DNA of 64,000 nucleotides from assembly GCF_022808715.1 (NCBI RefSeq), contig NZ_JAKZKX010000001.1, positions 186,001 to 250,000 on the forward strand. The letters run 5' to 3'. Below, piece after piece: positions 1 through 64,000 of this stretch. Numbering within the stretch: position 1 is the stretch's first letter; each line of letters begins with the position of its first letter. The notes below the pieces were generated by a model. The model was not told the DNA's origin. It searched no databases and was given only the letters and a program-made list of their open reading frames with translations. Origin of the DNA: Fundidesulfovibrio agrisoli. Lineage in GTDB: Bacteria > Desulfobacterota > Desulfovibrionia > Desulfovibrionales > Desulfovibrionaceae. The position numbers and the translations under genes were made by a program.

Positions 1-29
1 CGCTGAAGTGCACCATGGAAGAGGAATAA
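1..29 (+). CDS. clpS: ClpS, C-terminal end only
   Basis: Only the last eight codons lie in the window, reading LKCTMEEE followed by TAA, with the ATG of clpA starting on the very next base. The ending resembles the C-terminus of ClpS, the adaptor that brings N-degron substrates to ClpA, and clpS normally sits directly upstream of clpA. The assignment rests on this short tail and on context. Confidence 0.7.
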
Positions 30-2318
<2,289 letters not shown>

Positions 2319-2760
2319 CGGCCTCCAACTCGCCCGCTGGCAGCGTTGACGCATCAAGCAGGCTTCCATGCATGTCGCACACGCATAGGAGCCGGCTTTT
2401 TCACCCGCCTGCGCGAAAGGGCTCGCCCCGATCAGGCTGCGTGCATTGACCGCCGGTCAGGCACTGGCCTCGGGCCTCGCTGCGGGGCCGCAATGGCCCG
2501 AGCCAGCGTCCGCATCCGGCCCGTCTGGCGGGCACCGGCCCAGCGCCTCGCGGTTGGGGCCGAGCTGGCGCGCGAGCCGGTGCCCGCATCCCGGCCCGCC
2601 TCGCGTGGCGTGGCGTTCTTGCGGAGTCCGGCGCGATCCGGCACTATCAGGCCGCACAGGCGCGATCAGCCACCATTCGGGAGACTACAGGCCATGCGCA
2701 ACGTTATGCAGTCCCGCGCTCCCAGGCGCTCCGGCCCCAGGCTCCTTCGTGAGGGCGGTC
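2319..2760. other. 442-bp gap between clpA and the GT9 gene
   Basis: I find no supportable gene here. Open frames run through it in several registers because of the high GC, but none has a recognisable product. The middle holds an imperfect direct repeat and several inverted repeats (separate entry). No convincing terminator with a T-tract follows clpA. The open frame of the next gene extends back to 2446, but the homologous region only begins near 2761. Confidence 0.5.
2464..2601. repeat. Imperfect direct repeat with inverted repeats
   Basis: Two roughly 45-bp GC-rich segments, 2484-2526 and 2556-2601, both begin GGGGCCG and both end in a CGCATCC-GGCCCG motif, so they look like a diverged duplication. 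Around them are inverted repeats: 2464-2476 pairs with 2495-2506 with one bulged base, and 12 bases at 2528-2539 pair exactly with 2576-2587. Function is unknown. Confidence 0.5.
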
Positions 2761-3591
2761 GTGGCTGAGCGCTCCATCGCAGTGCTGTTCAAGGGTTCCA
2801 TCGGCGACGAGCTCAACACGACGCCCCTGGTCAGGGCCTTGAGTATCCAGCGCGGGTGCAAGGTCGTGGTCAAGATGACCTACGCGGCGGCCATCTACGA
2901 GGGCAGCCCCTACGCCACGGAAACAGGCGAGTTCACCAACTACGTGCTGCTGCGCCACCCCGGGCCGGAGGAGCACGGCCTCCATCTGATCGACCACTAC
3001 GCCAGGCTGGCTGGCGTCACGCTGGAGGGCAGGGGGCTCGATTTCTTCCCGGGCCCCTCCGACGCGGTGGATGAGCTGCCGCAAGCCGCAGGCGCGAAGC
3101 GCGTGGCCGTGGACACCCGCTGCGGCTGGCCCAGCAGGCAGTGGCCCCTGCGGCGCTTCAGGCAGCTGACGGACGAACTGCGACGCGCCGGGGTGGAGGT
3201 GGTGGAGGTCGGCAAGACGCTCGCCAACTGTTTCGGACAGACGGTGGAGGACAGGCTCGGCAACGCGGACCGCTCCTTCCTGGACCGGTTGAGCCTGCGC
3301 CAGACGGCCCACGTGCTCTCGCGCTGCGATCTTTTCATCGGTTGCGACAGCGGCCTCTCCCACCTGGCGGCCGCGGTGGGGACGCCGGCCGTCACCCTGT
3401 TCGGGCCGATCCATCCTGCCACGCGCATGCACGCGAGCACGATCCCGATCTTCGCGGACGCCTGCCCGAACCACCGCATCCAGCACGTGGAGTGCCAGCG
3501 CGGCGGCAACGTCTGTATGCGCTCCATCAGCGTGGACACGGTGCGCGCGGCGGCGTTGCGCGCCCTGTTCAAGACCGGGCGCGGCCGGTGA
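2761..3591 (+). CDS. Glycosyltransferase family 9 (heptosyltransferase-like)
   Basis: The protein is about 276 residues from the GTG at 2761. The N-terminus (AVLFKGSIGDELNTTPLVRA) resembles the GT9 opening with its glycine-rich GD element and conserved TPL. The C-terminal half holds the donor-site motif FIGCDSGLSHLAAA near residues 192-206, followed by GTPAVTLFGP. GT9 enzymes transfer heptose or related sugars to lipopolysaccharide core; the acceptor cannot be told from sequence. It is shorter than typical WaaC or WaaF (about 320-350 residues). The frame is open upstream to 2446, so the start is a judgement based on where similarity begins; a GTG at 2749 is an alternative. No other LPS gene is adjacent. 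Confidence 0.75.
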   Translation: MAERSIAVLFKGSIGDELNTTPLVRALSIQRGCKVVVKMTYAAAIYEGSPYATETGEFTNYVLLRHPGPEEHGLHLIDHYARLAGVTLEGRGLDFFPGPSDAVDELPQAAGAKRVAVDTRCGWPSRQWPLRRFRQLTDELRRAGVEVVEVGKTLANCFGQTVEDRLGNADRSFLDRLSLRQTAHVLSRCDLFIGCDSGLSHLAAAVGTPAVTLFGPIHPATRMHASTIPIFADACPNHRIQHVECQRGGNVCMRSISVDTVRAAALRALFKTGRGR

Positions 3592-3618
3592 GAGGCGGAG
3601 CGGCTTGCGGAGTTCGTT

Positions 3619-4266
3619 TCATTCCGGGGGAAGTGATCTGTTGAAGAATTCGACGAGCTCTTCCCCGATGCGTTCGTGGATGGCAGCGCGGTCCACACCG
3701 GGGCCGTCGCTGCACAACTCAGGGCGTGATGCGGCCAGAGCGGCGTCCAGCGCCGCAAGGGCCTGCCAGGGCCTGCCCACCAACTGAACGTCGCTGCCCC
3801 TGCCCTCGGGGGCGTCGTAGCTGTCGCCAAGGTGCCTGGGGGCAATCACGATGTAGCCGTTGCGCGCCAGGTGCGCGGCCCAGTCCCGGTGCCCAAGTTC
3901 GCTGCCGCCGCTGCCGTGCGAGAGCACGATCACCGGGAATCTGCCGGAGGCGGTGGGCGCGTCTCTGGCCGCGCGCATGGGATAGGGGCCGGCCATCCAT
4001 TCCTGCTCTCGGGTTCGGGGATGGGCCGGATACCAGACCGCCAAGGGGATGGGGCTTTCACCGGGAACCTCAAGGCGAAGGTATCCGGCAGTGTAGGGCG
4101 CTTCGGCACACAGCACCGCCGTGGCCAGCAGCGTAAGCTGCGCCAACAGGGCGGCAAAGAGCAGGGCGGCGCCGAAAGAGCGCAGGGGGAGCCGTAGTTC
4201 AAAACACAGGCGTCCGGCCCATTGGAAAGGACCGGACGCCTGGAATCTCACGGAAAGGCCCGGCAT
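3619..4266 (-). CDS. Alpha/beta-hydrolase of dienelactone-hydrolase type, internally shortened
   Basis: From the ATG at 4266 the protein has 215 residues. A hydrophobic stretch at about 30-53 ending in a CAEA site looks like a signal peptide. The oxyanion-type motif LSHGSGG lies at 115-121, and the C-terminus (CSDGPGVDRAAIH then VEFFNRSL) resembles the usual end of the larger COG4188 hydrolases of about 330-400 residues. The part that should carry the nucleophile GxSxG and the acid residue is absent: residues near 180 pass straight from the helix after LDAALAAS into the C-terminal segment. An in-frame deletion would explain this, so the product is probably inactive. The start is uncertain because the terminator hairpin of the upstream leftward operon lies inside the first 20 codons. 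Confidence 0.6.
   Translation of the reverse strand: MPGLSVRFQASGPFQWAGRLCFELRLPLRSFGAALLFAALLAQLTLLATAVLCAEAPYTAGYLRLEVPGESPIPLAVWYPAHPRTREQEWMAGPYPMRAARDAPTASGRFPVIVLSHGSGGSELGHRDWAAHLARNGYIVIAPRHLGDSYDAPEGRGSDVQLVGRPWQALAALDAALAASRPELCSDGPGVDRAAIHERIGEELVEFFNRSLPPE
4201..4242 (-). terminator. Rho-independent-type terminator after the ACT gene
   Basis: An 11-bp perfect inverted repeat (4207-4217 with 4232-4242, arm CAGGCGTCCGG) is followed on the minus strand by TGTTTT. It lies 35 bases beyond the stop of the ACT-domain gene and fits termination of the paaK-ACT transcript. Confidence 0.75.
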
Positions 4267-4277
4267 GACCGCGAGGT

Positions 4278-4709
4278 CTACAGGTTGTAGAGCGTGTCGC
4301 CGGGGATGATGTGCAGGCCCTTCTGCTGGAGCAGTTCGATGGCCTGGTCGGTCTTGTCGAAACGGAAGACGATGATGGCCGTCTTGGAGCTCTGCTGCAC
4401 GAAGGCGTACATGTACTCCACGTTGACGCCGCCCGCGGAGAGGATCTGCAGGATGGCGTTGAGCCCGCCGGGCTGGTCGTCCACTTCCACGGCCACCACG
4501 GAGGTGCGGCCCACGGTGAAGCCGTTCTCCTTGAGGGCCTTCTTGGCCTTCTCGTGGTCGGAGACGATCAGGCGCAGGATGCCGAAATCCGAGGTGTCCG
4601 CCAGGGAGAGCGCCCGGATGCTGATCTTGTTTTCGGCCAGGATGCGGGTGACTTCCTCCAGGCGTCCGGCCCGGTTCTCCAGGAAGATGGAGATCTGTTC
4701 TACTTTCAT
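4278..4709 (-). CDS. Tandem ACT-domain protein
   Basis: This 143-residue protein consists of two ACT folds, about residues 1-65 (starting [18 protein letters not shown]) and 70-140 ([15 protein letters not shown]). ACT domains bind amino acids or similar small ligands and usually regulate an enzyme; no catalytic domain is attached. It lies nine bases downstream of paaK on the same strand, a pairing common in anaerobic delta-proteobacteria and archaea, so it probably senses a ligand linked to aryl-acid activation. The ligand cannot be read from sequence. Confidence 0.85.
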
Positions 4710-4718
4710 GGGTGCCCC

Positions 4719-6023
4719 CTAGTTCTGCTTGCGCAAATCGAGAATCCGCTTGGCCTTGCCTTCGGAACGCTGGATGGAGCGCGGCTCCACCAGTTTGACC
4801 ATGGCGGTCACGCCCAGGTAATCCTTGATGTTCTTGACGATCTTGCCTTCGATGCGCTGCAAGACCTTGATTTCGTCGGAGAAGAGCTTCTCGTCCACCT
4901 CGACCTGGATCTCCAGGGTGTCCAGGTTGCCCTCGCGCTTGACCACCAGCAGGTAGTGCGGTGCCAGGCCCTCGGTCTCCAGCAGGATGGATTCGATCTG
5001 GCTGGGGAACACGTTGACGCCGCGGATGATGAGCATGTCGTCGCTGCGGCCCATCATGCGGTGCACGCGCGCGGTGGTGCGCCCGCAACGGCAGGGCACC
5101 TTGTTCAGGATGGTGATGTCGCGGGTGCGGTAGCGGATGAGGGGCTGGGCCTCCTTGGTGAGCGTGGTGATGACCAGCTCGCCCTGTTCGCCGGGGGGGA
5201 GCACCTCGCCCGTCTCCGGGTCGATGATCTCGACCAGGAAGTGGTCCTCCATGATGTGCAGGCCGTTCTGGGCGTTGTGGCATTCGATGCCCACGCCCGG
5301 GCCCATGATCTCGGAGAGGCCGTAGATGTCGATGGCGGTGATGCCCATCTTGTCCTCGATGTCGCGGCGCATCTCCTCGGTCCAGGGCTCGGCCCCGAAG
5401 ATGCCGATGCGCAGGTCCAGGTCCTTGAAGCTGAAGCCCGCCTCCTGGGCGGCCTCGTGCAGCACCAGGGCGTAGGAGGGCGTGGAGCAGATCACGGTGG
5501 GGCCGAAGTCCTTGAGGAGCATCACCTGCCGCTTGGTGCCGCCGCCGGATACGGGCACGATGGTGGCCCCCAGCTCCTCCGCGCCGTAGTGCGCGCCCAG
5601 GCCGCCGGTGAACAGGCCGTAGCCGTAGGCGTTGTGGATGATGTCCTTGGCGGAGGCCCCGGACGCCACGAAGCAGCGGGCCATGAGCTTCGCCCAGTTG
5701 CGCACGTCGCGGTGGGTGTAGCCCACCACGGTGGACTTGCCCGTGGTGCCGCTGGAGGCGTGGATGCGCACCACGTTCTCCTTGGGCACGGCGAAGAGGC
5801 CGAAGGGGTAGTGGTTGCGCAGGTCCTGTTTTTCGGTGAACGGAAGGAGCTTCAGGTCGGCCAGGGAGCGGATGTCGCTCGGCTTGATGCCGCGCTCGTC
5901 GAATTTCTGGCGGTAGAAGCCGACATTGGCGTACACTCGCTCCACAAGGGCCTGGAGCCGCTTGAGTTGCAGGGCTTCCAGGTCCTCCCTGGGCAGGGTT
6001 TCCATCTCCACGTCGAAAATCAT
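4719..6023 (-). CDS. paaK: Phenylacetate-CoA ligase family protein
   Basis: This 434-residue adenylate-forming enzyme would activate phenylacetate or a related aryl acid to its CoA thioester. The phosphate-binding motif [16 protein letters not shown] begins near residue 88. [13 protein letters not shown] matches the PaaK form of the AMP-binding core, and the YRTRDIT motif and a C-terminal mobile domain follow. Length is normal for PaaK. No downstream phenylacetate degradation genes (paaABCDE, paaG, paaZ) are nearby. In anaerobes such ligases often serve aryl-acid salvage linked to indolepyruvate or arylpyruvate oxidoreductases, so the substrate is open. It is transcribed leftward, with the ACT gene as second cistron. 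Confidence 0.88.
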
Positions 6024-6157
6024 AGGGGCGTCACCTCCGAGTCGTGCGCGTGTCTGAAGATTCCTGCCCGAATGGCCCCGTCCGCGTCAACCGGGACCAA
6101 CGAAATTGCGTTTGCCCATGTGCCTTGAAAACTGTAGGAAGAGCCACGGAAAAAACT

Positions 6158-6547
6158 ATGCCGAGCAAGAAGAAAAACACCATCCCCACAAGCGATAAAG
6201 TCAATCTGGTGGCCCAGTGGCTGCTGGAGAAGAAAGCCAAGGACCTGGTGGCCCTCGACGTCACCAAGGTCTGCACCATCACCGAAGCCATGATCGTCGC
6301 CACGGCGGGCAGCGTCCGCCAGGCCCAGACCCTGGCCGACCACATCCTCACCCGCGCCGCCGAGGAGAAGCTCTCCTACCTGGGCATGGACGGTTACAAG
6401 ACCGGCCAGTGGATCCTGGTGGACCTGAACGACGTCATCGTTCACATCTTCCAGGAGGAGTCGCGCGGCTTCTACAACATCGAAGGCCTCTGGGCCGAAG
6501 GGGTGGAGATGCCCCTGCCCGAGGCGCCCGCTCCAACCGCCGAATAG
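6158..6547 (+). CDS. rsfS: Ribosome silencing factor RsfS
   Basis: This 129-residue RsfS (DUF143/Iojap) protein binds ribosomal protein uL14 and blocks subunit joining when nutrients are scarce. Typical family features are the ALDVTKVCTITEAMIVATA strand-helix and the DGYKTGQWILVDLNDVIVHIF region. I chose the ATG at 6158, preceded by GGAAGAG, because the extension back to 6044 has no family character. It is followed four bases later by gpmI. The leftward paaK starts on the other side, so 6024-6157 must hold divergent promoters, although I cannot pick out convincing boxes. Confidence 0.93.
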   Translation: MPSKKKNTIPTSDKVNLVAQWLLEKKAKDLVALDVTKVCTITEAMIVATAGSVRQAQTLADHILTRAAEEKLSYLGMDGYKTGQWILVDLNDVIVHIFQEESRGFYNIEGLWAEGVEMPLPEAPAPTAE

Positions 6548-6551
6548 ACGC

Positions 6552-8096
6552 ATGAAACAATCCCCGACGCTTCTGCTCATCCTGGACGGCTGGGGCCTCG
6601 CCCCGGCCGGGCCGGGCAACGCCGTCACCCAGGCCTGCCCCCAGACCCTCGAACGCCTTGCCCGCGAGTATCCCACCGCGCGCCTGGCCTGCAGCGGCAG
6701 GGCCGTTGGCCTGCCCGACGGCTTCATGGGCAACTCCGAGGTGGGGCACATGAACATCGGGGCCGGGCGCGTGGTCTACCAGGACATGACCCGCATCGAC
6801 GTCTCCATCGAGGACGGCTCCATCCGCCGCAATCCTGTGCTTCAGGAGCTCGCGGCCAAGGTGAAGGCCTCCGGCGGCAAGCTGCACCTGATGGGCCTGA
6901 TGTCGGACGGCGGGGTGCACAGCCACCAGCGGCATGTTGAAGCGTTACTTGAGGTTTTTAAGGGCTTCGGCCTCGAGCAGGCCTACGTGCACTGCTTCAT
7001 GGACGGGCGGGACACGCCCCCCAGCAGCGGCGCGGGCTACGTGCGCGCGCTGGGCGAGGCCATGGAGCGCACCGGCTTCGGCGCGGTGGCCTCCGTCATG
7101 GGGCGCTTCTACGCCATGGACCGCGACAAGCGCTGGGAGCGCGTGGCCGAAGCCTACGCAGCCCTCACCGAGGGCAAGGGCCGGCTCGTGGCCGACCCGG
7201 TGGCCGCCGTGAACGAGGCCTACGCCGCCGGGGAGACCGACGAGTTCGTCAAGCCCAGGCTGGTTGCCGGCCAGGGCGGCAAACCCCTGGCCCTGATCCA
7301 GGACGGCGACGCCGTGTTCTTCTTCAATTTCCGCTCCGATCGCGCGCGGGAGATCACCGAAGCCTTCATCCAGGACGATTTCAAGGGCTTCGCGCGCGGC
7401 GTGCGGCCAGCGCTCTCCGGCTACGCCACCATGACGGAGTACGACACCTCCTTCGGGCTGCCCGTGGCCTACGCCCCCGAGGAGCTCACCCACACCCTGG
7501 GCCAGGTCTACTCCGAAGCGGGGCTCAAGCAGCTGCGCCTGGCCGAGACCGAGAAATACGCCCACGTGACCTACTTCCTCAACGGCGGCAGGGAGGAGCC
7601 CTTCCCTGGGGAGGACCGCGTGCTCGTTCCCTCCCCGCGCGAGGTGGCCACCTACGACCTCAAGCCGCAGATGAGCGTGTACGAGGTCACGGACGCTTTC
7701 GTGCAGAACTGGGCCAAGGGTTACGACCTGGTGGTCTGCAACCTGGCCAACATGGACATGGTGGGCCACACGGGCATCATGGAGGCCGCCGTGGCCGCCT
7801 GCAAGGCCGTGGACGCCTGCGTGGCCCGCATCGTGGAGACGGTGCTGGCCTCCGGCGGCCGCGCGCTCATCACCGCCGACCACGGCAACGCCGAGGAAAT
7901 GGTGGACGCCAACGGCGGCAGGATGACCGCCCACACCCTCAACGCCGTGCCCGTGATCCTGGTGGACCCGGCGAGGCGCGAGGCCAAACTGCACGACGGC
8001 AAACTGGCCGACCTGGCCCCCACCGTGCTGCAACTTGCTGGGCTCGAGCAGCCCGAGGCCATGACCGGCCGCAGCCTCATCGAGGATCAAGCATGA
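6552..8096 (+). CDS. gpmI: 2,3-bisphosphoglycerate-independent phosphoglycerate mutase
   Basis: This 514-residue Mn-dependent enzyme of glycolysis and gluconeogenesis interconverts 3- and 2-phosphoglycerate in the cytoplasm. The N-terminal ILDGWG metal-binding motif is at about 10-15, and the catalytic serine is Ser62 in GNSEVGH. The phosphotransferase insert holds DGRDTPPSSG, and the C-terminal metal site includes ITADHGNAEEM. Length is typical. The gene overlaps the next by an ATGA and follows rsfS by four bases, so the three genes form an operon. Confidence 0.97.
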   Translation: MKQSPTLLLILDGWGLAPAGPGNAVTQACPQTLERLAREYPTARLACSGRAVGLPDGFMGNSEVGHMNIGAGRVVYQDMTRIDVSIEDGSIRRNPVLQELAAKVKASGGKLHLMGLMSDGGVHSHQRHVEALLEVFKGFGLEQAYVHCFMDGRDTPPSSGAGYVRALGEAMERTGFGAVASVMGRFYAMDRDKRWERVAEAYAALTEGKGRLVADPVAAVNEAYAAGETDEFVKPRLVAGQGGKPLALIQDGDAVFFFNFRSDRAREITEAFIQDDFKGFARGVRPALSGYATMTEYDTSFGLPVAYAPEELTHTLGQVYSEAGLKQLRLAETEKYAHVTYFLNGGREEPFPGEDRVLVPSPREVATYDLKPQMSVYEVTDAFVQNWAKGYDLVVCNLANMDMVGHTGIMEAAVAACKAVDACVARIVETVLASGGRALITADHGNAEEMVDANGGRMTAHTLNAVPVILVDPARREAKLHDGKLADLAPTVLQLAGLEQPEAMTGRSLIEDQA

Positions 8097-8335
8097 GCGA
8101 GAAGAAGAAACCCCTGACGCCGGTGAAGCCCTCGGGCATGGAGCTCGTGTTCCTGTATCCGTGCCCGTTCTGCGTGCGGGAGGTGCCGCTCATCGCGCCC
8201 ACCAAGCCCACCATGGCCCAGTGCGACGCCTGCCACCAGCGCTTCCCAGTGGTGCCAGTGGACGAGAAGGCCGTGCGCTTCCTCAAGGTGATGACGGCCA
8301 ACGGGCGCGCCGGCATCGACCCGGATTTCCTCTAG
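8093..8335 (+). CDS. Small zinc-ribbon-like protein of unknown function
   Basis: This 80-residue protein has two CxxC pairs, Cys24/Cys27 (PCPFC) and Cys44/Cys47 (CDACH), spaced as in a zinc ribbon that could bind one Zn or Fe ion. There is no signal peptide or membrane segment. Its ATG overlaps the gpmI stop (ATGA), so it is translationally coupled to gpmI. I do not recognise a named family; a role in RNA, DNA or protein binding is possible, but nothing in the sequence shows which. Confidence 0.75.
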   Translation: MSEKKKPLTPVKPSGMELVFLYPCPFCVREVPLIAPTKPTMAQCDACHQRFPVVPVDEKAVRFLKVMTANGRAGIDPDFL

Positions 8336-8358
8336 CCTCCCTCTCGGGGCGCCTGGGC

Positions 8359-9108
8359 TCAACGCCCCTGGCGCAGACGCAGGATCGCTGCGTCGATGCG
8401 CTCCATGACCTCTTCGGGCACGCCCCTGCCGCACATGATGTGGCGCGTGCTGCCTTGCCCGCCGGTCGTGACCGCGACGTACTCCACCTCGTTTTCCCCG
8501 ATTCCCGCGAGTTCCAGCAGGCTTGGCAGTTCATCCTCGCGCAGCAGCGTGAACAGGAAACGCCCGCCCGCCAGCATGAGCGCCTGCTGGTGCCTGTCCG
8601 CGACCTCGACCACCTGCCCCTGCGCCTTGTGCAGCAGCGCATCCACCGCGTCCCCATAGCTCCAGCCCGCGACCACGCCCACCGTGGCGGACTTCGGCGC
8701 CATCATCTGTGCCAGGGTTTGTTCCTCCTTCGACCTGTCGTAGTTGCCCTTGCGGAACACGGCAATCAGCGGAGAATCCTGGTGGAAGGGCAGGCTGAAG
8801 CGCGCGAACGCTTCGCGCTGGGCCGTCTTGAACCAGCCGAAGCTGCACAGTTCGCAGTCGGGGTTGCGCTGCATCTCGTAGAGGATGCGCCGGGAAGGCA
8901 TTTCCGTAAAAATGGCCTCAATGCCGGCCTCGGCCAGGATTCGGGCTGTGGCTTCATAAAGGGTGCCCGCAGGCGCACCGTCTTTGGTGTAAAAGTAGGG
9001 AGGACGGTTGGGGTAGACTACGTGAATGGCTGCGCAGAAGGCGGACCGCTCCATGAGCAGCACGATCAACGTCAAGGCCAGAAACGCGGCTGTCCGCCGG
9101 ATGGGCAT
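8359..9108 (-). CDS. Periplasmic solute-binding protein, family 3 type
   Basis: This 249-residue protein has a signal peptide (two arginines, a hydrophobic core at about 8-20 and a cleavage region near SAFCAA). It is followed by a bilobed binding-protein fold of the polar-amino-acid type: YPNRPPYFYTKDGAPAGTLYE near 30-50, then SRRILYEMQRNPDCELCSFGW. Proteins like this may be extracellular sensors or binding subunits for ABC importers. No permease or ATPase gene is adjacent, so it may work alone or with a distant transporter. It converges with the gpmI operon and is monocistronic. Confidence 0.75.
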   Translation of the reverse strand: MPIRRTAAFLALTLIVLLMERSAFCAAIHVVYPNRPPYFYTKDGAPAGTLYEATARILAEAGIEAIFTEMPSRRILYEMQRNPDCELCSFGWFKTAQREAFARFSLPFHQDSPLIAVFRKGNYDRSKEEQTLAQMMAPKSATVGVVAGWSYGDAVDALLHKAQGQVVEVADRHQQALMLAGGRFLFTLLREDELPSLLELAGIGENEVEYVAVTTGGQGSTRHIMCGRGVPEEVMERIDAAILRLRQGR

Positions 9109-9338
9109 GACTACCTCCCCGTGAGCACGGCGTTGTCCCTGTTGGCTTATACCGCGGATGCACCGTGGATGTCACGTGCTCCAGGCCCCCGGCCAAGGCT
9201 GGGCTCGCATACGGAATGGCCGGCCCAATGTTCGAGCTGACCCCGGAAACCGCACGGAGCGCGGAGCCTCACAGGGCTTGCTGGGGGGCTCAATGAAAGC
9301 TACCCTCGATATCGAACCGTCTCAAGCGTCTTGATGCA

Positions 9339-9362
9339 GCCGCCCCTGTGCCCTGGGGCGGC
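9339..9362 (+). promoter_or_regulatory. Hairpin next to the EcsC gene ribosome-binding site
   Basis: Eight bases GCCGCCCC (9339-9346) pair exactly with GGGGCGGC (9355-9362) around an eight-base loop. The hairpin ends just before the AGGAGG at about 9363-9368 that precedes the ATG at 9374. It could modulate translation or end an upstream transcript; there is no T-tract. Confidence 0.35.
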
Positions 9363-9373
9363 AGGAGGCCAGG

Positions 9374-10000
9374 ATGGGCACCCTCTTGGAGAAGGCAAAC
9401 CAGATTTTCAACTCCGTGGTGGATCGCGGGGTGAACGGCCTGCCGCCCCTGGATTCCTCCTGGGAGCTGGCCGTGCGCTACCTGCGGGACCAGAGCTTCC
9501 CCGACGACGACAGCCGCGTGGAGGCCCTCATACGCCGCGAATCGCGCAAGAACGCCTTCTGCACCGCGCTGGCCAACGTGGGAGGGCCGCTGACCCTGCC
9601 GGTGGCCATCCCGCTCAACATCTACGCCACCTTCGCCTACCAGGCGCGCCTGGCCGCGGCCGTGGCCCTGGTCTACGGGCACGACATACGCTCCCGCGAC
9701 GTGCGGGTGATGGTGGGGCTCTCCCTGGCCGGGCGTAAGGCGGTGGAGTTGCTCAAGGGCCTGGGCGTGCGCTTCACGACCATGCTGCTGGAGCGCGGGG
9801 CGGCGCAGCTCTCGGAGCGCGTGCTGGCCGACATAGGCGGCACTGTGGGGATGCGCATCCTGGCCCAGGGCGGGGAGCAGGGGGCCTCGGTGATGCTCAA
9901 GGCCGTGCCGCTGGCCGGGGCGCTGGTCTGCGGGGTGATCGACTGGCGCTACTGCCGGGCCGTGGGGGTGGTGTCGCGGAACATTTTCAGGAGAAAGTGA
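9374..10000 (+). CDS. EcsC family protein
   Basis: This 208-residue protein resembles the EcsC family: an N-terminal KANQIFNSVVDRGVNGLPP helix, the conserved ALANVGGPLTLPVAIPLN stretch that can insert in or lie on the membrane, and a C-terminal hydrophobic segment (AVPLAGALVCGVIDW). EcsC was named from the Bacillus ecs ABC-transporter operon, but no transporter partner is present here and the biochemical function is not known. An AGGAGG site supports the start. The gene stands alone and converges on the leftward RNA block. Confidence 0.7.
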   Translation: MGTLLEKANQIFNSVVDRGVNGLPPLDSSWELAVRYLRDQSFPDDDSRVEALIRRESRKNAFCTALANVGGPLTLPVAIPLNIYATFAYQARLAAAVALVYGHDIRSRDVRVMVGLSLAGRKAVELLKGLGVRFTTMLLERGAAQLSERVLADIGGTVGMRILAQGGEQGASVMLKAVPLAGALVCGVIDWRYCRAVGVVSRNIFRRK

Positions 10001-10006
10001 GGGGAA

Positions 10007-10036
10007 AAGAAAAAGGCGCGGACCAGCCGCGCCTTT
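10007..10036 (-). terminator. Terminator of the tRNA-Ser/SRP RNA transcript
   Basis: A 10-bp perfect stem (10012-10021 with 10027-10036, arm AAAGGCGCGG) is followed on the minus strand by TTCTTTTCC. It directly follows the SRP RNA 3' end and could also act on the convergent EcsC transcript. Confidence 0.85.
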
Positions 10037-10037
10037 G

Positions 10038-10126
10038 AAGGAAACCAGGCACCCGAAAACAACCGTTACCGTTGCTCCCTTTCGGACCTGGCGGGGTTGG
10101 CGGCGTTTCCGCCGCCTGGCTTCCTT
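10038..10126 (-). ncRNA. ffs: Signal recognition particle RNA, small bacterial (4.5S) type
   Basis: Read on the minus strand, this stretch contains the conserved apical domain GCCAGGTCCGAAAGGGAGCA, matching the 4.5S RNA hairpin loop and the asymmetric internal loop bound by Ffh. The ends pair (AAGGAA and CCAGGC at the 5' side with GCCTGG and TTCCTT at the 3' side), and an internal GGCGG-GAAA-CGCC region extends the rod. The RNA carries the SRP protein that targets membrane and exported proteins. Ends are estimated from the terminal helix. It lies just downstream of tRNA-Ser and is followed by a strong terminator. Confidence 0.85.
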
Positions 10127-10133
10127 GGAAAAG

Positions 10134-10227
10134 TGGCGGAGAGGGAGAGATTCGAACTCTCGGTACCGGTTTTGCCAGTACACACGATTTCCAGTCGTGC
10201 CCCTTCGGCCAGCTCGGGCACCTCTCC
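10134..10227 (-). tRNA. tRNA-Ser (GGA)
   Basis: A 94-nt class II tRNA with encoded CCA. The acceptor stem GGAGAGG pairs with CCTCTCC. The anticodon arm is CACGA-CTGGAAA-TCGTG, giving anticodon GGA (reads UCC/UCU). A long variable arm (GTACTGG...CCGGTAC) and the T arm GAGAG-TTCGAAT-CTCTC follow. It lies between fabI and the SRP RNA on the same strand. Confidence 0.96.
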
Positions 10228-10287
10228 GCGAGAAGGGAGCTATTATAAGTATCCTCCCTTCTTGGCAAGCACTTTTTTCAGCTTCCC

Positions 10288-11052
10288 TTAAATTCCCATG
10301 ATGCTGAAGCCGGAGTCCACGTGGATGACCTCTCCGGTGACGCCGCTGGAGAGCCCGGAAGCCAGGTAGACGGCCGTGCCCGCCACGTCCTCCTGGGTGA
10401 TGTTGCGCTTGAGGGGGGCGCGCTCCTCCACGATGGGCAGGAAGCCCTTGAAGCCGGTGATGCCCGAGGCGGCCAGGGTCTTGAGCGGCCCGGCGCTCAG
10501 GGAGTTCACGCGGATGCCGCGCGGGCCCAGGTCGGCGGCCAGGTAGCGCACGCTGCACTCCAGGGCGGCCTTGGCCACGCCCATCACGTTGTATGATGGC
10601 ACCACCTTCTCCGCGCCCAGGTAGCTCATGGTCATGACCGAGGCCCCGTCGGCCAGCAGCCCGTCGAAGCCCTTGCACAGGGCCACCAGCGAGTAGGCCG
10701 AGACGTCCAGGGCCAGGGCGAAGCCCTCGCGGGTGACGTCCATGAAGCGGCCCTTGAGGTCATCCTGGCGGGCGTAGGCCACAGAATGCACCAGGATGTC
10801 CACCCCGCCCCATTTTTCAGACACGGTCTTGGCGGAGGCGGCGATGTCCTCGTCGCTGGTCACGTCGCACTGGAAGGTGAACTCGCCGCCCAACTCCTCG
10901 CTGATGGGCTCCACGCGCTTGCGGATGGCGTCGCCGGGGTAGCCGAAGGCCAGCCTGGCCCCCTGGTCCTTGAAGGCCTTGGCCACGCCGTAGGCGATGG
11001 AGCGGTCGTTGGCCACGCCGAATATCAGGGCTTTCTTGCCTTGCAGAAGCAT
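10288..11052 (-). CDS. fabI: Enoyl-[acyl-carrier-protein] reductase, NADH-dependent
   Basis: This 254-residue SDR-fold enzyme carries out the last reduction of each fatty-acid elongation cycle in the cytoplasm. The nucleotide site is GVANDRSIAYGVAKAF near the N-terminus. The FabI-type catalytic pair lies in SYLGAEKVVPSYNVMGVAKA (Tyr-x6-Lys), and the C-terminus has the SGVTGEVIHVDSG strand. The ATG at 11052 is preceded by AAGGAGA; the longer open frame to 11358 is not needed. It stands apart from the other fab genes and is followed by tRNA-Ser and ffs on the same strand. Confidence 0.95.
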   Translation of the reverse strand: MLLQGKKALIFGVANDRSIAYGVAKAFKDQGARLAFGYPGDAIRKRVEPISEELGGEFTFQCDVTSDEDIAASAKTVSEKWGGVDILVHSVAYARQDDLKGRFMDVTREGFALALDVSAYSLVALCKGFDGLLADGASVMTMSYLGAEKVVPSYNVMGVAKAALECSVRYLAADLGPRGIRVNSLSAGPLKTLAASGITGFKGFLPIVEERAPLKRNITQEDVAGTAVYLASGLSSGVTGEVIHVDSGFSIMGI

Positions 11053-11128
11053 TGTCGTCTCCTTGAAGCGCCGGTTGGGCGGCGCGATTGTCGTCATGTT
11101 GGTCGTTGAGGTTAATGGAGGGGGAGGG

Positions 11129-11166
11129 GCCTCCGGCGGCCCAAGAGGGCTCCGCCCTCTCGGGGT
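11129..11166 (-). repeat. REP-like hairpin element, copy A
   Basis: On the minus strand it reads as a hairpin (AGAGGGC, loop GGA, GCCCTCT) followed by the tail GGGCCGCCGGAGGC. The tail is shared with the copies at 11310 and 28488. It lies upstream of fabI in the opposite orientation to those two copies. Confidence 0.65.
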
Positions 11167-11184
11167 ACTCCGGTATATGGCCCG

Positions 11185-11207
11185 CCAAAGGGCCTTCGGC
11201 CCTCTGG
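11185..11207. repeat. REP-like hairpin without the conserved tail
   Basis: CCAAAGGGCC and GGCCCTCTGG pair, with one mismatch, around the loop TTC. The stem resembles the other hairpins nearby, but the CCGCCGGAGGC tail is absent. Confidence 0.45.
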
Positions 11208-11309
11208 ACTCCCATACAGTTTCGCACCGATAACGGTAGTCCGGAGTCATAATCGACGCCGCAACGGGCGGCGCATGGGAGAGCCTTGAAAGCCCAGCCC
11301 CCCATACGG

Positions 11310-11350
11310 GGTTCCAAGGGGCGAAGCCCCTTGGCCGCCGGAGGCTTCCA
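11310..11350 (+). repeat. REP-like hairpin element, copy B
   Basis: A perfect 9-bp stem (CCAAGGGGC at 11314-11322 with GCCCCTTGG at 11326-11334, loop GAA) is followed immediately by CCGCCGGAGGCTTCC. The stem-plus-tail layout matches copy C at 28488-28534. Confidence 0.7.
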
Positions 11351-11602
11351 ACCCCCAAAATGCCAGCGGCTTGGTCAGCCTGTCCTCTGGAGTGAAATCC
11401 TCTCCTTCAAGCGCCCGACGTCCCCCCGATAGTCCTCACCCCGCGAACCGCCGCCAAACGGCGCACGCAACAGCGACACGGCGCGCGTAAGGCGCGCCCC
11501 TCCAGCGGGAACGGTGTTTTCCTTGGAAAATAGTCATGTCGCTAAGGCAGGCAAGGCTTTGACGCGGGCGATGGGGCGGCGGGAATCTCTCCGGTAACTG
11601 GT

Positions 11603-11638
11603 GCAAACAAAATCCCCCGCCCGGCTCGGGCGGGGGAT
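11603..11638 (-). terminator. Terminator of the etf/acyl-CoA dehydrogenase operon
   Basis: A 12-bp perfect stem (11612-11623 with 11627-11638, three-base loop) is followed on the minus strand by TTTGTTTGC. It lies about 28 bases past the etfA stop and closes the four-gene leftward operon. Confidence 0.85.
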
Positions 11639-11666
11639 CACGGAACAATGAACGATGCCTGGCGGA

Positions 11667-12689
11667 CTAGGGCAGCAGCGCCAGGACCTTGCGCATAACC
11701 TCGAAGGCGTCGGCCACGTAGAGCACGTCCGCCTTGCCCTGGGCCCAACCGCAGTTGGGGTCCAGGTTGACGGCCCGGCGCTCGCCGATGAAGCGCCAGC
11801 CGACCACGTGGGGCTCCTCGCCGTGGCAGCAGGTGGCCAGGCCCTTGGGGTGGCGCGGCGTGGAGCCGGTCTGGCCGACCTGGTGCATGTGCGACAGGAA
11901 GGACAGCACCTGCTGGCCCTCGCCCGAGAGGTCCACCAGGGACTTGGAGGTGCCCAGCGACCCCTGGGTCTTGTTCAGGAAGCTCAGGATGATCTCCTCG
12001 GCCTCCCCGGCGTGGGCCGCGCCGTCGGCCTGTTTCTTGGTCCAGCCAGCGCCAGCCACGAAGAGCAGGGCGGCGTCGGGGCGGATGGTCTGCTCCTCGG
12101 CGGAGGGGCAGATCATGCCCGTGACCTGGGTGCGCACGCCGCCGGGAATCTCGGCGGAGACTGCGGTCACGCTGGCGGAACCGGCCGCGCCCGCATAGGC
12201 CGCGAAGCAGCCGCTGGAGACGCTCACGAACCAGGGGCGCTCCTTGCGGGTCAGCTCGGCGTACATGCGCTGGCGGTAGTACCAGCGGGTGACCACGGGC
12301 TTGCCGCCGGAAGCGGCCAGGGCCGTGACCGAGGTATCGGAGACGCCGCCCACGCGGGCGGCCGCGCCGGGCAGCACCCGGCTCATGCGCGGGGTGGCCG
12401 CGCCGATGACGATGCCCGCGCCGGTCGCGCCGAACAGGGCGGCCAGGGCGGCGGCGTCCGTGGCGTAGCGGGGCTGGGCGAAGTCCGGCCCGGAAACGCC
12501 GTAAACGGCTTCCGCGCCGCATCCGGCCAGGGAGTCGGCGGCGGCCTGCACGGCCTCGCCCACAAGGCCCACGGCCAGGGGCGCGCCGAGCTGCTCGGCC
12601 AGGGTCTTGGCCGCGGTCAGGGCTTCCAGGGAAGCCTTGGAGAGCGAACCGTCACATTCGGTCTGGGCTACGAAGAGAATCTTGTCCAT
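11667..12689 (-). CDS. etfA: Electron transfer flavoprotein alpha subunit (EtfA/FixB-like), divergent
   Basis: The protein has 340 residues with an N-terminal ETF domain (MDKILFVAQTECDGSLSKAS) and a C-terminal domain that should bind FAD between EtfA and EtfB. The VGQTG motif is recognisable near residue 277. The usual GASR segment is replaced by VDLSGEGQQ, the ISGAIQH region by CCHGEEPHVVGW, and the AIN-DP-APIF strand by AVNLDPNCGWAQG. Cofactor contacts may therefore differ from textbook ETFs. It is the last gene of the module acyl-CoA dehydrogenase-FixCX-EtfB-EtfA and probably receives electrons from the dehydrogenase. It might instead be called FixB. Confidence 0.8.
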   Translation of the reverse strand: MDKILFVAQTECDGSLSKASLEALTAAKTLAEQLGAPLAVGLVGEAVQAAADSLAGCGAEAVYGVSGPDFAQPRYATDAAALAALFGATGAGIVIGAATPRMSRVLPGAAARVGGVSDTSVTALAASGGKPVVTRWYYRQRMYAELTRKERPWFVSVSSGCFAAYAGAAGSASVTAVSAEIPGGVRTQVTGMICPSAEEQTIRPDAALLFVAGAGWTKKQADGAAHAGEAEEIILSFLNKTQGSLGTSKSLVDLSGEGQQVLSFLSHMHQVGQTGSTPRHPKGLATCCHGEEPHVVGWRFIGERRAVNLDPNCGWAQGKADVLYVADAFEVMRKVLALLP

Positions 12690-12779
12690 GTATGCCTCCG
12701 GCTCCGGGCGGGGTCGCCGCCGTCATGCCGACGCTGGAAATTTATCGGGTCGTCCCGGAGCGGGGCTCCGGGCTGCGGC

Positions 12780-13586
12780 CTAGGCGCTGAGCCAGTCCAC
12801 GATCTCCTTGGCGATCTGATCCACCGGGGCGTCCTTGACCACGCGGGTCTCGCGCTTCTGGCTGGGGATCTGCACGCCGGAGTATTCGGGGCCCTTTTCG
12901 AGCTTCACGGGCTTGGCCTTCTGCAGCGCGGGCATCACCAGGCGCATGTTCTGCATGCCCACCTGGGGGTTGTTGGGGGGCTCGGGCAGTTCGCCGGTGG
13001 CCCAACCGAACACGGCGGGCGCGCCGGAGACGACCGAATCCTGGTAGCTGCCGCCCTCCACGCGCTCGAGCACGCGCAGCGCGCCGTCAGCCAGGATCTC
13101 CAGCTTGTCCACGCCCTGGAACTGCTCGAAGATGCCCAGCTTCTCGCCGATGACCTGCATGGTGGCCCCGGCGCCGCGCGAGGCGGACTGCCAGCCGCCG
13201 AACACCAGCAGCCTGGAGGTGTCCAGCCCCGGAATGGCGGCGATGGCTTCGGCCAGGGCCGCGCCGGTCTCATGGGCGTCGGCGAAGCCGCTGGCGGGGC
13301 CGTCCAGCACCACCAGCTCGAAGGGGACCTTCTGGGCGATGGTCATCATCACCTGCTGGAGCTTGGCCTTGGGGCCCATGCTCACCAGCCAGACCTTGCT
13401 GCCCGGCACGTTCTTGGCCAGGTTGGCGGCCTCGAACAGGGCGTGCCCGGCCCAGGGGTCCAGGATGGCGGGGAGCATCAGCTCGTTCTTCAGGCCCCAG
13501 CCCGCGGGGCCCTGCACGGGCTCCAGGGTCTGCAGCGGGTCGGGGACGATGCCGCCGCAAACGACGATATGATATCCTGCACTCAT
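12780..13586 (-). CDS. etfB: Electron transfer flavoprotein beta subunit (EtfB/FixA-like), divergent
   Basis: The protein has 268 residues from the ATG at 13586, preceded by GAAGGAGA. The order of elements follows EtfB: an N-terminal strand (HIVVCGGIVPDP), a segment ending WAGHALFEAANLAK, VWLVSMGPKAKLQQVM, and the ERVEGGSYQDSVVSGAPAV region. Sequence is far from standard EtfB: the usual GADRAILV and GKQAID motifs read VPFELVVLDGPA and FGGWQSASRGAGATMQ. Together with EtfA it would form the electron carrier between the acyl-CoA dehydrogenase and the FixCX-type oxidoreductase. The intergenic gaps (41 and 90 bases) fit one transcript. Confidence 0.8.
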   Translation of the reverse strand: MSAGYHIVVCGGIVPDPLQTLEPVQGPAGWGLKNELMLPAILDPWAGHALFEAANLAKNVPGSKVWLVSMGPKAKLQQVMMTIAQKVPFELVVLDGPASGFADAHETGAALAEAIAAIPGLDTSRLLVFGGWQSASRGAGATMQVIGEKLGIFEQFQGVDKLEILADGALRVLERVEGGSYQDSVVSGAPAVFGWATGELPEPPNNPQVGMQNMRLVMPALQKAKPVKLEKGPEYSGVQIPSQKRETRVVKDAPVDQIAKEIVDWLSA

Positions 13587-13627
13587 AGAATCTCCTTCAA
13601 TATCAGGGGAAAGGCCCTGCGGAAAGA

Positions 13628-15484
13628 TCAGTTCTCGACGGAATGCAAACCGCCAGCCCCGGCCCTGAACTCCACGTTGGTTCTGCCGGGCTCGGTGGGG
13701 TGGGGCTTGGAGCAGTTCCAGACGCAGGCGCCGCAGTGGACGCACTTCTCCCGGTCGAACAGGGGCGCGCCGCCCTCAGGGTCGGGCGCGATGGCCTGGC
13801 CGGAGCACATGTCGATGCAGATGCGCTCGCGGCACTTGAGGCAGACGTTCGGGTCCGCGAAGACCACGTGGTCGGCGTAGCCGCCGGGGGCCTGCACCTT
13901 GCCGCCCATGAGCAGGGCGTCCTGGTGGGAGACGAGCAGCTGGCCGTCGTACTCGATGGAAGGCCAGCCCACGCGGTCCATGAGCGCGTCGTGCAGCGGC
14001 TCGCCCTTGGCGGCGCACTCCTCGCGGATGGCCTCGATCTCCTGGGCGCTGAGCCGCGCGGAGTAATACTCCTCGATGGAGGGCACGCGCTGGTTGGGGT
14101 CGCGGTGGTCGCCGGGCATGTTCAGCCTGCCCGTGGTGAAGCCGGAGAGGGCCATGCCCGCGAGCCCCTGGATGAAGCCCTTGCCGAAGCCGTCGCGGGC
14201 CTTCTCGGCGATCTTGGCCTCGGCCTCCAGCTCGGACTCCCTGCGGCGCTTCACGTAGGCGCGCTCCAGGTTGTACTTGGTGAAGGGCTGGTTCTGCTTC
14301 ATGAGCTTGAGCACGCCCTCTGCCAGCATGACGCCGGTGGTCCAGGCCTCGTCCACGCCCGAGCCGGTGAGCACGTTGGTGGAGCCTGAACCCTCGCCGA
14401 TGCGCGCGAAGCCGTCGCCAACCAGGTGGGGTTCGCCCCTGCGCCCGGATTCCAGCAGCGATTTGGCCCCCCAGGAGCGCATCTTGCCGCCCTTGAGGTG
14501 CTTCCAGAGGTAGGGGTGCGTCATCCAGTGCTGCAGGTAGCGGTAGGCGGTGCGCACCGGGATATCCAGCCAGGAGGGCACGAAGATGCCCAGGGAGGCC
14601 ACGCGGTCCGGCAGCACGTACAGGAAGCCGAAGATGTCGGGCTCGGGGTAGCCGAAGGTGTGCAGCACGTAGCCTTCGGGCAGGTCGCAGTCCTCGGGGA
14701 GGTCCACCACCATCTTCATGCCCAGGGCCCAGTCGCGCTGGGAGTTGCCCTCGGGCAGGCCCAGGATCTCGTCCAGGTTGCGGCCAACGGGGCCGACAGG
14801 GCCGTCGCCGATGACGGTCAGGGCGGCGCGGATGTCCATGCCGGGCATGAAGCAGGCGTCGGGGTTGCCCTTCTTGTCGACGCCCTGGTCGGCCAGGCGC
14901 ACGCCCACGACCTTGCCTTCCTCCATGATGACCCGGGCCACGGGCATGGAGGGCCAGATCTGGGCCAGGCCGGAGCCCATCACCTGGGAGCCGGCCCACT
15001 GGTTGAACTGCCCGATGGAGAACACGTAGCCCGGCTCCTTGCAGAGGAAGGGTGGAATGTAGGGCAGCTCGAAGGCCTGGTCGCGGCAGCAGGAGGTGTA
15101 TTTCCCGGCGAAGCCGAGGGCCTTGTCCGCGAGGCCCAGCAGCTCCTGGCGGCGGCTGGCCCCGTGCGGGTCCAGCAGGTAGGCCACGGTCTCGTGGGTC
15201 ACGGGGGCGCACATGGGCACCTGGGCCGGGTCGAAGCCCGGGAAGGACTCCTTGATGCCGCGCGCCTTGCTGACCACGCCGGAGACGCCGAAGCCGATGT
15301 CGTCGGCGCGCTCGTAGCAGATCACCTGGGGCGGCATCCCGGGCATGACGGCGCTCTCAAGCAGGGGAGCGCCGTTTTCATCCGCGAGGCCGCGCGTCAG
15401 CGTGGTCAGGAACCCGGCCATGGCCGGGCCAAAGCCCACGCAGACGATGTCGAGCTCCATGCTCTGCCGTTCGATCTCGGACAT
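13628..15484 (-). CDS. FixC-FixX fusion: ETF:quinone oxidoreductase-like flavoprotein with ferredoxin domain
   Basis: This 618-residue protein begins with a dinucleotide-binding segment (VCVGFGPAMAGFL near 13-25), continues through a FixC/ETF-QO-type FAD domain (DGFARIGEGSGSTNVLTGSGVD) and ends in a FixX-like ferredoxin domain. The iron-sulfur part has CxxCx4CxxxC (CLKCRERICIDMC) and then CVHCGACVWNC, eight cysteines in FixX spacing. ETF-QO-type enzymes pass electrons from ETF into the menaquinone pool; FixCX does so as part of FixABCX. The gene lies between the dehydrogenase and etfB. The dinucleotide motif is GxG followed by PAMAG rather than plain GxGxxG. Confidence 0.82.
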   Translation of the reverse strand: MSEIERQSMELDIVCVGFGPAMAGFLTTLTRGLADENGAPLLESAVMPGMPPQVICYERADDIGFGVSGVVSKARGIKESFPGFDPAQVPMCAPVTHETVAYLLDPHGASRRQELLGLADKALGFAGKYTSCCRDQAFELPYIPPFLCKEPGYVFSIGQFNQWAGSQVMGSGLAQIWPSMPVARVIMEEGKVVGVRLADQGVDKKGNPDACFMPGMDIRAALTVIGDGPVGPVGRNLDEILGLPEGNSQRDWALGMKMVVDLPEDCDLPEGYVLHTFGYPEPDIFGFLYVLPDRVASLGIFVPSWLDIPVRTAYRYLQHWMTHPYLWKHLKGGKMRSWGAKSLLESGRRGEPHLVGDGFARIGEGSGSTNVLTGSGVDEAWTTGVMLAEGVLKLMKQNQPFTKYNLERAYVKRRRESELEAEAKIAEKARDGFGKGFIQGLAGMALSGFTTGRLNMPGDHRDPNQRVPSIEEYYSARLSAQEIEAIREECAAKGEPLHDALMDRVGWPSIEYDGQLLVSHQDALLMGGKVQAPGGYADHVVFADPNVCLKCRERICIDMCSGQAIAPDPEGGAPLFDREKCVHCGACVWNCSKPHPTEPGRTNVEFRAGAGGLHSVEN

Positions 15485-15502
15485 GTGTACTGCGCCTCCG
15501 GC

Positions 15503-17557
15503 CTAGAGCGGGTAATCCAGGGCTTCGGGAATCATCACCTGGGTCAGCGCCTGGGCCGCGCGGTCCTTGGCGAGGGCGGCCCCGGCCATGCTGCGGTCAA
15601 GCTGGGAGCGCAGGGCGTCGAAGGCGTCCAGCTCCTCGGCGGCCTGGGGGCCGAAGCCGTAGACCATGCTGGCGCACACGCGCGAGGCCTCGCCGGCGGC
15701 GCGGGCGGCCTGGACCAGGGCCAGGTCGGTGAAGAAGCCCAGGGTGCCTTCCAGGCCCTCGGCCACCACGGCGTTCTCGGGGCCCTTCTCGGCCAGCTCC
15801 ATCACGTCGTTGATCTGGCAGTAGGAGGCCATGAGCCAGCACAGGGCGTCGGCCATGGGGAAGGTCACGTTTTGGCGGCGGTTGTGATAGAGGCGCGCGC
15901 CGGAAGGATCCTTGGCGCGGTGCAGGAATTCGATGGTCCAGAGCCAGAGGCCCAGGCCCTTGGCCACCACGGTAGCGCCGGTCTCGGGCTTGGCTTCGCC
16001 CAGGGCCGCGAACTGCTCGATGATGATGCGCAGCCGGGTCAGGAAAACCTCGTTGGTCATGGTGATGGAGAGCTGGCGGCGCTGCACGGCCTCGGGGCCT
16101 TCATAGGTGGCTTCGAGCTGGGCGTCGGTCCACTTGTAGAAGAGGAAGCCGGGGCAGTCCTCGGTGATGCCGTAGCCGCCCATGAGGGCCAGGGCCTCGC
16201 GCATCACGGTGGCGCCGTTGCCTGTGTTCCAGAGCTTGCAGGCCGGGCAGAGGATGTTGGCCAGGGATTCGAGCAGGGCGTAGCTCACCAGGGTGTCCTG
16301 GCCCAGTTCGGCGAAGCGGGCTTCGTCGCGGGTGGGGGCGGCCTCCATCTGGAGATACTCGATGGCCTGCTTCTCAACCTTGCGCAGGGCGGTGAGCTGC
16401 GACTTGGGGCCGCAGATGCCGCGCTCGGCGAAGACCTTGTCCTTCTCCTTCTCGGTGGGGTCGAGCTGGTCGAACAGGCGGGCGGTGGCGAAGCCCAGGG
16501 AGGCTCCGGCCTCGCCGGCGGCCCAGATTTCCACCAGGCGCAGCACGGAGTCGGGCTTGGCCTGGAGGCCCAGTTCGTACTTGGGCGTGCCGGGTTCGGA
16601 GGCGTCGCCGCCGCGGAAGCGCTGGCGCTGGTAGCGGATCACGGGCTCCACGGCGGAGAGCAGCTTGGCCGTGGTCATCAAGGCCACGGGCACGCGGGTG
16701 CGGTGGAACACCGCGCCGATGATCTCGGAGTGGGTGAAGTTGGGCACGATCACGCCGTCCTTCACGGTGTAGCCGCCCACGATGCGGTTGGCGGGCACCT
16801 GCACGTTGAACACCGGGTCGCGCGTGGAGGAAAGCTGGTGCACCATCTTGAGGGTGGGCGCGCCCCGGTCGAACAGGCCGGGGTCGGTGTCCTCGACGAT
16901 GACGATGCAGGAGGACTTGATGCGCGGGTCGTCGGTGTCCACGGCGCAGGTGGCGAAATTGGCGAAGTCCATGCCCGTGATGAAGCGGCCGCGCTTGTCC
17001 ACCTGGAGGATGGGCTCCTCGCCTTCCTCCCACTTGGCCACGCGCAACTTGCCCACCAGGGTGTTGGTCTCCACGCCCACGTAGGGCAGGGGCTCGGTGA
17101 GGGCGAACGCGCCGCGGAAGGGGGCGCGGTCCTCGCCGGGCAGGGGCGGCACGCAGCGGCCCATGTACTCGTCACGCTGCTCGGTGGTCCCGCGCTCGTG
17201 GATGGGGGCCAGGGCCAGGTTGGTGGCCAGGGAGCAGGTGGCGGCGCCGGCGTCGACCCAGGCCAGCTCGAAGGCGACCAGGGCCAGGGCCAGGTTCTTG
17301 GGCCCGTCGATGAAACCGCCCTGGTGGGGGTCCATGAACAGGGCGGTCAGGCCGGAGGTGTCGAAGGCCTCCAGCAGTTGGGCTTTGTGGTCGGTCCATT
17401 CATGAGTCTTCCGCGCGCCCTCGGCCACGAGCCGGGCCACCAGACCGCGCGCCAGGGATCTGGCGGACTGGACAACCATCTGGATGTCGTAGCGGTCGGT
17501 GAAGCGCCACATGATCTGACGGACGTCGTCGCCCGGCAGGGTACGGAGGGTATCCAT
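15503..17557 (-). CDS. Acyl-CoA dehydrogenase family protein, long form
   Basis: The protein has 684 residues from the ATG at 17557; usual acyl-CoA dehydrogenases have about 380-400 and many longer ones about 580-600. The middle shows the flavin-domain signature (AFALTEPLPYVGVETNT), and the conserved C-terminal segments ALALMGGYGITEDCPGF and ATYEGPEAVQRRQ carry the likely catalytic-base Glu. A helical C-terminal extension of about 170 residues follows. It should oxidise an acyl-CoA to the enoyl-CoA and reduce the ETF encoded two genes downstream. The substrate is unknown and no ligase, hydratase or thiolase is adjacent. A promoter lies 62 bases upstream. Confidence 0.85.
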   Translation of the reverse strand: MDTLRTLPGDDVRQIMWRFTDRYDIQMVVQSARSLARGLVARLVAEGARKTHEWTDHKAQLLEAFDTSGLTALFMDPHQGGFIDGPKNLALALVAFELAWVDAGAATCSLATNLALAPIHERGTTEQRDEYMGRCVPPLPGEDRAPFRGAFALTEPLPYVGVETNTLVGKLRVAKWEEGEEPILQVDKRGRFITGMDFANFATCAVDTDDPRIKSSCIVIVEDTDPGLFDRGAPTLKMVHQLSSTRDPVFNVQVPANRIVGGYTVKDGVIVPNFTHSEIIGAVFHRTRVPVALMTTAKLLSAVEPVIRYQRQRFRGGDASEPGTPKYELGLQAKPDSVLRLVEIWAAGEAGASLGFATARLFDQLDPTEKEKDKVFAERGICGPKSQLTALRKVEKQAIEYLQMEAAPTRDEARFAELGQDTLVSYALLESLANILCPACKLWNTGNGATVMREALALMGGYGITEDCPGFLFYKWTDAQLEATYEGPEAVQRRQLSITMTNEVFLTRLRIIIEQFAALGEAKPETGATVVAKGLGLWLWTIEFLHRAKDPSGARLYHNRRQNVTFPMADALCWLMASYCQINDVMELAEKGPENAVVAEGLEGTLGFFTDLALVQAARAAGEASRVCASMVYGFGPQAAEELDAFDALRSQLDRSMAGAALAKDRAAQALTQVMIPEALDYPL

Positions 17558-17618
17558 AGATATATCCTGACCTCTCGGTTCGTGCTGAAGAAGGTTGGGC
17601 ATTGCGCGAAATTTCGGT

Positions 17619-17647
17619 AAATTAAGCCATACTGGCCTTTGCGTCAA
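17619..17647 (-). promoter_or_regulatory. Sigma-70-type promoter for the acyl-CoA dehydrogenase operon
   Basis: On the minus strand TTGACG (17647-17642) and TAATTT (17624-17619) are separated by exactly 17 bases in a locally AT-rich stretch, 62 bases before the dehydrogenase start. The -35 matches the consensus at five of six positions; the -10 is weaker. Confidence 0.5.
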
Positions 17648-17667
17648 CGACAGCGGCAGGCCCGGGC

Positions 17668-18564
17668 CTACAGCGCCAGGGTTTGCCCCGTAAGTTCCCG
17701 GTATGCCTCCAGGTACTTGCTGCGGGTACGCTCCGCCACCTCGGCGGGCATGTGCGGGGCCGGGGGCTGCTTGTTGAAGCCCACCGACTCCAGCCAGTCG
17801 CGCACGTACTGCTTGTCGTAGCTGGGCTGGGCCTTGCCGGGCTGGTACCCGGCCGCGGGCCAGAAGCGCGAGGAGTCGGGGGTGAGCACCTCGTCGATGA
17901 GGATGAGCTCATCGCCGATCATGCCGAACTCGAACTTGGTGTCCGCGATGAGGATGCCGCGCCCGGCCGCGTACTCCCGGGCCTGGGAGTAGATGGAGAG
18001 GGCCGTGTCCTGCACTTTGGCGAAGAGCTCCGGCCCGATCATCCCCTTGGCCTTGTCCAGGGTGATGTTCTCGTCGTGCTGGCCAAGCTCCGCCTTGGTG
18101 GAGGGCGTGAACAGCGGGGTCTCCAGCTTGTCGGCCTCCACCAGCCCGGCGGGCAGTTTGTGGCCGCAGACCATGCCGGTGGCCTTGTAGTCCTTCAGGC
18201 CGGAGCCGGTGATGTAGCCGCGCACGATGCACTCGATGGGCAGGGGCTTGGCCTTGCGCACCAGCACGGCGCGGCCTTCCAGCAGGTCGGCGTGCTCCTT
18301 GAGGGGCGCGGGGAAGTCGGCGGGTTCGGTGGCCAGCAGGTGGTTCTTCACCAGGTGTTTGAACTTCTCCATCCAGAAGATGGTGATCTTGTTCAGGATG
18401 ACGCCCTTGTACGGAAGCGGGTCCGGCAGGATGACGTCGAACGCGGAGATGCGGTCGGTGGTGACGATGAGCAGCACGTCGTCCGCGATCTCATAGATGT
18501 CGCGCACCTTGCCCCGCGAAACCAGCGGGTATTGTTTGATGTCGGTGGTGGTAGCCACGCGCAT
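17668..18564 (-). CDS. purC: Phosphoribosylaminoimidazole-succinocarboxamide synthase
   Basis: This 298-residue SAICAR synthetase couples CAIR with aspartate using ATP in de novo purine synthesis. Family marks are the N-terminal RGKVRDIYE loop, SAFDVILPDPLPYKGVILNK, and ECIVRGYITGSGLKDYKATG. The length matches the longer, eukaryote-like bacterial PurC type. It is the second gene of a leftward pair with hisD, 16 bases downstream of it. Purine and histidine synthesis are metabolically linked through AICAR, which may explain the pairing. Confidence 0.96.
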   Translation of the reverse strand: MRVATTTDIKQYPLVSRGKVRDIYEIADDVLLIVTTDRISAFDVILPDPLPYKGVILNKITIFWMEKFKHLVKNHLLATEPADFPAPLKEHADLLEGRAVLVRKAKPLPIECIVRGYITGSGLKDYKATGMVCGHKLPAGLVEADKLETPLFTPSTKAELGQHDENITLDKAKGMIGPELFAKVQDTALSIYSQAREYAAGRGILIADTKFEFGMIGDELILIDEVLTPDSSRFWPAAGYQPGKAQPSYDKQYVRDWLESVGFNKQPPAPHMPAEVAERTRSKYLEAYRELTGQTLAL

Positions 18565-18580
18565 GGGAGCCTCCGGGTGA

Positions 18581-19885
18581 TTATTCGTTGCGGCACTCGA
18601 CCGAGCGGGCGTGGGCCTCCAGGCCCTCCAGCCGCGCCAGGCGCGCTATCTTGGCCCCGTGCCTGCGGGTGTAGGCGGCGGGGGCGGCGATGACGCTCGA
18701 CTTCTTGGTGAACGTCTCCACGGACAGCGCCGAGGAGAAACGCGCCGTGCCCAGGGTGGGCAGCACGTGGTTGGGGCCGGCGAAATAGTCGCCCACGGGT
18801 TCGGGGCAGGCGGTGCCCATGAAGATGGCCCCGGCGTGGCGGATGTCGCCCAGCAGGGTCCAGGGGTCGGCCACGGCCAGCTCCAGGTGCTCGGGGGCCA
18901 GCAGGTTCACGGCCTCCACGCCAGCGGCCATGTCCGGCACGACCACCACGGAGCCCCAGTCCGCCAGGGCCTTGCGGGCGATCTCGCCGCGCGGCAGGAT
19001 CTCCAGCTGGCGAACGAGCTCCTTCTTCACGGCCTCGGCCAGGCCGCAGTCGTCCGTGACCAGGATGGAGGCGGCCAGGGGGTCGTGCTCGGCCTGGGAG
19101 AGCATGTCCGCCGCCAGCCAGGAGGCAGGGGCGGTCTTGTCCGCCAGGATGACGATCTCCGAAGGCCCGGCGATCATGTCGATGCCCACCTGGCCCACCA
19201 GCAGCCGCTTGGCCGTGGTGACGTAGATGTTGCCCGGTCCGGCCAGCACGTCCACAGGGGCGATGGTCGGAGTGCCCAGCGCTAGGGCCGCGATGGACCA
19301 GGCGCTGCCGGTGCGGTAGATTTCCGTGATGCCCAGCAGGGCGGCGGCGGCCAGGATGTAGGGGTTGAGCGTGCCGTCCGCGCGCGGGGGGGAGACGGCC
19401 ACGATGCGCTCCACGCCGGCCACCTGGGCGGGTATCGCGTTCATCAAGAGCGAGGAGATCAGCGGGGTCTCGCCGCCCTGGCCCCCGGGCACGTAGAGGC
19501 CCACGGAGTCAACGGGGCGCACCATCTGGCCCAGGATGGTGCCGTCCTCCCGGGTGGTCCACCAGGATTTCTCCTTCTGGGACTCGTGGAAGCTGCGGAT
19601 GTTGCCGATGGCTTCCTCTATGATGGCGCGGTCGTCGGCGGGAATCCGGGCCAGGGCCTCGGCGATGTCCCCGGCGGGGACGGGCAGCATGGCCGCCGTG
19701 AAGGACGGGCAGTCGAAACGTCTGGTATACTCCGCGAGGGCTTCGTCACCCCGGGAGGCGACGTCCTCGAGAATGGCGCGAACCCTGGACTCCACGGCCT
19801 GGTCGGGGTTCTCCCGGGCCTTGAGTTTCTTGAACAGGGGGGCGAAATCCTCGGGACGCTGATATGTGAGCGATGGACAGGGCAT
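18581..19885 (-). CDS. hisD: Histidinol dehydrogenase
   Basis: This 434-residue zinc enzyme oxidises L-histidinol to histidine in two NAD-dependent steps. Recognisable are YVPGGQGGETPLISSLLMN, the GPGNIYVTTAKRLL nucleotide-site loop, AGPSEIVILAD, and the LAPEHLELAV motif that carries the catalytic Glu-His pair. Length is normal. The start MPCPSLTYQRPEDF is the natural N-terminus. It is the first gene of the hisD-purC pair; 19886-20025 must hold divergent promoters for hisD and the MFS gene. No other his gene is nearby. Confidence 0.96.
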   Translation of the reverse strand: MPCPSLTYQRPEDFAPLFKKLKARENPDQAVESRVRAILEDVASRGDEALAEYTRRFDCPSFTAAMLPVPAGDIAEALARIPADDRAIIEEAIGNIRSFHESQKEKSWWTTREDGTILGQMVRPVDSVGLYVPGGQGGETPLISSLLMNAIPAQVAGVERIVAVSPPRADGTLNPYILAAAALLGITEIYRTGSAWSIAALALGTPTIAPVDVLAGPGNIYVTTAKRLLVGQVGIDMIAGPSEIVILADKTAPASWLAADMLSQAEHDPLAASILVTDDCGLAEAVKKELVRQLEILPRGEIARKALADWGSVVVVPDMAAGVEAVNLLAPEHLELAVADPWTLLGDIRHAGAIFMGTACPEPVGDYFAGPNHVLPTLGTARFSSALSVETFTKKSSVIAAPAAYTRRHGAKIARLARLEGLEAHARSVECRNE

Positions 19886-20025
19886 TGGGGCTCCTGATGG
19901 CGTCGTTGGCGCGTAGATAGATGATGGAGGGGGGTTTGTCGAGAGGCGGCGAAGGTGTTAGGGGGCTTCAGCGCGACGGCGGACAACCCCCGCGCCTCCC
20001 TCATCCTGCGACACAAACGGACCCC

Positions 20026-21345
20026 ATGACCCATTCCCCGCAAAACTCCGGCCAATACCCGCCGCTGGTGCGTTCGGCCCTGGCCAAGGCCTCCCGCAGG
20101 CTGCTGCCGGGCCTGTTCATCCTCTATATCATCGCCTATCTGGACCGCATCAACGTCAGCTTCGCCTCCCTGGCCATGAACCAGGACGTCGGGCTGGGCA
20201 GCGAGGCCTACGGCCTGGGCGCGGGCATCTTCTTCCTTGGATATGTGCTCTTCGAGATCCCGAGCAACCTTATCCTGAACAAGGTGGGTGCGCGCCGCTG
20301 GATCGCCCGGATCATGGTCAGCTGGGGCGTCGCAACCGTGGCCCTGGCCTCGGTCTGGGAGCCCAAGGGCTTCATGGCCCTGCGCTTCCTGCTGGGCGCG
20401 GCCGAGGCGGGCTTCTTCCCGGGGATCATCCTCTATCTCACCTACTGGTTCCCCTCGGGCGTGCGGGCCAGGGCCGTGGCCCTGTTCATGACCGCGACCC
20501 CGGTGGCCGGGCTCATCGGAAGCCCCGTGTCCGGCTGGATCATGCAGATGCACGGCATGCTGGGGCTGGCGGGCTGGCGCTGGCTGTTCATCCTGGAAGG
20601 CGTGCCCGCCGTTGTGCTTGGCGTGCTGGTCTGGCTGCTGCTTCCGGATTCCCCGGCGCAGGCGGCCTGGTTGGAGCCGGAGGAGCGCGACGCCCTGGAG
20701 GAACAGCTGAAAGCCGAGCGCGTCGCCGTGGCCGCCAGCCACCTGAGCGGCCTGCGCCAGGGGCTGACCAGCCCGCGCGTGTGGCTGCTGGGCTTCGTGT
20801 ATTTCTGCTCCGTGCTGGCCATGTACGCCCTGGTGATGTGGCTGCCGCAGATCGTGGGGGCCATCACCGGGGGCGACGCCTTCAGCGTGGGCCTGGATGT
20901 CATGGTGGCCTACGGCTTCGCCTGCGTGGGCATGGTGGTCATCGGGGCCAGTTCGGACCGCCTCGGGGAGCGCCGCTGGCACCTGACAGGCTCCTTCTGC
21001 CTGTGCCTGGGGGGCATGCTCGCGCTGACCAAGGCCGCCTCCCTGCCTGCGGTGCTCGCGGGGGCCAGTCTGGCGGCCATGGGCATCTGGGGAATGCTCG
21101 GCCCCTTCTGGGGCCTGGCCACTTCTTATATGACGGGCGCGGCAGCGGCGGCGGGCATCGCGCTCATCAACTCCATGGGCAACCTGGGCGGATTCCTCGG
21201 CCCCTACGTCATGGGCTGGATCAAGGCCAACACGGGCGGCTTCACGGAGGGCTTCCTGATCGTGGCCGGGCTTATGGTGCTGGGCGCGCTGCCGGTGTTG
21301 ATTATGCGCCCCGCCAGGGGCGTTCCTCAAGGAAGGGAGGACTGA
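20026..21345 (+). CDS. MFS transporter, anion:cation symporter family
   Basis: This 439-residue carrier has about 12 membrane helices. YIIAYLDRINVSFASLAM in the first helix and the following loop is typical of the ACS family (hexuronate, galactonate, phthalate or tartrate permeases). The later DSPAQAAWLEPEERDAL loop between the halves also fits ACS members. It would import an organic anion with protons. I chose the ATG at 20026, since the extension to 19921 is non-homologous. A methyltransferase gene follows one base later, so the two are co-transcribed. The substrate cannot be inferred. Confidence 0.85.
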   Translation: MTHSPQNSGQYPPLVRSALAKASRRLLPGLFILYIIAYLDRINVSFASLAMNQDVGLGSEAYGLGAGIFFLGYVLFEIPSNLILNKVGARRWIARIMVSWGVATVALASVWEPKGFMALRFLLGAAEAGFFPGIILYLTYWFPSGVRARAVALFMTATPVAGLIGSPVSGWIMQMHGMLGLAGWRWLFILEGVPAVVLGVLVWLLLPDSPAQAAWLEPEERDALEEQLKAERVAVAASHLSGLRQGLTSPRVWLLGFVYFCSVLAMYALVMWLPQIVGAITGGDAFSVGLDVMVAYGFACVGMVVIGASSDRLGERRWHLTGSFCLCLGGMLALTKAASLPAVLAGASLAAMGIWGMLGPFWGLATSYMTGAAAAAGIALINSMGNLGGFLGPYVMGWIKANTGGFTEGFLIVAGLMVLGALPVLIMRPARGVPQGRED

Positions 21346-21346
21346 G

Positions 21347-21994
21347 ATGGGCTGGCGCGACGTGCCGAAAGTACCCACCAGCCTCACGCTGCATCCGGCC
21401 GTGCTGGAGCGCGTCCGGCCCGGCATGCGCGTGCTGGACGTGGGCTGCGGCGAGGCCGGGGCCGGGGAGGAGGTGCGCGCCGCCGGGGCGGACTATTTCG
21501 GGCTGGACCTCAACCTGCCCAGCCTGAAGCGCGCCGTCCTGCGCTTCAGCGTGGTTCAGGGCGACTGCCTGGCGTTGCCCTTCGGCGACGGGATATTCGA
21601 CGTGGTCATCCTGCGCGCGGTGCTCACCGTGCTGCCCGAGGACGGCAGGCGTCTGGCCTGCATGGCCGAGGCGCTGGGTGTGAGCCGGAGCGGGGGTGTT
21701 GTGGCTGTGCAGGATTTCATGATGACCCCGGAACAGCCGCTCTATCAGGAGCGCTACCAGCGGGGCGCGGACTTGGGGCTGCCGCAGGGGGCGTTCCCCG
21801 TGGAGGAGGGCGGCAGTCTGCTCTACACGGCCCGGCACGCCACCGAGCCGGAACTGCGGGAGCTGGTGCGCCGGGCTGGCGGGGAAGTGATCTCGCTCGC
21901 CGTGCACCCCTCGCCCACCAGGAGCGGCAAGATCATAAACGGCGTGACTCTACTGGCTCACCCGAAGCAGGATCTTTCGCGCCCCCGGGCGTGA
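21347..21994 (+). CDS. Class I SAM-dependent methyltransferase
   Basis: This 215-residue protein has a Rossmann-type SAM site: motif I VLDVGCGEAGAGEEV near residues 28-42, the acidic position in YFGLDLN, GDCLALPFGDGIFDVV as motif II/III, and LRAVLTVLPEDGR. This layout is that of Methyltransf_11 enzymes acting on small molecules or lipids; the substrate is unknown. It follows the MFS gene with one base between and a GGAAGGGAGG site. Its last 45 bases overlap the 3' end of the convergent dehydrogenase gene. Confidence 0.8.
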   Translation: MGWRDVPKVPTSLTLHPAVLERVRPGMRVLDVGCGEAGAGEEVRAAGADYFGLDLNLPSLKRAVLRFSVVQGDCLALPFGDGIFDVVILRAVLTVLPEDGRRLACMAEALGVSRSGGVVAVQDFMMTPEQPLYQERYQRGADLGLPQGAFPVEEGGSLLYTARHATEPELRELVRRAGGEVISLAVHPSPTRSGKIINGVTLLAHPKQDLSRPRA

Positions 21995-22888
21995 GGCCCG
22001 CTCGAAGGCCTCCCACACTCTCTCCAGAGGATAGACGGCCTCGATGAGGCCCGTGGGGTCCACCAGGCCGCGCTGCATGTGGTCGATGGCCAGGGCCGGG
22101 CTGCCGCAGCGCGAGCCCACCAGGGTGATCTCGTTCACCACGATGCGGGTCAGGTCGATGGGAGCGGGGGCCTCCAGTGTGGACTTGAGCACCACCGTGC
22201 CCTCGGGGCGCACCAGGTTAAGCGCCGCCTCCACCCCGTGGGGCCTGCCGGTGGCCTCAACCACGATGTCGAAGGGGCCTCGCGCGCTGCCTTGCAGGGC
22301 GGTGCGCACCCCGTATCGGTGCGCGATGGCCAGCTTGTCCGTGTGCCTGCCCACAAGCACCAGCTCCGGGCAGAGGTGGCGCAGGCTCATGGCCGTCAGC
22401 AGCCCCAGCTTCCCGTCCCCCAGCACGCAGACTTTGTGCGCCGCCGTGATGTGCACCTGCTGCCCCACCTCGATGGCGGCGGCCAGGGGTTCCGCGAACA
22501 CGGCCCGCTCGTCGGAGAGTTCCCCCGGCACCAGCACGCAGTTGGCCACGGGCACGGTCAGGTGCTCGGCGAAGGCCCCGTCCTTGCCGTGGATGCCAAG
22601 CGTCATCCGCTCCGGGGTGTGGCGGTGGTCGCCCGGGCCTGGGGCGATGTTGATGTCCGCCACCACGCGCTTGCCCACCATCTCGGGATGGCCAGGAGCC
22701 GCCTCCACCACGCCCACGAACTCGTGCCCGAGGATGCCAGAAAAGCTCATGTATCCTTTGAGGATTTCCAGGTCCGTGTTGCAGATGCCCGCCAGCAGCA
22801 CGCGCACCAGCGCTTCGCCCGGGGCCGGTGCGGGGCGTTTGCGGCGGGCGAGGGCGACTTCGGAATCGTTGGCAATGGCGCAGAGCAT
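21950..22888 (-). CDS. Medium-chain alcohol dehydrogenase-like protein without structural-zinc cysteines
   Basis: The protein has 312 residues from the ATG at 22888. Catalytic-zinc ligands typical of the MDR family are present: Cys36 in AGICNTDLE, His55-Glu56 in LGHEFVG and Glu in AEPLAAAIEV. The NAD domain has VCVLGDGKLGLL. The lobe that normally holds four cysteines for the structural zinc reads INIAPGPGDHRHTPERM (about 80-95), with none of them. It is therefore a compact variant, shorter than the usual 340-350 residues; substrate unknown. It converges with the methyltransferase gene and overlaps it by 45 bases. Confidence 0.78.
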   Translation of the reverse strand: MLCAIANDSEVALARRKRPAPAPGEALVRVLLAGICNTDLEILKGYMSFSGILGHEFVGVVEAAPGHPEMVGKRVVADINIAPGPGDHRHTPERMTLGIHGKDGAFAEHLTVPVANCVLVPGELSDERAVFAEPLAAAIEVGQQVHITAAHKVCVLGDGKLGLLTAMSLRHLCPELVLVGRHTDKLAIAHRYGVRTALQGSARGPFDIVVEATGRPHGVEAALNLVRPEGTVVLKSTLEAPAPIDLTRIVVNEITLVGSRCGSPALAIDHMQRGLVDPTGLIEAVYPLERVWEAFERASRPGARKILLRVSQ

Positions 22889-23085
22889 GGGGGCCTCGCG
22901 TGGTTGAAGGGAAGATGAACTCCCGATTGGATATCCCAGGGCGTTTCCCTTGTCATCCGGGCGGGCGGCGGCGTTGACCCGGCGGGAGATTCCAGGCATC
23001 CGGTGTGGATGCCATTTACCGCATCCATACCTTCAACTGAGCTGTCCGCCATCCATTCCATCCTTTCCGGCCTGGAGGGGCGCGC

Positions 23086-24681
23086 ATGAGCGACACCATC
23101 CTGCGCCACACTGCCCCCGGACCGGGCAGGCTCGACCAGTGCTGGGCCGAACTACTGGCAGAACAAAGCGTCACCCGCGCCAAGATCCAGAAGTGGATCG
23201 CCGCGGGCCTGGCCACGGTGGACGGCGTTGTGGAGGCCAAGGCCTCCCGCAAGCTGCGCGGCGGCGAGTCCCTGGAGCTGGCCGCCCCCGCCCTGGAGGA
23301 CACCCCGGCGGCGGAGAGCAGCGAGATATCCCTCGTCTACCGCGACGAGCAGCTCATCGTGCTGAACAAGCCCGCAGGGCTCACCGTGCACCCGGCCCCC
23401 AGCTGTCCCGAGGGCACGCTGGTCAACCGCCTGCTGCACCACTTCCCGGAGCTGGCTTCCATCGAGGGGCAGCGCCCGGGCATCGTGCACCGCATCGACA
23501 AGGACACCTCCGGCCTGCTGGCTGTGGCCCTCACGGAGCCGGTGCGCCTCAAACTCTCTGAGTCCTTCGCCAACCGCGAGGTCAGGAAGACCTACCTGGC
23601 GCTGCTCTGCGGCGTCCCGGCCAAGGAGCAGGCCGAGATCGACGCGCCCATCTGGCGCGACCCCTCGCACAAGTCGCGCATGGGCGTGGTCAAGGGCGGG
23701 CGCGAGGCCCACAGCGCCTACCGCCGCGTCTGGGCCGACCCCAAGGGCCGCGCCAGCCTGGCGGAGGTCTCCATCAGCACGGGGCGCACCCACCAGATAA
23801 GGGTGCACATGTCCCACATCGGGCATCCCCTGTTGGGCGACGCCCTCTACGGCGCCTCCCCGAGCAAGCAGGCGGCCCGGGCCGACAGGCTGCTGGGCAA
23901 GCTGGCCGCCCGCCAGATGCTCCACGCCTGGAAGCTGGCCTTCGACCACCCGGTGACGGAGCAGCGGCTGGACTTCACCTGCCCCACGCCCAAGGATTTC
24001 TGGCGCATCCCCCTGTACCTCGCGCGCTCGCTGCAACGCGTGGCCATCGTGGGTCTGCCCGGCGGGGGCAAGAGCGCCGCACTGGAAGCATTGGCCCGGC
24101 GCGGCCTGCCCGTCTGGAGCGCGGACCGCTGCGTGGCCGAGCTCTACCAGCCCGGCGCGGACGGCTGGCACCTGCTGCGCGCCCGCTACGGCGAGCGATT
24201 CGTGCCGGACGCGGACGAACCCGTGGACAAGAAGGCCCTGATGGCGGCCATGCGCGCCTCCGACGGGCTCAGGCGCGAGGTGATGGACTCCCTCTATCCC
24301 ATGATCCGCCACCGCCTGGCGGATTTCTGGGCCGAGAACGCCCGCGCCCGCGCCGCCTTCGCCGAAATTCCCGTGCTGCTGGAATCCGGCTGGCTTGCCC
24401 AGGGGGAAGCGGACCTTGCCGTGGGCGTGGACACCCCCGACGAACTGCGCCATCAGCGGCTGGCTGGCCGTGGCTGGAACGAGGAGGACATCGCCCTGGT
24501 GGATTCCTGGCAATGGCCGCGCGAGCGCAAGATGGCGGCGTGCGCGCACGTGCTGGACAATTCCGGCTCCCTGGCGGAGCTGGAGGCGGGCGTTGACGCC
24601 CTGCTTGTCGGCCTGAAAGCGCAACGGCGGGAGAAAGTCCGCTCCCTGCTGGCCTGGATGCGCTCCAACAACTACGCGTAG
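23086..24681 (+). CDS. coaE: RluA-type pseudouridine synthase fused to dephospho-CoA kinase
   Basis: A 531-residue two-domain protein. Residues 1-310 form an RluA-family pseudouridine synthase with an N-terminal S4-like region, catalytic Asp138 in VHRIDKDTSGLL and the GRTHQIRVHMSHIGHPLLGD motif. Residues about 318-515 form dephospho-CoA kinase with a shortened P-loop (GLPGGGKS, 323-330), YPMIRHRL, IPVLLESGW and VLDNSGS. It would thus modify rRNA or tRNA uridine and also phosphorylate dephospho-CoA, the last step of CoA synthesis. The usual CoaE P-loop is longer (GGIGSGKS). No separate coaE occurs in the window. The start is supported by GGAGGGG. Confidence 0.88.
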   Translation: MSDTILRHTAPGPGRLDQCWAELLAEQSVTRAKIQKWIAAGLATVDGVVEAKASRKLRGGESLELAAPALEDTPAAESSEISLVYRDEQLIVLNKPAGLTVHPAPSCPEGTLVNRLLHHFPELASIEGQRPGIVHRIDKDTSGLLAVALTEPVRLKLSESFANREVRKTYLALLCGVPAKEQAEIDAPIWRDPSHKSRMGVVKGGREAHSAYRRVWADPKGRASLAEVSISTGRTHQIRVHMSHIGHPLLGDALYGASPSKQAARADRLLGKLAARQMLHAWKLAFDHPVTEQRLDFTCPTPKDFWRIPLYLARSLQRVAIVGLPGGGKSAALEALARRGLPVWSADRCVAELYQPGADGWHLLRARYGERFVPDADEPVDKKALMAAMRASDGLRREVMDSLYPMIRHRLADFWAENARARAAFAEIPVLLESGWLAQGEADLAVGVDTPDELRHQRLAGRGWNEEDIALVDSWQWPRERKMAACAHVLDNSGSLAELEAGVDALLVGLKAQRREKVRSLLAWMRSNNYA

Positions 24682-24687
24682 GCCCCC

Positions 24688-25410
24688 ATGATCCCCATCA
24701 AGGACAATGTCCCCAACATCCGCAAGCCCGTGGTGGTGGGGATCATCTTCGCCCTGAACCTCTTGGTGTTCCTGTTCGAGCTGAGCCTGCCCAACAAAGG
24801 GCTGCTCCTGCTGCTGCAGCTCTACGGCGCGGTCCCGGCCCGGCTCACGGACCCGGCCTGGGCCGAGGCCGCCGGGTTTCCCTCCCAGGGCTTCGACTCC
24901 GCTGTGACCTACATGTTTCTGCACGGGGGCTGGCTGCACTTCCTGCTGAACATGTGGGTGCTCTGGGTGTTCGCGGACAACGTGGAGGACGCCCTGGGCC
25001 ACTGGCGCTTCGCCGCGTTCTACCTGCTCTCGGGCGTGGCGGCCTTGGCCATGCACCTGCTGTTCAACCCCGGCTCCACCACGCCCGTGGTGGGCGCCTC
25101 GGGGGCCATCGCCGGGGTCATGGGCGGCTATTTCCGGCTGTTCCCCCATGCGCGCGTGGTGACGCTCATCCCCATCGTGTTCATCCCCTGGATCGTGGAA
25201 CTGCCCGCCGTGGCCTTCCTGGGCATCTGGTTCGTCATTCAGCTCGCCTCGGGCCTTTTCGCCTCCGCGCCGGTGAACGACGGCCAGTCCGTGGCCTGGT
25301 GGGCGCACGCCGGGGGCTTCCTGTTCGGGCTGCTGGTGGTTCGCCTGCTGGGTCCCCTGGACTGCCGCTATTGCTACCTGCCCGAGGAAAAAGCCTACGA
25401 CCGCCGCTGA
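24688..25410 (+). CDS. Rhomboid family intramembrane serine protease
   Basis: This 240-residue membrane protein has about six helices. The catalytic serine is Ser138 in VVGASGAIAGVMGG and the histidine lies in WWAHAGGFLFG near residue 207. HGGWLHFLLNMWVLWVFADNVE matches the family's conserved second helix and loop. It would cut substrates inside the inner membrane. The extended loop after helix 1 and the C-terminal CRYC pair are typical of the bacterial branch common in delta-proteobacteria. It follows the coaE fusion by six bases and probably shares its transcript. Confidence 0.9.
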   Translation: MIPIKDNVPNIRKPVVVGIIFALNLLVFLFELSLPNKGLLLLLQLYGAVPARLTDPAWAEAAGFPSQGFDSAVTYMFLHGGWLHFLLNMWVLWVFADNVEDALGHWRFAAFYLLSGVAALAMHLLFNPGSTTPVVGASGAIAGVMGGYFRLFPHARVVTLIPIVFIPWIVELPAVAFLGIWFVIQLASGLFASAPVNDGQSVAWWAHAGGFLFGLLVVRLLGPLDCRYCYLPEEKAYDRR

Positions 25411-25497
25411 ACCAGCCTTGCTGGACAGCGGCCACCATCTGAACTAATCTATCCTTTTGCGGTTTCAACGGCATCACTTGTCCAAAGGCGAGGCATC

Positions 25498-26256
25498 ATG
25501 CTCAGCATAGAAAATTTGCATGTGACGATCGGCGAGAGGGAGGTGCTCAAGGGCATCAACCTCGAAATCAAGGAAAACGAAACCTTCATCCTGTTCGGGC
25601 CCAACGGCTCCGGAAAGACCACCCTGCTCATGACCCTCATGGGTTTCGGCAACTATACCATCACCGATGGCCGCATCATGTTCCGCGGCCACGACATCAC
25701 CCACGCCACCATCTACGAGCGCGCCCGCCTGGGCATCGGCATGTCCTTCCAGCGCCCGCCCACCATCCACGGGCTCAAGCTGCGCCAGATGGTGCAGATG
25801 GCCGCCCAGGGCCGCGAGATCGACGTTGACGCCCTGGCCAAACGCGTGAACATGACCGACTTCCTGGAGCGCGACGTGAACGCGGGCTTCTCCGGCGGCG
25901 AGATCAAACGCTCGGAGCTCTTGCAGCTCATGGCCCAGCAGCCGCACATGGTGCTCTTCGACGAGCCCGAATCCGGCGTGGACCTGGAGAACATGAAGCT
26001 CATCGGCAACACCGTGCGCGAGCTGCTCGGCGGCGAGTGCGGCATGACCATCGAGCGCAGCCTGCGCATGGCCAAATGCTCGCGCAACGTGGCCGGACTC
26101 ATCATCACCCACACGGGCTACATCCTGGAGTACATCAACGCCGACCGTGGCCAGGTGATGTACGAGGGCAAGCTCTGCTGCGAATCCAACCCCCGCGACA
26201 TCCTGGATCACATCAGCCGCTTCGGCTACCAGGAATGCCTGCGCTGCCTGGCTTAA
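25498..26256 (+). CDS. sufC: SufC-like Fe-S assembly ATPase
   Basis: This 252-residue ABC ATPase has Walker A GPNGSGKT (34-41), signature FSGGEIKRSELLQ and Walker B HMVLFDEPESGVD. ABC ATPases with this signature and a SufB partner belong to the SUF machinery and drive assembly of Fe-S clusters on the SufB scaffold. Only sufB follows; there is no sufD, sufS, sufU or sufE. This is the two-gene SufBC arrangement of anaerobes, called SmsCB or minimal SUF. The gene starts a two-gene operon with a purine-rich site before the ATG. Confidence 0.88.
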   Translation: MLSIENLHVTIGEREVLKGINLEIKENETFILFGPNGSGKTTLLMTLMGFGNYTITDGRIMFRGHDITHATIYERARLGIGMSFQRPPTIHGLKLRQMVQMAAQGREIDVDALAKRVNMTDFLERDVNAGFSGGEIKRSELLQLMAQQPHMVLFDEPESGVDLENMKLIGNTVRELLGGECGMTIERSLRMAKCSRNVAGLIITHTGYILEYINADRGQVMYEGKLCCESNPRDILDHISRFGYQECLRCLA

Positions 26257-26269
26257 CGGAGTTGCCCAC

Positions 26270-27427
26270 ATGAAGCCCATCGACCTGAAAGCATTCGACT
26301 TCACGGCCCCCGCGCCCCTGGAAATAGCCGACCTGACCACCCTGGACGAGGCCGACAAGAACCAGCTGCTCATGGCTGGCGTGGACGTCTCCGCCGAGGC
26401 GGTCAGCGGCACGTACATGCACATGAACCACGGCGCGGTGCACTGCAAGTCCCGCCAGAAGGGTGTCGAGATTCTCGACATCAAGACGGCCATGGACAAG
26501 TACGACGGTCTCAAGGAATACTACTGGAAGCTCATCGACCCCGACAAGGACGAGTTCACCAGGGCCGCAGCCGACAACCTGCACGGCGGCTACTTCATCC
26601 GCACGGAGAAGGGCGCCAAGGTCACAGAGCCGGTGCAGTCCTGCCTGTTCATCAAGGGCGACAACATCGGCCAGAGCGTGCACAACATCATCGTGGTCGA
26701 GGAAGACTCCGAGCTGCACATCATCACCGGCTGCTCCGCCGCGCACGAGTCCAAGGGCTCCGCGCACATGGGCATCTCGGAGTTCTACGTCAAGAAGAAC
26801 GCCAAGCTGACCTTCACCATGATCCACAACTGGGCGGAGAACACCGTGGTGCGCCCCCGCTCGGCCGGCGTGGTGGAGGAGGGCGGCGTGCTGCTCAACA
26901 ACTACGTGCTGCTCAAGCCCGTGAGCGACCTGCAGATGTACCCCACCATCACCCTGGCGGGCAAAGGCGCTGTAGCGCGCTTCAACTCCGTGATGGTGGC
27001 CCCCGAGGGCTCCCACGTGGATACGGGCAACCGCATCATCCTGGCCGCCCCGGAGACCCGCGGCGAGACCATCGCCCGCACCATCACCACCGGCGGCACC
27101 ATCATCGCGCGCGGCCACATCGCGGGCAACGCGGTGCCCGCGCGCGGCCACCTGGAGTGCAAGGGCCTGATCCTGGGCGGCGGCGTGATCCACGCCATCC
27201 CCGAGCTCGAGGCCACCGTGGACGGCGTGGAGCTCTCCCACGAGGCCGCCGTGGGCAAGATCGCCCAGGAGGAGATCGAATACCTCATGGCGCGCGGCCT
27301 GGACCAGGAAGAGGCCACCTCCACCATCGTGCGCGGCTTCCTCAACGTGGACATCATGGGCCTGCCCGCCAAGCTGCAGAAGGTCATCGACGACACCATC
27401 AAGGAGTGCGAGAAGGACATGTTCTAG
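26270..27427 (+). CDS. sufB: SufB/SufD family scaffold protein
   Basis: This 385-residue protein has the beta-helix core of the SufBD family and the well-conserved C-terminal helical part ELSHEAAVGKIAQEE, YLMARGLDQEEATSTIV and FLNVDI. A cysteine in ARGHLECKGLIL occupies the region where SufB carries its cluster-handling cysteine. It is shorter than E. coli SufB (about 495 residues) and lacks the long N-terminal extension, as expected for the compact form paired with SufC alone. It follows sufC by 13 bases and ends before a strong terminator. Confidence 0.88.
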   Translation: MKPIDLKAFDFTAPAPLEIADLTTLDEADKNQLLMAGVDVSAEAVSGTYMHMNHGAVHCKSRQKGVEILDIKTAMDKYDGLKEYYWKLIDPDKDEFTRAAADNLHGGYFIRTEKGAKVTEPVQSCLFIKGDNIGQSVHNIIVVEEDSELHIITGCSAAHESKGSAHMGISEFYVKKNAKLTFTMIHNWAENTVVRPRSAGVVEEGGVLLNNYVLLKPVSDLQMYPTITLAGKGAVARFNSVMVAPEGSHVDTGNRIILAAPETRGETIARTITTGGTIIARGHIAGNAVPARGHLECKGLILGGGVIHAIPELEATVDGVELSHEAAVGKIAQEEIEYLMARGLDQEEATSTIVRGFLNVDIMGLPAKLQKVIDDTIKECEKDMF

Positions 27428-27453
27428 GTCCGCGCGCATCTCTTCGGTTGCTC

Positions 27454-27489
27454 AAGGCCGGGTCAGCTGCAAGGCTGGCCCGGCCTTTT
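27454..27489 (+). terminator. Terminator of the sufCB operon
   Basis: A 14-bp stem (27454-27467 with 27474-27487, one G-T pair) with a six-base loop ends in TTTT, 27 bases after the sufB stop. Confidence 0.88.
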
Positions 27490-27550
27490 CATTGTGAGGA
27501 TTGGCAAGACGGTCTTGTCATCCGCGCGGGGCGATGGTAGCAGCCCGGGC

Positions 27551-28000
27551 ATGCCGGGATACAAGGGACATGTTGTTGGAGCCCTGGCCGTGGTCGGCGG
27601 CGGGCTCGGCGCGGCGTGGTGGCTGGGAGTGTACAGGCCTGAACCCAAGGTCATGCTGTTGCTTGCGGCGGTGGCCGTGCTGGGCTCGCTCTTCCCGGAC
27701 GTGGACACCAATTCCAAGGGCCGCCACATCTACTACGGGGCCGCACTGATTGCCGACATCGCGCTCATCCTCAAGGAGCAGTACCGCTACGCGGCGCTGT
27801 TGGGTTTCTGCGCCCTGCTGCCCGCCGTGGGCTCGCATCGGGGCTGGACGCACACCTGGTGGGCCGGGCTCATCATTCCTTCCGCAATCCTTATCGCGCC
27901 CATGGTCGTGGCGCACTCGGGCTGGCAGCCGTTCATGCCCTATTACGTCGCCGCCGTGGCGGGATACTATTCGCACCTGCTGCTGGATGGGGAGTTCTGA
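27551..28000 (+). CDS. Membrane-bound metal-dependent hydrolase, DUF457/YdjM type
   Basis: The protein has 149 residues from the ATG at 27551. It has about four hydrophobic helices and the family's polar motifs: GSLFPDVDTNSKGR, GSHRGWTHTWW and YYSHLLLDG, which supply Asp and His residues for a metal site. Members are annotated as inner-membrane metal-dependent hydrolases, but no substrate is known. The upstream in-frame extension to 27494 would add 19 non-hydrophobic residues and is less likely. It stands alone before the non-coding island. Confidence 0.75.
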   Translation: MPGYKGHVVGALAVVGGGLGAAWWLGVYRPEPKVMLLLAAVAVLGSLFPDVDTNSKGRHIYYGAALIADIALILKEQYRYAALLGFCALLPAVGSHRGWTHTWWAGLIIPSAILIAPMVVAHSGWQPFMPYYVAAVAGYYSHLLLDGEF

Positions 28001-28053
28001 GGCGGCGCTCTACTCGCGTCGCGTGGTTTGAAGGATTGGGATTTGTGGTTTGA

Positions 28054-28144
28054 GTCTCCGCGTCCGGGCGCAGCGGGCCGCGGCACCCCGACATATTTGA
28101 AGAATGTCGAGGCGCCGCGGCCCGCTGCGCCCGGACGCGGAGAC
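28054..28144. repeat. 31-bp perfect inverted repeat forming a long hairpin
   Basis: Bases 28054-28084 (starting GTCTCCGCGTCCGGGCGCAG) are the exact reverse complement of 28114-28144. Inside them, CGACAT (28089-28094) pairs with ATGTCG (28104-28109) across a small internal loop, leaving a nine-base terminal loop. The structure could be a strong terminator-like hairpin, a small mobile element or a structured RNA. There is no T-tract on either side beyond AATTTGTTT on the plus strand. Confidence 0.92.
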
Positions 28145-28177
28145 AATTTGTTTCAGCGCGAAAGGATTCTCAAGAGG

Positions 28178-28283
28178 AAAAGCCGCGAGAACGGCTGTGC
28201 CTGGGATGCCCTGTTGCTTGAACCCGGATGAAAAGTCGCGACAGGGGCTGTGCCTGGGATGCCCTGTTGCTTGAATCCGGTCG
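28178..28283 (+). repeat. 53-bp tandem direct repeat, two copies
   Basis: Copies at 28178-28230 and 28231-28283 share 35 nearly identical bases (28193-28227 and 28246-28280, differing at one C/T), within a unit beginning AAAAGYCGCGA. The period is exactly 53 bases. It is not a CRISPR: the two copies abut with no unique spacers. Confidence 0.9.
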
Positions 28284-28487
28284 GAAGGAATCTGTGTGCG
28301 GATTAGCCGAGCTTTCCGGTTGGACAGCTTGGATCAGGTTCTGGTGGAAATGGCGGGGGCTGTCAGGTTCGACTGGCCGTGAATGCCGCTCAAGGCCTCA
28401 TGGACTGTCTTGAATGACCGTTGGCTCTCGATGTGGCACAGGTTTGCAGAGACCGTCAGTGTTTTCAGACTCATACGCGAAGCGGAA

Positions 28488-28534
28488 AGGGATTCCAAAG
28501 GGAGGAACTCCCTTTGGCCGCCGGAGGCTTCTCC
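28488..28534 (+). repeat. REP-like hairpin element, copy C
   Basis: A 9-bp stem (CCAAAGGGA at 28495-28503 with TCCCTTTGG at 28509-28517) is followed by CCGCCGGAGGCTTCTCC, the same tail as copy B at 11310. It lies 17 bases past the end of the leftward secreted-protein gene and may double as its terminator. Confidence 0.7.
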
Positions 28535-28551
28535 AACCCTGCCCTCCCGCT

Positions 28552-29001
28552 CTAAGGCAGCGGCCCCTGCATCCCGACCCTGTCCGACAGGTCGATGCCC
28601 TGGAACCTGAAGAGCACCGGCGTGCACGTGCCGCCGCGAATCAGCCGGATCGCCGCCGGAATCTTCCGGCCCTGCGCAATCCCGTACTTCTCCACGAACT
28701 TCCCGCCCGGGGCAGCGCCGCCGGTCAGGGTCATCTCGTGCACCTTGCCGGGCGCGTAGAGCGGGTCCGCGATCATGGGTTGGGCCTGGAAGGTGAACAG
28801 AATCCTGTGCGGCTGGTAGGCCTCCGGAGAGGTGCGGGGCAGGGCGGTGACGCTGACGATGGTGGCCGTGCCCGGATGCTCCTGGTAGGTGCAGGGGCCG
28901 CCCACGCGTTGCGGGGACTGGGCCTGGGCCGGTACGCTAAGCGCCGCTGACAGCGCGACAGCCAGGGCCGCGACCCGTATCCAGGCGGCCGGGCTGCTCA
29001 T
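28552..29001 (-). CDS. Secreted protein of unknown function
   Basis: This 149-residue protein opens with a clear signal peptide (arginine near residue 9, hydrophobic [13 protein letters not shown], cleavage near AQAQS). The mature part is mostly beta-strand-like, with two cysteines (PCTYQ and GTCTPVLF) that could form a disulfide. I recognise no family. Its ATG overlaps the TGA of the DnaJ-like gene (ATGA), so it is the last gene of the leftward cluster CoA-binding protein, YkgJ, DnaJ-like, secreted protein. Confidence 0.72.
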
Positions 29002-29762
29002 CCCAAAGTGATCCTCAAATACAGATCGCCCTTCCAGGGGCCGAGGCGACGCCCGAGCCCCCTGAGGCGTATGGGCTGGCCCAGGGTGTAGTCCTTGGGG
29101 ATGGTGAACTCCACGGTCTTCTCCTCGCCGGAGAGGCCCTGGGCGATGCCCACGCGCAGCTTGGCCCCCGGCAGGATGCTGGTGGGCGGCACGCTGACGG
29201 TCTGCTCGTCGTCGAGCTGTTTCAGAAGCATGCCGCGCAGCCCGGAGACCAGGCCGTCGCTCAAGTCCATGGACCACTTGGACTTGCCCAGCCTGACGTC
29301 GAGCTTGCGGCTGGCCGGGGCGTCGGGGATGGGCTTCGCGCCCTGAGTCTTCTTGAGTTCGTTGTAGATGTCGTCGAAGACCTGGCGGGCGAAGGGGTCC
29401 TTGAGCAGGTCCTGCAGCACGTCCTCGCGCCGGAAATAGTAGTTGGTCTTCTCTGGTTCCGCCTTGGAGGCCTCGGTGTAGGCGGTCTTGGCCTTGCGCC
29501 AGGCGCCCGGTTCGGGCTTCGGCGGCGGCTGGGAATTCTCGCGCCCGGGGCGCTGGGCGGCCTTGGGCGGGCCTTCGGCCAGGATCTGCCTGAGCAGGAG
29601 GTAGGCCTCGTTGATGCGCTGGAACTTGCGCTTGGCCAGCGAGTCGTCCGGGTTGAGGTCCGGGTGGTAGCGGAAGGCGAGCTGGCGATAACTCTTCTTG
29701 ACCTCCTCCAGCGTGGCGCCGGAGGCAAGGCCCAGGACGCGGTGGGCCTCCTCCACGTTCAT
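28998..29762 (-). CDS. DnaJ-domain co-chaperone, CbpA-like
   Basis: This 254-residue protein has an N-terminal J domain (residues 1-65) with the HPD triad at 33-35, which stimulates the ATPase of DnaK. A linker rich in Pro and Lys follows, then a single C-terminal substrate-binding sandwich ([18 protein letters not shown] and [11 protein letters not shown]). There is no zinc-finger domain, so it is of the type II/III CbpA class rather than DnaJ itself. It overlaps both neighbours by four bases, so translation of the cluster is coupled. Confidence 0.85.
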
Positions 29763-30214
29763 GGCTTCTCGATCCCGTCGAGCTTGAGGGCGCTGGGGGC
29801 GTCCGGGTCGCCGGTGACGCCCACGCCCTGCTCGCGCAGGGCGGCCAGGCCCTGGCGCACGAACTCCTGGTGGGGCACGTTGGGGTTGATGCCCGAGCAG
29901 TACTCAAGGGCCAGCTCCCAGCTGGAGTCGTCGATCAGGTTGCCCCGGAAGTAGGGCCAGGCGCGGCAGATGTCGGGCCGGGCAGGGTGGATGCCGCAAC
30001 CTTCGTCGAAGAAGACGCAGAGGCCGTCGGCGCGCACGCCCAGGTGCACCTTGGTGCCGCGCGTCGTGGTGTGCGCTTGGAGGAAGGCGGCCAGCTCCAG
30101 GCCCAGGTGGTCGGCGAGGCGCTGCTGATCCTTGACGGTGAGCACGATGCCGCCTTCGCCCAGGCAGCAGTGGCCGCAGCGGCGGCATTCGAAGGCCGAG
30201 TCGTTGTCGTTCAT
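29759..30214 (-). CDS. YkgJ family cysteine-cluster protein
   Basis: This 151-residue protein has the YkgJ/CxxCxxCC family pattern: [13 protein letters not shown] near residues 10-22 and [18 protein letters not shown] near residues 70-90. The cysteines are proposed to bind a zinc or iron-sulfur site; the function is unknown. The C-terminal half repeats hydrophobic and acidic segments without further motifs. It overlaps the DnaJ-like gene by four bases and lies one base from the CoA-binding protein gene. Confidence 0.8.
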
Positions 30215-30215
30215 A

Positions 30216-30635
30216 TCAGGAGTGGGGGAAGAGCCGCCGGTGCTCCACCATGAGGCAGAGGTCCTCGACGACGGTGATGGGAGTGCCCGCCAGGATGGAG
30301 CGGGCCTCCAGGCTGAAGATGCCGGACTGCATCCAGAACAGGCGCGGCGGTTTCGCCAGGGCCAGAACCTCCCGGGCGTGATCCGGGCAGTAGGCCGGGG
30401 CGCGGAACAGGTTCACGATGTCCACGGGCGCGTCCAGTTCGGCCAGGGAGGCCCGCGCGGGCAGGCCCCAGACGGTCTTGCGCACCGGGTGCACGGGGTA
30501 CACGGTGAAGCCCCGCCCGATGAGGTAGCGTCCCACGGCGTCCACGGGGCTGCCGGGATTGTCCTTGGCTCCCACGACGGCCACGGTGGTGCAGCCGTCC
30601 AGGAGGGTGCGCAGTTCGGCGTCGCCGATGAGCAT
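30216..30635 (-). CDS. CoA-binding domain protein, YccU type
   Basis: This 139-residue single-domain Rossmann fold belongs to the CoA_binding_2 family: VAVVGAKDNPGSPVDAVGRY near residues 16-35, GFTVYPVHPVRKTVWGLP, and a C-terminal EARSILAGTPITVVEDLC. Such proteins bind CoA or acyl-CoA through the succinyl-CoA-synthetase alpha fold but lack a ligase domain, and their cellular role is not settled. It is the first gene of the four-gene leftward cluster. Confidence 0.85.
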   Translation of the reverse strand: MLIGDAELRTLLDGCTTVAVVGAKDNPGSPVDAVGRYLIGRGFTVYPVHPVRKTVWGLPARASLAELDAPVDIVNLFRAPAYCPDHAREVLALAKPPRLFWMQSGIFSLEARSILAGTPITVVEDLCLMVEHRRLFPHS

Positions 30636-30821
30636 GAAAGCCGCCTTTTCCTTCAGGTGAGAAACCGCTAGAGAGCTCGTGTCCGACCCGGACCTTCTAA
30701 CCGCAAAGCAGCGGGCTTCTCAAGGGGGAATGTCCGGGAGGGCGGCTTCGGCCACGTGCCGGCGCAGTACTCAACACAGCCCGGGCGGGGTGCGTCCTCG
30801 CCCGAAAGAAGGAGCGTTCGC

Positions 30822-32042
30822 ATGTTTCAGGCGTTGGAAACCCTGCCCGCCCAGGAGGCGGCGCTGCGCCAGGCCTCCTGCCGGGCCCACCTGGGCCGCC
30901 TGCAGCCCGGGGCCTCCGGGCTCCTGGTGTTCTCCAGGCTCGGCATCTATTACCTCACCGGCACTTTCGGCAACGGCGTGCTCTGGCTGCCCACGGAAGG
31001 CGAGCCCGTGCTCATGATCCGCAAGGGGCTGGACCGGGCCAGGCTGGAGTCTCCGCTGACGAACATCCTCCCGTTCCGCTCCTACGGCGACATCGAAGGC
31101 CTCTGCGCCGGGGCGGGCTCGCCCCTGGGCGCGGAGATCGCCGCCGAGATGGGCGCGCTGCCCTGGAGCCTGGCCAACCTGCTCACCTCGCGCATCAAGA
31201 ACGTGCGTTTCGTGCCCGGCGACGCGGCCCTGGCCAGGGCCCAGTCCGTGAAGAGCCCGTGGGAGCTGAACAAGATGCGCCTCTGCGGCCATCGCCACGC
31301 CAAGGCCATGTGCGAGACCCTGCCCCAGCGCATCAAGCCCGGCATGACCGAACGGGAGGTGTCCCACGTGATCTGGGGCATCTTCTTCGAGATGGGCCAC
31401 AGCGGCGTGATGCGCATGGCCGGCGCGGGGGACGAGCTCTTCCTGGGCCACGTCAGCGCGGGCGATTCCGGCAACTACCCCAGCGGCTACAACGGCCCCC
31501 TGGGCCTGCGCGGGGAGCACCCCAGCGTGCCCTTCATGGGTTACGCGGGGCAGATATGGAAGCGCGGGGAGCCGCTCTCGGTGGATTGCGGATTCTGCCT
31601 GGAGGGCTACCAGACCGACAAGACCCAGGTGTACTGGCCCGGGGCCTCGGCCATGCCGGACGAGGTGAGCAGCGCCCAGGCCTTCTGCATGGACGTGCAG
31701 CGCTGGACCGCCGAGCAGCTCAAGCCGGGGGCCATCCCCTCCCGGATATATGCCCACGTGATCGACTGGGCCGCCCGCGAGGGCTTCGCCGAAGGCTTCA
31801 TGGGCCTGGGCGGAAACAAGGTGCCCTTCCTGGGCCACGGCATCGGGCTGGTGGTTGACGCCTGGCCCGTGCTGGCCAAGGGCTTCGACGAGCCGCTCGA
31901 GGAGGGCATGGTCCTGGCGGTGGAGCCCAAGCAGGGAATCCCGGGCCTTGGCATGGTGGGCGTGGAGAACACCTTCGAGGTCACTCCCGCCGGGGGCGTG
32001 TGCCTCACCGGCGAGAGCTTCGAGATTATCCGGGTCGAATAG
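30822..32042 (+). CDS. M24 family metallopeptidase, Xaa-Pro dipeptidase-like
   Basis: The protein has 406 residues from the ATG at 30822, preceded by GAAGGAG. An N-terminal creatinase-like domain spans about 1-165, and the pita-bread catalytic domain follows. All five metal ligands of the family can be seen: Asp in SVDCGFCLEG, Asp in YQTDKTQ, His in FLGHGIGL, Glu in LAVEPKQG and Glu in GVENTFEV. It should remove N-terminal residues next to proline in peptides, in the cytoplasm. A hairpin (CGGGCG/CGCCCG, 30782-30804) lies in the 5' leader. The gene is monocistronic. Confidence 0.88.
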   Translation: MFQALETLPAQEAALRQASCRAHLGRLQPGASGLLVFSRLGIYYLTGTFGNGVLWLPTEGEPVLMIRKGLDRARLESPLTNILPFRSYGDIEGLCAGAGSPLGAEIAAEMGALPWSLANLLTSRIKNVRFVPGDAALARAQSVKSPWELNKMRLCGHRHAKAMCETLPQRIKPGMTEREVSHVIWGIFFEMGHSGVMRMAGAGDELFLGHVSAGDSGNYPSGYNGPLGLRGEHPSVPFMGYAGQIWKRGEPLSVDCGFCLEGYQTDKTQVYWPGASAMPDEVSSAQAFCMDVQRWTAEQLKPGAIPSRIYAHVIDWAAREGFAEGFMGLGGNKVPFLGHGIGLVVDAWPVLAKGFDEPLEEGMVLAVEPKQGIPGLGMVGVENTFEVTPAGGVCLTGESFEIIRVE

Positions 32043-32088
32043 GCGCGTATTGCAAGGCGGCCCCGTGAGGGGCGCGAAGCCGGGCGAA

Positions 32089-32526
32089 TCAGCCCGCCGA
32101 GCGCTCCTCCAGGGCGTCCATGAGGCTGATGGTCAGGCGCAGGAAGTCCGCCTCGGTGATGATGCCCACCAGCCTGCGCCCCTTCAGCACGGGCAGGCAG
32201 CCGTACTTGTGCTCCAGCAGGGACTGGGCGGCGTCGCGCAGCAGGGTCTCCGGGCTGACGGTGGCGGTGTCCGTGCGCATGATCTCGCTCAGGGGGATGC
32301 CCGCGTCCAGCTCGTCCTGTGTGGAGGGGTCGATGTCGGAAAGCTTGGAGACGGCCACGGCGAGCATGTCCCGGTGGGTGATGAGCCCGATGTAGTTGTC
32401 CTCCCCGTCCACGATGGGCACGTGGCGCACGCGGGCCATTTCCATTATCTGCCGCGCGGTGTACAGGCTGTCGGAGGAGAGCAGGGTGAACAGCTGTGTG
32501 GTCATGAGGTCGCCGACTGTGAGCAT
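32089..32526 (-). CDS. Tandem CBS-domain protein
   Basis: The protein has 145 residues from the ATG at 32526, preceded by AAGGAGGAAGG, which decides the start over a longer frame to 32586. It consists of two CBS motifs, about 1-60 ([29 protein letters not shown]) and 80-140 ([29 protein letters not shown]). CBS pairs bind adenosine nucleotides and regulate partners; the partner is unknown. It converges with the M24 gene and is divergent from pcm. Confidence 0.88.
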
Positions 32527-32657
32527 GTCCTTCCTCCTTGGCTGGGGGTTCACGGTCATTCCACCCCCGAAGGGCTTCCCTGTCAAGTCAAGACGTTGAC
32601 TTGGCGGGGGAAATCTGGTGTCACTCCCCAGTTCCGAACGAAGGACCGGGTGAACTG

Positions 32658-33302
32658 ATGGAAATCGACCCCAAACGAAGCCGAGAGCGCATGGTGCGCG
32701 AGCAGATCAGGGACAGAGGCATCCATACGCCGCGCATTCTGTCCGTGATGAGCAAGGTGCCGCGCCACCTCTTCGTGGAGGAGGCGCTCACGCCGAGCGC
32801 CTACGGGGACCATCCCCTGCCCATCGGCCAGGGGCAGACCATCTCCCAGCCCTACGTGGTGGCCCTGATGACCGAGGCGTTGGACGTGCGCCCGGGCATG
32901 AAGGTGCTTGAGATCGGCACCGGCTCGGGATACCAGACCGCCATCCTGGCGGAACTGGACGCCCTGGTCTACAGCGTGGAGCGCGTGCCCGAGCTCTACG
33001 AATTGGCCCGGAACAGGCTGGAATCCATGGGGTACGGCAGGGTGCGCCTCAAACTGGACGACGGAACCATGGGCTGGCCCGAGGAGGCCCCGTTCGACCG
33101 GATCCTGGTCACGGCGGGCGGCCCCTCCATCCCCCAGCCCTACCTCGACCAGCTGGCGGACCCGGGCATGCTCATCATGCCCGTGGGGCCCGAGCGGCGC
33201 AGCCAGACCCTGGTCGTCCTGCGCAAGGAAGGCGGCAGGATCGGGCGCAAGAATCTCGGCCAGGTGATGTTCGTCGACCTCGTCGGACGCCACGGCTGGT
33301 AG
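32658..33302 (+). CDS. pcm: Protein-L-isoaspartate O-methyltransferase
   Basis: This 214-residue SAM-dependent repair enzyme methylates isoaspartyl residues formed in ageing proteins. Conserved elements are [39 protein letters not shown] and motif [19 protein letters not shown]. The ATG at 32658 gives the usual N-terminus; the frame is open further upstream without homology. An 18-base gap separates it from the Mrp gene, so the two are probably co-transcribed. Confidence 0.95.
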
Positions 33303-33320
33303 CAAGCACGGAGACAAAGC

Positions 33321-34253
33321 ATGAAGATCAAGAAGAAAGGCGACAAGGGCGAAGGCTGCAAGACCTGCTCAAAGGCGAGCACCTGCGCCAGCAAGTCCGC
33401 TTCGGGCGACTGCAAGGACGCCAAGACCCAGCAGCAGGACGAGCGCATCAGCACAGCGCTTTCCCGCATCAAATACAAGATTTTCGTCATGAGCGGCAAG
33501 GGCGGGGTGGGCAAGAGCTCCATCACCGTGAACCTGGCCGCGTCCCTGGCCCGCAAGGGGCACAAGGTGGGCATCCTGGACGTTGACCTGCACGGCCCGA
33601 GCGTCCCGCGCATGCTCGGGCTCTCAGGCAACCTTGAGGCCAACGAGAAGGGCGAGGTGACCCCCAAGCAGTGCGGCGACAACCTCTACGTGGTCTCCAT
33701 GGAGTCCCTCCTCAAGGATCCGGACCAGGCCGTGCTCTGGCGCGGACCCATGAAGACTTCGGCCATCCGCCAGTTCATCGGCGAGATCCAGTGGGGCGAG
33801 CTGGACTACCTGGTCATCGACTCCCCCCCCGGCACCGGCGACGAGCACATGACCGTGCTCAAGACCATCCCGGACGCCCTGTGCGTGGTGGTCACCACCC
33901 CGCAGGAGGTCTCCCTGGCGGACGTGCGCAAGGCCATCAACTTCCTGCAGTACGCCAAGGCCAACATCCTGGGCATCGTGGAGAACATGAGCGGGCTCAT
34001 CTGCCCCCACTGCTCCAAGGAGATCGCCCTGTTCAAGAAGGGCGGCGGCGAAGAGCTGGCCAAGAAGTACGGCATCGAATTCCTGGGGGCCATCCCGCTG
34101 GACCCGGTGGCCGTGGTGGCCGGCGACGTGGGCAGGCCCGTGGCGCTCATGGACGAGGCCTCCCCCGTGAAGGACGCCCTGCTGGCCCTGGCCGACGCCA
34201 TCGACAAGGCGGCCCAGTCCAGCCTGGAAGCCCACGCCACCCTGGGCGGCTGA
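33321..34253 (+). CDS. Mrp/Nbp35-type P-loop ATPase, Fe-S carrier
   Basis: This 310-residue protein has the deviant P-loop GKGGVGKS (about 59-66), VDLHGPSVPRMLGL and YLVIDSPPGTGDEH. The N-terminus is rich in cysteine and lysine (CKTCSKASTC then C), as in Nbp35-like members. A CPHC pair in SGLICPHCSKE supplies the dimer-bridging cluster site. The family carries and delivers [4Fe-4S] clusters to apo-proteins in the cytosol; in this window it complements SufCB. ApbC and Mrp are alternative names. Confidence 0.9.
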   Translation: MKIKKKGDKGEGCKTCSKASTCASKSASGDCKDAKTQQQDERISTALSRIKYKIFVMSGKGGVGKSSITVNLAASLARKGHKVGILDVDLHGPSVPRMLGLSGNLEANEKGEVTPKQCGDNLYVVSMESLLKDPDQAVLWRGPMKTSAIRQFIGEIQWGELDYLVIDSPPGTGDEHMTVLKTIPDALCVVVTTPQEVSLADVRKAINFLQYAKANILGIVENMSGLICPHCSKEIALFKKGGGEELAKKYGIEFLGAIPLDPVAVVAGDVGRPVALMDEASPVKDALLALADAIDKAAQSSLEAHATLGG

Positions 34254-34274
34254 AAAAAGCGAAAACATTTGCCC

Positions 34275-34310
34275 CGTCCCCGGACGGCGACTTGCCGCCG
34301 TTCGGGGACG
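34275..34310. other. Strong hairpin between the Mrp and pgsA genes
   Basis: Fifteen bases at 34275-34289 pair with 34296-34310 (outer arm CGTCCCCG/CGGGGACG, inner arm ending CGGCG/CGCCG, one G-T pair) around a six-base loop. No T-tract follows, so this may be an RNA-stability or processing element between the two genes rather than a terminator. Confidence 0.55.
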
Positions 34311-34332
34311 TAGCGAGATACGGAGCGGCCCG

Positions 34333-34893
34333 GTGCTCAAAACCATGCTGAACCTGCCCAACGCCCTGACCCTGGCCCGGATAGCGGTGGTCCCCTTTCT
34401 GGTGGCCATGCTCTATTTCCCGGGGCCGGGCACGTGCCTGGCGGCCACGATCCTGTTCATGGCGGCCTCGGTCACGGACGTTTTCGACGGGCTGCTGGCC
34501 AGGCGGCTCGGGCTGGTGACCAACCTGGGCAAGTTCCTTGACCCGCTGGCCGACAAGCTGCTGATCTGCTCCGTGCTGATAATGCTGGTCAGGCTCGACT
34601 GGGTGGGGGCCTGGGTGGCCGTCATCATCATCGGCCGGGAGATGGCCGTGACCGGCCTGCGCGCCGTGGCGGCGGACATGGGCGTGGTCATCGCGGCGGA
34701 CCGGTTCGGCAAGCTCAAGACCATCATCCAGATCATCGCGCTGTGTCCGCTGATTCTGCATTACCCCGTGTTCGGGCTCGACCCGCAGCCCTTCGGCACC
34801 ATGATGCTCTATGTCGCCCTGGGCCTGACCATCGGCTCCGGCGCCAACTACATGTACAGCTTCTTCAGGAGCTGGCCCCCCAACAAGGCCTGA
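34333..34893 (+). CDS. pgsA: CDP-diacylglycerol-glycerol-3-phosphate 3-phosphatidyltransferase
   Basis: This membrane enzyme of about 182-186 residues makes phosphatidylglycerol phosphate from CDP-diacylglycerol. The CDP-alcohol phosphotransferase signature is complete: DVFDGLLARRLG, then NLGKFLDPLADK (D-x2-DG-x2-AR-x8-G-x3-D-x3-D). Several hydrophobic helices surround it, with VIIIGREMAVTGLRAVAA near the middle. Translation may begin at GTG 34333 or at ATG 34345 (MLNLPNALTLARI), the latter giving the usual family start. A second member of the family occurs at 49108. Confidence 0.9.
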   Translation: MLKTMLNLPNALTLARIAVVPFLVAMLYFPGPGTCLAATILFMAASVTDVFDGLLARRLGLVTNLGKFLDPLADKLLICSVLIMLVRLDWVGAWVAVIIIGREMAVTGLRAVAADMGVVIAADRFGKLKTIIQIIALCPLILHYPVFGLDPQPFGTMMLYVALGLTIGSGANYMYSFFRSWPPNKA

Positions 34894-35135
34894 GCCGCGC
34901 CGCCGGACCAGCTTCCGGGGAGTGCGGATGACGCTGGCCGTTGCGCCCGCGCCGTGTTTTTTTGCGTTCGTGACGCTTTGGCGTGAATTGGCTTTGCTTT
35001 CCGCGCGGCAATGTGCGAAGCTCCAATGCAGGGACCGCTTCGCACTGGAACGTGCAATGCCTTCAGGGACGTTCCGGCCTGGCGAAGATACAGAGTTCAC
35101 TCCAATGAAGCCTCATCGCGGCGGGTCATGAATCG

Positions 35136-35414
35136 ATGGATGGAACCAGGTCTTCTTCCTTGGCGGCGCGCATCGTGAACTGCCTCCAGACCATTCTGGA
35201 ACTGGAGCCGCTTCTGCAGCGCATCGACTCCGGCAGCATGTTGCTTCCGGAATTCAAGGTGTTGAAGTCTTTCCTCAATGAAATGGACGGTATCGAGCTT
35301 GACGAAGAGGACGTGGCGCGGATAGAAACCGCGACCGAGCGTTTCCTGCAGGAGCTGAAGACGCCTTCGGCCATGGCCCGCTCGGGCGAAACCAAAAACC
35401 AGACACTGCAATAG
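35136..35414 (+). CDS. Small acidic protein of unknown function
   Basis: This 92-residue protein is mostly helical, with an acidic central part (NEMDGIELDEEDVARIETAT) and no signal peptide or cysteine pattern. It starts at the ATG at 35136 and ends three bases before the FtsB-like gene, so it belongs to the same transcript. I recognise no family. The position next to an FtsB-like protein and a TPR protein hints at the cell envelope or division, but this is context only. The 242-base gap before it shows no clear promoter. Confidence 0.65.
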   Translation: MDGTRSSSLAARIVNCLQTILELEPLLQRIDSGSMLLPEFKVLKSFLNEMDGIELDEEDVARIETATERFLQELKTPSAMARSGETKNQTLQ

Positions 35415-35417
35415 ACC

Positions 35418-35735
35418 ATGTTCATACGGCGCCTGCTCCTCGCTCTGATCCTCTGCTGCAACGCCGTCTTGCTGTACAACCTCGTCTGGAGCGACAAGGG
35501 CGTCTTCGCCTACCTCGACCTCAAGAACCACCAGAAGCAGTTGAAGACGCGCATAGACGCCCTGGCCGGGCGCTCGCTCGACCTGAGCCAGGAGATCCGC
35601 TGGCTGAAGTCCGACCGGGCCTTCACCGAGAAGATGACCCGCGCCCACGGCAACTACCTCCGCGACAACGAGATCATCTATCTTTTCCCCGGACAATACC
35701 CTGAAGGAAGCGTCGGCGATGACATCAAAAATTGA
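35418..35735 (+). CDS. Septum formation initiator, FtsB/DivIC family
   Basis: This 105-residue bitopic protein has a short cytoplasmic start, one membrane helix (LLLALILCCNAVLLYNLVW, about 5-23), then a coiled coil (LKNHQKQLKTRIDALAGRSL) and the C-terminal ARGHG-like end NYLRDNEIIYLF. FtsB-type proteins bridge FtsL and FtsQ in the division complex. The family is very variable, so FtsB and DivIC cannot be separated from sequence alone. Its last 17 bases overlap the start of the TPR gene. Confidence 0.82.
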   Translation: MFIRRLLLALILCCNAVLLYNLVWSDKGVFAYLDLKNHQKQLKTRIDALAGRSLDLSQEIRWLKSDRAFTEKMTRAHGNYLRDNEIIYLFPGQYPEGSVGDDIKN

Positions 35736-36591
35736 ATTTTACCGTGAAGTTCTCTCGGACGACCCCAACTCCAGGGTGTTCTTCCCCCTCAGCCGGATGC
35801 TGGCCGCCCAGGGCGAAACCGAGGAGGCGGTGGCCGTCCTCCAGAAGTCCATCCAGTTTCATCCCGCCCACATGGAAGCCAAGTTCCTGTTGGTGGAGCT
35901 TCTGATGCGCCTCGGCCGGGAGGAGGAAGCCTCCTGCCAGTTCGACGCAGTCTCCCCCTTGCTGGCCGACTATCCGGCCGTATGGACCCTATGGGCCGCC
36001 AAGGCCCCCGGCCTCTCCAAGGACGCCGCCCTGGCCCTGCGCTTCCTGGCCCTCTCCCTGCAAGGCAAGGAAGTATCCTGGCTGTCGTTGATGGAGCAGG
36101 GGCTCAACGCCCAGATCGGCGACGCCCCGACATCCTCACGGGCCCCCTCCCGCCCCCTCGCCGAGGCTCCGGCCGCGGGGCGCTCCGCCGCTTGCGAATC
36201 CGAGCCGTTTTCCCTTCGCGGCGCCGAAGAGGTCATGGCCCTGACCCAGCGCATCGAGGCCCAGCAGCGCCACGCCCCGGCCGAGATGCTTCCCCCCGAG
36301 TGCGCCTCCGAGAACGTGGCCGCCGTGCGCACCCGCACCATGGCCGAGCTCCTGGCCCGCCACGGCGACTACGCGGCCGCCCTGGAAATCTACGGCGACC
36401 TGCTTCGCCTGGCCTCCTCCGAGCAGGAGAAAAAGAATATTTCCGCCCGCATTGAAGAGATCAACCTCCTTGTTTCCTCCGGGGCGTCCCCCGCCAAATC
36501 CGCGCCGGAGGCGCAGCCCAAGTCCGGCGCCAAGCTGGTGAGCATGCTCGAGGCGCTCGCCAACCGCCTGGACGCGCGGGCCACGGCCTAA
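35719..36591 (+). CDS. Tetratricopeptide repeat protein
   Basis: This 290-residue cytoplasmic protein lacks a signal peptide. TPR-like helices occupy about 8-75 (FFPLSRMLAAQGETEEAVAV, FHPAHMEAKFLLVELLMRLG), and another pair lies near 205-235 (MAELLARHGDYAAALEIYGD). An alanine- and proline-rich middle (about 135-160) separates the two helical parts. TPR domains mediate protein binding; no partner is evident. It overlaps the FtsB-like gene by 17 bases, which implies coupled translation. Confidence 0.75.
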   Translation: MTSKIEFYREVLSDDPNSRVFFPLSRMLAAQGETEEAVAVLQKSIQFHPAHMEAKFLLVELLMRLGREEEASCQFDAVSPLLADYPAVWTLWAAKAPGLSKDAALALRFLALSLQGKEVSWLSLMEQGLNAQIGDAPTSSRAPSRPLAEAPAAGRSAACESEPFSLRGAEEVMALTQRIEAQQRHAPAEMLPPECASENVAAVRTRTMAELLARHGDYAAALEIYGDLLRLASSEQEKKNISARIEEINLLVSSGASPAKSAPEAQPKSGAKLVSMLEALANRLDARATA

Positions 36592-36684
36592 CACCCGCTT
36601 GATTACGCCCGCTCCAGAGAGTAGACGCATCGCATGCAATTCGGGCGGAGCACGTCCATCACCCCGTTAAGAAGGATCGGCCTC

Positions 36685-37542
36685 ATGCATAAGCGCGTCA
36701 TTTTGGCCCTGGTGGCCTGCGCCCTTTTCGCCGCCGCTGGCTGCGACACGGTCAAGCCTTACTGGAAAAGCACCAAGAAGATGTACAAGGAGTACGTCAA
36801 CGTCGACCCCACCATCGACCTGAGCGACCTGGGCACGTCCGACCCCACGGTGCTCAAGTTCGCCGAGCTGTTCACCCCCGTGGACGCCCAGCTCGAATAC
36901 CTGCTGCGGGCCCTTTCCGCCCAGGACGCCCCGCCCGAGGCCGAGTGGGTGCAGAAGGTGATGACCTCCTTCCCCTGGCTCACCGGCTTGGCCGAGCTGA
37001 GCCCCAACGGCACCGTGGTGAGGCGCGAGCCCGCCTTCTCAATCAAGAACGTGGATTTCACCCCGCTGGCTGATTTCGAGAACCTGTACAAACAGCGCAA
37101 GATGGCCGCCGCCGTCTCCGTGACGGAGCTGGGCGCCGAGGTCATGATCGCGAAGCCGCTCTACGTCGAGAACGATTTCGTGGGCATCCTGGTGGCCCAT
37201 TTCGACGCCGCCAGCCTGGCCAAACAGTCCCCCGAGCCGGGCAAGCTGCTCATCATGTCTCCCGGCGAAGCCCTGTGGAGCGGCGACGACCAGAGCGCCG
37301 GGCAGGCCATGTCCCAGCTCAAGTGGAAGAACATCCTGAAGTCCAACGTCTCCGGTCAGGACACCGTGGGCGGCCGCAAGTTCCAGTGGCAGGCCCGCGC
37401 CGTGGCCCAGACGTTCCTGATCTACGCCATCGAGACGGTGAAGGCGCAGCCCAAGCAGCCCAAGGCAGCCCCCCAGCCCGCCGCCGAACCCGCACCGGCT
37501 GAGGCCCCGGCCCCAGCTCCGGTTCAGGCCCCGGCGCAATAA
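36685..37542 (+). CDS. Lipoprotein with a PDC/Cache-like domain
   Basis: The protein has 285 residues from the ATG at 36685, preceded by AAGGA. A lipoprotein signal peptide ends at the lipobox AAAGC with Cys20. The central part (about 75-215) has the order of a PDC/Cache sensory fold: [53 protein letters not shown]. The last 45 residues are rich in Pro, Ala, Gln and Glu and look disordered. No transmembrane or signalling domain is attached, so it may act as a periplasmic binding module. The fold call is tentative. It precedes fbp by 22 bases. Confidence 0.65.
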
Positions 37543-37564
37543 CGCTTTCCAGGAAGGGTCAACC

Positions 37565-38578
37565 ATGCGCCAGGTAACCGTCACCGAACATCTGCTGCTG
37601 CACCAGAAGGAATCGCCCATGGCCACCGGGCGGTTCACCTCCATGCTCAACGAGCTCATCCTCGCGGCCAAGATCATCTCCCGCGAGGTGAACAAGGCCG
37701 GGCTGGTCGATGTGCTGGGCCTCACCGGCGAGGTCAACGTCCAGGGCGAGGCCGTGCGCAAGCTCGACGACTACGCCAACGACATCCTGATCTACCGGAT
37801 GGAGCGCGCCGGCGTGCTGTGCGCCATCGCCTCCGAGGAGAACGCCGACGTCATCGAGATCCCGGAAAACATGCCCCAAGGGGATTACATCCTGATCTTC
37901 GATCCGCTGGACGGGTCCTCCAACATCGACGCCAACGTGAACGTGGGCACCATCTTCTCCATCTATCGCCGCAAGTCGACCTGCAAGTGCGGCGCGACGC
38001 TGGCCGACGTGCTCCAGAAAGGCGCGGACCAGGTGGCGGCCGGGTACTTCCTCTACGGCACCTCCACCATGATGGTGTACAGCACCGGGCGCGGCGTGCA
38101 CGGCTTCACCATGGACCCCAGCGTGGGCGAGTTCCTGCTCTCCCACCCCGACATCAAGACCCCCGAAACCGGCAAGGTCTACTCGGTCAACGAGGCCTAC
38201 TGGAACTACTGGGACGACGCCACCCGCGAGGCGGTGAGCTACTTCAAGAGCACCGACAACGCCCGCGGCAAGCCGTACTCGCAGCGCTACATCGGCTCCC
38301 TCGTGGCGGACTTCCACCGCAACATGCTCTACGGCGGCATCTTCCTCTATCCCGCCGACACGCAGGACCCCAAGAAGCCCAAGGGCAAGCTGCGGCTGAT
38401 GTGCGAGGCCAACCCCCTGGCCTTCCTGATCGAACAGGCGGGCGGCAAGGCCACCGACGGCGAAATCGACATCCTGCAGATCGAGCCATCCGAGCTGCAT
38501 CAGCGCGTGCCCCTGTTCATCGGCAGCCGCAACGATGTGGACAAGGTGATGGAAATCTACCGCAAGCACAAAAAATGA
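37565..38578 (+). CDS. fbp: Fructose-1,6-bisphosphatase class 1
   Basis: This 337-residue enzyme hydrolyses fructose 1,6-bisphosphate in gluconeogenesis. The metal site is in [17 protein letters not shown], preceded by [13 protein letters not shown], and the substrate-binding region includes [21 protein letters not shown] and [20 protein letters not shown]. All are standard for class 1. Its TGA overlaps the ATG of tsaD, so the two are coupled. The upstream lipoprotein gene is close enough to belong to the same operon. Confidence 0.96.
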
Positions 38579-39633
38579 TCTGTCTGGGCATCGAGACATC
38601 CTGCGACGAAACGGCCCTGGCGCTCGTGTCGGAGGGCAGGGTGCTCGGTGAGCGCATGGCCAGCCAGGTGGAGCTCCACGCCCTGTTCGGGGGCGTGGTG
38701 CCCGAGCTGGCCTCGCGCGAGCATCTGCGCAAGGCCACGTCCCTGTTCTCCGGGCTGATGGCCGACGCGGGCCTTGCCCCAGTCGACATCGAGGGCGTGG
38801 CCGTGGCGCGCGGGCCGGGCCTGTTGGGCAGCCTTCTGGTGGGCATGAACCTGGCCAAGGGCCTGGCCCAAGGGCTTGGCGTGCCTCTGGTTGGCGTCAA
38901 CCACCTGCACGCCCACCTTATGGTGGCCGGGCTGGAGCGGGAGATCGCCTTCCCGGCCCTGGGGCTGCTCATATCCGGCGGGCATACCCACCTCTACCTC
39001 ATCCGCTCCCCCTTCGACTTCGAGCTGCTGGGCCGCACCCTGGACGACGCCGCGGGCGAAGCCCTGGACAAGGCCGCCAAGCTGGTGAACCTGCCGTATC
39101 CCGGCGGCAAGTACATCGACATCCTGGGCAGCACTGTGCAGCCGGACGACACGCTCTTCCCCCGGCCCTACACGGCCAACCCCGGCCTGGATTTCAGCTT
39201 CAGCGGGCTCAAGAGCGCCGTGGCCCGCCACATCTCGCAAAACCCGCACCTGCGCCTGCCCGCGCTGCCGGACGGCGGCCTGCCCGACATACCCGGGCTG
39301 CCGCTGTTCTGCGCCTCCATCAACAGCGCCGTGGCCGACACCCTGCGCATCAAGACCGAGCGCGCGGCGGACCAGCACCCCGAGGCGAGAACCCTCGTCG
39401 TGGCGGGGGGGGTGGCCGCCAACTCCATGATCCGGCGCGTGCTGGGCCGCATGTGCGAAGAGCGGGGGCTCGCCTGCGTGCTGCCTTCCGCCGGGCTGTG
39501 CACGGACAACGCCGTGATGGTGGCCTACCTGGGGGAGATGATGCTCCGGGCGGGCTACAGGCACGGCCCCGAAGTGACGTCCATACCCCGAGGCAAGGCC
39601 ATACCGCTGGACTTTTTGAAGATGCCCGGATAG
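38575..39633 (+). CDS. tsaD: tRNA N6-adenosine threonylcarbamoyltransferase
   Basis: This 352-residue Kae1/Qri7/TsaD protein completes the t6A modification of ANN-decoding tRNAs with TsaB and TsaE. The ASKHA fold shows [15 protein letters not shown] at the start, the metal-binding NHLHAHLM motif, [13 protein letters not shown] and the C-terminal [13 protein letters not shown] plus [12 protein letters not shown]. Length is usual. The ATG overlaps the fbp stop. tsaB and tsaE are not in the window. Confidence 0.96.
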
Positions 39634-39645
39634 GTTTCGAGAATC

Positions 39646-40917
39646 ATGGAACCCTGCCACGTTGCTCCTCAGGGCGATGTGCCCGCATTTTCATTCGAAA
39701 GCCAGGCCGGCCAGCTCATCAAGGTCGGACTCGCCCTTTCCAGCACGCGCGTGCTTGGGGACCTGCTCGAAATGGTCCTGCTGGAGGCCCGCAAGCTCAC
39801 CGGGGCCGACGCGGGCTCGGTCTACCTGGTGGACGGCGCCGTGCTGCGCTTCGAGACCTCCCAGAACGGCACCCTCTCCGAAAGGCTGGGTGAAACCGCC
39901 TGCCGGGCCCTCTTCAAGACCTACGAGCTGCCCCTCAACGCCGAGTCCATCGCCGGGTACGTGGCCGTCAGCAAGGAAATGGTCAATATCCCAGACGTAT
40001 ACGACATCGACCCTTCCGCCCCGTACCGCTTCAACCCGGCCAGCGACCGCGCCAACGACTATTCCACCCACTCCATGCTCTCCCTGCCCATGATGGACCA
40101 GAAGGACGAGGTGGTGGGCGTGCTCCAGCTCATCAACGCCACGCGCGAGACCGCGGAGGGCAGGCGGGTGGTCCCCTTCGACTCCGTGTGCCTGCCCGTG
40201 GTGGCGGCGCTGGCCTCCCAGGCGGCGGTGGCCATCGTCAACGCCAAGCTGACCATGGCGCTGCAGAAGTCCTGGCTGGACAGCGTGCTCAGGCTGGGCC
40301 TTGCGGCCGAATACCGCGACAAGGAGACGGCCAACCACATCACCCGCGTGAGCGAATACGCGCTGCTGCTGGGCCGCAACCTCGGCATGGACAGGAACGG
40401 GCTGGAGCTGCTGCACTGGGGCGCGGCCATGCACGACACCGGCAAGCTGGGCATCCCGGACTCCATCCTGCACAAGCCCGGGCTGCTCGCCCCCGAGGAG
40501 CGCGCCACCATGGAGTACCACACGCTCATCGGCGCGCTGATCCTCAAGGGCGACTCCAACCCCATCCTCAAGGCCTCGCAGTCCGTGGCCCTGACCCACC
40601 ACGAGCGCTGGGACGGCAACGGCTACCCGCGCAAGCTCGCCGGGGAGGCCATCCCCCTGTTCGGGCGCATCACCGCCCTGGTGGACGTGTTCGACGCCTT
40701 GAGCTCCCGCCGGGTCTACAAGCCCGCCTTCCCCATGGAGAAGGTCGTCCAGATCCTCGAGGAGGAGCGGGGCAGACACTTCGATCCCACCCTGGTGGAC
40801 ATCCTGCTGGAGAACCTGGACGAGGCCGACGCCATCCGCATCACCCACGCGGATACGGAGGCCGATTTCGAAAAATTCCGAAATTATTCGCTTCTCAAAA
40901 TCGAGGACGTTCTGTAA
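39646..40917 (+). CDS. GAF-HD-GYP domain protein, probable cyclic di-GMP phosphodiesterase
   Basis: This 423-residue cytoplasmic protein has an N-terminal GAF sensor (about 20-180; GADAGSVYLVDGAVLRFETS) and an HD-GYP domain (about 215-400). The HD-GYP domain is complete: HDTGKLGIPDSIL, then TLIGALILKGDSN, then the long signature HHERWDGNGYPRKLAG followed by RITALVDVFDALSSRR. HD-GYP proteins degrade cyclic di-GMP and related dinucleotides. With the GAF domain, activity is probably gated by a ligand or redox signal. It follows tsaD by 12 bases. Confidence 0.88.
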   Translation: MEPCHVAPQGDVPAFSFESQAGQLIKVGLALSSTRVLGDLLEMVLLEARKLTGADAGSVYLVDGAVLRFETSQNGTLSERLGETACRALFKTYELPLNAESIAGYVAVSKEMVNIPDVYDIDPSAPYRFNPASDRANDYSTHSMLSLPMMDQKDEVVGVLQLINATRETAEGRRVVPFDSVCLPVVAALASQAAVAIVNAKLTMALQKSWLDSVLRLGLAAEYRDKETANHITRVSEYALLLGRNLGMDRNGLELLHWGAAMHDTGKLGIPDSILHKPGLLAPEERATMEYHTLIGALILKGDSNPILKASQSVALTHHERWDGNGYPRKLAGEAIPLFGRITALVDVFDALSSRRVYKPAFPMEKVVQILEEERGRHFDPTLVDILLENLDEADAIRITHADTEADFEKFRNYSLLKIEDVL

Positions 40918-41022
40918 GAACCAAACAAGCCGGAACGCCGCCCGAACGTCCCGCGAACCCGCGGGGCGCTTCGTTGTGACGGCCGCTCCGCGCCCGCCAA
41001 GCAACAGCAAAGGAGAATCACA

Positions 41023-41343
41023 ATGGCCATCCAGATCACCGATGCGAACTTCGAAGAAGAAATCCTCAAGTGCCAGCTCCCCGTGCTGGTCGATTTCTGG
41101 GCGCCCTGGTGCGGCCCCTGCCGGGCGATGGGCCCCGTGATCGACGAGCTGGCCAACGAGTACACCGGCCAGGTGAAAGTGACCAAGATGAACGTGGACG
41201 AGAACCCCTCCACCCCCAGCAAGTACGGCATCCGCGCCATCCCCACCCTGATCCTGTTCAAGGGCGGCGAAGTGGTGGAGCAGATCACCGGCGCCGTCTC
41301 CAAATCCTCCATCAAGGAAATGATCAGCCAGAAGGCGCTCTAG
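41023..41343 (+). CDS. trxA: Thioredoxin
   Basis: This 106-residue thioredoxin has the redox motif WCGPC (Trp29, Cys30, Cys33) and the cis-Pro loop IRAIPTLILFKGG. The N-terminus is a typical MAIQITDANFEEEIL. It reduces disulfides in ribonucleotide reductase, PAPS reductase and other targets, using electrons from the reductase encoded four bases downstream. An AAAGGAG site precedes it. The 105-base gap upstream shows no clear promoter, although a small hairpin (CCCGCG/CGCGGG) lies in it. Confidence 0.96.
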   Translation: MAIQITDANFEEEILKCQLPVLVDFWAPWCGPCRAMGPVIDELANEYTGQVKVTKMNVDENPSTPSKYGIRAIPTLILFKGGEVVEQITGAVSKSSIKEMISQKAL

Positions 41344-41347
41344 TCTC

Positions 41348-42277
41348 ATGAAAATGTTCGACGCCGTGGTCGTCGGGGGCGGGCCGTCGGGGCTCACGGC
41401 GGCCCTCTATCTTGCCAGGTCCGACCTGAAAGTGGCTCTTGTGGAGAAACTGGCCCACGGCGGACAGGTTCTGATGACGCACCTCATCGAGAACTACCCC
41501 GGCTACCCCGAGGGCATCGAAGGGTGGAAGCTCGCGGATATATTCTCGAAGCATCTCACCGCCTACCCCAACGTGGAGCACTTCAGCGGCTCCGTGAAAT
41601 CCATCGAGCCCCACGAAGGCGTGCATCGCGTTCAACTCGACGAGGACACCCTCCACGCCAGGGCCGTCATCATCTGCAGCGGCGCGCAGTACAAGCGCGT
41701 CGGCCTGCCGGGTGAGAAGCAGCTTCTGGGCAAGGGTGTCTCCTACTGCGCCCTGTGCGACGGCAATTTCTTCAGGGGCCAGGACGTGGCCGTCATCGGC
41801 GGAGGCAATTCCGCCCTTGAAGAATCTTTGTACCTTGCCAGGCTGGTCAAAAAAATCTACCTCATCCACCGCCGGGACGACTTCCGCGCCCAGCGCTGCT
41901 ACCAGGACAAGTGCGAAGTTCACCCGAACATCGAGATCCTGCGCAGCTCCGTGGTGGATGAAATCGTCGGGCATGACAAGGTCGAGGCCGTTATGGTCAG
42001 GTGTGTGAAAACCGGCGCTGTCCGGCGGATCGACGTTGAGGGTGTATTCATCTTCGTCGGTTACGAACCGCAGGGAGGTTTCTTCCCCGCGGGCATCGAG
42101 TTGGACGGCAAGGGCTTCATCGTCACCGATCAGGAATGCCGCACCTCCATCCCAGGCATCTACGCCGCCGGAGACGTCCGTTCCAAGAACGTCCGCCAGG
42201 TGGCCACGGCCGTGGGTGACGGGGCCTTGGCGGCAAGCACAGTCATCAGCTATCTGGAGACACTGGGGCATCATTAA
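41348..42277 (+). CDS. trxB: Thioredoxin reductase
   Basis: This 309-residue FAD enzyme has the redox pair Cys134/Cys137 in SYCALCDGNFF, an N-terminal GGGPSGLTAAL FAD site, a second nucleotide site VAVIGGGNSALEE and the C-terminal GIYAAGDVRSKNVRQVATA. The CALC active site and loop are of the bacterial low-Mr class. The pyridine-nucleotide site reads RRDDFRAQ after LIHR; such classes use NADPH or, in some anaerobes, another donor, which sequence alone does not settle. It is co-transcribed with trxA. Confidence 0.93.
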   Translation: MKMFDAVVVGGGPSGLTAALYLARSDLKVALVEKLAHGGQVLMTHLIENYPGYPEGIEGWKLADIFSKHLTAYPNVEHFSGSVKSIEPHEGVHRVQLDEDTLHARAVIICSGAQYKRVGLPGEKQLLGKGVSYCALCDGNFFRGQDVAVIGGGNSALEESLYLARLVKKIYLIHRRDDFRAQRCYQDKCEVHPNIEILRSSVVDEIVGHDKVEAVMVRCVKTGAVRRIDVEGVFIFVGYEPQGGFFPAGIELDGKGFIVTDQECRTSIPGIYAAGDVRSKNVRQVATAVGDGALAASTVISYLETLGHH

Positions 42278-42301
42278 AACCCGGCCCCCGAAATCACACA
42301 C

Positions 42302-43036
42302 ATGACAAGAACCACCATCGCCCGCGCCTTCTGTCTGGCGCTGCTCCTGTTCGGCCTCTCCGGCTGCGGCTTCATCGACTACTACTTCCTTCCCCCTCCT
42401 GACGACACCGCCCAGGAGCTCTGGGAGGCGGGTCGCGAGGCCATGAAGGAGAAGAAGTACACCGAGGCCCAGGAATACTTCCTGAAGCTCAAGGACCGTT
42501 ACCCCTTCAGCCCCTACACGCCTGACGGCATCGTGGGCCTGGGCGACGCCTACTTCATGGACGACAAGTTCCTGCAGGCCGCCGACGCCTACAAGGAGTT
42601 CGAGGCGCTGCACCCCAGGCACGAACAGATTCCCTACGTGCTCTACCAGATCGGTGTCTCCATCTTCCGCAGACTGGATTCCATCGACCTGCCCCAGGAC
42701 GGCCTCAATGAGTCCATCCAGTACTTCACCGTCCTCAAGGACGCCTACCCCAACTCCCAATGGGGCAAGGACGCACCCAACTGGATCGTGAAGTGCCGCA
42801 CGCGCATGGCCCAGCACGAGATCTTCATCGCGGACTTCTACTGGAACAGCAGCCGCTACGGCGCGGCCTGGAAGCGCTACATGTATGTGGCGGAAAACTT
42901 CAAGGATCTTCCTGAGATATTCAAGTACGCCAAGGAACGGGCACAAGTGTCCTACCTGGAGTACCAGAAGACGCTCTCGGAGAACGAACGCCGCGATGCG
43001 GAAGGCACTTGGCACAAGTTCCTCAAGTGGCTCTAA
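42302..43036 (+). CDS. bamD: Outer membrane assembly lipoprotein BamD
   Basis: This 244-residue lipoprotein has a signal peptide ending in the lipobox LSGC (Cys22), followed by the YfiO/ComL TPR array: AREAMKEKKYTEAQEYFLKL, YPFSPYTPDGIVGLGDAYF, LQAADAYKEFEALHPRHEQI and YPNSQWGKDA. BamD is the essential lipoprotein of the BAM complex that inserts beta-barrel proteins into the outer membrane. The gene ends before a strong terminator. It shows that the organism has a conventional outer membrane. Confidence 0.92.
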   Translation: MTRTTIARAFCLALLLFGLSGCGFIDYYFLPPPDDTAQELWEAGREAMKEKKYTEAQEYFLKLKDRYPFSPYTPDGIVGLGDAYFMDDKFLQAADAYKEFEALHPRHEQIPYVLYQIGVSIFRRLDSIDLPQDGLNESIQYFTVLKDAYPNSQWGKDAPNWIVKCRTRMAQHEIFIADFYWNSSRYGAAWKRYMYVAENFKDLPEIFKYAKERAQVSYLEYQKTLSENERRDAEGTWHKFLKWL

Positions 43037-43042
43037 CAGACT

Positions 43043-43066
43043 GGGCGGCCTCCGGGCCGCCCTTTT
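43043..43066 (+). terminator. Terminator after bamD
   Basis: GGGCGGCC (43043-43050) pairs with GGCCGCCC (43055-43062) around the stable loop TCCG, followed by TTTT. It starts six bases after the bamD stop and closes the trxA-trxB-bamD transcript. Confidence 0.9.
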
Positions 43067-43072
43067 CATCCC

Positions 43073-43891
43073 ATGAACTATCCGGAATCTTCCCCCTCGC
43101 CCGGCGCGCCGCCCCTTCCTGAACGGTGGCGCGTCGGCGACGGCCGTTTCGCCAGGGCCTACGCCCGCACCGGCGACTCCGGCCGCGCCGTCATCAAGAC
43201 CTGCATCGCGGGTGCCTACGAAACGGCTGACCCGCAAGCCCCCGCCCGGACGCTCACAGCCGGGACGTTCCCCTCCGGCAACACCCGCCTGATCGAGAAG
43301 CGCCCGCGCCCCTGGTTCGCCCTGGTGCTCGGGCAGGCGGTCCAGGCCCCGGCGCAGGTGGTGGCCGCGGTGCTCCCGGCCATGGCCCGGCGCATCCCGC
43401 TGGTGGCTGTGCTGCGTCCCGGGGTCAGCGCCCCCTGGCCCGACGCCGTGCTCGCGGCGCTGGAACTCTGCGGCGTGGAGAACGTCTTTTCGCCCCCCCT
43501 CAAGGAACTGCCCGGCTGCCTGGAGGCTCTGTCCGCCCTTGGGCCGGGCGGGGTGGCCTGCCTGGGCGATTTCGCGCTGTGGAGCCGCGTGCGCGACGCG
43601 GGCGAAATCAGCCACTGGCTGCGCCCGTCCGCTTCGATGGTCGTTCTGGATTCCGGCGCGCAATGGGACATGGAAGCCGTGGCCGTGGCCCACGCCGGGG
43701 TGCCTCTTACCAGGCTGAACTCCTGGGACGAAGCCGCCCCCGGCTCGCTGGACGCCGCCCTGGCATACCCGGGGCAAGCGCCGGATTGGTGCCCCCTGGT
43801 GCTGGAGCCGGGCCGCGAAGCCATGTGGGACTGGCCCGGCCTCCCCGAAGCCCTTTTCCACCAAACCCGCGTGCAGTTGGGCAGGGGGTAA
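43073..43891 (+). CDS. Protein of unknown function
   Basis: This 272-residue protein is rich in Ala, Pro and Arg and has no signal peptide or membrane helix. The sequence ends just before the EF-G gene, with one base between. I recognise no family. It has hydrophobic strands ([40 protein letters not shown]) compatible with an alpha/beta fold. The gene lies at the head of a run of translation- and envelope-related genes, with which it is probably co-transcribed. Confidence 0.55.
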
Positions 43892-43892
43892 C

Positions 43893-45929
43893 ATGGCCGC
43901 ACCCGCCACCGGCAAAAAGGGGCTCGCCGCCCTGCGCAACATCGGCATCATCGCCCACATCGACGCGGGCAAGACCACGCTGACCGAGCGCATCCTCTAT
44001 TACGCGGGCAAGATCCACCGCATGGGCGAAGTGCACGAGGGCACCGCCACCATGGACTACCTGCCCGAAGAGCAGGAGCGCGGCATCACCATCACCTCGG
44101 CCTGCACCACCTGCTACTGGAACGCGCACCAGATCAACATCATCGACACTCCGGGCCACGTGGACTTCACCATCGAGGTGGAGCGCTCCCTGCGCGTGCT
44201 GGACGGGGCCGTGGGCGTGTTCTGCGGCGTGTCGGGCGTGGAGCCCCAGTCCGAAACGGTGTGGCGGCAGTCGGAGCACTACAAGGTCCCCAAGCTGGCC
44301 TTCGTGAACAAGATGGACCGGCCCGGCGCGGACTTCGCGGCCGTGCTGGAGTCCATGAGGCTGCGCCTGGGGGCCAGGCCCCTGGCCCTGCAAATCCCCC
44401 TTGGCTCAGGGCAGGATTTCCACGCCGTGGCCGATCTTGTGACCCAGGAGAAGCTCACCTTCGCCGGGGAGGAGGTGCAGCGCGTCCCGCTCTCCGAAGC
44501 GGAGCGCGCCCTGGCCGCGCCCTGGCGCGACGCCATGCTGGAGGCCCTCGCCGAGCACGACGACGCCTTGATGGAGGCCTACCTCGGCGGGGAGGAGCTG
44601 GCCCCGGAGGCCGTGCGTCCCGTGATCCGCAAGGCGACTCTTTCACGCTCCCTGGTGCCTGTGCTCACGGGCTCGGCCCTGCGCAACATGGGCGTGCAGC
44701 CCCTCATGGACGCGGTCTGCCACTATCTGCCCAGCCCGGCGGATGTGGCTGCGGCCCACGGCCAGCACACCCACACCCACGAGGAAGTCGAGCTCGCCCC
44801 CGACCCCAAGAGCCCGCTGGCCGCGCTGGTGTTCAAGGTTCTCATGGAGGCCGGGCGCAGACTGGCCCTGGCCAGGGTCTACAGCGGCGAGTTGGTGGAA
44901 GGAGCGGACTGCCTCAACGTGACCCAGGGCAAGACCGAGCGGGTGGGGCGGCTGTTCCGTCTGCACGCCGACCAGAAGGAGCCCCTGCAGAAGGCCGGTC
45001 CCGGCGAGATCGTGGCCATTTCGGGCATGAAGCTGCCCCGCACGGGCGACACCCTGGCGGACAAGTCCCGCCCGGTGCTGCTGGAGAGCATCTCGCAGTA
45101 CAAGCCGGTGCTCTCGCTGGCACTGGAGCCGCGCAACACCGAGGAGTTGGAGAAGCTCCAGGAGGCCATCGGCCGCCTCCTGCTGGAAGACCCCACCTTG
45201 GGCAGCGTCTACGACGAGGATACGGGCCAGCTCATCCTCTCCGGCATGGGCGAGCTGCACCTGGAGGTCGTGCTGGAGCGCATCCGCCGCGAGCACGGGC
45301 TCTCGCCCCGCTCGGGCAAGCCCCAGGTGGTCTGCCAGGAGACCGTGACCCGCGAGGCCACGGGCGAGGCCGTGTTCCAGCGCGAATTGGGCGGGCAGAA
45401 GCACTACGGCAAGGTGACGCTGGAGGTCTCCCCGCTGCCGAGGGAGAAGGGACGCGAGATCCACGTGCCGCTGGACCCCAAGGCCTGGCCCAAGGCCTGG
45501 CTGGACGCCGTGGCCGAAGGCCTGGAGGACGGCCTGGCCTCGGGCGTGCACTCCGGCTTCCCCGTGCAGGACGTCTCCGTGCGGGTGCTGGACATGGGCA
45601 GGCTCGACGGCGAATCCTCCGCCGTGGGCTACCGCATGGCCGCGGCGCAGGCCCTCAAGGCAGCCCTGCGCGAAGCGCGCCCGGCGCTGCTGGAACCCAT
45701 CATGCTGCTCGAGATCGGCGTCCCCGGCGATTTCGTGGGCGACGTCATCGGCCTGCTGGGCGCCAAGGGCGCCAAGATCGAGAACCTTTTCGACAGGGCC
45801 GGGCTCAAGGTGGTCCAGGCGCTCACCCCCCTGAGCAGGCTGTTCGGCTTCTCCACGGAGCTGCGCTCGGCCACGCAGGGCAGGGCGGGGCTGGTCATGA
45901 AATTCGAACGCTTCGACCTGATGGACTAG
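43893..45929 (+). CDS. Elongation factor G paralogue (EF-G2-like)
   Basis: This 678-residue translational GTPase has all EF-G G motifs: [14 protein letters not shown] (P-loop), [26 protein letters not shown]. Domains II-V follow, including a domain IV beginning near [12 protein letters not shown] and a C-terminal [15 protein letters not shown]. It is somewhat shorter than standard EF-G (about 690-700) and is not in an rpsL-rpsG-tufA context, so it is probably the second EF-G, which in related bacteria lacks clear ribosome-translocation duty or aids ribosome recycling. It heads the fusA2-rsmD-coaD-miaA run. Confidence 0.85.
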
Positions 45930-45931
45930 GC

Positions 45932-46528
45932 ATGCGCATCCTCGGTGGAAATTTCAAGGGGCGCAACCTGCCCACGCTGGAGGCCAAGGGCTGCCGCCCG
46001 GCCATGGCCGTGGTGCGCGAGGCCCTGTTCAACATCATCGCCGCGCGCGGCCTGGCCCTGTCGGGCGCGCGCGTCATCGACGTGTTCGCGGGCACGGGCA
46101 GCCTCGGCTTCGAGTGCCTGAGCCGGGGGGCCGCCTTCGTGCAATTCGTGGAGGCCAACCGCGCCCTTGCCAAACGCCTAGCCGACAACGCCCGGCTGCT
46201 GGGCCTGGAGGCCTCCCGGATTGCGGCCGCCCCGGCGGACGCCCTGAAGCTTCTGGCCAGGCCGCCCCGCATCCCTTTCGACCTCGCCTTCGTCGATCCT
46301 CCCTACGGCCAGGAGCTGCTGGCCCCCGTGATGAACCTGCTCGCCGCCAAACGCTGGCTCGCCGACGGGGCGCTGGTGGTGGCGGAAGTGGAAAAACACC
46401 TCGAATACGACGGCTGGCCCGCCTCGCTTGCGCTTGAGGCCGACCGCCAGTACGGACAGACCAGGATACTCATATGGACGCACCAGATCCCCGCACAGCG
46501 GTCTACCCCGGAACCTTCGACCCCCTGA
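45932..46528 (+). CDS. rsmD: 16S rRNA (guanine966-N2)-methyltransferase
   Basis: This 198-residue enzyme methylates G966 of 16S rRNA. It has the RsmD pattern: MRILGGNFKGRNLPT at the start, motif I VIDVFAGTGSLGFECLSRG, and the DPPY catalytic motif in LAFVDPPYGQELL. The start ATG lies three bases after the EF-G stop. The last 55 bases overlap coaD in another frame; the overlapping tail (TQRSTPEPSTP-like, Pro/Ser/Thr rich) is unusual and may be an extension. Confidence 0.93.
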   Translation: MRILGGNFKGRNLPTLEAKGCRPAMAVVREALFNIIAARGLALSGARVIDVFAGTGSLGFECLSRGAAFVQFVEANRALAKRLADNARLLGLEASRIAAAPADALKLLARPPRIPFDLAFVDPPYGQELLAPVMNLLAAKRWLADGALVVAEVEKHLEYDGWPASLALEADRQYGQTRILIWTHQIPAQRSTPEPSTP

Positions 46529-46986
46529 CCATGGGCCACTGGAGCCTGGTGCGCCGGGGACTCAACGTCTTCCCGCGCATCATCGTGGCCGTGGCCGAGC
46601 ATTCCCCGAAGCAGCCCATGTTCTCCCTGGAGGAGCGCGTGGACATGATCCGCGAAGTCTTCAAGGACGACCCGGGCGTCAGCGTCGAGCCCTTCAGCGG
46701 CCTGCTGGTGGAATATGTGCGCTCCACGGGGGCGGGGGTCATCCTGCGCGGCATGCGCGCCGTCTCCGACTTCGACTACGAGTTCCAGCTGGCCCTGATG
46801 AACCGCCGCCTGGACAAGGACATCGAGACCGTCTTCCTCATGACCGACTTCAAGTGGCTCTACATCAGCTCCACCATCATCAAGGAACTGGCCCGGGCCG
46901 GGGGCGACTACGAAGGGCTGGTGCCCGACGCCGTGCGCGCCCGCCTGGTGGAGCGCCTGGGGCCCATTCGCGGCAAGAAGGCATGA
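46474..46986 (+). CDS. coaD: Phosphopantetheine adenylyltransferase
   Basis: This 170-residue nucleotidyltransferase converts 4'-phosphopantetheine to dephospho-CoA. The family signature reads YPGTFDPLTMGHWSLVRRG near residues 11-29 (TxGH-type motif), and ISSTIIKELARAGGD is at the C-terminus. The start overlaps rsmD by 55 bases; no later Met would keep the signature intact. It supplies the substrate of the CoaE domain at 23086, so the window encodes the last two CoA steps. Its TGA overlaps the miaA start (ATGA). Confidence 0.95.
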   Translation: MDAPDPRTAVYPGTFDPLTMGHWSLVRRGLNVFPRIIVAVAEHSPKQPMFSLEERVDMIREVFKDDPGVSVEPFSGLLVEYVRSTGAGVILRGMRAVSDFDYEFQLALMNRRLDKDIETVFLMTDFKWLYISSTIIKELARAGGDYEGLVPDAVRARLVERLGPIRGKKA

Positions 46987-47966
46987 GCGGAAACAAAAGC
47001 GCCGCCGGCCTGGATAGTACTGGTGGCCAGCGAGGCGCTCCGGGCAAGGTCCTGTGCCTGGTGGGCCCCACCGGCGCGGGCAAGACCGAGGCCGCTTTGG
47101 CCCTGGCCGAGGCCTTCCGGGGCTCCGTGGTCAACTTCGATTCCCGCCAGGTCTACCGGGTCGTTCCCGTCACCACGGCCCAGCCCAGCCCGGAGGAGCA
47201 GGCCCGCTGCCCGCATCTGCTCTACGGCTTCATGCCGTGCTCCCAGGCGGTGTCGGCCGGGAGCTTCGCGGAGATGGCCGCCAAGGCCGTGCATGCCGTG
47301 CTGGAGCAGGGCCGCACGCCCATTCTCGTTGGCGGCACCGGGCTCTATCTGCAGGCCTTGCTGGAAGGCCTCGCCCCCATACCCGACGTGCCGCGGGACG
47401 TGCGGGAGCGGGTGGCCAGCCAGTGGGACGAGCAGGGCGGCGACGTTCTGCACGCCAGGCTGGCCGAGGCGGACCCCGCCTACGCCGCGCGGGTGCACCC
47501 CAACGACCGCCAGCGCGTCACCCGGGCGCTGGAAGTGCTGGAGGCCACGGGCCGCACCTTCAGCGCCTGGCACGCCCTGGCAGAAAAACCCCTGGACCTG
47601 CCCTGCCTGAAGATGGGCATCCGCATGGAAAAGGCCGCCCTGGACAGACGGCTGGCGGCCCGCATTCATGCCATGCTGGAGCAGGGCGCCCTGGAGGAGG
47701 TCCGCCGGGCCGTGGCCGAAACGCCGGACCCGTCCGCGCCGGGGCTCTCCGGCATAGGCTGCGCCGAACTGACCGCGCACCTGCGGGGCGAACTGGGTTT
47801 CCAGGAAGCCCTGGACCTCTGGCTTTCCAACACCAAGGCTTACGCCAAGCGCCAGATGACCTGGTTCAAACGCGACACCTCCATCCATTGGTTCGGGCCG
47901 GGAAAAACGCGTGAAATGGTCGCGCTGGCCTCCGGCTGGTTGAACCTGCGGCCCATATCGGGCTAG
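46983..47966 (+). CDS. miaA: tRNA dimethylallyltransferase
   Basis: This 327-residue P-loop enzyme adds the dimethylallyl group to A37 of tRNAs reading UNN codons. Walker A is GPTGAGKTEAAL. The next motif VNFDSRQVYRVVPVTTAQP and the loop GGTGLYLQALLEGL are characteristic. RHLPARI-like substrate loops are present as GRTFSAWHA. The ATG overlaps the coaD stop. The first 20 residues (SGNKSAAGLDSTGG) precede the core and may be a weakly conserved tail. Confidence 0.94.
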   Translation: MSGNKSAAGLDSTGGQRGAPGKVLCLVGPTGAGKTEAALALAEAFRGSVVNFDSRQVYRVVPVTTAQPSPEEQARCPHLLYGFMPCSQAVSAGSFAEMAAKAVHAVLEQGRTPILVGGTGLYLQALLEGLAPIPDVPRDVRERVASQWDEQGGDVLHARLAEADPAYAARVHPNDRQRVTRALEVLEATGRTFSAWHALAEKPLDLPCLKMGIRMEKAALDRRLAARIHAMLEQGALEEVRRAVAETPDPSAPGLSGIGCAELTAHLRGELGFQEALDLWLSNTKAYAKRQMTWFKRDTSIHWFGPGKTREMVALASGWLNLRPISG

Positions 47967-47975
47967 GATGTTCCC

Positions 47976-49094
47976 ATGAAGTACGTGGCGAGAAGGCAAA
48001 TGCTCAAGGGGCTGGGCCTTGCCGGGCTGACCCTGGCCCTTCCGGGCGGAGTCCTGGCGGCCACCTCCCAGGAGCTGGCCTCCGAAGGTTTGGCCCGCCT
48101 GCAGGAGGGCAAGACAGCCCAGGCTCTGACGGCCCTGAAGGAGGCCGCAAAGCTCGACCCGGCCAACGCCTGGGTCTTCAACCTGCTGGGGCGGACCTAC
48201 CACCTGTCCGGCCAGCCGCGCCTGGCCGTTGAGAACTTCCGCCTGGCCCTGCGCATCGACCCGGCCGACGGCTATTCCCGGATGATGCTGGACGTGCTGG
48301 CCCAGCACCCCCTGCCGCCCGCTCCGGCGGAGAAGCCCATCAAGTCCAAGCGGCTTTCCCCCCTGGAGGAGCAGGCCAGGGACGAGCTTTCAGCGTTCGC
48401 CAAGACCGGCAAGGCCGCCAGCAAGCGTCTGCTGCTCATCGACCCCGGCCACGGCGGGGCGGACAAGGGCGTCACCGGGACCACGGGCCTCGCCGAGAAG
48501 GATCTGACCCTGGAGGTCGCAAGCCTGCTGGCGTCGGAACTCAATGCCGCGAGCGGGTTCAGGGCCATGCTCACCCGCCAGGCCGACTACGCCGTGCCGC
48601 TGTGGGCCAGGAAGGCCCAGGCCGATCTCTTCGGGGCCGAACTGATGATCTCGCTGCACTGCGGCGCCTCCCTGCCGGGGTATGCGGGCGTGGAAATCTA
48701 CAGCCACTCGGGAACCGCCTCCGACCCCGAGGCCAACGCCGTGGCCGAGTTGGAAAACGGCGTGCTGCGCTTCGAGCGCGTGCAGCCTCCGGTGCTGACT
48801 GAGCCCGCCTCGCAGCGCGGCCTGCTGGGTGCCTGGCGCGCCCGCTCCGGCGAGCGCCGCGGCAAGGAGCTCGCCGATGCCCTGGTCATCCAGTTGTCCC
48901 CGCCCGCGCCCCTGGCCCCGGGCCACGCCCGGCAGGCTCCGCTCGGCGTGCTGGATGGCCCCCGCTGCCCCTGCATGCTCATCGAACTGGGCTTCCTCTC
49001 CAATGCTCAGGAGGAAAAAGCCTTGAAAGGCAAGGACTTCCAGGCGGCCCTGGCCAGCAGCCTGGCCCAGGGCTTGACGCGCATCCTCGGATGA
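47976..49094 (+). CDS. N-acetylmuramoyl-L-alanine amidase, Tat-exported AmiC-like
   Basis: This 372-residue protein has a probable Tat signal (ARRQMLKGLGLAGLTLALPG), an N-terminal TPR-like pair of helices (GLARLQEGKTAQALTALKEA) and a C-terminal amidase_3 domain from about residue 150. The domain has the zinc motif LIDPGHGGADKGV, a second His in LHCGA and a Glu in IELGFLSN. It would cleave the peptide from septal peptidoglycan in the periplasm, as Tat-dependent AmiA/AmiC do in E. coli. It follows miaA by nine bases and lies close to tatA. Confidence 0.85.
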   Translation: MKYVARRQMLKGLGLAGLTLALPGGVLAATSQELASEGLARLQEGKTAQALTALKEAAKLDPANAWVFNLLGRTYHLSGQPRLAVENFRLALRIDPADGYSRMMLDVLAQHPLPPAPAEKPIKSKRLSPLEEQARDELSAFAKTGKAASKRLLLIDPGHGGADKGVTGTTGLAEKDLTLEVASLLASELNAASGFRAMLTRQADYAVPLWARKAQADLFGAELMISLHCGASLPGYAGVEIYSHSGTASDPEANAVAELENGVLRFERVQPPVLTEPASQRGLLGAWRARSGERRGKELADALVIQLSPPAPLAPGHARQAPLGVLDGPRCPCMLIELGFLSNAQEEKALKGKDFQAALASSLAQGLTRILG

Positions 49095-49107
49095 GGTTTC
49101 ATCGGGC

Positions 49108-49683
49108 ATGGCTCGCAGTGCCGGAAACTGGACCATCCCCAACGCGCTCACCATGGCGCGCATCCTGCTCACGCCATTCTTCGTGGTGCTCTTCCTGGAC
49201 GGCAATTACTTCGGCGCGCTGAGCATGTTCTTCCTGGCAGGGCTCTCCGACGCCCTGGACGGCCTCCTGGCCCGCCTGCTGGATCAGCGCTCGGCCCTGG
49301 GCGCCATCCTGGACCCCCTCGCGGACAAGATCCTGCTGGTCACATCCTTCATCTGCCTGGCCCACGCGGGCTGGATTCCCCTCTGGCTGGCCGTGCTGGT
49401 GGTCAGCCGGGACGTCATCATCCTGGGCGGGATCGCGGTGCTGACCTTTTGGGGCCGGGACATGCGCCAGAGCATCCAGCCGAGCCTGATAAGCAAGCTT
49501 ACCACGGCCACGCAGATGGCGCTCGTGCTGATGGGGTTCCTGGCGGGGATGCAGGTCTGGGGCGGCGCGGGCGAGGCCCTGCTGGAGGGCCTGATATGGA
49601 TTGCGGCCGCACTGACGGTTGTTTCAGGCGGCCACTACGTGGCCAAGGGGCTGGCCATGTTCACGGGAGGGCAGGATCAGTGA
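49108..49683 (+). CDS. CDP-alcohol phosphatidyltransferase family protein
   Basis: This 191-residue membrane protein has the complete signature DALDGLLARLLDQ then LGAILDPLADK. It resembles PgsA-like enzymes and the second copy at 34333. About five hydrophobic helices surround the motif. The two copies in one genome probably use different alcohols or divide the work of cardiolipin or phosphatidylglycerol synthesis; sequence does not decide. It follows the amidase gene by 13 bases and ends seven bases into the facing tatA gene. Confidence 0.85.
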   Translation: MARSAGNWTIPNALTMARILLTPFFVVLFLDGNYFGALSMFFLAGLSDALDGLLARLLDQRSALGAILDPLADKILLVTSFICLAHAGWIPLWLAVLVVSRDVIILGGIAVLTFWGRDMRQSIQPSLISKLTTATQMALVLMGFLAGMQVWGGAGEALLEGLIWIAAALTVVSGGHYVAKGLAMFTGGQDQ

Positions 49684-49829
49684 TCGCCGTCTTTGGGGCC
49701 GTCCTCCCTGCTGGAGCGCTTGAATTCGCGGATGGCCTTGCCCAGGCCCTTGCCCAGGCCGGGCAGCTTGCTGCCGTTGAACAGCACCAGCACGACGAGG
49801 ATGATTACCAGCAAGCCCATGAGGCTCAT
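49677..49829 (-). CDS. tatA: Sec-independent translocase protein TatA, short form
   Basis: The protein has 50 residues from the ATG at 49829, preceded by GAAGGGAG. A hydrophobic helix (MGLLVIILVVLVLFNGSKLP) leads into an amphipathic helix (LGKGLGKAIREFKRSSR), as in TatA/E. It is short compared with usual TatA (70-90 residues). TatA oligomers form the pore used for folded proteins carrying RR signals, such as FdhA and the adjacent amidase. No tatB or tatC is in the window. The 3' end overlaps the last seven bases of the phosphatidyltransferase gene. Confidence 0.82.
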   Translation of the reverse strand: MSLMGLLVIILVVLVLFNGSKLPGLGKGLGKAIREFKRSSREDGPKDGDH

Positions 49830-49906
49830 GTCTGCGCTCCCTTCGGGAAGGATTTCCGCAGGACTACACCGTGGCCCGGTGCCGGTCAACAAACGGAGGG
49901 GGCGGC

Positions 49907-50278
49907 GTGAGCAAGGTGGTGCGCCTGCCGGCTTTCACCTGCGCCCACTTCCTGGCCGGGCGCTGCTTCTACGAGGAGCACCTCAACCCCGGGTATGACC
50001 AGTGGCTCCAGTGCAGCGTGGTGCTCAAGCTGCACGCCATGTACGACTCCTTCCTGGATCAGGCCGACGCCTTCGGGCTGGGCGAGAGCCAGGCCCGCGG
50101 CATGTGGGAGCGGCGTTTTCTGGAACTTTGCCGCCATGATACGGGTTGTCAGGACTATGAGCCCGGTGGTAACGAGGGCTTTCCGAACTGTGTGCACGGC
50201 ATGGATGGCCTGTGCGTGCTCCGCTTCCCGGAGTGCGCGGGCAGGTGCCGCAACTATTCACTCAAACACCGGGGATGA
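49907..50278 (+). CDS. Cysteine-rich protein of unknown function
   Basis: The protein has 123 residues from the GTG at 49907, preceded by GGAGG, which is preferred to the upstream extension to 49871. It has about ten cysteines spaced irregularly (FTCAHF, GRCFYE, LECAGRC), compatible with a metal or iron-sulfur site. There is no signal peptide. I recognise no family. It lies divergent from tatA and just upstream of another unknown gene with which it probably shares a transcript. Confidence 0.6.
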   Translation: MSKVVRLPAFTCAHFLAGRCFYEEHLNPGYDQWLQCSVVLKLHAMYDSFLDQADAFGLGESQARGMWERRFLELCRHDTGCQDYEPGGNEGFPNCVHGMDGLCVLRFPECAGRCRNYSLKHRG

Positions 50279-50284
50279 CCGCTG

Positions 50285-51124
50285 GTGACACACCACACGA
50301 CTTCAGCTTCAGAGGTATTTCTCGTCCTGGTGCCCACCTTGTCCGCCGCCGGGGCGGAAGGCCTGCCCGCAGGGGTGCGCCTGTTCGACCCGGGCGTGGC
50401 GGAAGGGCAGGGCGACGCTACCAGGTTCACGCCCGCCAACCTGCCCATGTCGGGGCACGTGGCCAAGGCGATGCTCGCGCAGTTCGTCCAGCTTGCCCGC
50501 GAATCCAAGACCGTGGCCGACGTCTCCGCCTTCGCCTCCGGCGTATACGAGGACTTCCACAAGAACACCACCCACGCCATCAAAGACCAGATCCAGGCGG
50601 CCGTGCAGGGCGAGGATGCCGCGGCCAAGGCCCTGGAGCGCACCCTCTCCAAGGCGCAGACCGAGTTGTGCCTGGCCTGGGCCCTGGAGGACGTGGCCAG
50701 GGAGCTCAAGGGCCTCGAGGCGCGGCTTGACGACCAGTGGAAGACCTTCGAGCAGAACCTCGGCATGGACGGCGACGACGCCCTTGACGACGACGGACTC
50801 GGCCTGGTGGAGGGCAAGCCGTCGCTGGTGCCTTCCGGCCCGGCCGTGCCCGCCAGGATGATCCTGGACGCCGTGCTGGCCTTCCTGCCCGAGGGCTGCG
50901 GGCTCTTCAGCCGGGACGCCGCCCTGCGCGCCGACTGGGAAGAGTTCGGCGTCACTTTCGCCCCCGCTTCCGAGGCCACCCTGGCCCGCTTCGGCCTTGA
51001 AGCCCAAGGCGCGTGGCTGGAGGCCGAGGCCGAGGGGCGCAGGCTGTGCCTTTCCCGCCGGGCCGACCCGGAAAAGGCCTGGCAGGCGCGCAGCGTCACG
51101 GTTCTGGTCCCGGCGGGGAGCTGA
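50285..51124 (+). CDS. Protein of unknown function
   Basis: This 279-residue cytoplasmic protein starts at GTG 50285. It has a central helical, probably coiled-coil part (EDAAAKALERTLSKAQTELC, ALEDVARELKGLEARLDDQW) and an acidic stretch (GDDALDDDGLG). The last third is alpha/beta-like. I recognise no domain. Six bases separate it from the upstream cysteine-rich gene, and three from the HAD gene downstream, so the three are probably one transcript. Confidence 0.6.
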   Translation: MTHHTTSASEVFLVLVPTLSAAGAEGLPAGVRLFDPGVAEGQGDATRFTPANLPMSGHVAKAMLAQFVQLARESKTVADVSAFASGVYEDFHKNTTHAIKDQIQAAVQGEDAAAKALERTLSKAQTELCLAWALEDVARELKGLEARLDDQWKTFEQNLGMDGDDALDDDGLGLVEGKPSLVPSGPAVPARMILDAVLAFLPEGCGLFSRDAALRADWEEFGVTFAPASEATLARFGLEAQGAWLEAEAEGRRLCLSRRADPEKAWQARSVTVLVPAGS

Positions 51125-51127
51125 GCG

Positions 51128-51790
51128 ATGTTCGTCAGCCGCGACAATCCCTCGCCCGAGCTGCTCAAGGGCATCCACGGCTTCATATTCGACTGCGACG
51201 GCGTGCTGGTGGAATCCAAGGACGCCAACCGCATGTACTACAACACCGTGCGCGAAACCATCGGCATGCTGCCCATGACCCCCGAGGAGGAGGACTACGT
51301 GCACGCCCACGCGGTCATCCCCTCCATGCAACGCATCATCCCGCCCGAGAAGATGGCCGAGGCCGAGGCCGTGCGTCGCCGGATAAAGTTCACCGACATG
51401 CTGCCCTACACCACGCTGCAGCCCGGCCTCGTGGAGCTGCTCACCACCCTGAGGGAGCTCGGCTTCAAGCTGTCGGTGAACACCAACCGCACGGACTCCA
51501 TGGAGATGCTCCTGGAGACCTTCGAGCTGACCGAATTCTTCGACCCGGTGATAACCGCGGCCAAGGTCAAGCATCCCAAGCCCAACCCGGAGGGCGTGCA
51601 CGCCATCATGCGCCACTGGGGCGTGACGCGCCAGCAGGTGGCCTACATCGGCGACACCGGCGTGGACGAGCAGACCGCCCGCGCCGCCGGCGTGGCCTTC
51701 TGGGCGTTCAGGAACGAGGGGCTCGCCGCCGCGCTGCACGTCGAGGACTACGAGCCCCTGCGCAGGTGGGTCGTGGCCTGCCTCGCGTAG
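51128..51790 (+). CDS. HAD family hydrolase, phosphoglycolate phosphatase-like
   Basis: This 220-residue enzyme has the three HAD motifs: FIFDCDGVLVESKD (nucleophile Asp), SVNTNRTD (Thr/Asn), and KHPKPNPEG with GDTGVDEQTA. The cap is of the C1 alpha-helical type near residues 30-95. Such enzymes hydrolyse small phosphate esters, for example phosphoglycolate; the substrate is uncertain. It follows the unknown gene at 50285 by three bases. Confidence 0.85.
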   Translation: MFVSRDNPSPELLKGIHGFIFDCDGVLVESKDANRMYYNTVRETIGMLPMTPEEEDYVHAHAVIPSMQRIIPPEKMAEAEAVRRRIKFTDMLPYTTLQPGLVELLTTLRELGFKLSVNTNRTDSMEMLLETFELTEFFDPVITAAKVKHPKPNPEGVHAIMRHWGVTRQQVAYIGDTGVDEQTARAAGVAFWAFRNEGLAAALHVEDYEPLRRWVVACLA

Positions 51791-51889
51791 GGCGGCGCGT
51801 CCGAAAAAGCCCTTGATTTGCACCAGGGTGTGTGAGAGGCTGAACGCAATGTGGATCATTGTCTCCTGACCGCAACTACGAGGAATCAT

Positions 51890-52195
51890 ATGCCTTTTTT
51901 GGGACCGCTCCTCAAGACCATCGCTCTGATTCTTGACTTCGTCTTCGGCGCCTACAAGTGGATCATCATCATTGCGGCTGTCGTCTCCTGGGTCAGGCCC
52001 GACCCCTACCACCCGGTCATCCGTTTCCTGTACTCCGCCACGGAGCCGGTGCTCTACCGGGTGAGGCGGCTGCTCCCCTTTGTCATGGTCGGAGGGATGG
52101 ACCTGTCCCCCCTTGTGGTCATCCTGGCCCTGCAGTTCATCGGCCAGGTGTTCATCGTCGAGTCGGTGCTGCAACTGGCATACATGGTGCGCTAA
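51890..52195 (+). CDS. YggT family membrane protein
   Basis: The protein has 101 residues from the ATG at 51890, preceded by GAGGA. It has two hydrophobic segments (IALILDFVFGAYKWIIIIAA and ALQFIGQVFIVESVLQLAYM) with the family motif SWVRPDPYHPVIRFLYSATE between them. YggT/YlmG members are linked to cell division and osmotic response in several bacteria, but the function is not firmly known. The gene precedes divIVA by 13 bases, the same order as in Gram-positive ylm clusters. Confidence 0.85.
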   Translation: MPFLGPLLKTIALILDFVFGAYKWIIIIAAVVSWVRPDPYHPVIRFLYSATEPVLYRVRRLLPFVMVGGMDLSPLVVILALQFIGQVFIVESVLQLAYMVR

Positions 52196-52208
52196 CCGGG
52201 GCAAGCGT

Positions 52209-52727
52209 GTGACGGTCTCCAAGATCGACCTGCTCAACAAGAAGTTCAACCGCTGCATACGCGGCTATAGCCCGGATGAGGTTGATCTCTACCTGCACGA
52301 CGTGGCCGAGGCCCTCGGGCAGATGGCGGACGAAAACCGCAGGCTGGCGGAGCGCCTGTCGCAGTGCGACCGCAGCCTCGCGGCCCGCCCGCCCGAACCG
52401 GACACCAACGCGAACCCCGCCGCCCTGCGCGAGGCCTTGGCCGCCGGGCGCAGGATCGTGGACGAAAGCACCGGCAAGGCCCGCCAGGACGCCCAGCGCA
52501 TCCTGGAGGAGGCCCGGGCCGAGGGGGCGCGCCTCGTGGCGGACGCCAACCTGCTCAAGGCCAGGGTCTATGAGGACATAGCCGACCTGCGCGCCCAGAA
52601 GGAGGCCATGGCCCAGGAGCTGCGCAGACTGCTGGAAGGACATTTCAGGCTGCTCGAATCGGCTGAGGCGTCCACCGACGCCCGGCGGCCCGGCGGCGAA
52701 TTCACCTTCGCCGACGGCGGTGAGTGA
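52209..52727 (+). CDS. DivIVA domain protein
   Basis: The protein has 172 residues from the GTG at 52209. The DivIVA membrane-binding N-terminal part is recognisable (KIDLLNKKFNRCIRGYSPDE, about 5-24), then a long coiled coil (ALGQMADENRRLAERLSQCD, and DEST to about 145). The region between is Pro/Asp rich. DivIVA-type proteins recognise curved membranes at poles and septa; the family is common in Gram-positives, so its presence here next to YggT is noteworthy. It overlaps the yggU gene by eight bases. Confidence 0.78.
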   Translation: MTVSKIDLLNKKFNRCIRGYSPDEVDLYLHDVAEALGQMADENRRLAERLSQCDRSLAARPPEPDTNANPAALREALAAGRRIVDESTGKARQDAQRILEEARAEGARLVADANLLKARVYEDIADLRAQKEAMAQELRRLLEGHFRLLESAEASTDARRPGGEFTFADGGE

Positions 52728-53037
52728 TCCGGCGGGGCTGCCCGCATACGCCGAGCAGGCCAAGGACGGGGGCTACCGCATCCTGGTGTGGGTGCAGCCC
52801 GGAGCGAAGCACGACGCCGTGGCGGGCGTGGTCGAGGGCCGGCTGAAGATCCGGCTCAGGGCCCCCGCGGTTGACAACAAGGCCAACGACGCCCTGGTGG
52901 CGTTCATGGCGAAATATTTCGGGGTGCCCAAAAGCGCCCTGGAGCTGGCGGCGGGACATACCGGCCGCAAAAAGACCCTGCGCATCAGGCCCGGCCAACA
53001 ACCGGACTGGGCCGCGCCGGGGAGCGCGGCCGGTTGA
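52720..53037 (+). CDS. DUF167/YggU family protein
   Basis: This 105-residue protein starts with GTG 52720. The family core is clear: LVWVQPGAKHDAVAG, LKIRLRAPAVDNKANDALVA and FGVPKSALELAAGHTGRKK. Function is unknown; structures show a small alpha/beta fold. Its start overlaps the divIVA stop by eight bases, so it is co-translated. It is normally found next to yggT, as here. Confidence 0.9.
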   Translation: MSDPAGLPAYAEQAKDGGYRILVWVQPGAKHDAVAGVVEGRLKIRLRAPAVDNKANDALVAFMAKYFGVPKSALELAAGHTGRKKTLRIRPGQQPDWAAPGSAAG

Positions 53038-53068
53038 GGCTATCAACATCCAACAGGAGGCGGCGCCA

Positions 53069-53302
53069 ATGGACAGTCACGATTTGGAGCTTATCGCCAA
53101 GCACAGCGAATCGGACGCGGAACTCAGAGCGCTCTACGCTGATCACGTGGCCTTCGAGAAAATGATTGAGAAGCTCGAAAGCAAGTCGTACCTCAACCCG
53201 ACCGAATTGCAGGAAGTCAAGGAACTCAAGAAAAAGAAGCTTGCGGGCAGGACGCGCCTTGAATCAATGCTCGTCACCTACCGCAAGGCGGAGGCGAATT
53301 AA
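53069..53302 (+). CDS. YdcH/DUF465 family protein
   Basis: This 77-residue protein starts with the ATG at 53069, preceded by CAGGAGG. It is almost entirely helical and charged (ELRALYADHVAFEKMIEKLE and ELKKKKLAGRTRLESML). DUF465 proteins are short coiled-coil proteins of unknown function. The gene ends three bases before ilvB. Confidence 0.82.
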   Translation: MDSHDLELIAKHSESDAELRALYADHVAFEKMIEKLESKSYLNPTELQEVKELKKKKLAGRTRLESMLVTYRKAEAN

Positions 53303-53305
53303 CTC

Positions 53306-55006
53306 ATGGAACTGACCGGGGCTCAGATTCTCCTCGAGTCTCTCGGACGCGAGGGAGTGGACGTTCTTTTCGGCTTTCCCGGCGGAGCGGTGATAGACAT
53401 CTACCACCAGTTCCCCAACTATCCCAACCTGAAGCATGTGCTGGTACGCCATGAACAGGGCGCCATCCACATGGCGGACGGCTACGCCCGCGCCACGGGC
53501 AAGGTAGGGGTATGCCTCGTAACGTCGGGCCCCGGCGCAACCAACGCAGTAACCGGTATTGCCACGGCCTACATGGACTCCATACCCGTGGTCATCATCA
53601 CCGGGCAGGTTCCCACACCGCTGATCGGAAACGACGCTTTTCAGGAAGTGGACATCGTGGGCATCACGCGCCCCTGCACCAAGCATAACTATCTGGTCAA
53701 GGACGTCACCAAGCTGGCCAGAACCATCAAGGAGGCCTTCTACCTGGCCCAGTCCGGCAGGCCCGGCCCCGTGCTGATCGACCTGCCAAAGGACATACAG
53801 CAGCAGCGCGCCGCCTTCAGCTATCCCAAGAAGGTGAGCATGCGCGGCTACAACCCGCATTACGAACCCAACGTCAAGCAGGTGCGCAAGGTCGCCGAGC
53901 TGATCTGCAAGGCCAAGAACCCCGTGCTCTACGCGGGCGGCGGCGTCATCAGCTCAAGCGCCTCCAAGGAACTCACGAAGCTGGCCCAGGCCCACAACAT
54001 CCCCGTCACGGCGACGCTGATGGGCCTGGGCTGCTTCCCGGGCGACGACCCGCGCTGGCTGGGCATGCTCGGCATGCACGGCACCTTCGCGGCCAACCAC
54101 GCCATCTCCTCGGCCGACCTGCTGCTTGCCGTGGGCGCGCGCTTCGACGACCGCGTCACCGGGAAGCTGAGCGCCTTCGCCTCCAAGGCCACCATCGTGC
54201 ACATCGACATCGACCCCACCTCCATCCAGAAGAACGTGAGCGTGGACGTGCCCGTGGTGGCCGACTGCAGGCTGTTCCTGGAGGCCCTGAACAAGGAGCT
54301 CGCCGAGGTGGTCAAGTCCGGCGCGCCCTGCGCCCCCAAGGACGCCTGGTTCGAGCAGATCACCGCCTGGAAGAAGAAACACCCCCTGACCTACAAACCC
54401 GCCGCCAAGGACGGGCCCATCAAGCCCCAGGCCGTGGTGGAGGCCATCCACAAGCTCACCAAGGGCGACTGCATCATCGCCACCGAGGTGGGCCAGAACC
54501 AGATGTGGGCCGCGCAGTTCTTCAACTACACGAAACCGCGCACCCTGCTGACCTCCGGCGGGCTCGGCACCATGGGCTACGGCTTCCCGGCGGCCATCGG
54601 CGCGCAGGCCGCATTCCCTGAGAAGCTGGTCATCGACGTGGCCGGGGACGGCTCCATCCAGATGTGCATCCAGGAGTTGGCCACCGCCGTGGCCTACAAT
54701 CTGCCGGTGAAGATCGTGATCCTCAACAACGGCTACCTGGGCATGGTGCGCCAGTGGCAGGAGCTCTTCTACGACAGGAACTACTGCAACACCTGCCTGG
54801 ACGTTGCCCCGGACTTCGTGAAGCTGGCCGAGGCCTACGGCGCGGATGGCTTCCGCGTGAAGAAGGCGGAGGATATGGAGGCCACCCTTAAGGCGGCGTT
54901 CGCCTCGCCCAAGCCCTGCATCGTGGACGTGCTGGTGGACCCGGAGGAGAACGTGTACCCCATGGTTCCCGCGGGCAAATCCATCACCGAAATGATCCTG
55001 GTCTAA
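53306..55006 (+). CDS. ilvB: Acetolactate synthase large subunit
   Basis: This 566-residue ThDP enzyme condenses two pyruvates (or pyruvate with 2-ketobutyrate) in the first step of branched-chain amino-acid synthesis. The catalytic Glu is in [15 protein letters not shown] near residue 50. The ThDP/Mg motif reads [16 protein letters not shown], then [17 protein letters not shown] and quinone-like binding regions are typical of the large subunit. It is followed by ilvN ten bases downstream. No leader peptide or T-box could be seen because the ydcH gene lies immediately upstream. Confidence 0.96.
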
Positions 55007-55016
55007 GGAGGACGCC

Positions 55017-55496
55017 GTGCGCCACATACTCTCTATCCTGGTGGAAAACGAACCCGGCGTCCTGTCCCGCGTATCCGGCCTGTTCAGCGGCAGGGGCTTC
55101 AACATCGAAACCCTCAACGTGGCCCCCACCCTCGAGGACGGCGTCTCCATCATGACCATCACCACGGTGGGGGACGAGCAGATCATCGAGCAGATCATCA
55201 AGCAGCTGCGCAAGCTGGTCACGGTGATAAAGGTGGTCGACCTGACCGAGGTCAAGAACGTCGAGCGGGAGATGATGCTGCTCAAGGTCTCCGCCGAGGA
55301 CGGCAAACGGGCGGAGATCCTGCGTATCGTGGACGTGTTCCGTTGCAAGGTGGTGGACGTGGGCTTCGACGAGCTCACCATCGAGATCACCGGCACGCAG
55401 GACAAGCTCTCCGCGCTCATCAACCTCATGCAGCGTTTCGGCATCAAGGAGATCGCCCGCACCGGCGCGGTGGCCATGCGGCGCAGCATGCAGTAA
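55017..55496 (+). CDS. ilvN: Acetolactate synthase small subunit
   Basis: This 159-residue regulatory subunit starts with GTG 55017. An N-terminal ACT domain (HILSILVENEPGVLSRVSGL, FNIETLNVAPT) binds valine, and a C-terminal domain (EREMMLLKVSAEDGKRAEI, EITGTQDKLSALINLM) completes the fold. It binds IlvB and gives end-product control. The length fits the full-sized form (IlvH) rather than the short IlvN, so ilvH would be an equally good name. Confidence 0.93.
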   Translation: MRHILSILVENEPGVLSRVSGLFSGRGFNIETLNVAPTLEDGVSIMTITTVGDEQIIEQIIKQLRKLVTVIKVVDLTEVKNVEREMMLLKVSAEDGKRAEILRIVDVFRCKVVDVGFDELTIEITGTQDKLSALINLMQRFGIKEIARTGAVAMRRSMQ

Positions 55497-55510
55497 ATTC
55501 GCTTGAGCTC

Positions 55511-55539
55511 CGCCCGGCCGCACCAGATGCGGCCGGGCG
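55511..55539 (+). terminator. GC-rich hairpin after ilvN
   Basis: A 12-bp perfect stem (55511-55522 with 55528-55539) with a five-base loop follows the ilvN stop. It lacks a T-tract, so it may attenuate or stabilise rather than fully terminate. Confidence 0.5.
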
Positions 55540-55574
55540 AAGCGATCGCTTCACGTCGGCTGGGCGGGTTCGCC

Positions 55575-55603
55575 TTGCCAGTTTTACACTTTTCGGCTAT
55601 TTT
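55575..55603 (+). promoter_or_regulatory. Probable sigma-70 promoter for ilvC
   Basis: TTGCCA (55575-55580) and TATTTT (55598-55603) are separated by 17 bases in an unusually AT-rich stretch, about 60 bases before the ilvC start. This suggests that ilvC has its own promoter in addition to read-through from ilvBN. Confidence 0.45.
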
Positions 55604-55651
55604 TCCCCTTCTTACGCACAAGCCCGCCATTACCGCACAGTGATTTGATAA

Positions 55652-56655
<1,004 letters not shown>

Positions 56656-56656
<1 letters not shown>

Positions 56657-56676
56657 ACAGGTTCTGCCTGTTTTTT
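56656..56676 (+). terminator. Terminator 1 after ilvC
   Basis: AACAGG (56656-56661) pairs with CCTGTT (56667-56672) around a five-base loop, followed by a run of T. It overlaps the last base of the ilvC stop codon. Confidence 0.7.
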
Positions 56677-56678
56677 AG

Positions 56679-56714
56679 GGCCGTGGTTCTGGACGGAACC
56701 ACGGCCTTTTCTTA
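56679..56714 (+). terminator. Terminator 2 after ilvC
   Basis: An 11-bp perfect stem (56679-56689 with 56696-56706) followed by TTTTCTT. It is stronger than the first hairpin and closes the ilv transcript. Confidence 0.9.
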
Positions 56715-56811
56715 TTAATGACGAGCGGGGAGGCGCGTCTCGCGGCTTCCCGCCGGTTCTCCGCCCAAGAGGCGCAGCCGGATGTATGCGTATAGTCCTG
56801 AAGGTGCGCCC

Positions 56812-57234
56812 ATGCCGAACCTCATACGCCAAGTGTTCCTCGTGACGGCCATCCTCGCTGTGCTGGCCGCGCAGGCGCACGCCCAGCAAAAGCGCGACGG
56901 CCACTACTGGCGCACCATCCCGGAGACCGAGAAGATCGATATCATCCTCGGCTTCTACGACGGCATGGCCCTCTCCGAAGGGCTGGTCCAGGTTGTCATC
57001 CGCGACAACTACACCATCTGCTCCGAAGTCATCGAGAGCATCATGACCCAGACCGCCCGCTACATGGACAACCTGAGCACCATGGACGCGGCCACCGGGC
57101 TGGACAAATTCTACGACGACCCCGCCAACCGCAACATCCCCATTTCCTGGGGCATGTGGGTGGTGGCCCGCAAGGCCAAAGGCGACAAGAATCTCGGCCC
57201 CTTCATCAAGGAACTCAGGAAGGCCCATAAATGA
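56812..57234 (+). CDS. Secreted protein of unknown function
   Basis: The protein has 140 residues from the ATG at 56812. A signal peptide (FLVTAILAVLAAQAHA) precedes a mature part with the motif IILGFYDGMALSEGLVQVVI and two Cys-free helical segments. I recognise no family. Its TGA overlaps the ATG of the bacteriohemerythrin gene (ATGA), so the two are translated together. The possible longer start at 56782 adds residues before the signal peptide and is less likely. Confidence 0.7.
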   Translation: MPNLIRQVFLVTAILAVLAAQAHAQQKRDGHYWRTIPETEKIDIILGFYDGMALSEGLVQVVIRDNYTICSEVIESIMTQTARYMDNLSTMDAATGLDKFYDDPANRNIPISWGMWVVARKAKGDKNLGPFIKELRKAHK

Positions 57235-57641
57235 TCGCAGCCATCGACATGACGGACCCGGCTCTGGTCATGGGCCACGCCTCCATCGACGAGCAGCACC
57301 GCGCCCTGGTGGGCATGATCGAGGAGCTGGACGAGCGCATGGCGCGCGGCGAGTTCGGCCAGGGCGTGCTCGACGCCATCCAGGGCATGATGGCCTACGC
57401 CGCCACCCATTTCGATGACGAAGAAAGCCTCATGCGCGAAGCCGAATGGCCGAACCAGGCTGAACACAGGGCCATGCACGCGGAGTTCATGCAGAAGACC
57501 GGGGGATTCTTCGAGGACGCCCCCGCGGACAGCGAGTGGACATCCCTGGACGTGCTGCGCTTCCTGCTGCACTGGCTGCTCAAGCACATCAAGATCGAGG
57601 ACAGGCGCTTCTTCGACTGGCTGACGGAACGGAGCGCGTAA
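57231..57641 (+). CDS. Bacteriohemerythrin
   Basis: This 136-residue single-domain hemerythrin has all the di-iron ligands in order: His23 (IDEQHRALVGM), His60 and Glu64 (ATHFDDEES), His79 and His83 (AEHRAMHAEF), and His119 with Asp124 (LLKHIKIED). Such proteins bind oxygen reversibly and in anaerobes help with oxygen sensing, storage or detoxification. The gene starts within the stop of the secreted-protein gene. Confidence 0.95.
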   Translation: MIAAIDMTDPALVMGHASIDEQHRALVGMIEELDERMARGEFGQGVLDAIQGMMAYAATHFDDEESLMREAEWPNQAEHRAMHAEFMQKTGGFFEDAPADSEWTSLDVLRFLLHWLLKHIKIEDRRFFDWLTERSA

Positions 57642-57700
57642 CCGTCCAGGCCTTCACCGCCAGCGGGGCGCTACCTGCTCCCGCCACGAGAAACCGAAAA

Positions 57701-57742
57701 CGCCAGGCACTCCCTTTTTGGGGATGCCTGGCGTCTGATTTT
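57701..57742. terminator. Bidirectional terminator between convergent genes
   Basis: CGCCAGGCA (57701-57709) pairs with TGCCTGGCG (57725-57733), and TCCC (57711-57714) pairs with GGGA (57721-57724), one base bulged. T-rich tracts lie on both sides (TCTGATTTTA on plus, TTTTCGG on minus). It separates the bacteriohemerythrin and DUF1254 genes. Confidence 0.88.
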
Positions 57743-57757
57743 ATGCCGTTTTCCGGG

Positions 57758-59224
57758 CTAACGCGTCACGGCAAGGCTCGGCGGGTTCCACGTCCCCGAT
57801 CCCGGGGGCAGGATCGATGGCGGCGTGGCCTTGGGCCAATACAGGCGCATGACCAGGTAGATGGGGCCGTTGGGCGCGGGCAGCCAGTTGGACTCCTTGG
57901 CCTTACCTGGCGATTTGTTCTGAATGTACATAGTCAGGGATCCGTCCGGATTCTTCTTCATCCCCGGCAGCATTGGCGAGTTGATCAGGTAACGGTCGAT
58001 GGGGTTTTCAATCAGCAGTTGGGTCTTGCCGTCGTACATCGTGACCGACCAGAAGGCATTCACAGGAGGCAGTTGCCCTGCTGGGAAGGTGAGGGTGTAA
58101 TCGTGCTTGGAGCCGTCCAGAATCTCCCCGTTCGGCAGTGTCTTCGTCATGGGGTATACGGCCTCGACCGCGTCGTTGCCGTAGATGCCGGCCTTGGCAG
58201 CCGCCGCACGCATGAGCCAGTTGCCATTGTAGAAAGCCCGATCGCCGAACACTGAGGCGATGACCCAACCGTTGGCCTTCGCCCCGGCGTTCTCCTCGGC
58301 TTGAACGATCTTCTTCTCGCCGTCCGCCATGCCGAGCAGCACGGCGACCTTGTGCTCCATGGAAAGGTCCTTGAAGTCGAAGGTCTTGCCCGGGCCGACG
58401 CCGATGCGCGCCAACTTGGCGCGGATGGCCTGCTCCTCGGGGCCGGCCGGGGCGAAGCGAAGGGCGAAGTCGAGGTAGTCGAAGAAGCCGGTCTTGATCT
58501 TTTCCTTGTCGATGGGAGGGAATTCCAGCGACGCGGGTGCGGGCGGGGCCGGACGGCCGAGGAAGGCCGAAAGCGGGCGCGCCTTGTAGCCGGACTGCAC
58601 CTTGACCACGTTCGGCATGTCCTTGGGGTTGAAGAGCTGGGTGCGGAAGATGGCCGCGGAGAATTCCGTGGTGGACCTGAACACCCGCTTGATCCCCGGA
58701 GGGGTCTCGCCCTTCCAATTCGGCCCCACGACCAGGTAGTCTCCGGCGTCGCTGCCGGTGGCGCGGCTGCCGATGTAGCCGTAGTTGAAGGTGTTGCCGT
58801 CGCAGAGCATCACCGAGTAGTACCGCTTCTTCTCAACCTTGGGGACGCTCAGCACCATGGGCTCGGCGCGCAGGTCGAGCCAGAGCATGGAGTAAGGCGT
58901 ATCGCTGTTGGGCGTGATGACGGTGGTGTCCTTGTAGGTGAAAACGCGGGCCTCGTTGCTGATCTGGTTGAAGGGGGCCTTGAATTGGCCCGAGTTGCGG
59001 TCGACAGAGAACTCATACATCACATCGTAGTTCATCACGATGGGCAGGCCGTAGATGAAACCTTCCTCGGCGATGGCCCGGGTCTCGGCGATGTCTGGCC
59101 TGTCCTTTTGCCCTTTTTCCGCGCGGTTGATGCTGTCCTTCATGTTCGCGCAACCCGACAGCATGGTGGCCGCCAGGGCCAGGGCCACGGTGACGTTCAG
59201 CAGCGTCCGGCTATACTTTCCCAT
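57758..59224 (-). CDS. DUF1254/DUF1214 domain lipoprotein
   Basis: This 488-residue lipoprotein has a signal peptide with lipobox LSGC (Cys25) and the two-domain DUF1254-DUF1214 fold: FIYGLPIVMNYDVMYEFSVD, TVITPNSDTPYSMLWLDLRA, then PVNAFWSVTMYDGKTQLLIE near residue 385. Members occur in the envelope of many bacteria with no agreed role. It lies 44 bases downstream of fdhB on the same strand and before a terminator, so it may be the last gene of the formate dehydrogenase transcript. Confidence 0.82.
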   Translation of the reverse strand: MGKYSRTLLNVTVALALAATMLSGCANMKDSINRAEKGQKDRPDIAETRAIAEEGFIYGLPIVMNYDVMYEFSVDRNSGQFKAPFNQISNEARVFTYKDTTVITPNSDTPYSMLWLDLRAEPMVLSVPKVEKKRYYSVMLCDGNTFNYGYIGSRATGSDAGDYLVVGPNWKGETPPGIKRVFRSTTEFSAAIFRTQLFNPKDMPNVVKVQSGYKARPLSAFLGRPAPPAPASLEFPPIDKEKIKTGFFDYLDFALRFAPAGPEEQAIRAKLARIGVGPGKTFDFKDLSMEHKVAVLLGMADGEKKIVQAEENAGAKANGWVIASVFGDRAFYNGNWLMRAAAAKAGIYGNDAVEAVYPMTKTLPNGEILDGSKHDYTLTFPAGQLPPVNAFWSVTMYDGKTQLLIENPIDRYLINSPMLPGMKKNPDGSLTMYIQNKSPGKAKESNWLPAPNGPIYLVMRLYWPKATPPSILPPGSGTWNPPSLAVTR

Positions 59225-59268
59225 AGATGTTGCACCCTTCAGGTATCATTGGACGTGGAGCGCAATGC

Positions 59269-59985
59269 TTACGCCTGCCTCGCCAGTTTCCCCAGCAGCT
59301 CCCGCCGCGAGAGGACTTTGGGCTTCCCGGGGCGCGCGGCCATAAGGTGCGCGTAGTAGAGGCTGGGATGCACCTCGGCCAGGAATATCACCCTTACGTC
59401 GGAAACGTCCACCAGCATGGCGTGGGGCTTCTTGCGCCTGACCTGCTCCAGGCGCTTGGCGGCCATGTCCAGCATGTCCTGGCGGTCTCCGAAGTGCATG
59501 GTGTTGGTGGGGCAGGTCTTCACGCAGGCCGGGAGCATGCCGTTCGTGACCCTGTCGATGCACATGTTGCACTTGGTGAGGGCTCCCGTCTCCGGGTTGG
59601 GGCGGGGGATGTCGTAGGGGCAGGCGTTGCGGATCTCCGTGGCGTCCAGCTTCTTGGTGCGCTCTGTGTAGAGCACCGCGCCGGTGGCCGGGTCCTGCAC
59701 GATGGCCTCGGGGTCGTACATGTCCGCCACCATCTTGCAGGGCGGCTGCAGGCAGTGGCGGCACTGCTCCGGGAAGAAGAGCCAGCGCAGAGCGCCGTCC
59801 ACCACCACCTCGCTGAAGCGGACCAGCTTGAAGGTGGAGGAGGAGAGGTCCGGCGGGTTCTGGTATCCGCCGGTTTGGACCGTCTCCACCACCTTCTGGT
59901 TCTTCCATTGCTTGCACGCCACCTGGCAGCCCCGGCACGCGGTGCAGCGGGTCTGGTCTATGAAGAAGGATTTTCCCGGGATCAT
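59269..59985 (-). CDS. fdhB: Formate dehydrogenase iron-sulfur (beta) subunit
   Basis: This 238-residue ferredoxin-like subunit has 12 cysteines in the pattern expected for three [4Fe-4S] clusters: CTACRGCQVAC, CRHCLQPPC, NACPYD, CNMC and PACVKTC. It lacks the C-terminal membrane anchor of FdnH/FdoH, so it is the soluble periplasmic type seen in Desulfovibrio. With no signal peptide of its own it is probably exported together with FdhA through the Tat system. It follows fdhA by ten bases. Confidence 0.92.
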   Translation of the reverse strand: MIPGKSFFIDQTRCTACRGCQVACKQWKNQKVVETVQTGGYQNPPDLSSSTFKLVRFSEVVVDGALRWLFFPEQCRHCLQPPCKMVADMYDPEAIVQDPATGAVLYTERTKKLDATEIRNACPYDIPRPNPETGALTKCNMCIDRVTNGMLPACVKTCPTNTMHFGDRQDMLDMAAKRLEQVRRKKPHAMLVDVSDVRVIFLAEVHPSLYYAHLMAARPGKPKVLSRRELLGKLARQA

Positions 59986-59995
59986 GGCTGCACCT

Positions 59996-62900
59996 CTATG
60001 CCTTGCGGACGTTGACCATGAAGGCCTTGGTTTCCGGGATGCCCGTGTTGGGATCGCCGACTGAGGGGCTGAGCAGGTTGGCCGAGTCCGCGCCGCCCGC
60101 ATTGGGCTGCATCCAGCCGAACTGCCAGGGTATGCCCACCAGGTGCACCGTCCTGCCCATGACCGTCATGGGCTGAAGGCGCTGGGTCACGATTGCCGTC
60201 ACCGTCACCGAGCCGCGAACGGATTCCAGCGTGGCCTTGTCGCCGTTCTGGATGCCGAGCTCGCGCGCCAGCTGCACGCTCAGCTCGCAGAAGCCCTGGG
60301 GCTGGCATTCGCGCAGCCAGCCGGTCTGGCGGGTCATGGTGCCGGACTGCCACTGCTCGGTGACGCGGTAGGTGGTGCAGACGTAGGGGTACTTGGGGTC
60401 CTCCACGGATTTGGGCTCGTGCGCGAAGGTCAGGGCCGTGGGATTGGAGCGCAACGGCGAGAAGGGCTGCACCTTCAGCGGGCTCTCCATGGGCTCGTAG
60501 TGCTCCGGGAAGGGGCCGTCCGCGCGGCCCGCGCCGAACAGGTGCCCGCAGCCGTCGGCCTGCATGATGAAGGGGTACTTCTCCCCGGGCTTCATGCCGC
60601 CGTCGGGCACGTCGCCAACCCATTTGCCGTCTTTCCAGGCGATGACCGGGCGGGCGGGGTTGGTGGGGTTGCCGGCGTTGTCGGTGGAGGCCCGGTTGTA
60701 GAGGATGCGCCTGTTGGCGGGCCAGGAGTAGGCCCAGTTGGGGAACAGGCCCAGGGCCTCCTGGACGGAGTCCTGCGTGCGGTCGCGCCGGGCCATCATG
60801 TTGCCGGCATCGGTGTAGGAGCCCGAGAAGATCCAGCAGCCGCAGCAGGTGGAGCCGTCGTCGGTGAGGGTCGCGAACCCGGGCACCTGTTGCCCGGCCT
60901 TGAAGGTCTGGCCGCCCACCGTGGCGTCCTTGAGGAAGGTGCCGTTGAGCCGCTTGGCTACCTTTGCCGCGTCATAGGTGTCGCCGGTTTCGTAGTCGAC
61001 GAACAGCCCGGCGATTGGTTCGGGGAACGCCCCCCCCTCCTTGGCGTAGAGCGCCCGGATGTGCTTCCACAATCCCAGCATGATGTCGCCGTCGGAGCGG
61101 GACTGGCCCATGGGGGCCGCGTTGCGGTGGCGCCACTGGAGCCAACGCCCCGAGTTGACCACCGCGCCTTCCTTCTCCACGCTGATGCAGGCCGGGAGCA
61201 GGAACACTTCGGTCTTGATCTTCTTGGGGTCCACGCCCGGGCCGCGCCAGAAGTTGGAGCTCTCGTTGTGGAAGAGGTTGACGTTGACCATGAAGTCCAG
61301 CGTCTCGAAGGCCTTGCGCGTCTTGCCCGCGTTGGCGCTGCCACCTGCGGGGTTTTGGCCCCAGACGAACAGGCCCTTGAAGCCGCCCTGGGTCATGCGT
61401 TCGAAGATGGAGAGCCACGTGTAGTCGATGATCCTCACGTCATCGACCTTGGGCATCCAGGCGTAGCCGGTCTCCAGGTCGGGCTCCGGATAGACGGCCT
61501 TGATGTAGGAGGCCATGTATTTCGGGTAGTTGGACCACCAGTTCAGGCTCATGGGGTCCTTGTTCTTCGGGGTGGCCCCATTCAGGTATTCGGCCAGGGT
61601 GGTCCAGGATGCCTTGGGCGTGGCCAGATAGCCCGGGAGGTAGTCGCAGATGAGAGCGATGTCCGTGGTGCCCTGTACGTTGGATTCGCCGCGCAGGGCG
61701 TTCACGCCGCCGCCCGCCACGCCGATGTTGCCCAGCAGCAGCTGGATCATGGCCAGGGAGCGGATGTTCTGCACGCCCACGGTGTGCTGGCACTGGCCCA
61801 TGGCGTAGAGGATGGTCCCGGACTTGTCCGGCTTGCCCGTGGCCGCGAAGGTGCTCCAGACGAGCTCCAGCTTCTCCTTGGGGATGCCCGTGACGGAGGA
61901 GACCGTGTCGATGTCGTAGCGGGAGTAGTGCTTCTTGAGCAGCTGCATCACGCAACGCGGGTGGGCCAGGGTCTGGTCCTTCTTCGGGACGCCGTTCTCG
62001 TCGGTCTCGTAGGCCCAGCTTGATTTGTCGTAGGCCGTCTTGGCGGTGTCCCAGCCGGAGAAGTAGCCGTCCTTGAAGGAGAAACCCTCGCTCACGATGA
62101 AGGGAGCGTTGGTGTACTCCGCCACGTAGGGCATCTGGAAGAGGTTGTTGTCCAGGATGTACTTCATCATCCCGCCGAAGAAGGCCACGTCCGTGCCGGA
62201 GCGGATGAAGGAGTGGATGTCCGCCTTGGCGGAGGTGCGGGTGAAGCGCGGGTCGACGTGGATGAGCGTGGCCCCGTTCTCCATGGCGCGCGTCACCCAC
62301 TTGAAGGAGATGGGGTGGTTCTCTGCGGCGTTGCTGCCCATGATGAGCAGCACGTCGGCGTTCTTGAGGTCGATCCAGTGGTTGGTCATGGCCCCGCGCC
62401 CGAAGGATTCGGCCAGGGCGCCCACGGTGGAGCTGTGGCAGATGCGGGCGTGGCTGTCGATGTAGACGAGGCCCAGGGCGCGCAGCATGGCCTGGAGCAG
62501 CCAGCCCTCCTCGTTGTCGATGGCGGCCGAGCCCACCGAGGCCAGGGCTCTGGTGCGGTTCAGGGGCTGGCCCTTGGCGTTGGCTGTCTCGAAGCTGGCG
62601 TCGCGCACGTCCTTGACCTTGCGGGCGATGCGGGCCAGCGCCCAATCCCAGGGCTTCTCCTCCCACTTGTCGGAGTAGGGAGCGCGGTAGAGCACGCTGG
62701 TGACGCGGGGGCTCTGCTCCGTGGTCTCGAAGATGGAGGAGCCCTTGGGGCAGAGGGTGCCCTCGTTGATGGGATGGTCGGGGTCGCCCTCGATGTTCAC
62801 GGCGCGCCCGGTGGCGGGGTTGGTGTTCACCAGCAGCCCGCAGCCCACCGCGCAGTAGCAGCAGATCGACGTGCCCACCTTCGTGTCGGCTGTTTTCAGG

Positions 62901-63010
62901 GTATAGGCGTAGGCTCGTGCCGGGGACAGGTCGAACCCGAGGCCGCCGAAGGCCGCCGCGGTGGCCGTGGCCGTCGCCGCCTTGAGGAAGTCGCGTCGTT
63001 TCAAGTTCAT
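59996..63010 (-). CDS. fdhA: Formate dehydrogenase catalytic (alpha) subunit, cysteine form
   Basis: This 1004-residue molybdopterin or tungstopterin enzyme oxidises formate in the periplasm. The Tat signal is KRRDFLKAATATATAAAF. One [4Fe-4S] cluster is bound by Cys50, Cys53, Cys57 (CCYCAVGC) and Cys87 (LCPKG). The residue normally selenocysteine is Cys191, encoded by TGC at 62438-62440, in SHARICHSSTVGALAESFGRGAMTNHW (split in my reading as two overlapping motifs). Length and order match FdnG-type and Desulfovibrio enzymes. It precedes fdhB by ten bases. Confidence 0.95.
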   Translation of the reverse strand: MNLKRRDFLKAATATATAAAFGGLGFDLSPARAYAYTLKTADTKVGTSICCYCAVGCGLLVNTNPATGRAVNIEGDPDHPINEGTLCPKGSSIFETTEQSPRVTSVLYRAPYSDKWEEKPWDWALARIARKVKDVRDASFETANAKGQPLNRTRALASVGSAAIDNEEGWLLQAMLRALGLVYIDSHARICHSSTVGALAESFGRGAMTNHWIDLKNADVLLIMGSNAAENHPISFKWVTRAMENGATLIHVDPRFTRTSAKADIHSFIRSGTDVAFFGGMMKYILDNNLFQMPYVAEYTNAPFIVSEGFSFKDGYFSGWDTAKTAYDKSSWAYETDENGVPKKDQTLAHPRCVMQLLKKHYSRYDIDTVSSVTGIPKEKLELVWSTFAATGKPDKSGTILYAMGQCQHTVGVQNIRSLAMIQLLLGNIGVAGGGVNALRGESNVQGTTDIALICDYLPGYLATPKASWTTLAEYLNGATPKNKDPMSLNWWSNYPKYMASYIKAVYPEPDLETGYAWMPKVDDVRIIDYTWLSIFERMTQGGFKGLFVWGQNPAGGSANAGKTRKAFETLDFMVNVNLFHNESSNFWRGPGVDPKKIKTEVFLLPACISVEKEGAVVNSGRWLQWRHRNAAPMGQSRSDGDIMLGLWKHIRALYAKEGGAFPEPIAGLFVDYETGDTYDAAKVAKRLNGTFLKDATVGGQTFKAGQQVPGFATLTDDGSTCCGCWIFSGSYTDAGNMMARRDRTQDSVQEALGLFPNWAYSWPANRRILYNRASTDNAGNPTNPARPVIAWKDGKWVGDVPDGGMKPGEKYPFIMQADGCGHLFGAGRADGPFPEHYEPMESPLKVQPFSPLRSNPTALTFAHEPKSVEDPKYPYVCTTYRVTEQWQSGTMTRQTGWLRECQPQGFCELSVQLARELGIQNGDKATLESVRGSVTVTAIVTQRLQPMTVMGRTVHLVGIPWQFGWMQPNAGGADSANLLSPSVGDPNTGIPETKAFMVNVRKA

Positions 63011-63020
63011 GGGATGCTCC

Positions 63021-64000
63021 TTAGCGCTCGGTGTGGCATCCGGCGCAGTCCACCGGGCCGTGGGGCTTGTCCTGCTTCTTCGCGGCCTGATGGCAGCCCA
63101 TGCAGCTCATCCCCGGTCCGTGGAAGGGGGTGCGGAAGAAGAGCGGATCGTCGCTGGATGCCTCGGCCTTGTCATGGCACCCGGAGTTGGTGCAGCGCAT
63201 GATTCCGTCGTCGGCGTAGCCGGCGTGGTGACAGGCCGTGCAGGCCAGCTCGCCGTGGGCCTTGTGGGGCATGAGCACCCGGGGCTTGGTGGGCTTCACC
63301 GAGTCAGGGAGGCTGATTCGCGTGCCGGTTCTGGGCGGCATGGGGTGGTGCACCGAGGTGGCGGGGTCCATGGCCACGGTGTGGCAGGCGGAGCAGTGCC
63401 CGAGGCCGCCCAGGGGAAGGGAGACGCCCTGGTACTGCATGGGGGCGATGTCGTCCCTGTCGCGGCCGTATGGGTTGTCGGAGGGGTACAGGGCGTGCGC
63501 CGGGCCGTGGCAGGCCGCGCAGGCCAGACCGCCAATGAGGTCCTTGCGGGCGGCGAAGGGCGGTTCGTCCGGTTGCGTCCACTTGCCCACCGCCGAGGCG
63601 GTGGAGGCCAGCGGCCGGGTCTTGAAGTCGTGGCACCCGCCGCAGGAGGGCTGCTGCACGTGGGCGGCCCGGGGTACGACGCCGGGGGCGCGGCCGGGGA
63701 TGGCCGAGAGCAGCCTGGCGGCGGTCTTCTTGTTGGCTTCGGCCTCGAAGGTCAGCAGCGCGGCGGCGTGGTTCTCCATGTCGCCGTGGCAGCGGGTGCA
63801 GTTCACGCCCCTGGCCTGGTGCTGGTCCCTGGCGATCCTGCTCGCGGCCCCCTGCGGATGGCAATTGGCGCAGGCCGCCGCGCCCATGCCGGTCAGGCGG
63901 GTGGCGTGGAAGCCGTGCATGGAGGCCGAGAGGGACATGGTGTCCGTCTTGAGGGCGTCGTCATGGCAGGAAGAGCAGGCCCTGGGCCTGCCCGCCCTGG
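63021..64000 (-). CDS. Multiheme cytochrome c, 5' part outside the window
   Basis: The reading frame is open to the window edge, so the N-terminus and signal peptide lie outside. At least nine CxxCH motifs (CSSCH, CANCH, CTRCH, CGGCH, CAACH, CSACH, CTACH, CMGCH, CAGCH) and one CTNSGCH with four residues between the cysteines are visible; many other His residues could be distal ligands. It would be a periplasmic electron carrier. Its stop lies ten bases before the fdhA start, so it probably serves as the electron acceptor or carrier for formate dehydrogenase. It is not a tetraheme c3. Confidence 0.9.
   Translation of the reverse strand, partial: RAGRPRACSSCHDDALKTDTMSLSASMHGFHATRLTGMGAAACANCHPQGAASRIARDQHQARGVNCTRCHGDMENHAAALLTFEAEANKKTAARLLSAIPGRAPGVVPRAAHVQQPSCGGCHDFKTRPLASTASAVGKWTQPDEPPFAARKDLIGGLACAACHGPAHALYPSDNPYGRDRDDIAPMQYQGVSLPLGGLGHCSACHTVAMDPATSVHHPMPPRTGTRISLPDSVKPTKPRVLMPHKAHGELACTACHHAGYADDGIMRCTNSGCHDKAEASSDDPLFFRTPFHGPGMSCMGCHQAAKKQDKPHGPVDCAGCHTER

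Follow-up and report, generated by a model that had tools for sequence, protein, structure and literature searches.

The closest described systems to the locus analyzed here are the mitochondrial-type chain, leading from an acyl-CoA dehydrogenase (ACAD) through ETF to ETF:quinone oxidoreductase (ETF-QO), the FixABCX system and EtfABCX of Thermotoga, the bifurcating EtfAB-Bcd and CarCDE systems, and the caiA-fixABCX genes of E. coli. ETF-QO is a FAD, quinone and iron-sulfur protein with a single C-terminal [4Fe-4S] cluster coordinated by four cysteines. FixX, on the other hand, carries two [4Fe-4S] motifs (PMC6085437), and group-2 bifurcating ETFs are marked by RXGV and GXXSPTXV in their small and by RPXFGG in their large subunit (PMC10734219). 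The present locus unites a large ACAD-like protein, a flavoprotein with a C-terminal ferredoxin domain (FixCX) and an EtfB-EtfA pair in a four-gene module that is a distinct branch of this known type of electron chain. A sequence-only reading of this DNA had left such a branch open. No close characterised orthologue of the four proteins was found; NCBIfam has no model near its cut-off for any of them, and searches of the literature and of curated families turned up neither a function nor a dedicated family or publication for the module.

Genomic organization of the module

The window, i.e. the whole stretch of 64,000 nucleotides that was analyzed (G000:C1:186001-250000), belongs to a 3.94 Mb genome whose relatives are Desulfovibrionaceae. 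The module lies on its minus strand in the order ACAD (684 residues, 15503..17557; ORF, Pfam, model and alignment), FixCX (618 residues, 13628..15484; ORF, Pfam and profile), EtfB (268 residues, 12780..13586; ORF, Pfam and model) and EtfA (340 residues, 11667..12689; ORF, Pfam and PDB matches). Coordinates and Pfam domains agree with the ORFs and families first assigned, and homologues back the chosen starts of all four genes. The intergenic gaps of 18, 41 and 90 bp are compatible with a single transcript. The module had also been credited with its own promoter and terminator. A strong terminator-like hairpin of 13 pairs, 10 of them GC, with a T-rich tail indeed follows EtfA (11611..11639, minus strand; sequence scan), although such sites are not enriched as a class (4 found against 3.5 expected in shuffles), while a consensus scan detected no sigma-70-like promoter in the module region. 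A promoter of its own is thus unproven, and read-through into the module is possible because the two genes upstream of it, purC and hisD (17668-19885, minus strand), have the same orientation. They also adjoin it in about a dozen loci of Desulfovibrionaceae type, suggesting that the module's position is old in this family, to which the synteny is restricted. Downstream, and also on the minus strand, the next gene encodes a FabI-type enoyl-ACP reductase (10288..11052), missed in the sequence-only reading, which is outside the module and starts ~0.6 kb past the end of EtfA, and a phenylacetate-CoA-ligase-like adenylate-forming enzyme is found ~5.6 kb downstream of EtfA (4719-6023).

The ACAD and FixCX proteins

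The ACAD passes the Pfam cut-offs for its N- and C-terminal domains (PF02771 and PF00441) and is so divergent that sequence matching covers these two pieces only, the PDB hits with acyl-CoA dehydrogenases being weak (1e-10). Structure comparison of its AlphaFold2 model (mean pLDDT 86) reports hits with many ACADs (Z 25-28.6), including 3owa_C (Z 28.6, 529 residues aligned, 18% identity). The large ACADs 3owa_C, 2z1q, MMPA-CoA dehydrogenase, VLCAD, FadE5 and ACAD9 match nearly the whole model at 15-19% identity, whereas ~375 residues of small ACADs such as MCAD align to residues 15-505, the catalytic part of the module protein containing roughly 100 extra residues. The model thereby predicts a member of the acyl-CoA dehydrogenase superfamily with a VLCAD/FadE-type fold made up of N-terminal, beta and C-terminal helical domains. 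The catalytic base, Glu486 within a YEGP motif, is present in all 42 aligned sequences, which come from many phyla. Some relatives reach ~735 residues through a variable insert of ~50 residues after residue 634 (window numbering), with recurrent Cys near the C terminus; this insert, absent from the window ACAD, is possibly a metal site. Elsewhere, a 2504-codon frame (G687:C75:65106-69170) returns two ACAD-domain and two ETF-domain matches and a 2700-codon frame (G702:C1:1526480-1529179) two ACAD-domain matches; both might encode giant fused ACAD-ETF proteins.

The flavoprotein had been described as a FixC-FixX fusion. Its ferredoxin domain is indeed present, Pfam identifying Fer4 as well as the ETF-QO quinone-binding domain (PF21162, 34.9 bits for a cut-off of 27.7), but the flavoprotein part is far closer to ETF-QO than to FixC. 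ETF-QO is hit by sequence in the PDB at 6e-26, and a profile of 51 FixCX relatives matches human ETF-QO (2gmh) with an E-value of 4.9e-40 as against 2.1e-5 for Thermotoga FixC; E. coli FixC is likewise a weak relative. In the ferredoxin domain, the pattern C-x2-C-x4-C-x3-C ... C-x2-C-x2-C-x3-C places eight cysteines in two motifs in all 51 sequences, instead of the four that hold the single cluster of ETF-QO, and the domain probably accommodates two clusters. Since ETF-QO itself is a FAD, quinone and iron-sulfur protein, these sequence features make ETF:quinone oxidoreductase with an eight-cysteine ferredoxin domain the better name for FixCX.

The EtfB-EtfA pair and the question of bifurcation

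Both ETF subunits exceed the Pfam cut-off for the ETF domain PF01012, and EtfA falls below the cut-off for the ETF_alpha FAD domain. In the PDB, EtfB weakly matches one solved ETF by sequence (CarD, 4e-4), and the best solved relatives of EtfA are the EtfA subunits of the Bcd and Car complexes (CarE, 4e-8), so that their description as highly divergent holds. The EtfB model (pLDDT 86) nevertheless reaches Z 20-23.6 against the small subunits of solved ETFs. Structure comparison was also tried as a way of telling bifurcating from non-bifurcating EtfB and was abandoned, all ETFs falling within a few Z units. The pair had been said to have lost the standard motifs, which is true in part: among 40 EtfA relatives, QVGQTG is retained in 30, SR..VD is replaced by SKSLVD in 32, and CCHGEEPH stands in place of the usual GISG-x-IQH signature in all. 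These sequences argue for an alpha-FAD site that is retained but altered and would not be the standard bifurcating one. In a Burkholderiales-labelled bin, the module's EtfB and EtfA are fused in a single open frame (L129:9844-11724).

A new branch of bifurcating ETFs, splitting NADH oxidation between ferredoxin and a quinone or enoyl-thioester as FixABCX or EtfAB-Bcd do, would suit the combination of an ETF with FixC/FixX-like parts and an eight-cysteine ferredoxin domain, the sharing of an operon with an ACAD, as seen in the Bcd and Car systems, and the kinship of EtfA with the subunits of those complexes. However, RXGV is found in only 1 of 33 module small subunits, its position holding LKN-type residues, GXXSPTXV in none of the 33, and RPXFGG in none of the 40 large subunits, of which 37 have an RWYYRQRM-type segment keeping the arginine alone. 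The absence of these motifs is indicative rather than decisive, as E. coli FixAB is likewise devoid of the group-2 motifs that were searched. Together with the ETF-QO-like nature of FixCX, the near-unrecognizable similarity to E. coli FixAB and CaiA, and a spread over many phyla unlike that of an anaerobe-only system, it makes the FixABCX-like bifurcation that had been envisaged quite unlikely.

Distribution and co-occurrence

The ACAD-FixCX-EtfB-EtfA set is conserved at roughly 55-75% identity across Desulfovibrionaceae, Verrucomicrobiota, Sumerlaeota, Omnitrophota, Planctomycetota, Acidobacteriota and others. Searched with FixCX as the query, the contigs of one genome per prokaryote species yielded 482 related places. 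Going by the titles of their sequence records, the best 80 of these (62-74% identity) belong to Desulfovibrionaceae, Verrucomicrobiota, Sumerlaeota, Omnitrophota, Hydrogenedentota, Planctomycetota, Methylomirabilota, Acidobacteriota, Gemmatimonadota, Myxococcota, Fimbriimonadales and others. The module thus occurs in about ten or more phyla, and the earlier idea of an energy-conserving pathway of anaerobes or sulfate reducers is too narrow; the tests gave no sign of energy conservation either. On contigs of sufficient length, all four genes usually occur as a set in the same order. The tree of the concatenated proteins largely follows the phyla but also has some mixed clades, suggesting mainly vertical descent within phyla and possibly some transfer. 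Distribution is patchy in the window's own phylum (7 of 395 sampled genomes), and no match was found on plasmids.

In other genomes, too, the genes co-occur very strongly. In the class (297 genomes), EtfA is strongly matched in 80 genomes and the ACAD likewise in 80, of which 78 have both (Fisher p 1e-66, with no correction for relatedness). Among the exceptions, G029 and G032 have EtfA only, the module being broken at a contig end, and the two ACAD-only genomes (G286 and G292) are 82-89% complete. In one genus (g29), the ACAD is unlinked from the ETF genes, lying for example ~50 kb off in G170, yet is retained, and the pairwise distances of the four proteins correlate (r 0.56-0.74). The ACAD is therefore a true partner rather than a chance neighbour, and these results support a real, functionally linked unit of four genes that forms a distinct branch of each family.

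Metabolic context

The window's genome returned no ETF and no ACAD beyond those of the module, no Thiolase_C match and one weak crotonase (ECH) match, and hence does not show the thiolase and enoyl-CoA hydratase pair expected of a beta-oxidizing genome. Among 18 module-bearing relatives (the window's genome and 17 others), every genome gave a single ACAD match and no more than two crotonases, most of them weak, and Thiolase_C exceeds the family cut-off in only one (G018). In a set of 30 module genomes, of which 28 lie outside the named Desulfovibrionaceae, 14 are devoid of Thiolase_C and about half contain just one ACAD match, low-scoring and of the module type; a single ETF pair is present in about half of the 26 tested among them. 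A sole ETF and a sole ACAD without thiolase, found again in many of the relatives tested, speak against beta-oxidation, and in hosts without thiolase or a second ACAD the module does an isolated step. That it would instead be the first step of ordinary beta-oxidation or of branched-chain acyl-CoA oxidation, with the other enzymes elsewhere in the genome, would agree with its fold and electron chain, with the Thiolase_C match in the other 16 of those 30 mostly cross-phylum genomes, and with the two acyl-CoA ligases that adjoin the module at two loci (L057/L060). Since neither the window's genome nor 16 of the other 17 module-bearing relatives has a thiolase above the cut-off, crotonases are few or weak, and no beta-oxidation neighbour is conserved, this explanation is distinctly improbable.

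No neighbour is conserved across phyla at the module loci. Nevertheless, genes of fatty-acid metabolism recur beside the module: within the window's genus, FabI follows it downstream (the window and L033-L036); three genomes of Opitutae type carry FabV upstream of it (L063, L070 and L080); in a genome of Omnitrophota, EtfA is followed by a FabL-like reductase (L117); and further loci have the two acyl-CoA ligases already mentioned (L057/L060), an acyl-ACP-phospholipid-acyltransferase-like ligase domain nearby (L122), and AcpP next to the ACAD (L049). By comparison, 40 arbitrary stretches of module-bearing genomes (525 kb) contained none of these specific genes, only generic FabG/SDR matches. 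The recurrence in several independent lineages is a suggestive hint at the substrate class, in a survey with few independent lineages and some queries drawn from the module flanks. L080 also has, right after EtfA, a FabV fragment (11911-12156) that is apparently a duplication remnant, the intact FabV lying upstream of the ACAD. The planctomycete CA13 carries a canonical-looking etfB-etfA pair with a FadE-type ACAD that are divergent from the module (L093:1187-4980, minus strand).

Dehydrogenation of acyl-ACP by back-tracking, to make unsaturated fatty acids with quinone as the electron sink, would use as its substrate the product of the FabI, FabV and FabL-like enzymes adjoining the module in different lineages, would suit the AcpP at L049, and has a precedent for the back-tracking in Helicobacter FabX, a different protein (PMC8626469), but it is distinctly doubtful as these adjacencies may be partly due to chance and NMO-family (FabK/FabX-like) genes are found in all 59 relatives, with or without the module. 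A complementary pattern between the module and these NMO genes had been considered and was dropped on the same count.

Proposed function

We consider it reasonably probable that the module relays electrons, without bifurcation, between an acyl thioester and the quinone pool, and that it performs one isolated step, probably in the metabolism of fatty acids or lipids rather than at the start of beta-oxidation. The electron path, quinone partner and acyl-thioester substrate that we infer would form the chain acyl/2-enoyl thioester, ACAD, EtfAB, FixCX and (mena)quinone: the ACAD would interconvert the acyl thioester and its 2-enoyl form, EtfAB would carry electrons between ACAD and FixCX, and FixCX would exchange them with (mena)quinone at the membrane. 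As the potential of menaquinone is about -74 mV and that of the acyl/enoyl-CoA couple is near 0 mV, enoyl reduction is the easier, downhill direction on textbook potentials with menaquinone, and the relay could run either way. Given the divergence of the ACAD, its substrate is possibly of another kind, non-CoA and non-fatty. A cross-phylum quinone-linked acyl-thioester dehydrogenase or enoyl reductase serving fatty-acid or lipid biosynthesis, for instance by inserting a double bond through back-tracking that begins with the product of enoyl-ACP reductase, is a more specific and unlikely, though conceivable, version; if true, it would amount to a respiratory-chain-coupled step in lipid synthesis and not degradation. 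Being conserved across many phyla at about 60-70% identity, and often the only ETF and ACAD of the cell, the set must have a valuable role other than beta-oxidation. ETF genes of sulfate reducers and Verrucomicrobiota are likely read as fatty-acid degradation or Fix genes and would need re-annotation, and Solidesulfovibrio and Pseudodesulfovibrio are culturable hosts of the module.

Comparison with known electron-transfer systems

The mitochondrial-type chain, with VLCAD, ACAD9 or MCAD as the dehydrogenase followed by ETF and ETF-QO (2gmh), comprises the same three components and folds as the module, in which FixCX matches ETF-QO including the quinone domain and the catalytic Glu of the ACAD is in place. 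However, all module components are remote from it (15-19% identity to the large ACADs), the catalytic part of the ACAD is ~100 residues larger, the ferredoxin domain has eight cysteines and the FAD signature of EtfA is altered. In addition, the module is one four-gene unit, and many of its hosts are devoid of beta-oxidation partners. With FixABCX and Thermotoga EtfABCX, it shares EtfB, EtfA, FixC-like and FixX-like parts and the two iron-sulfur motifs of FixX, but its FixC and FixX parts are fused and nearer to ETF-QO, the ACAD is within the unit, the bifurcation motifs are absent, and E. coli FixA and FixB are barely detectable. The bifurcating EtfAB-Bcd and CarCDE systems likewise combine ETF and ACAD in one operon and provide the best PDB matches of EtfA; in contrast, the module has a large-type ACAD, an extra quinone oxidoreductase subunit and no group-2 motifs. 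Lastly, the E. coli caiA-fixABCX set, which reduces crotonobetainyl-CoA, also brings together ACAD, ETF and FixC/X genes and constitutes an enoyl-CoA reductase system, whereas its profile scores with the module proteins are near the noise floor except for FixC, and the module has no cai genes beside it.
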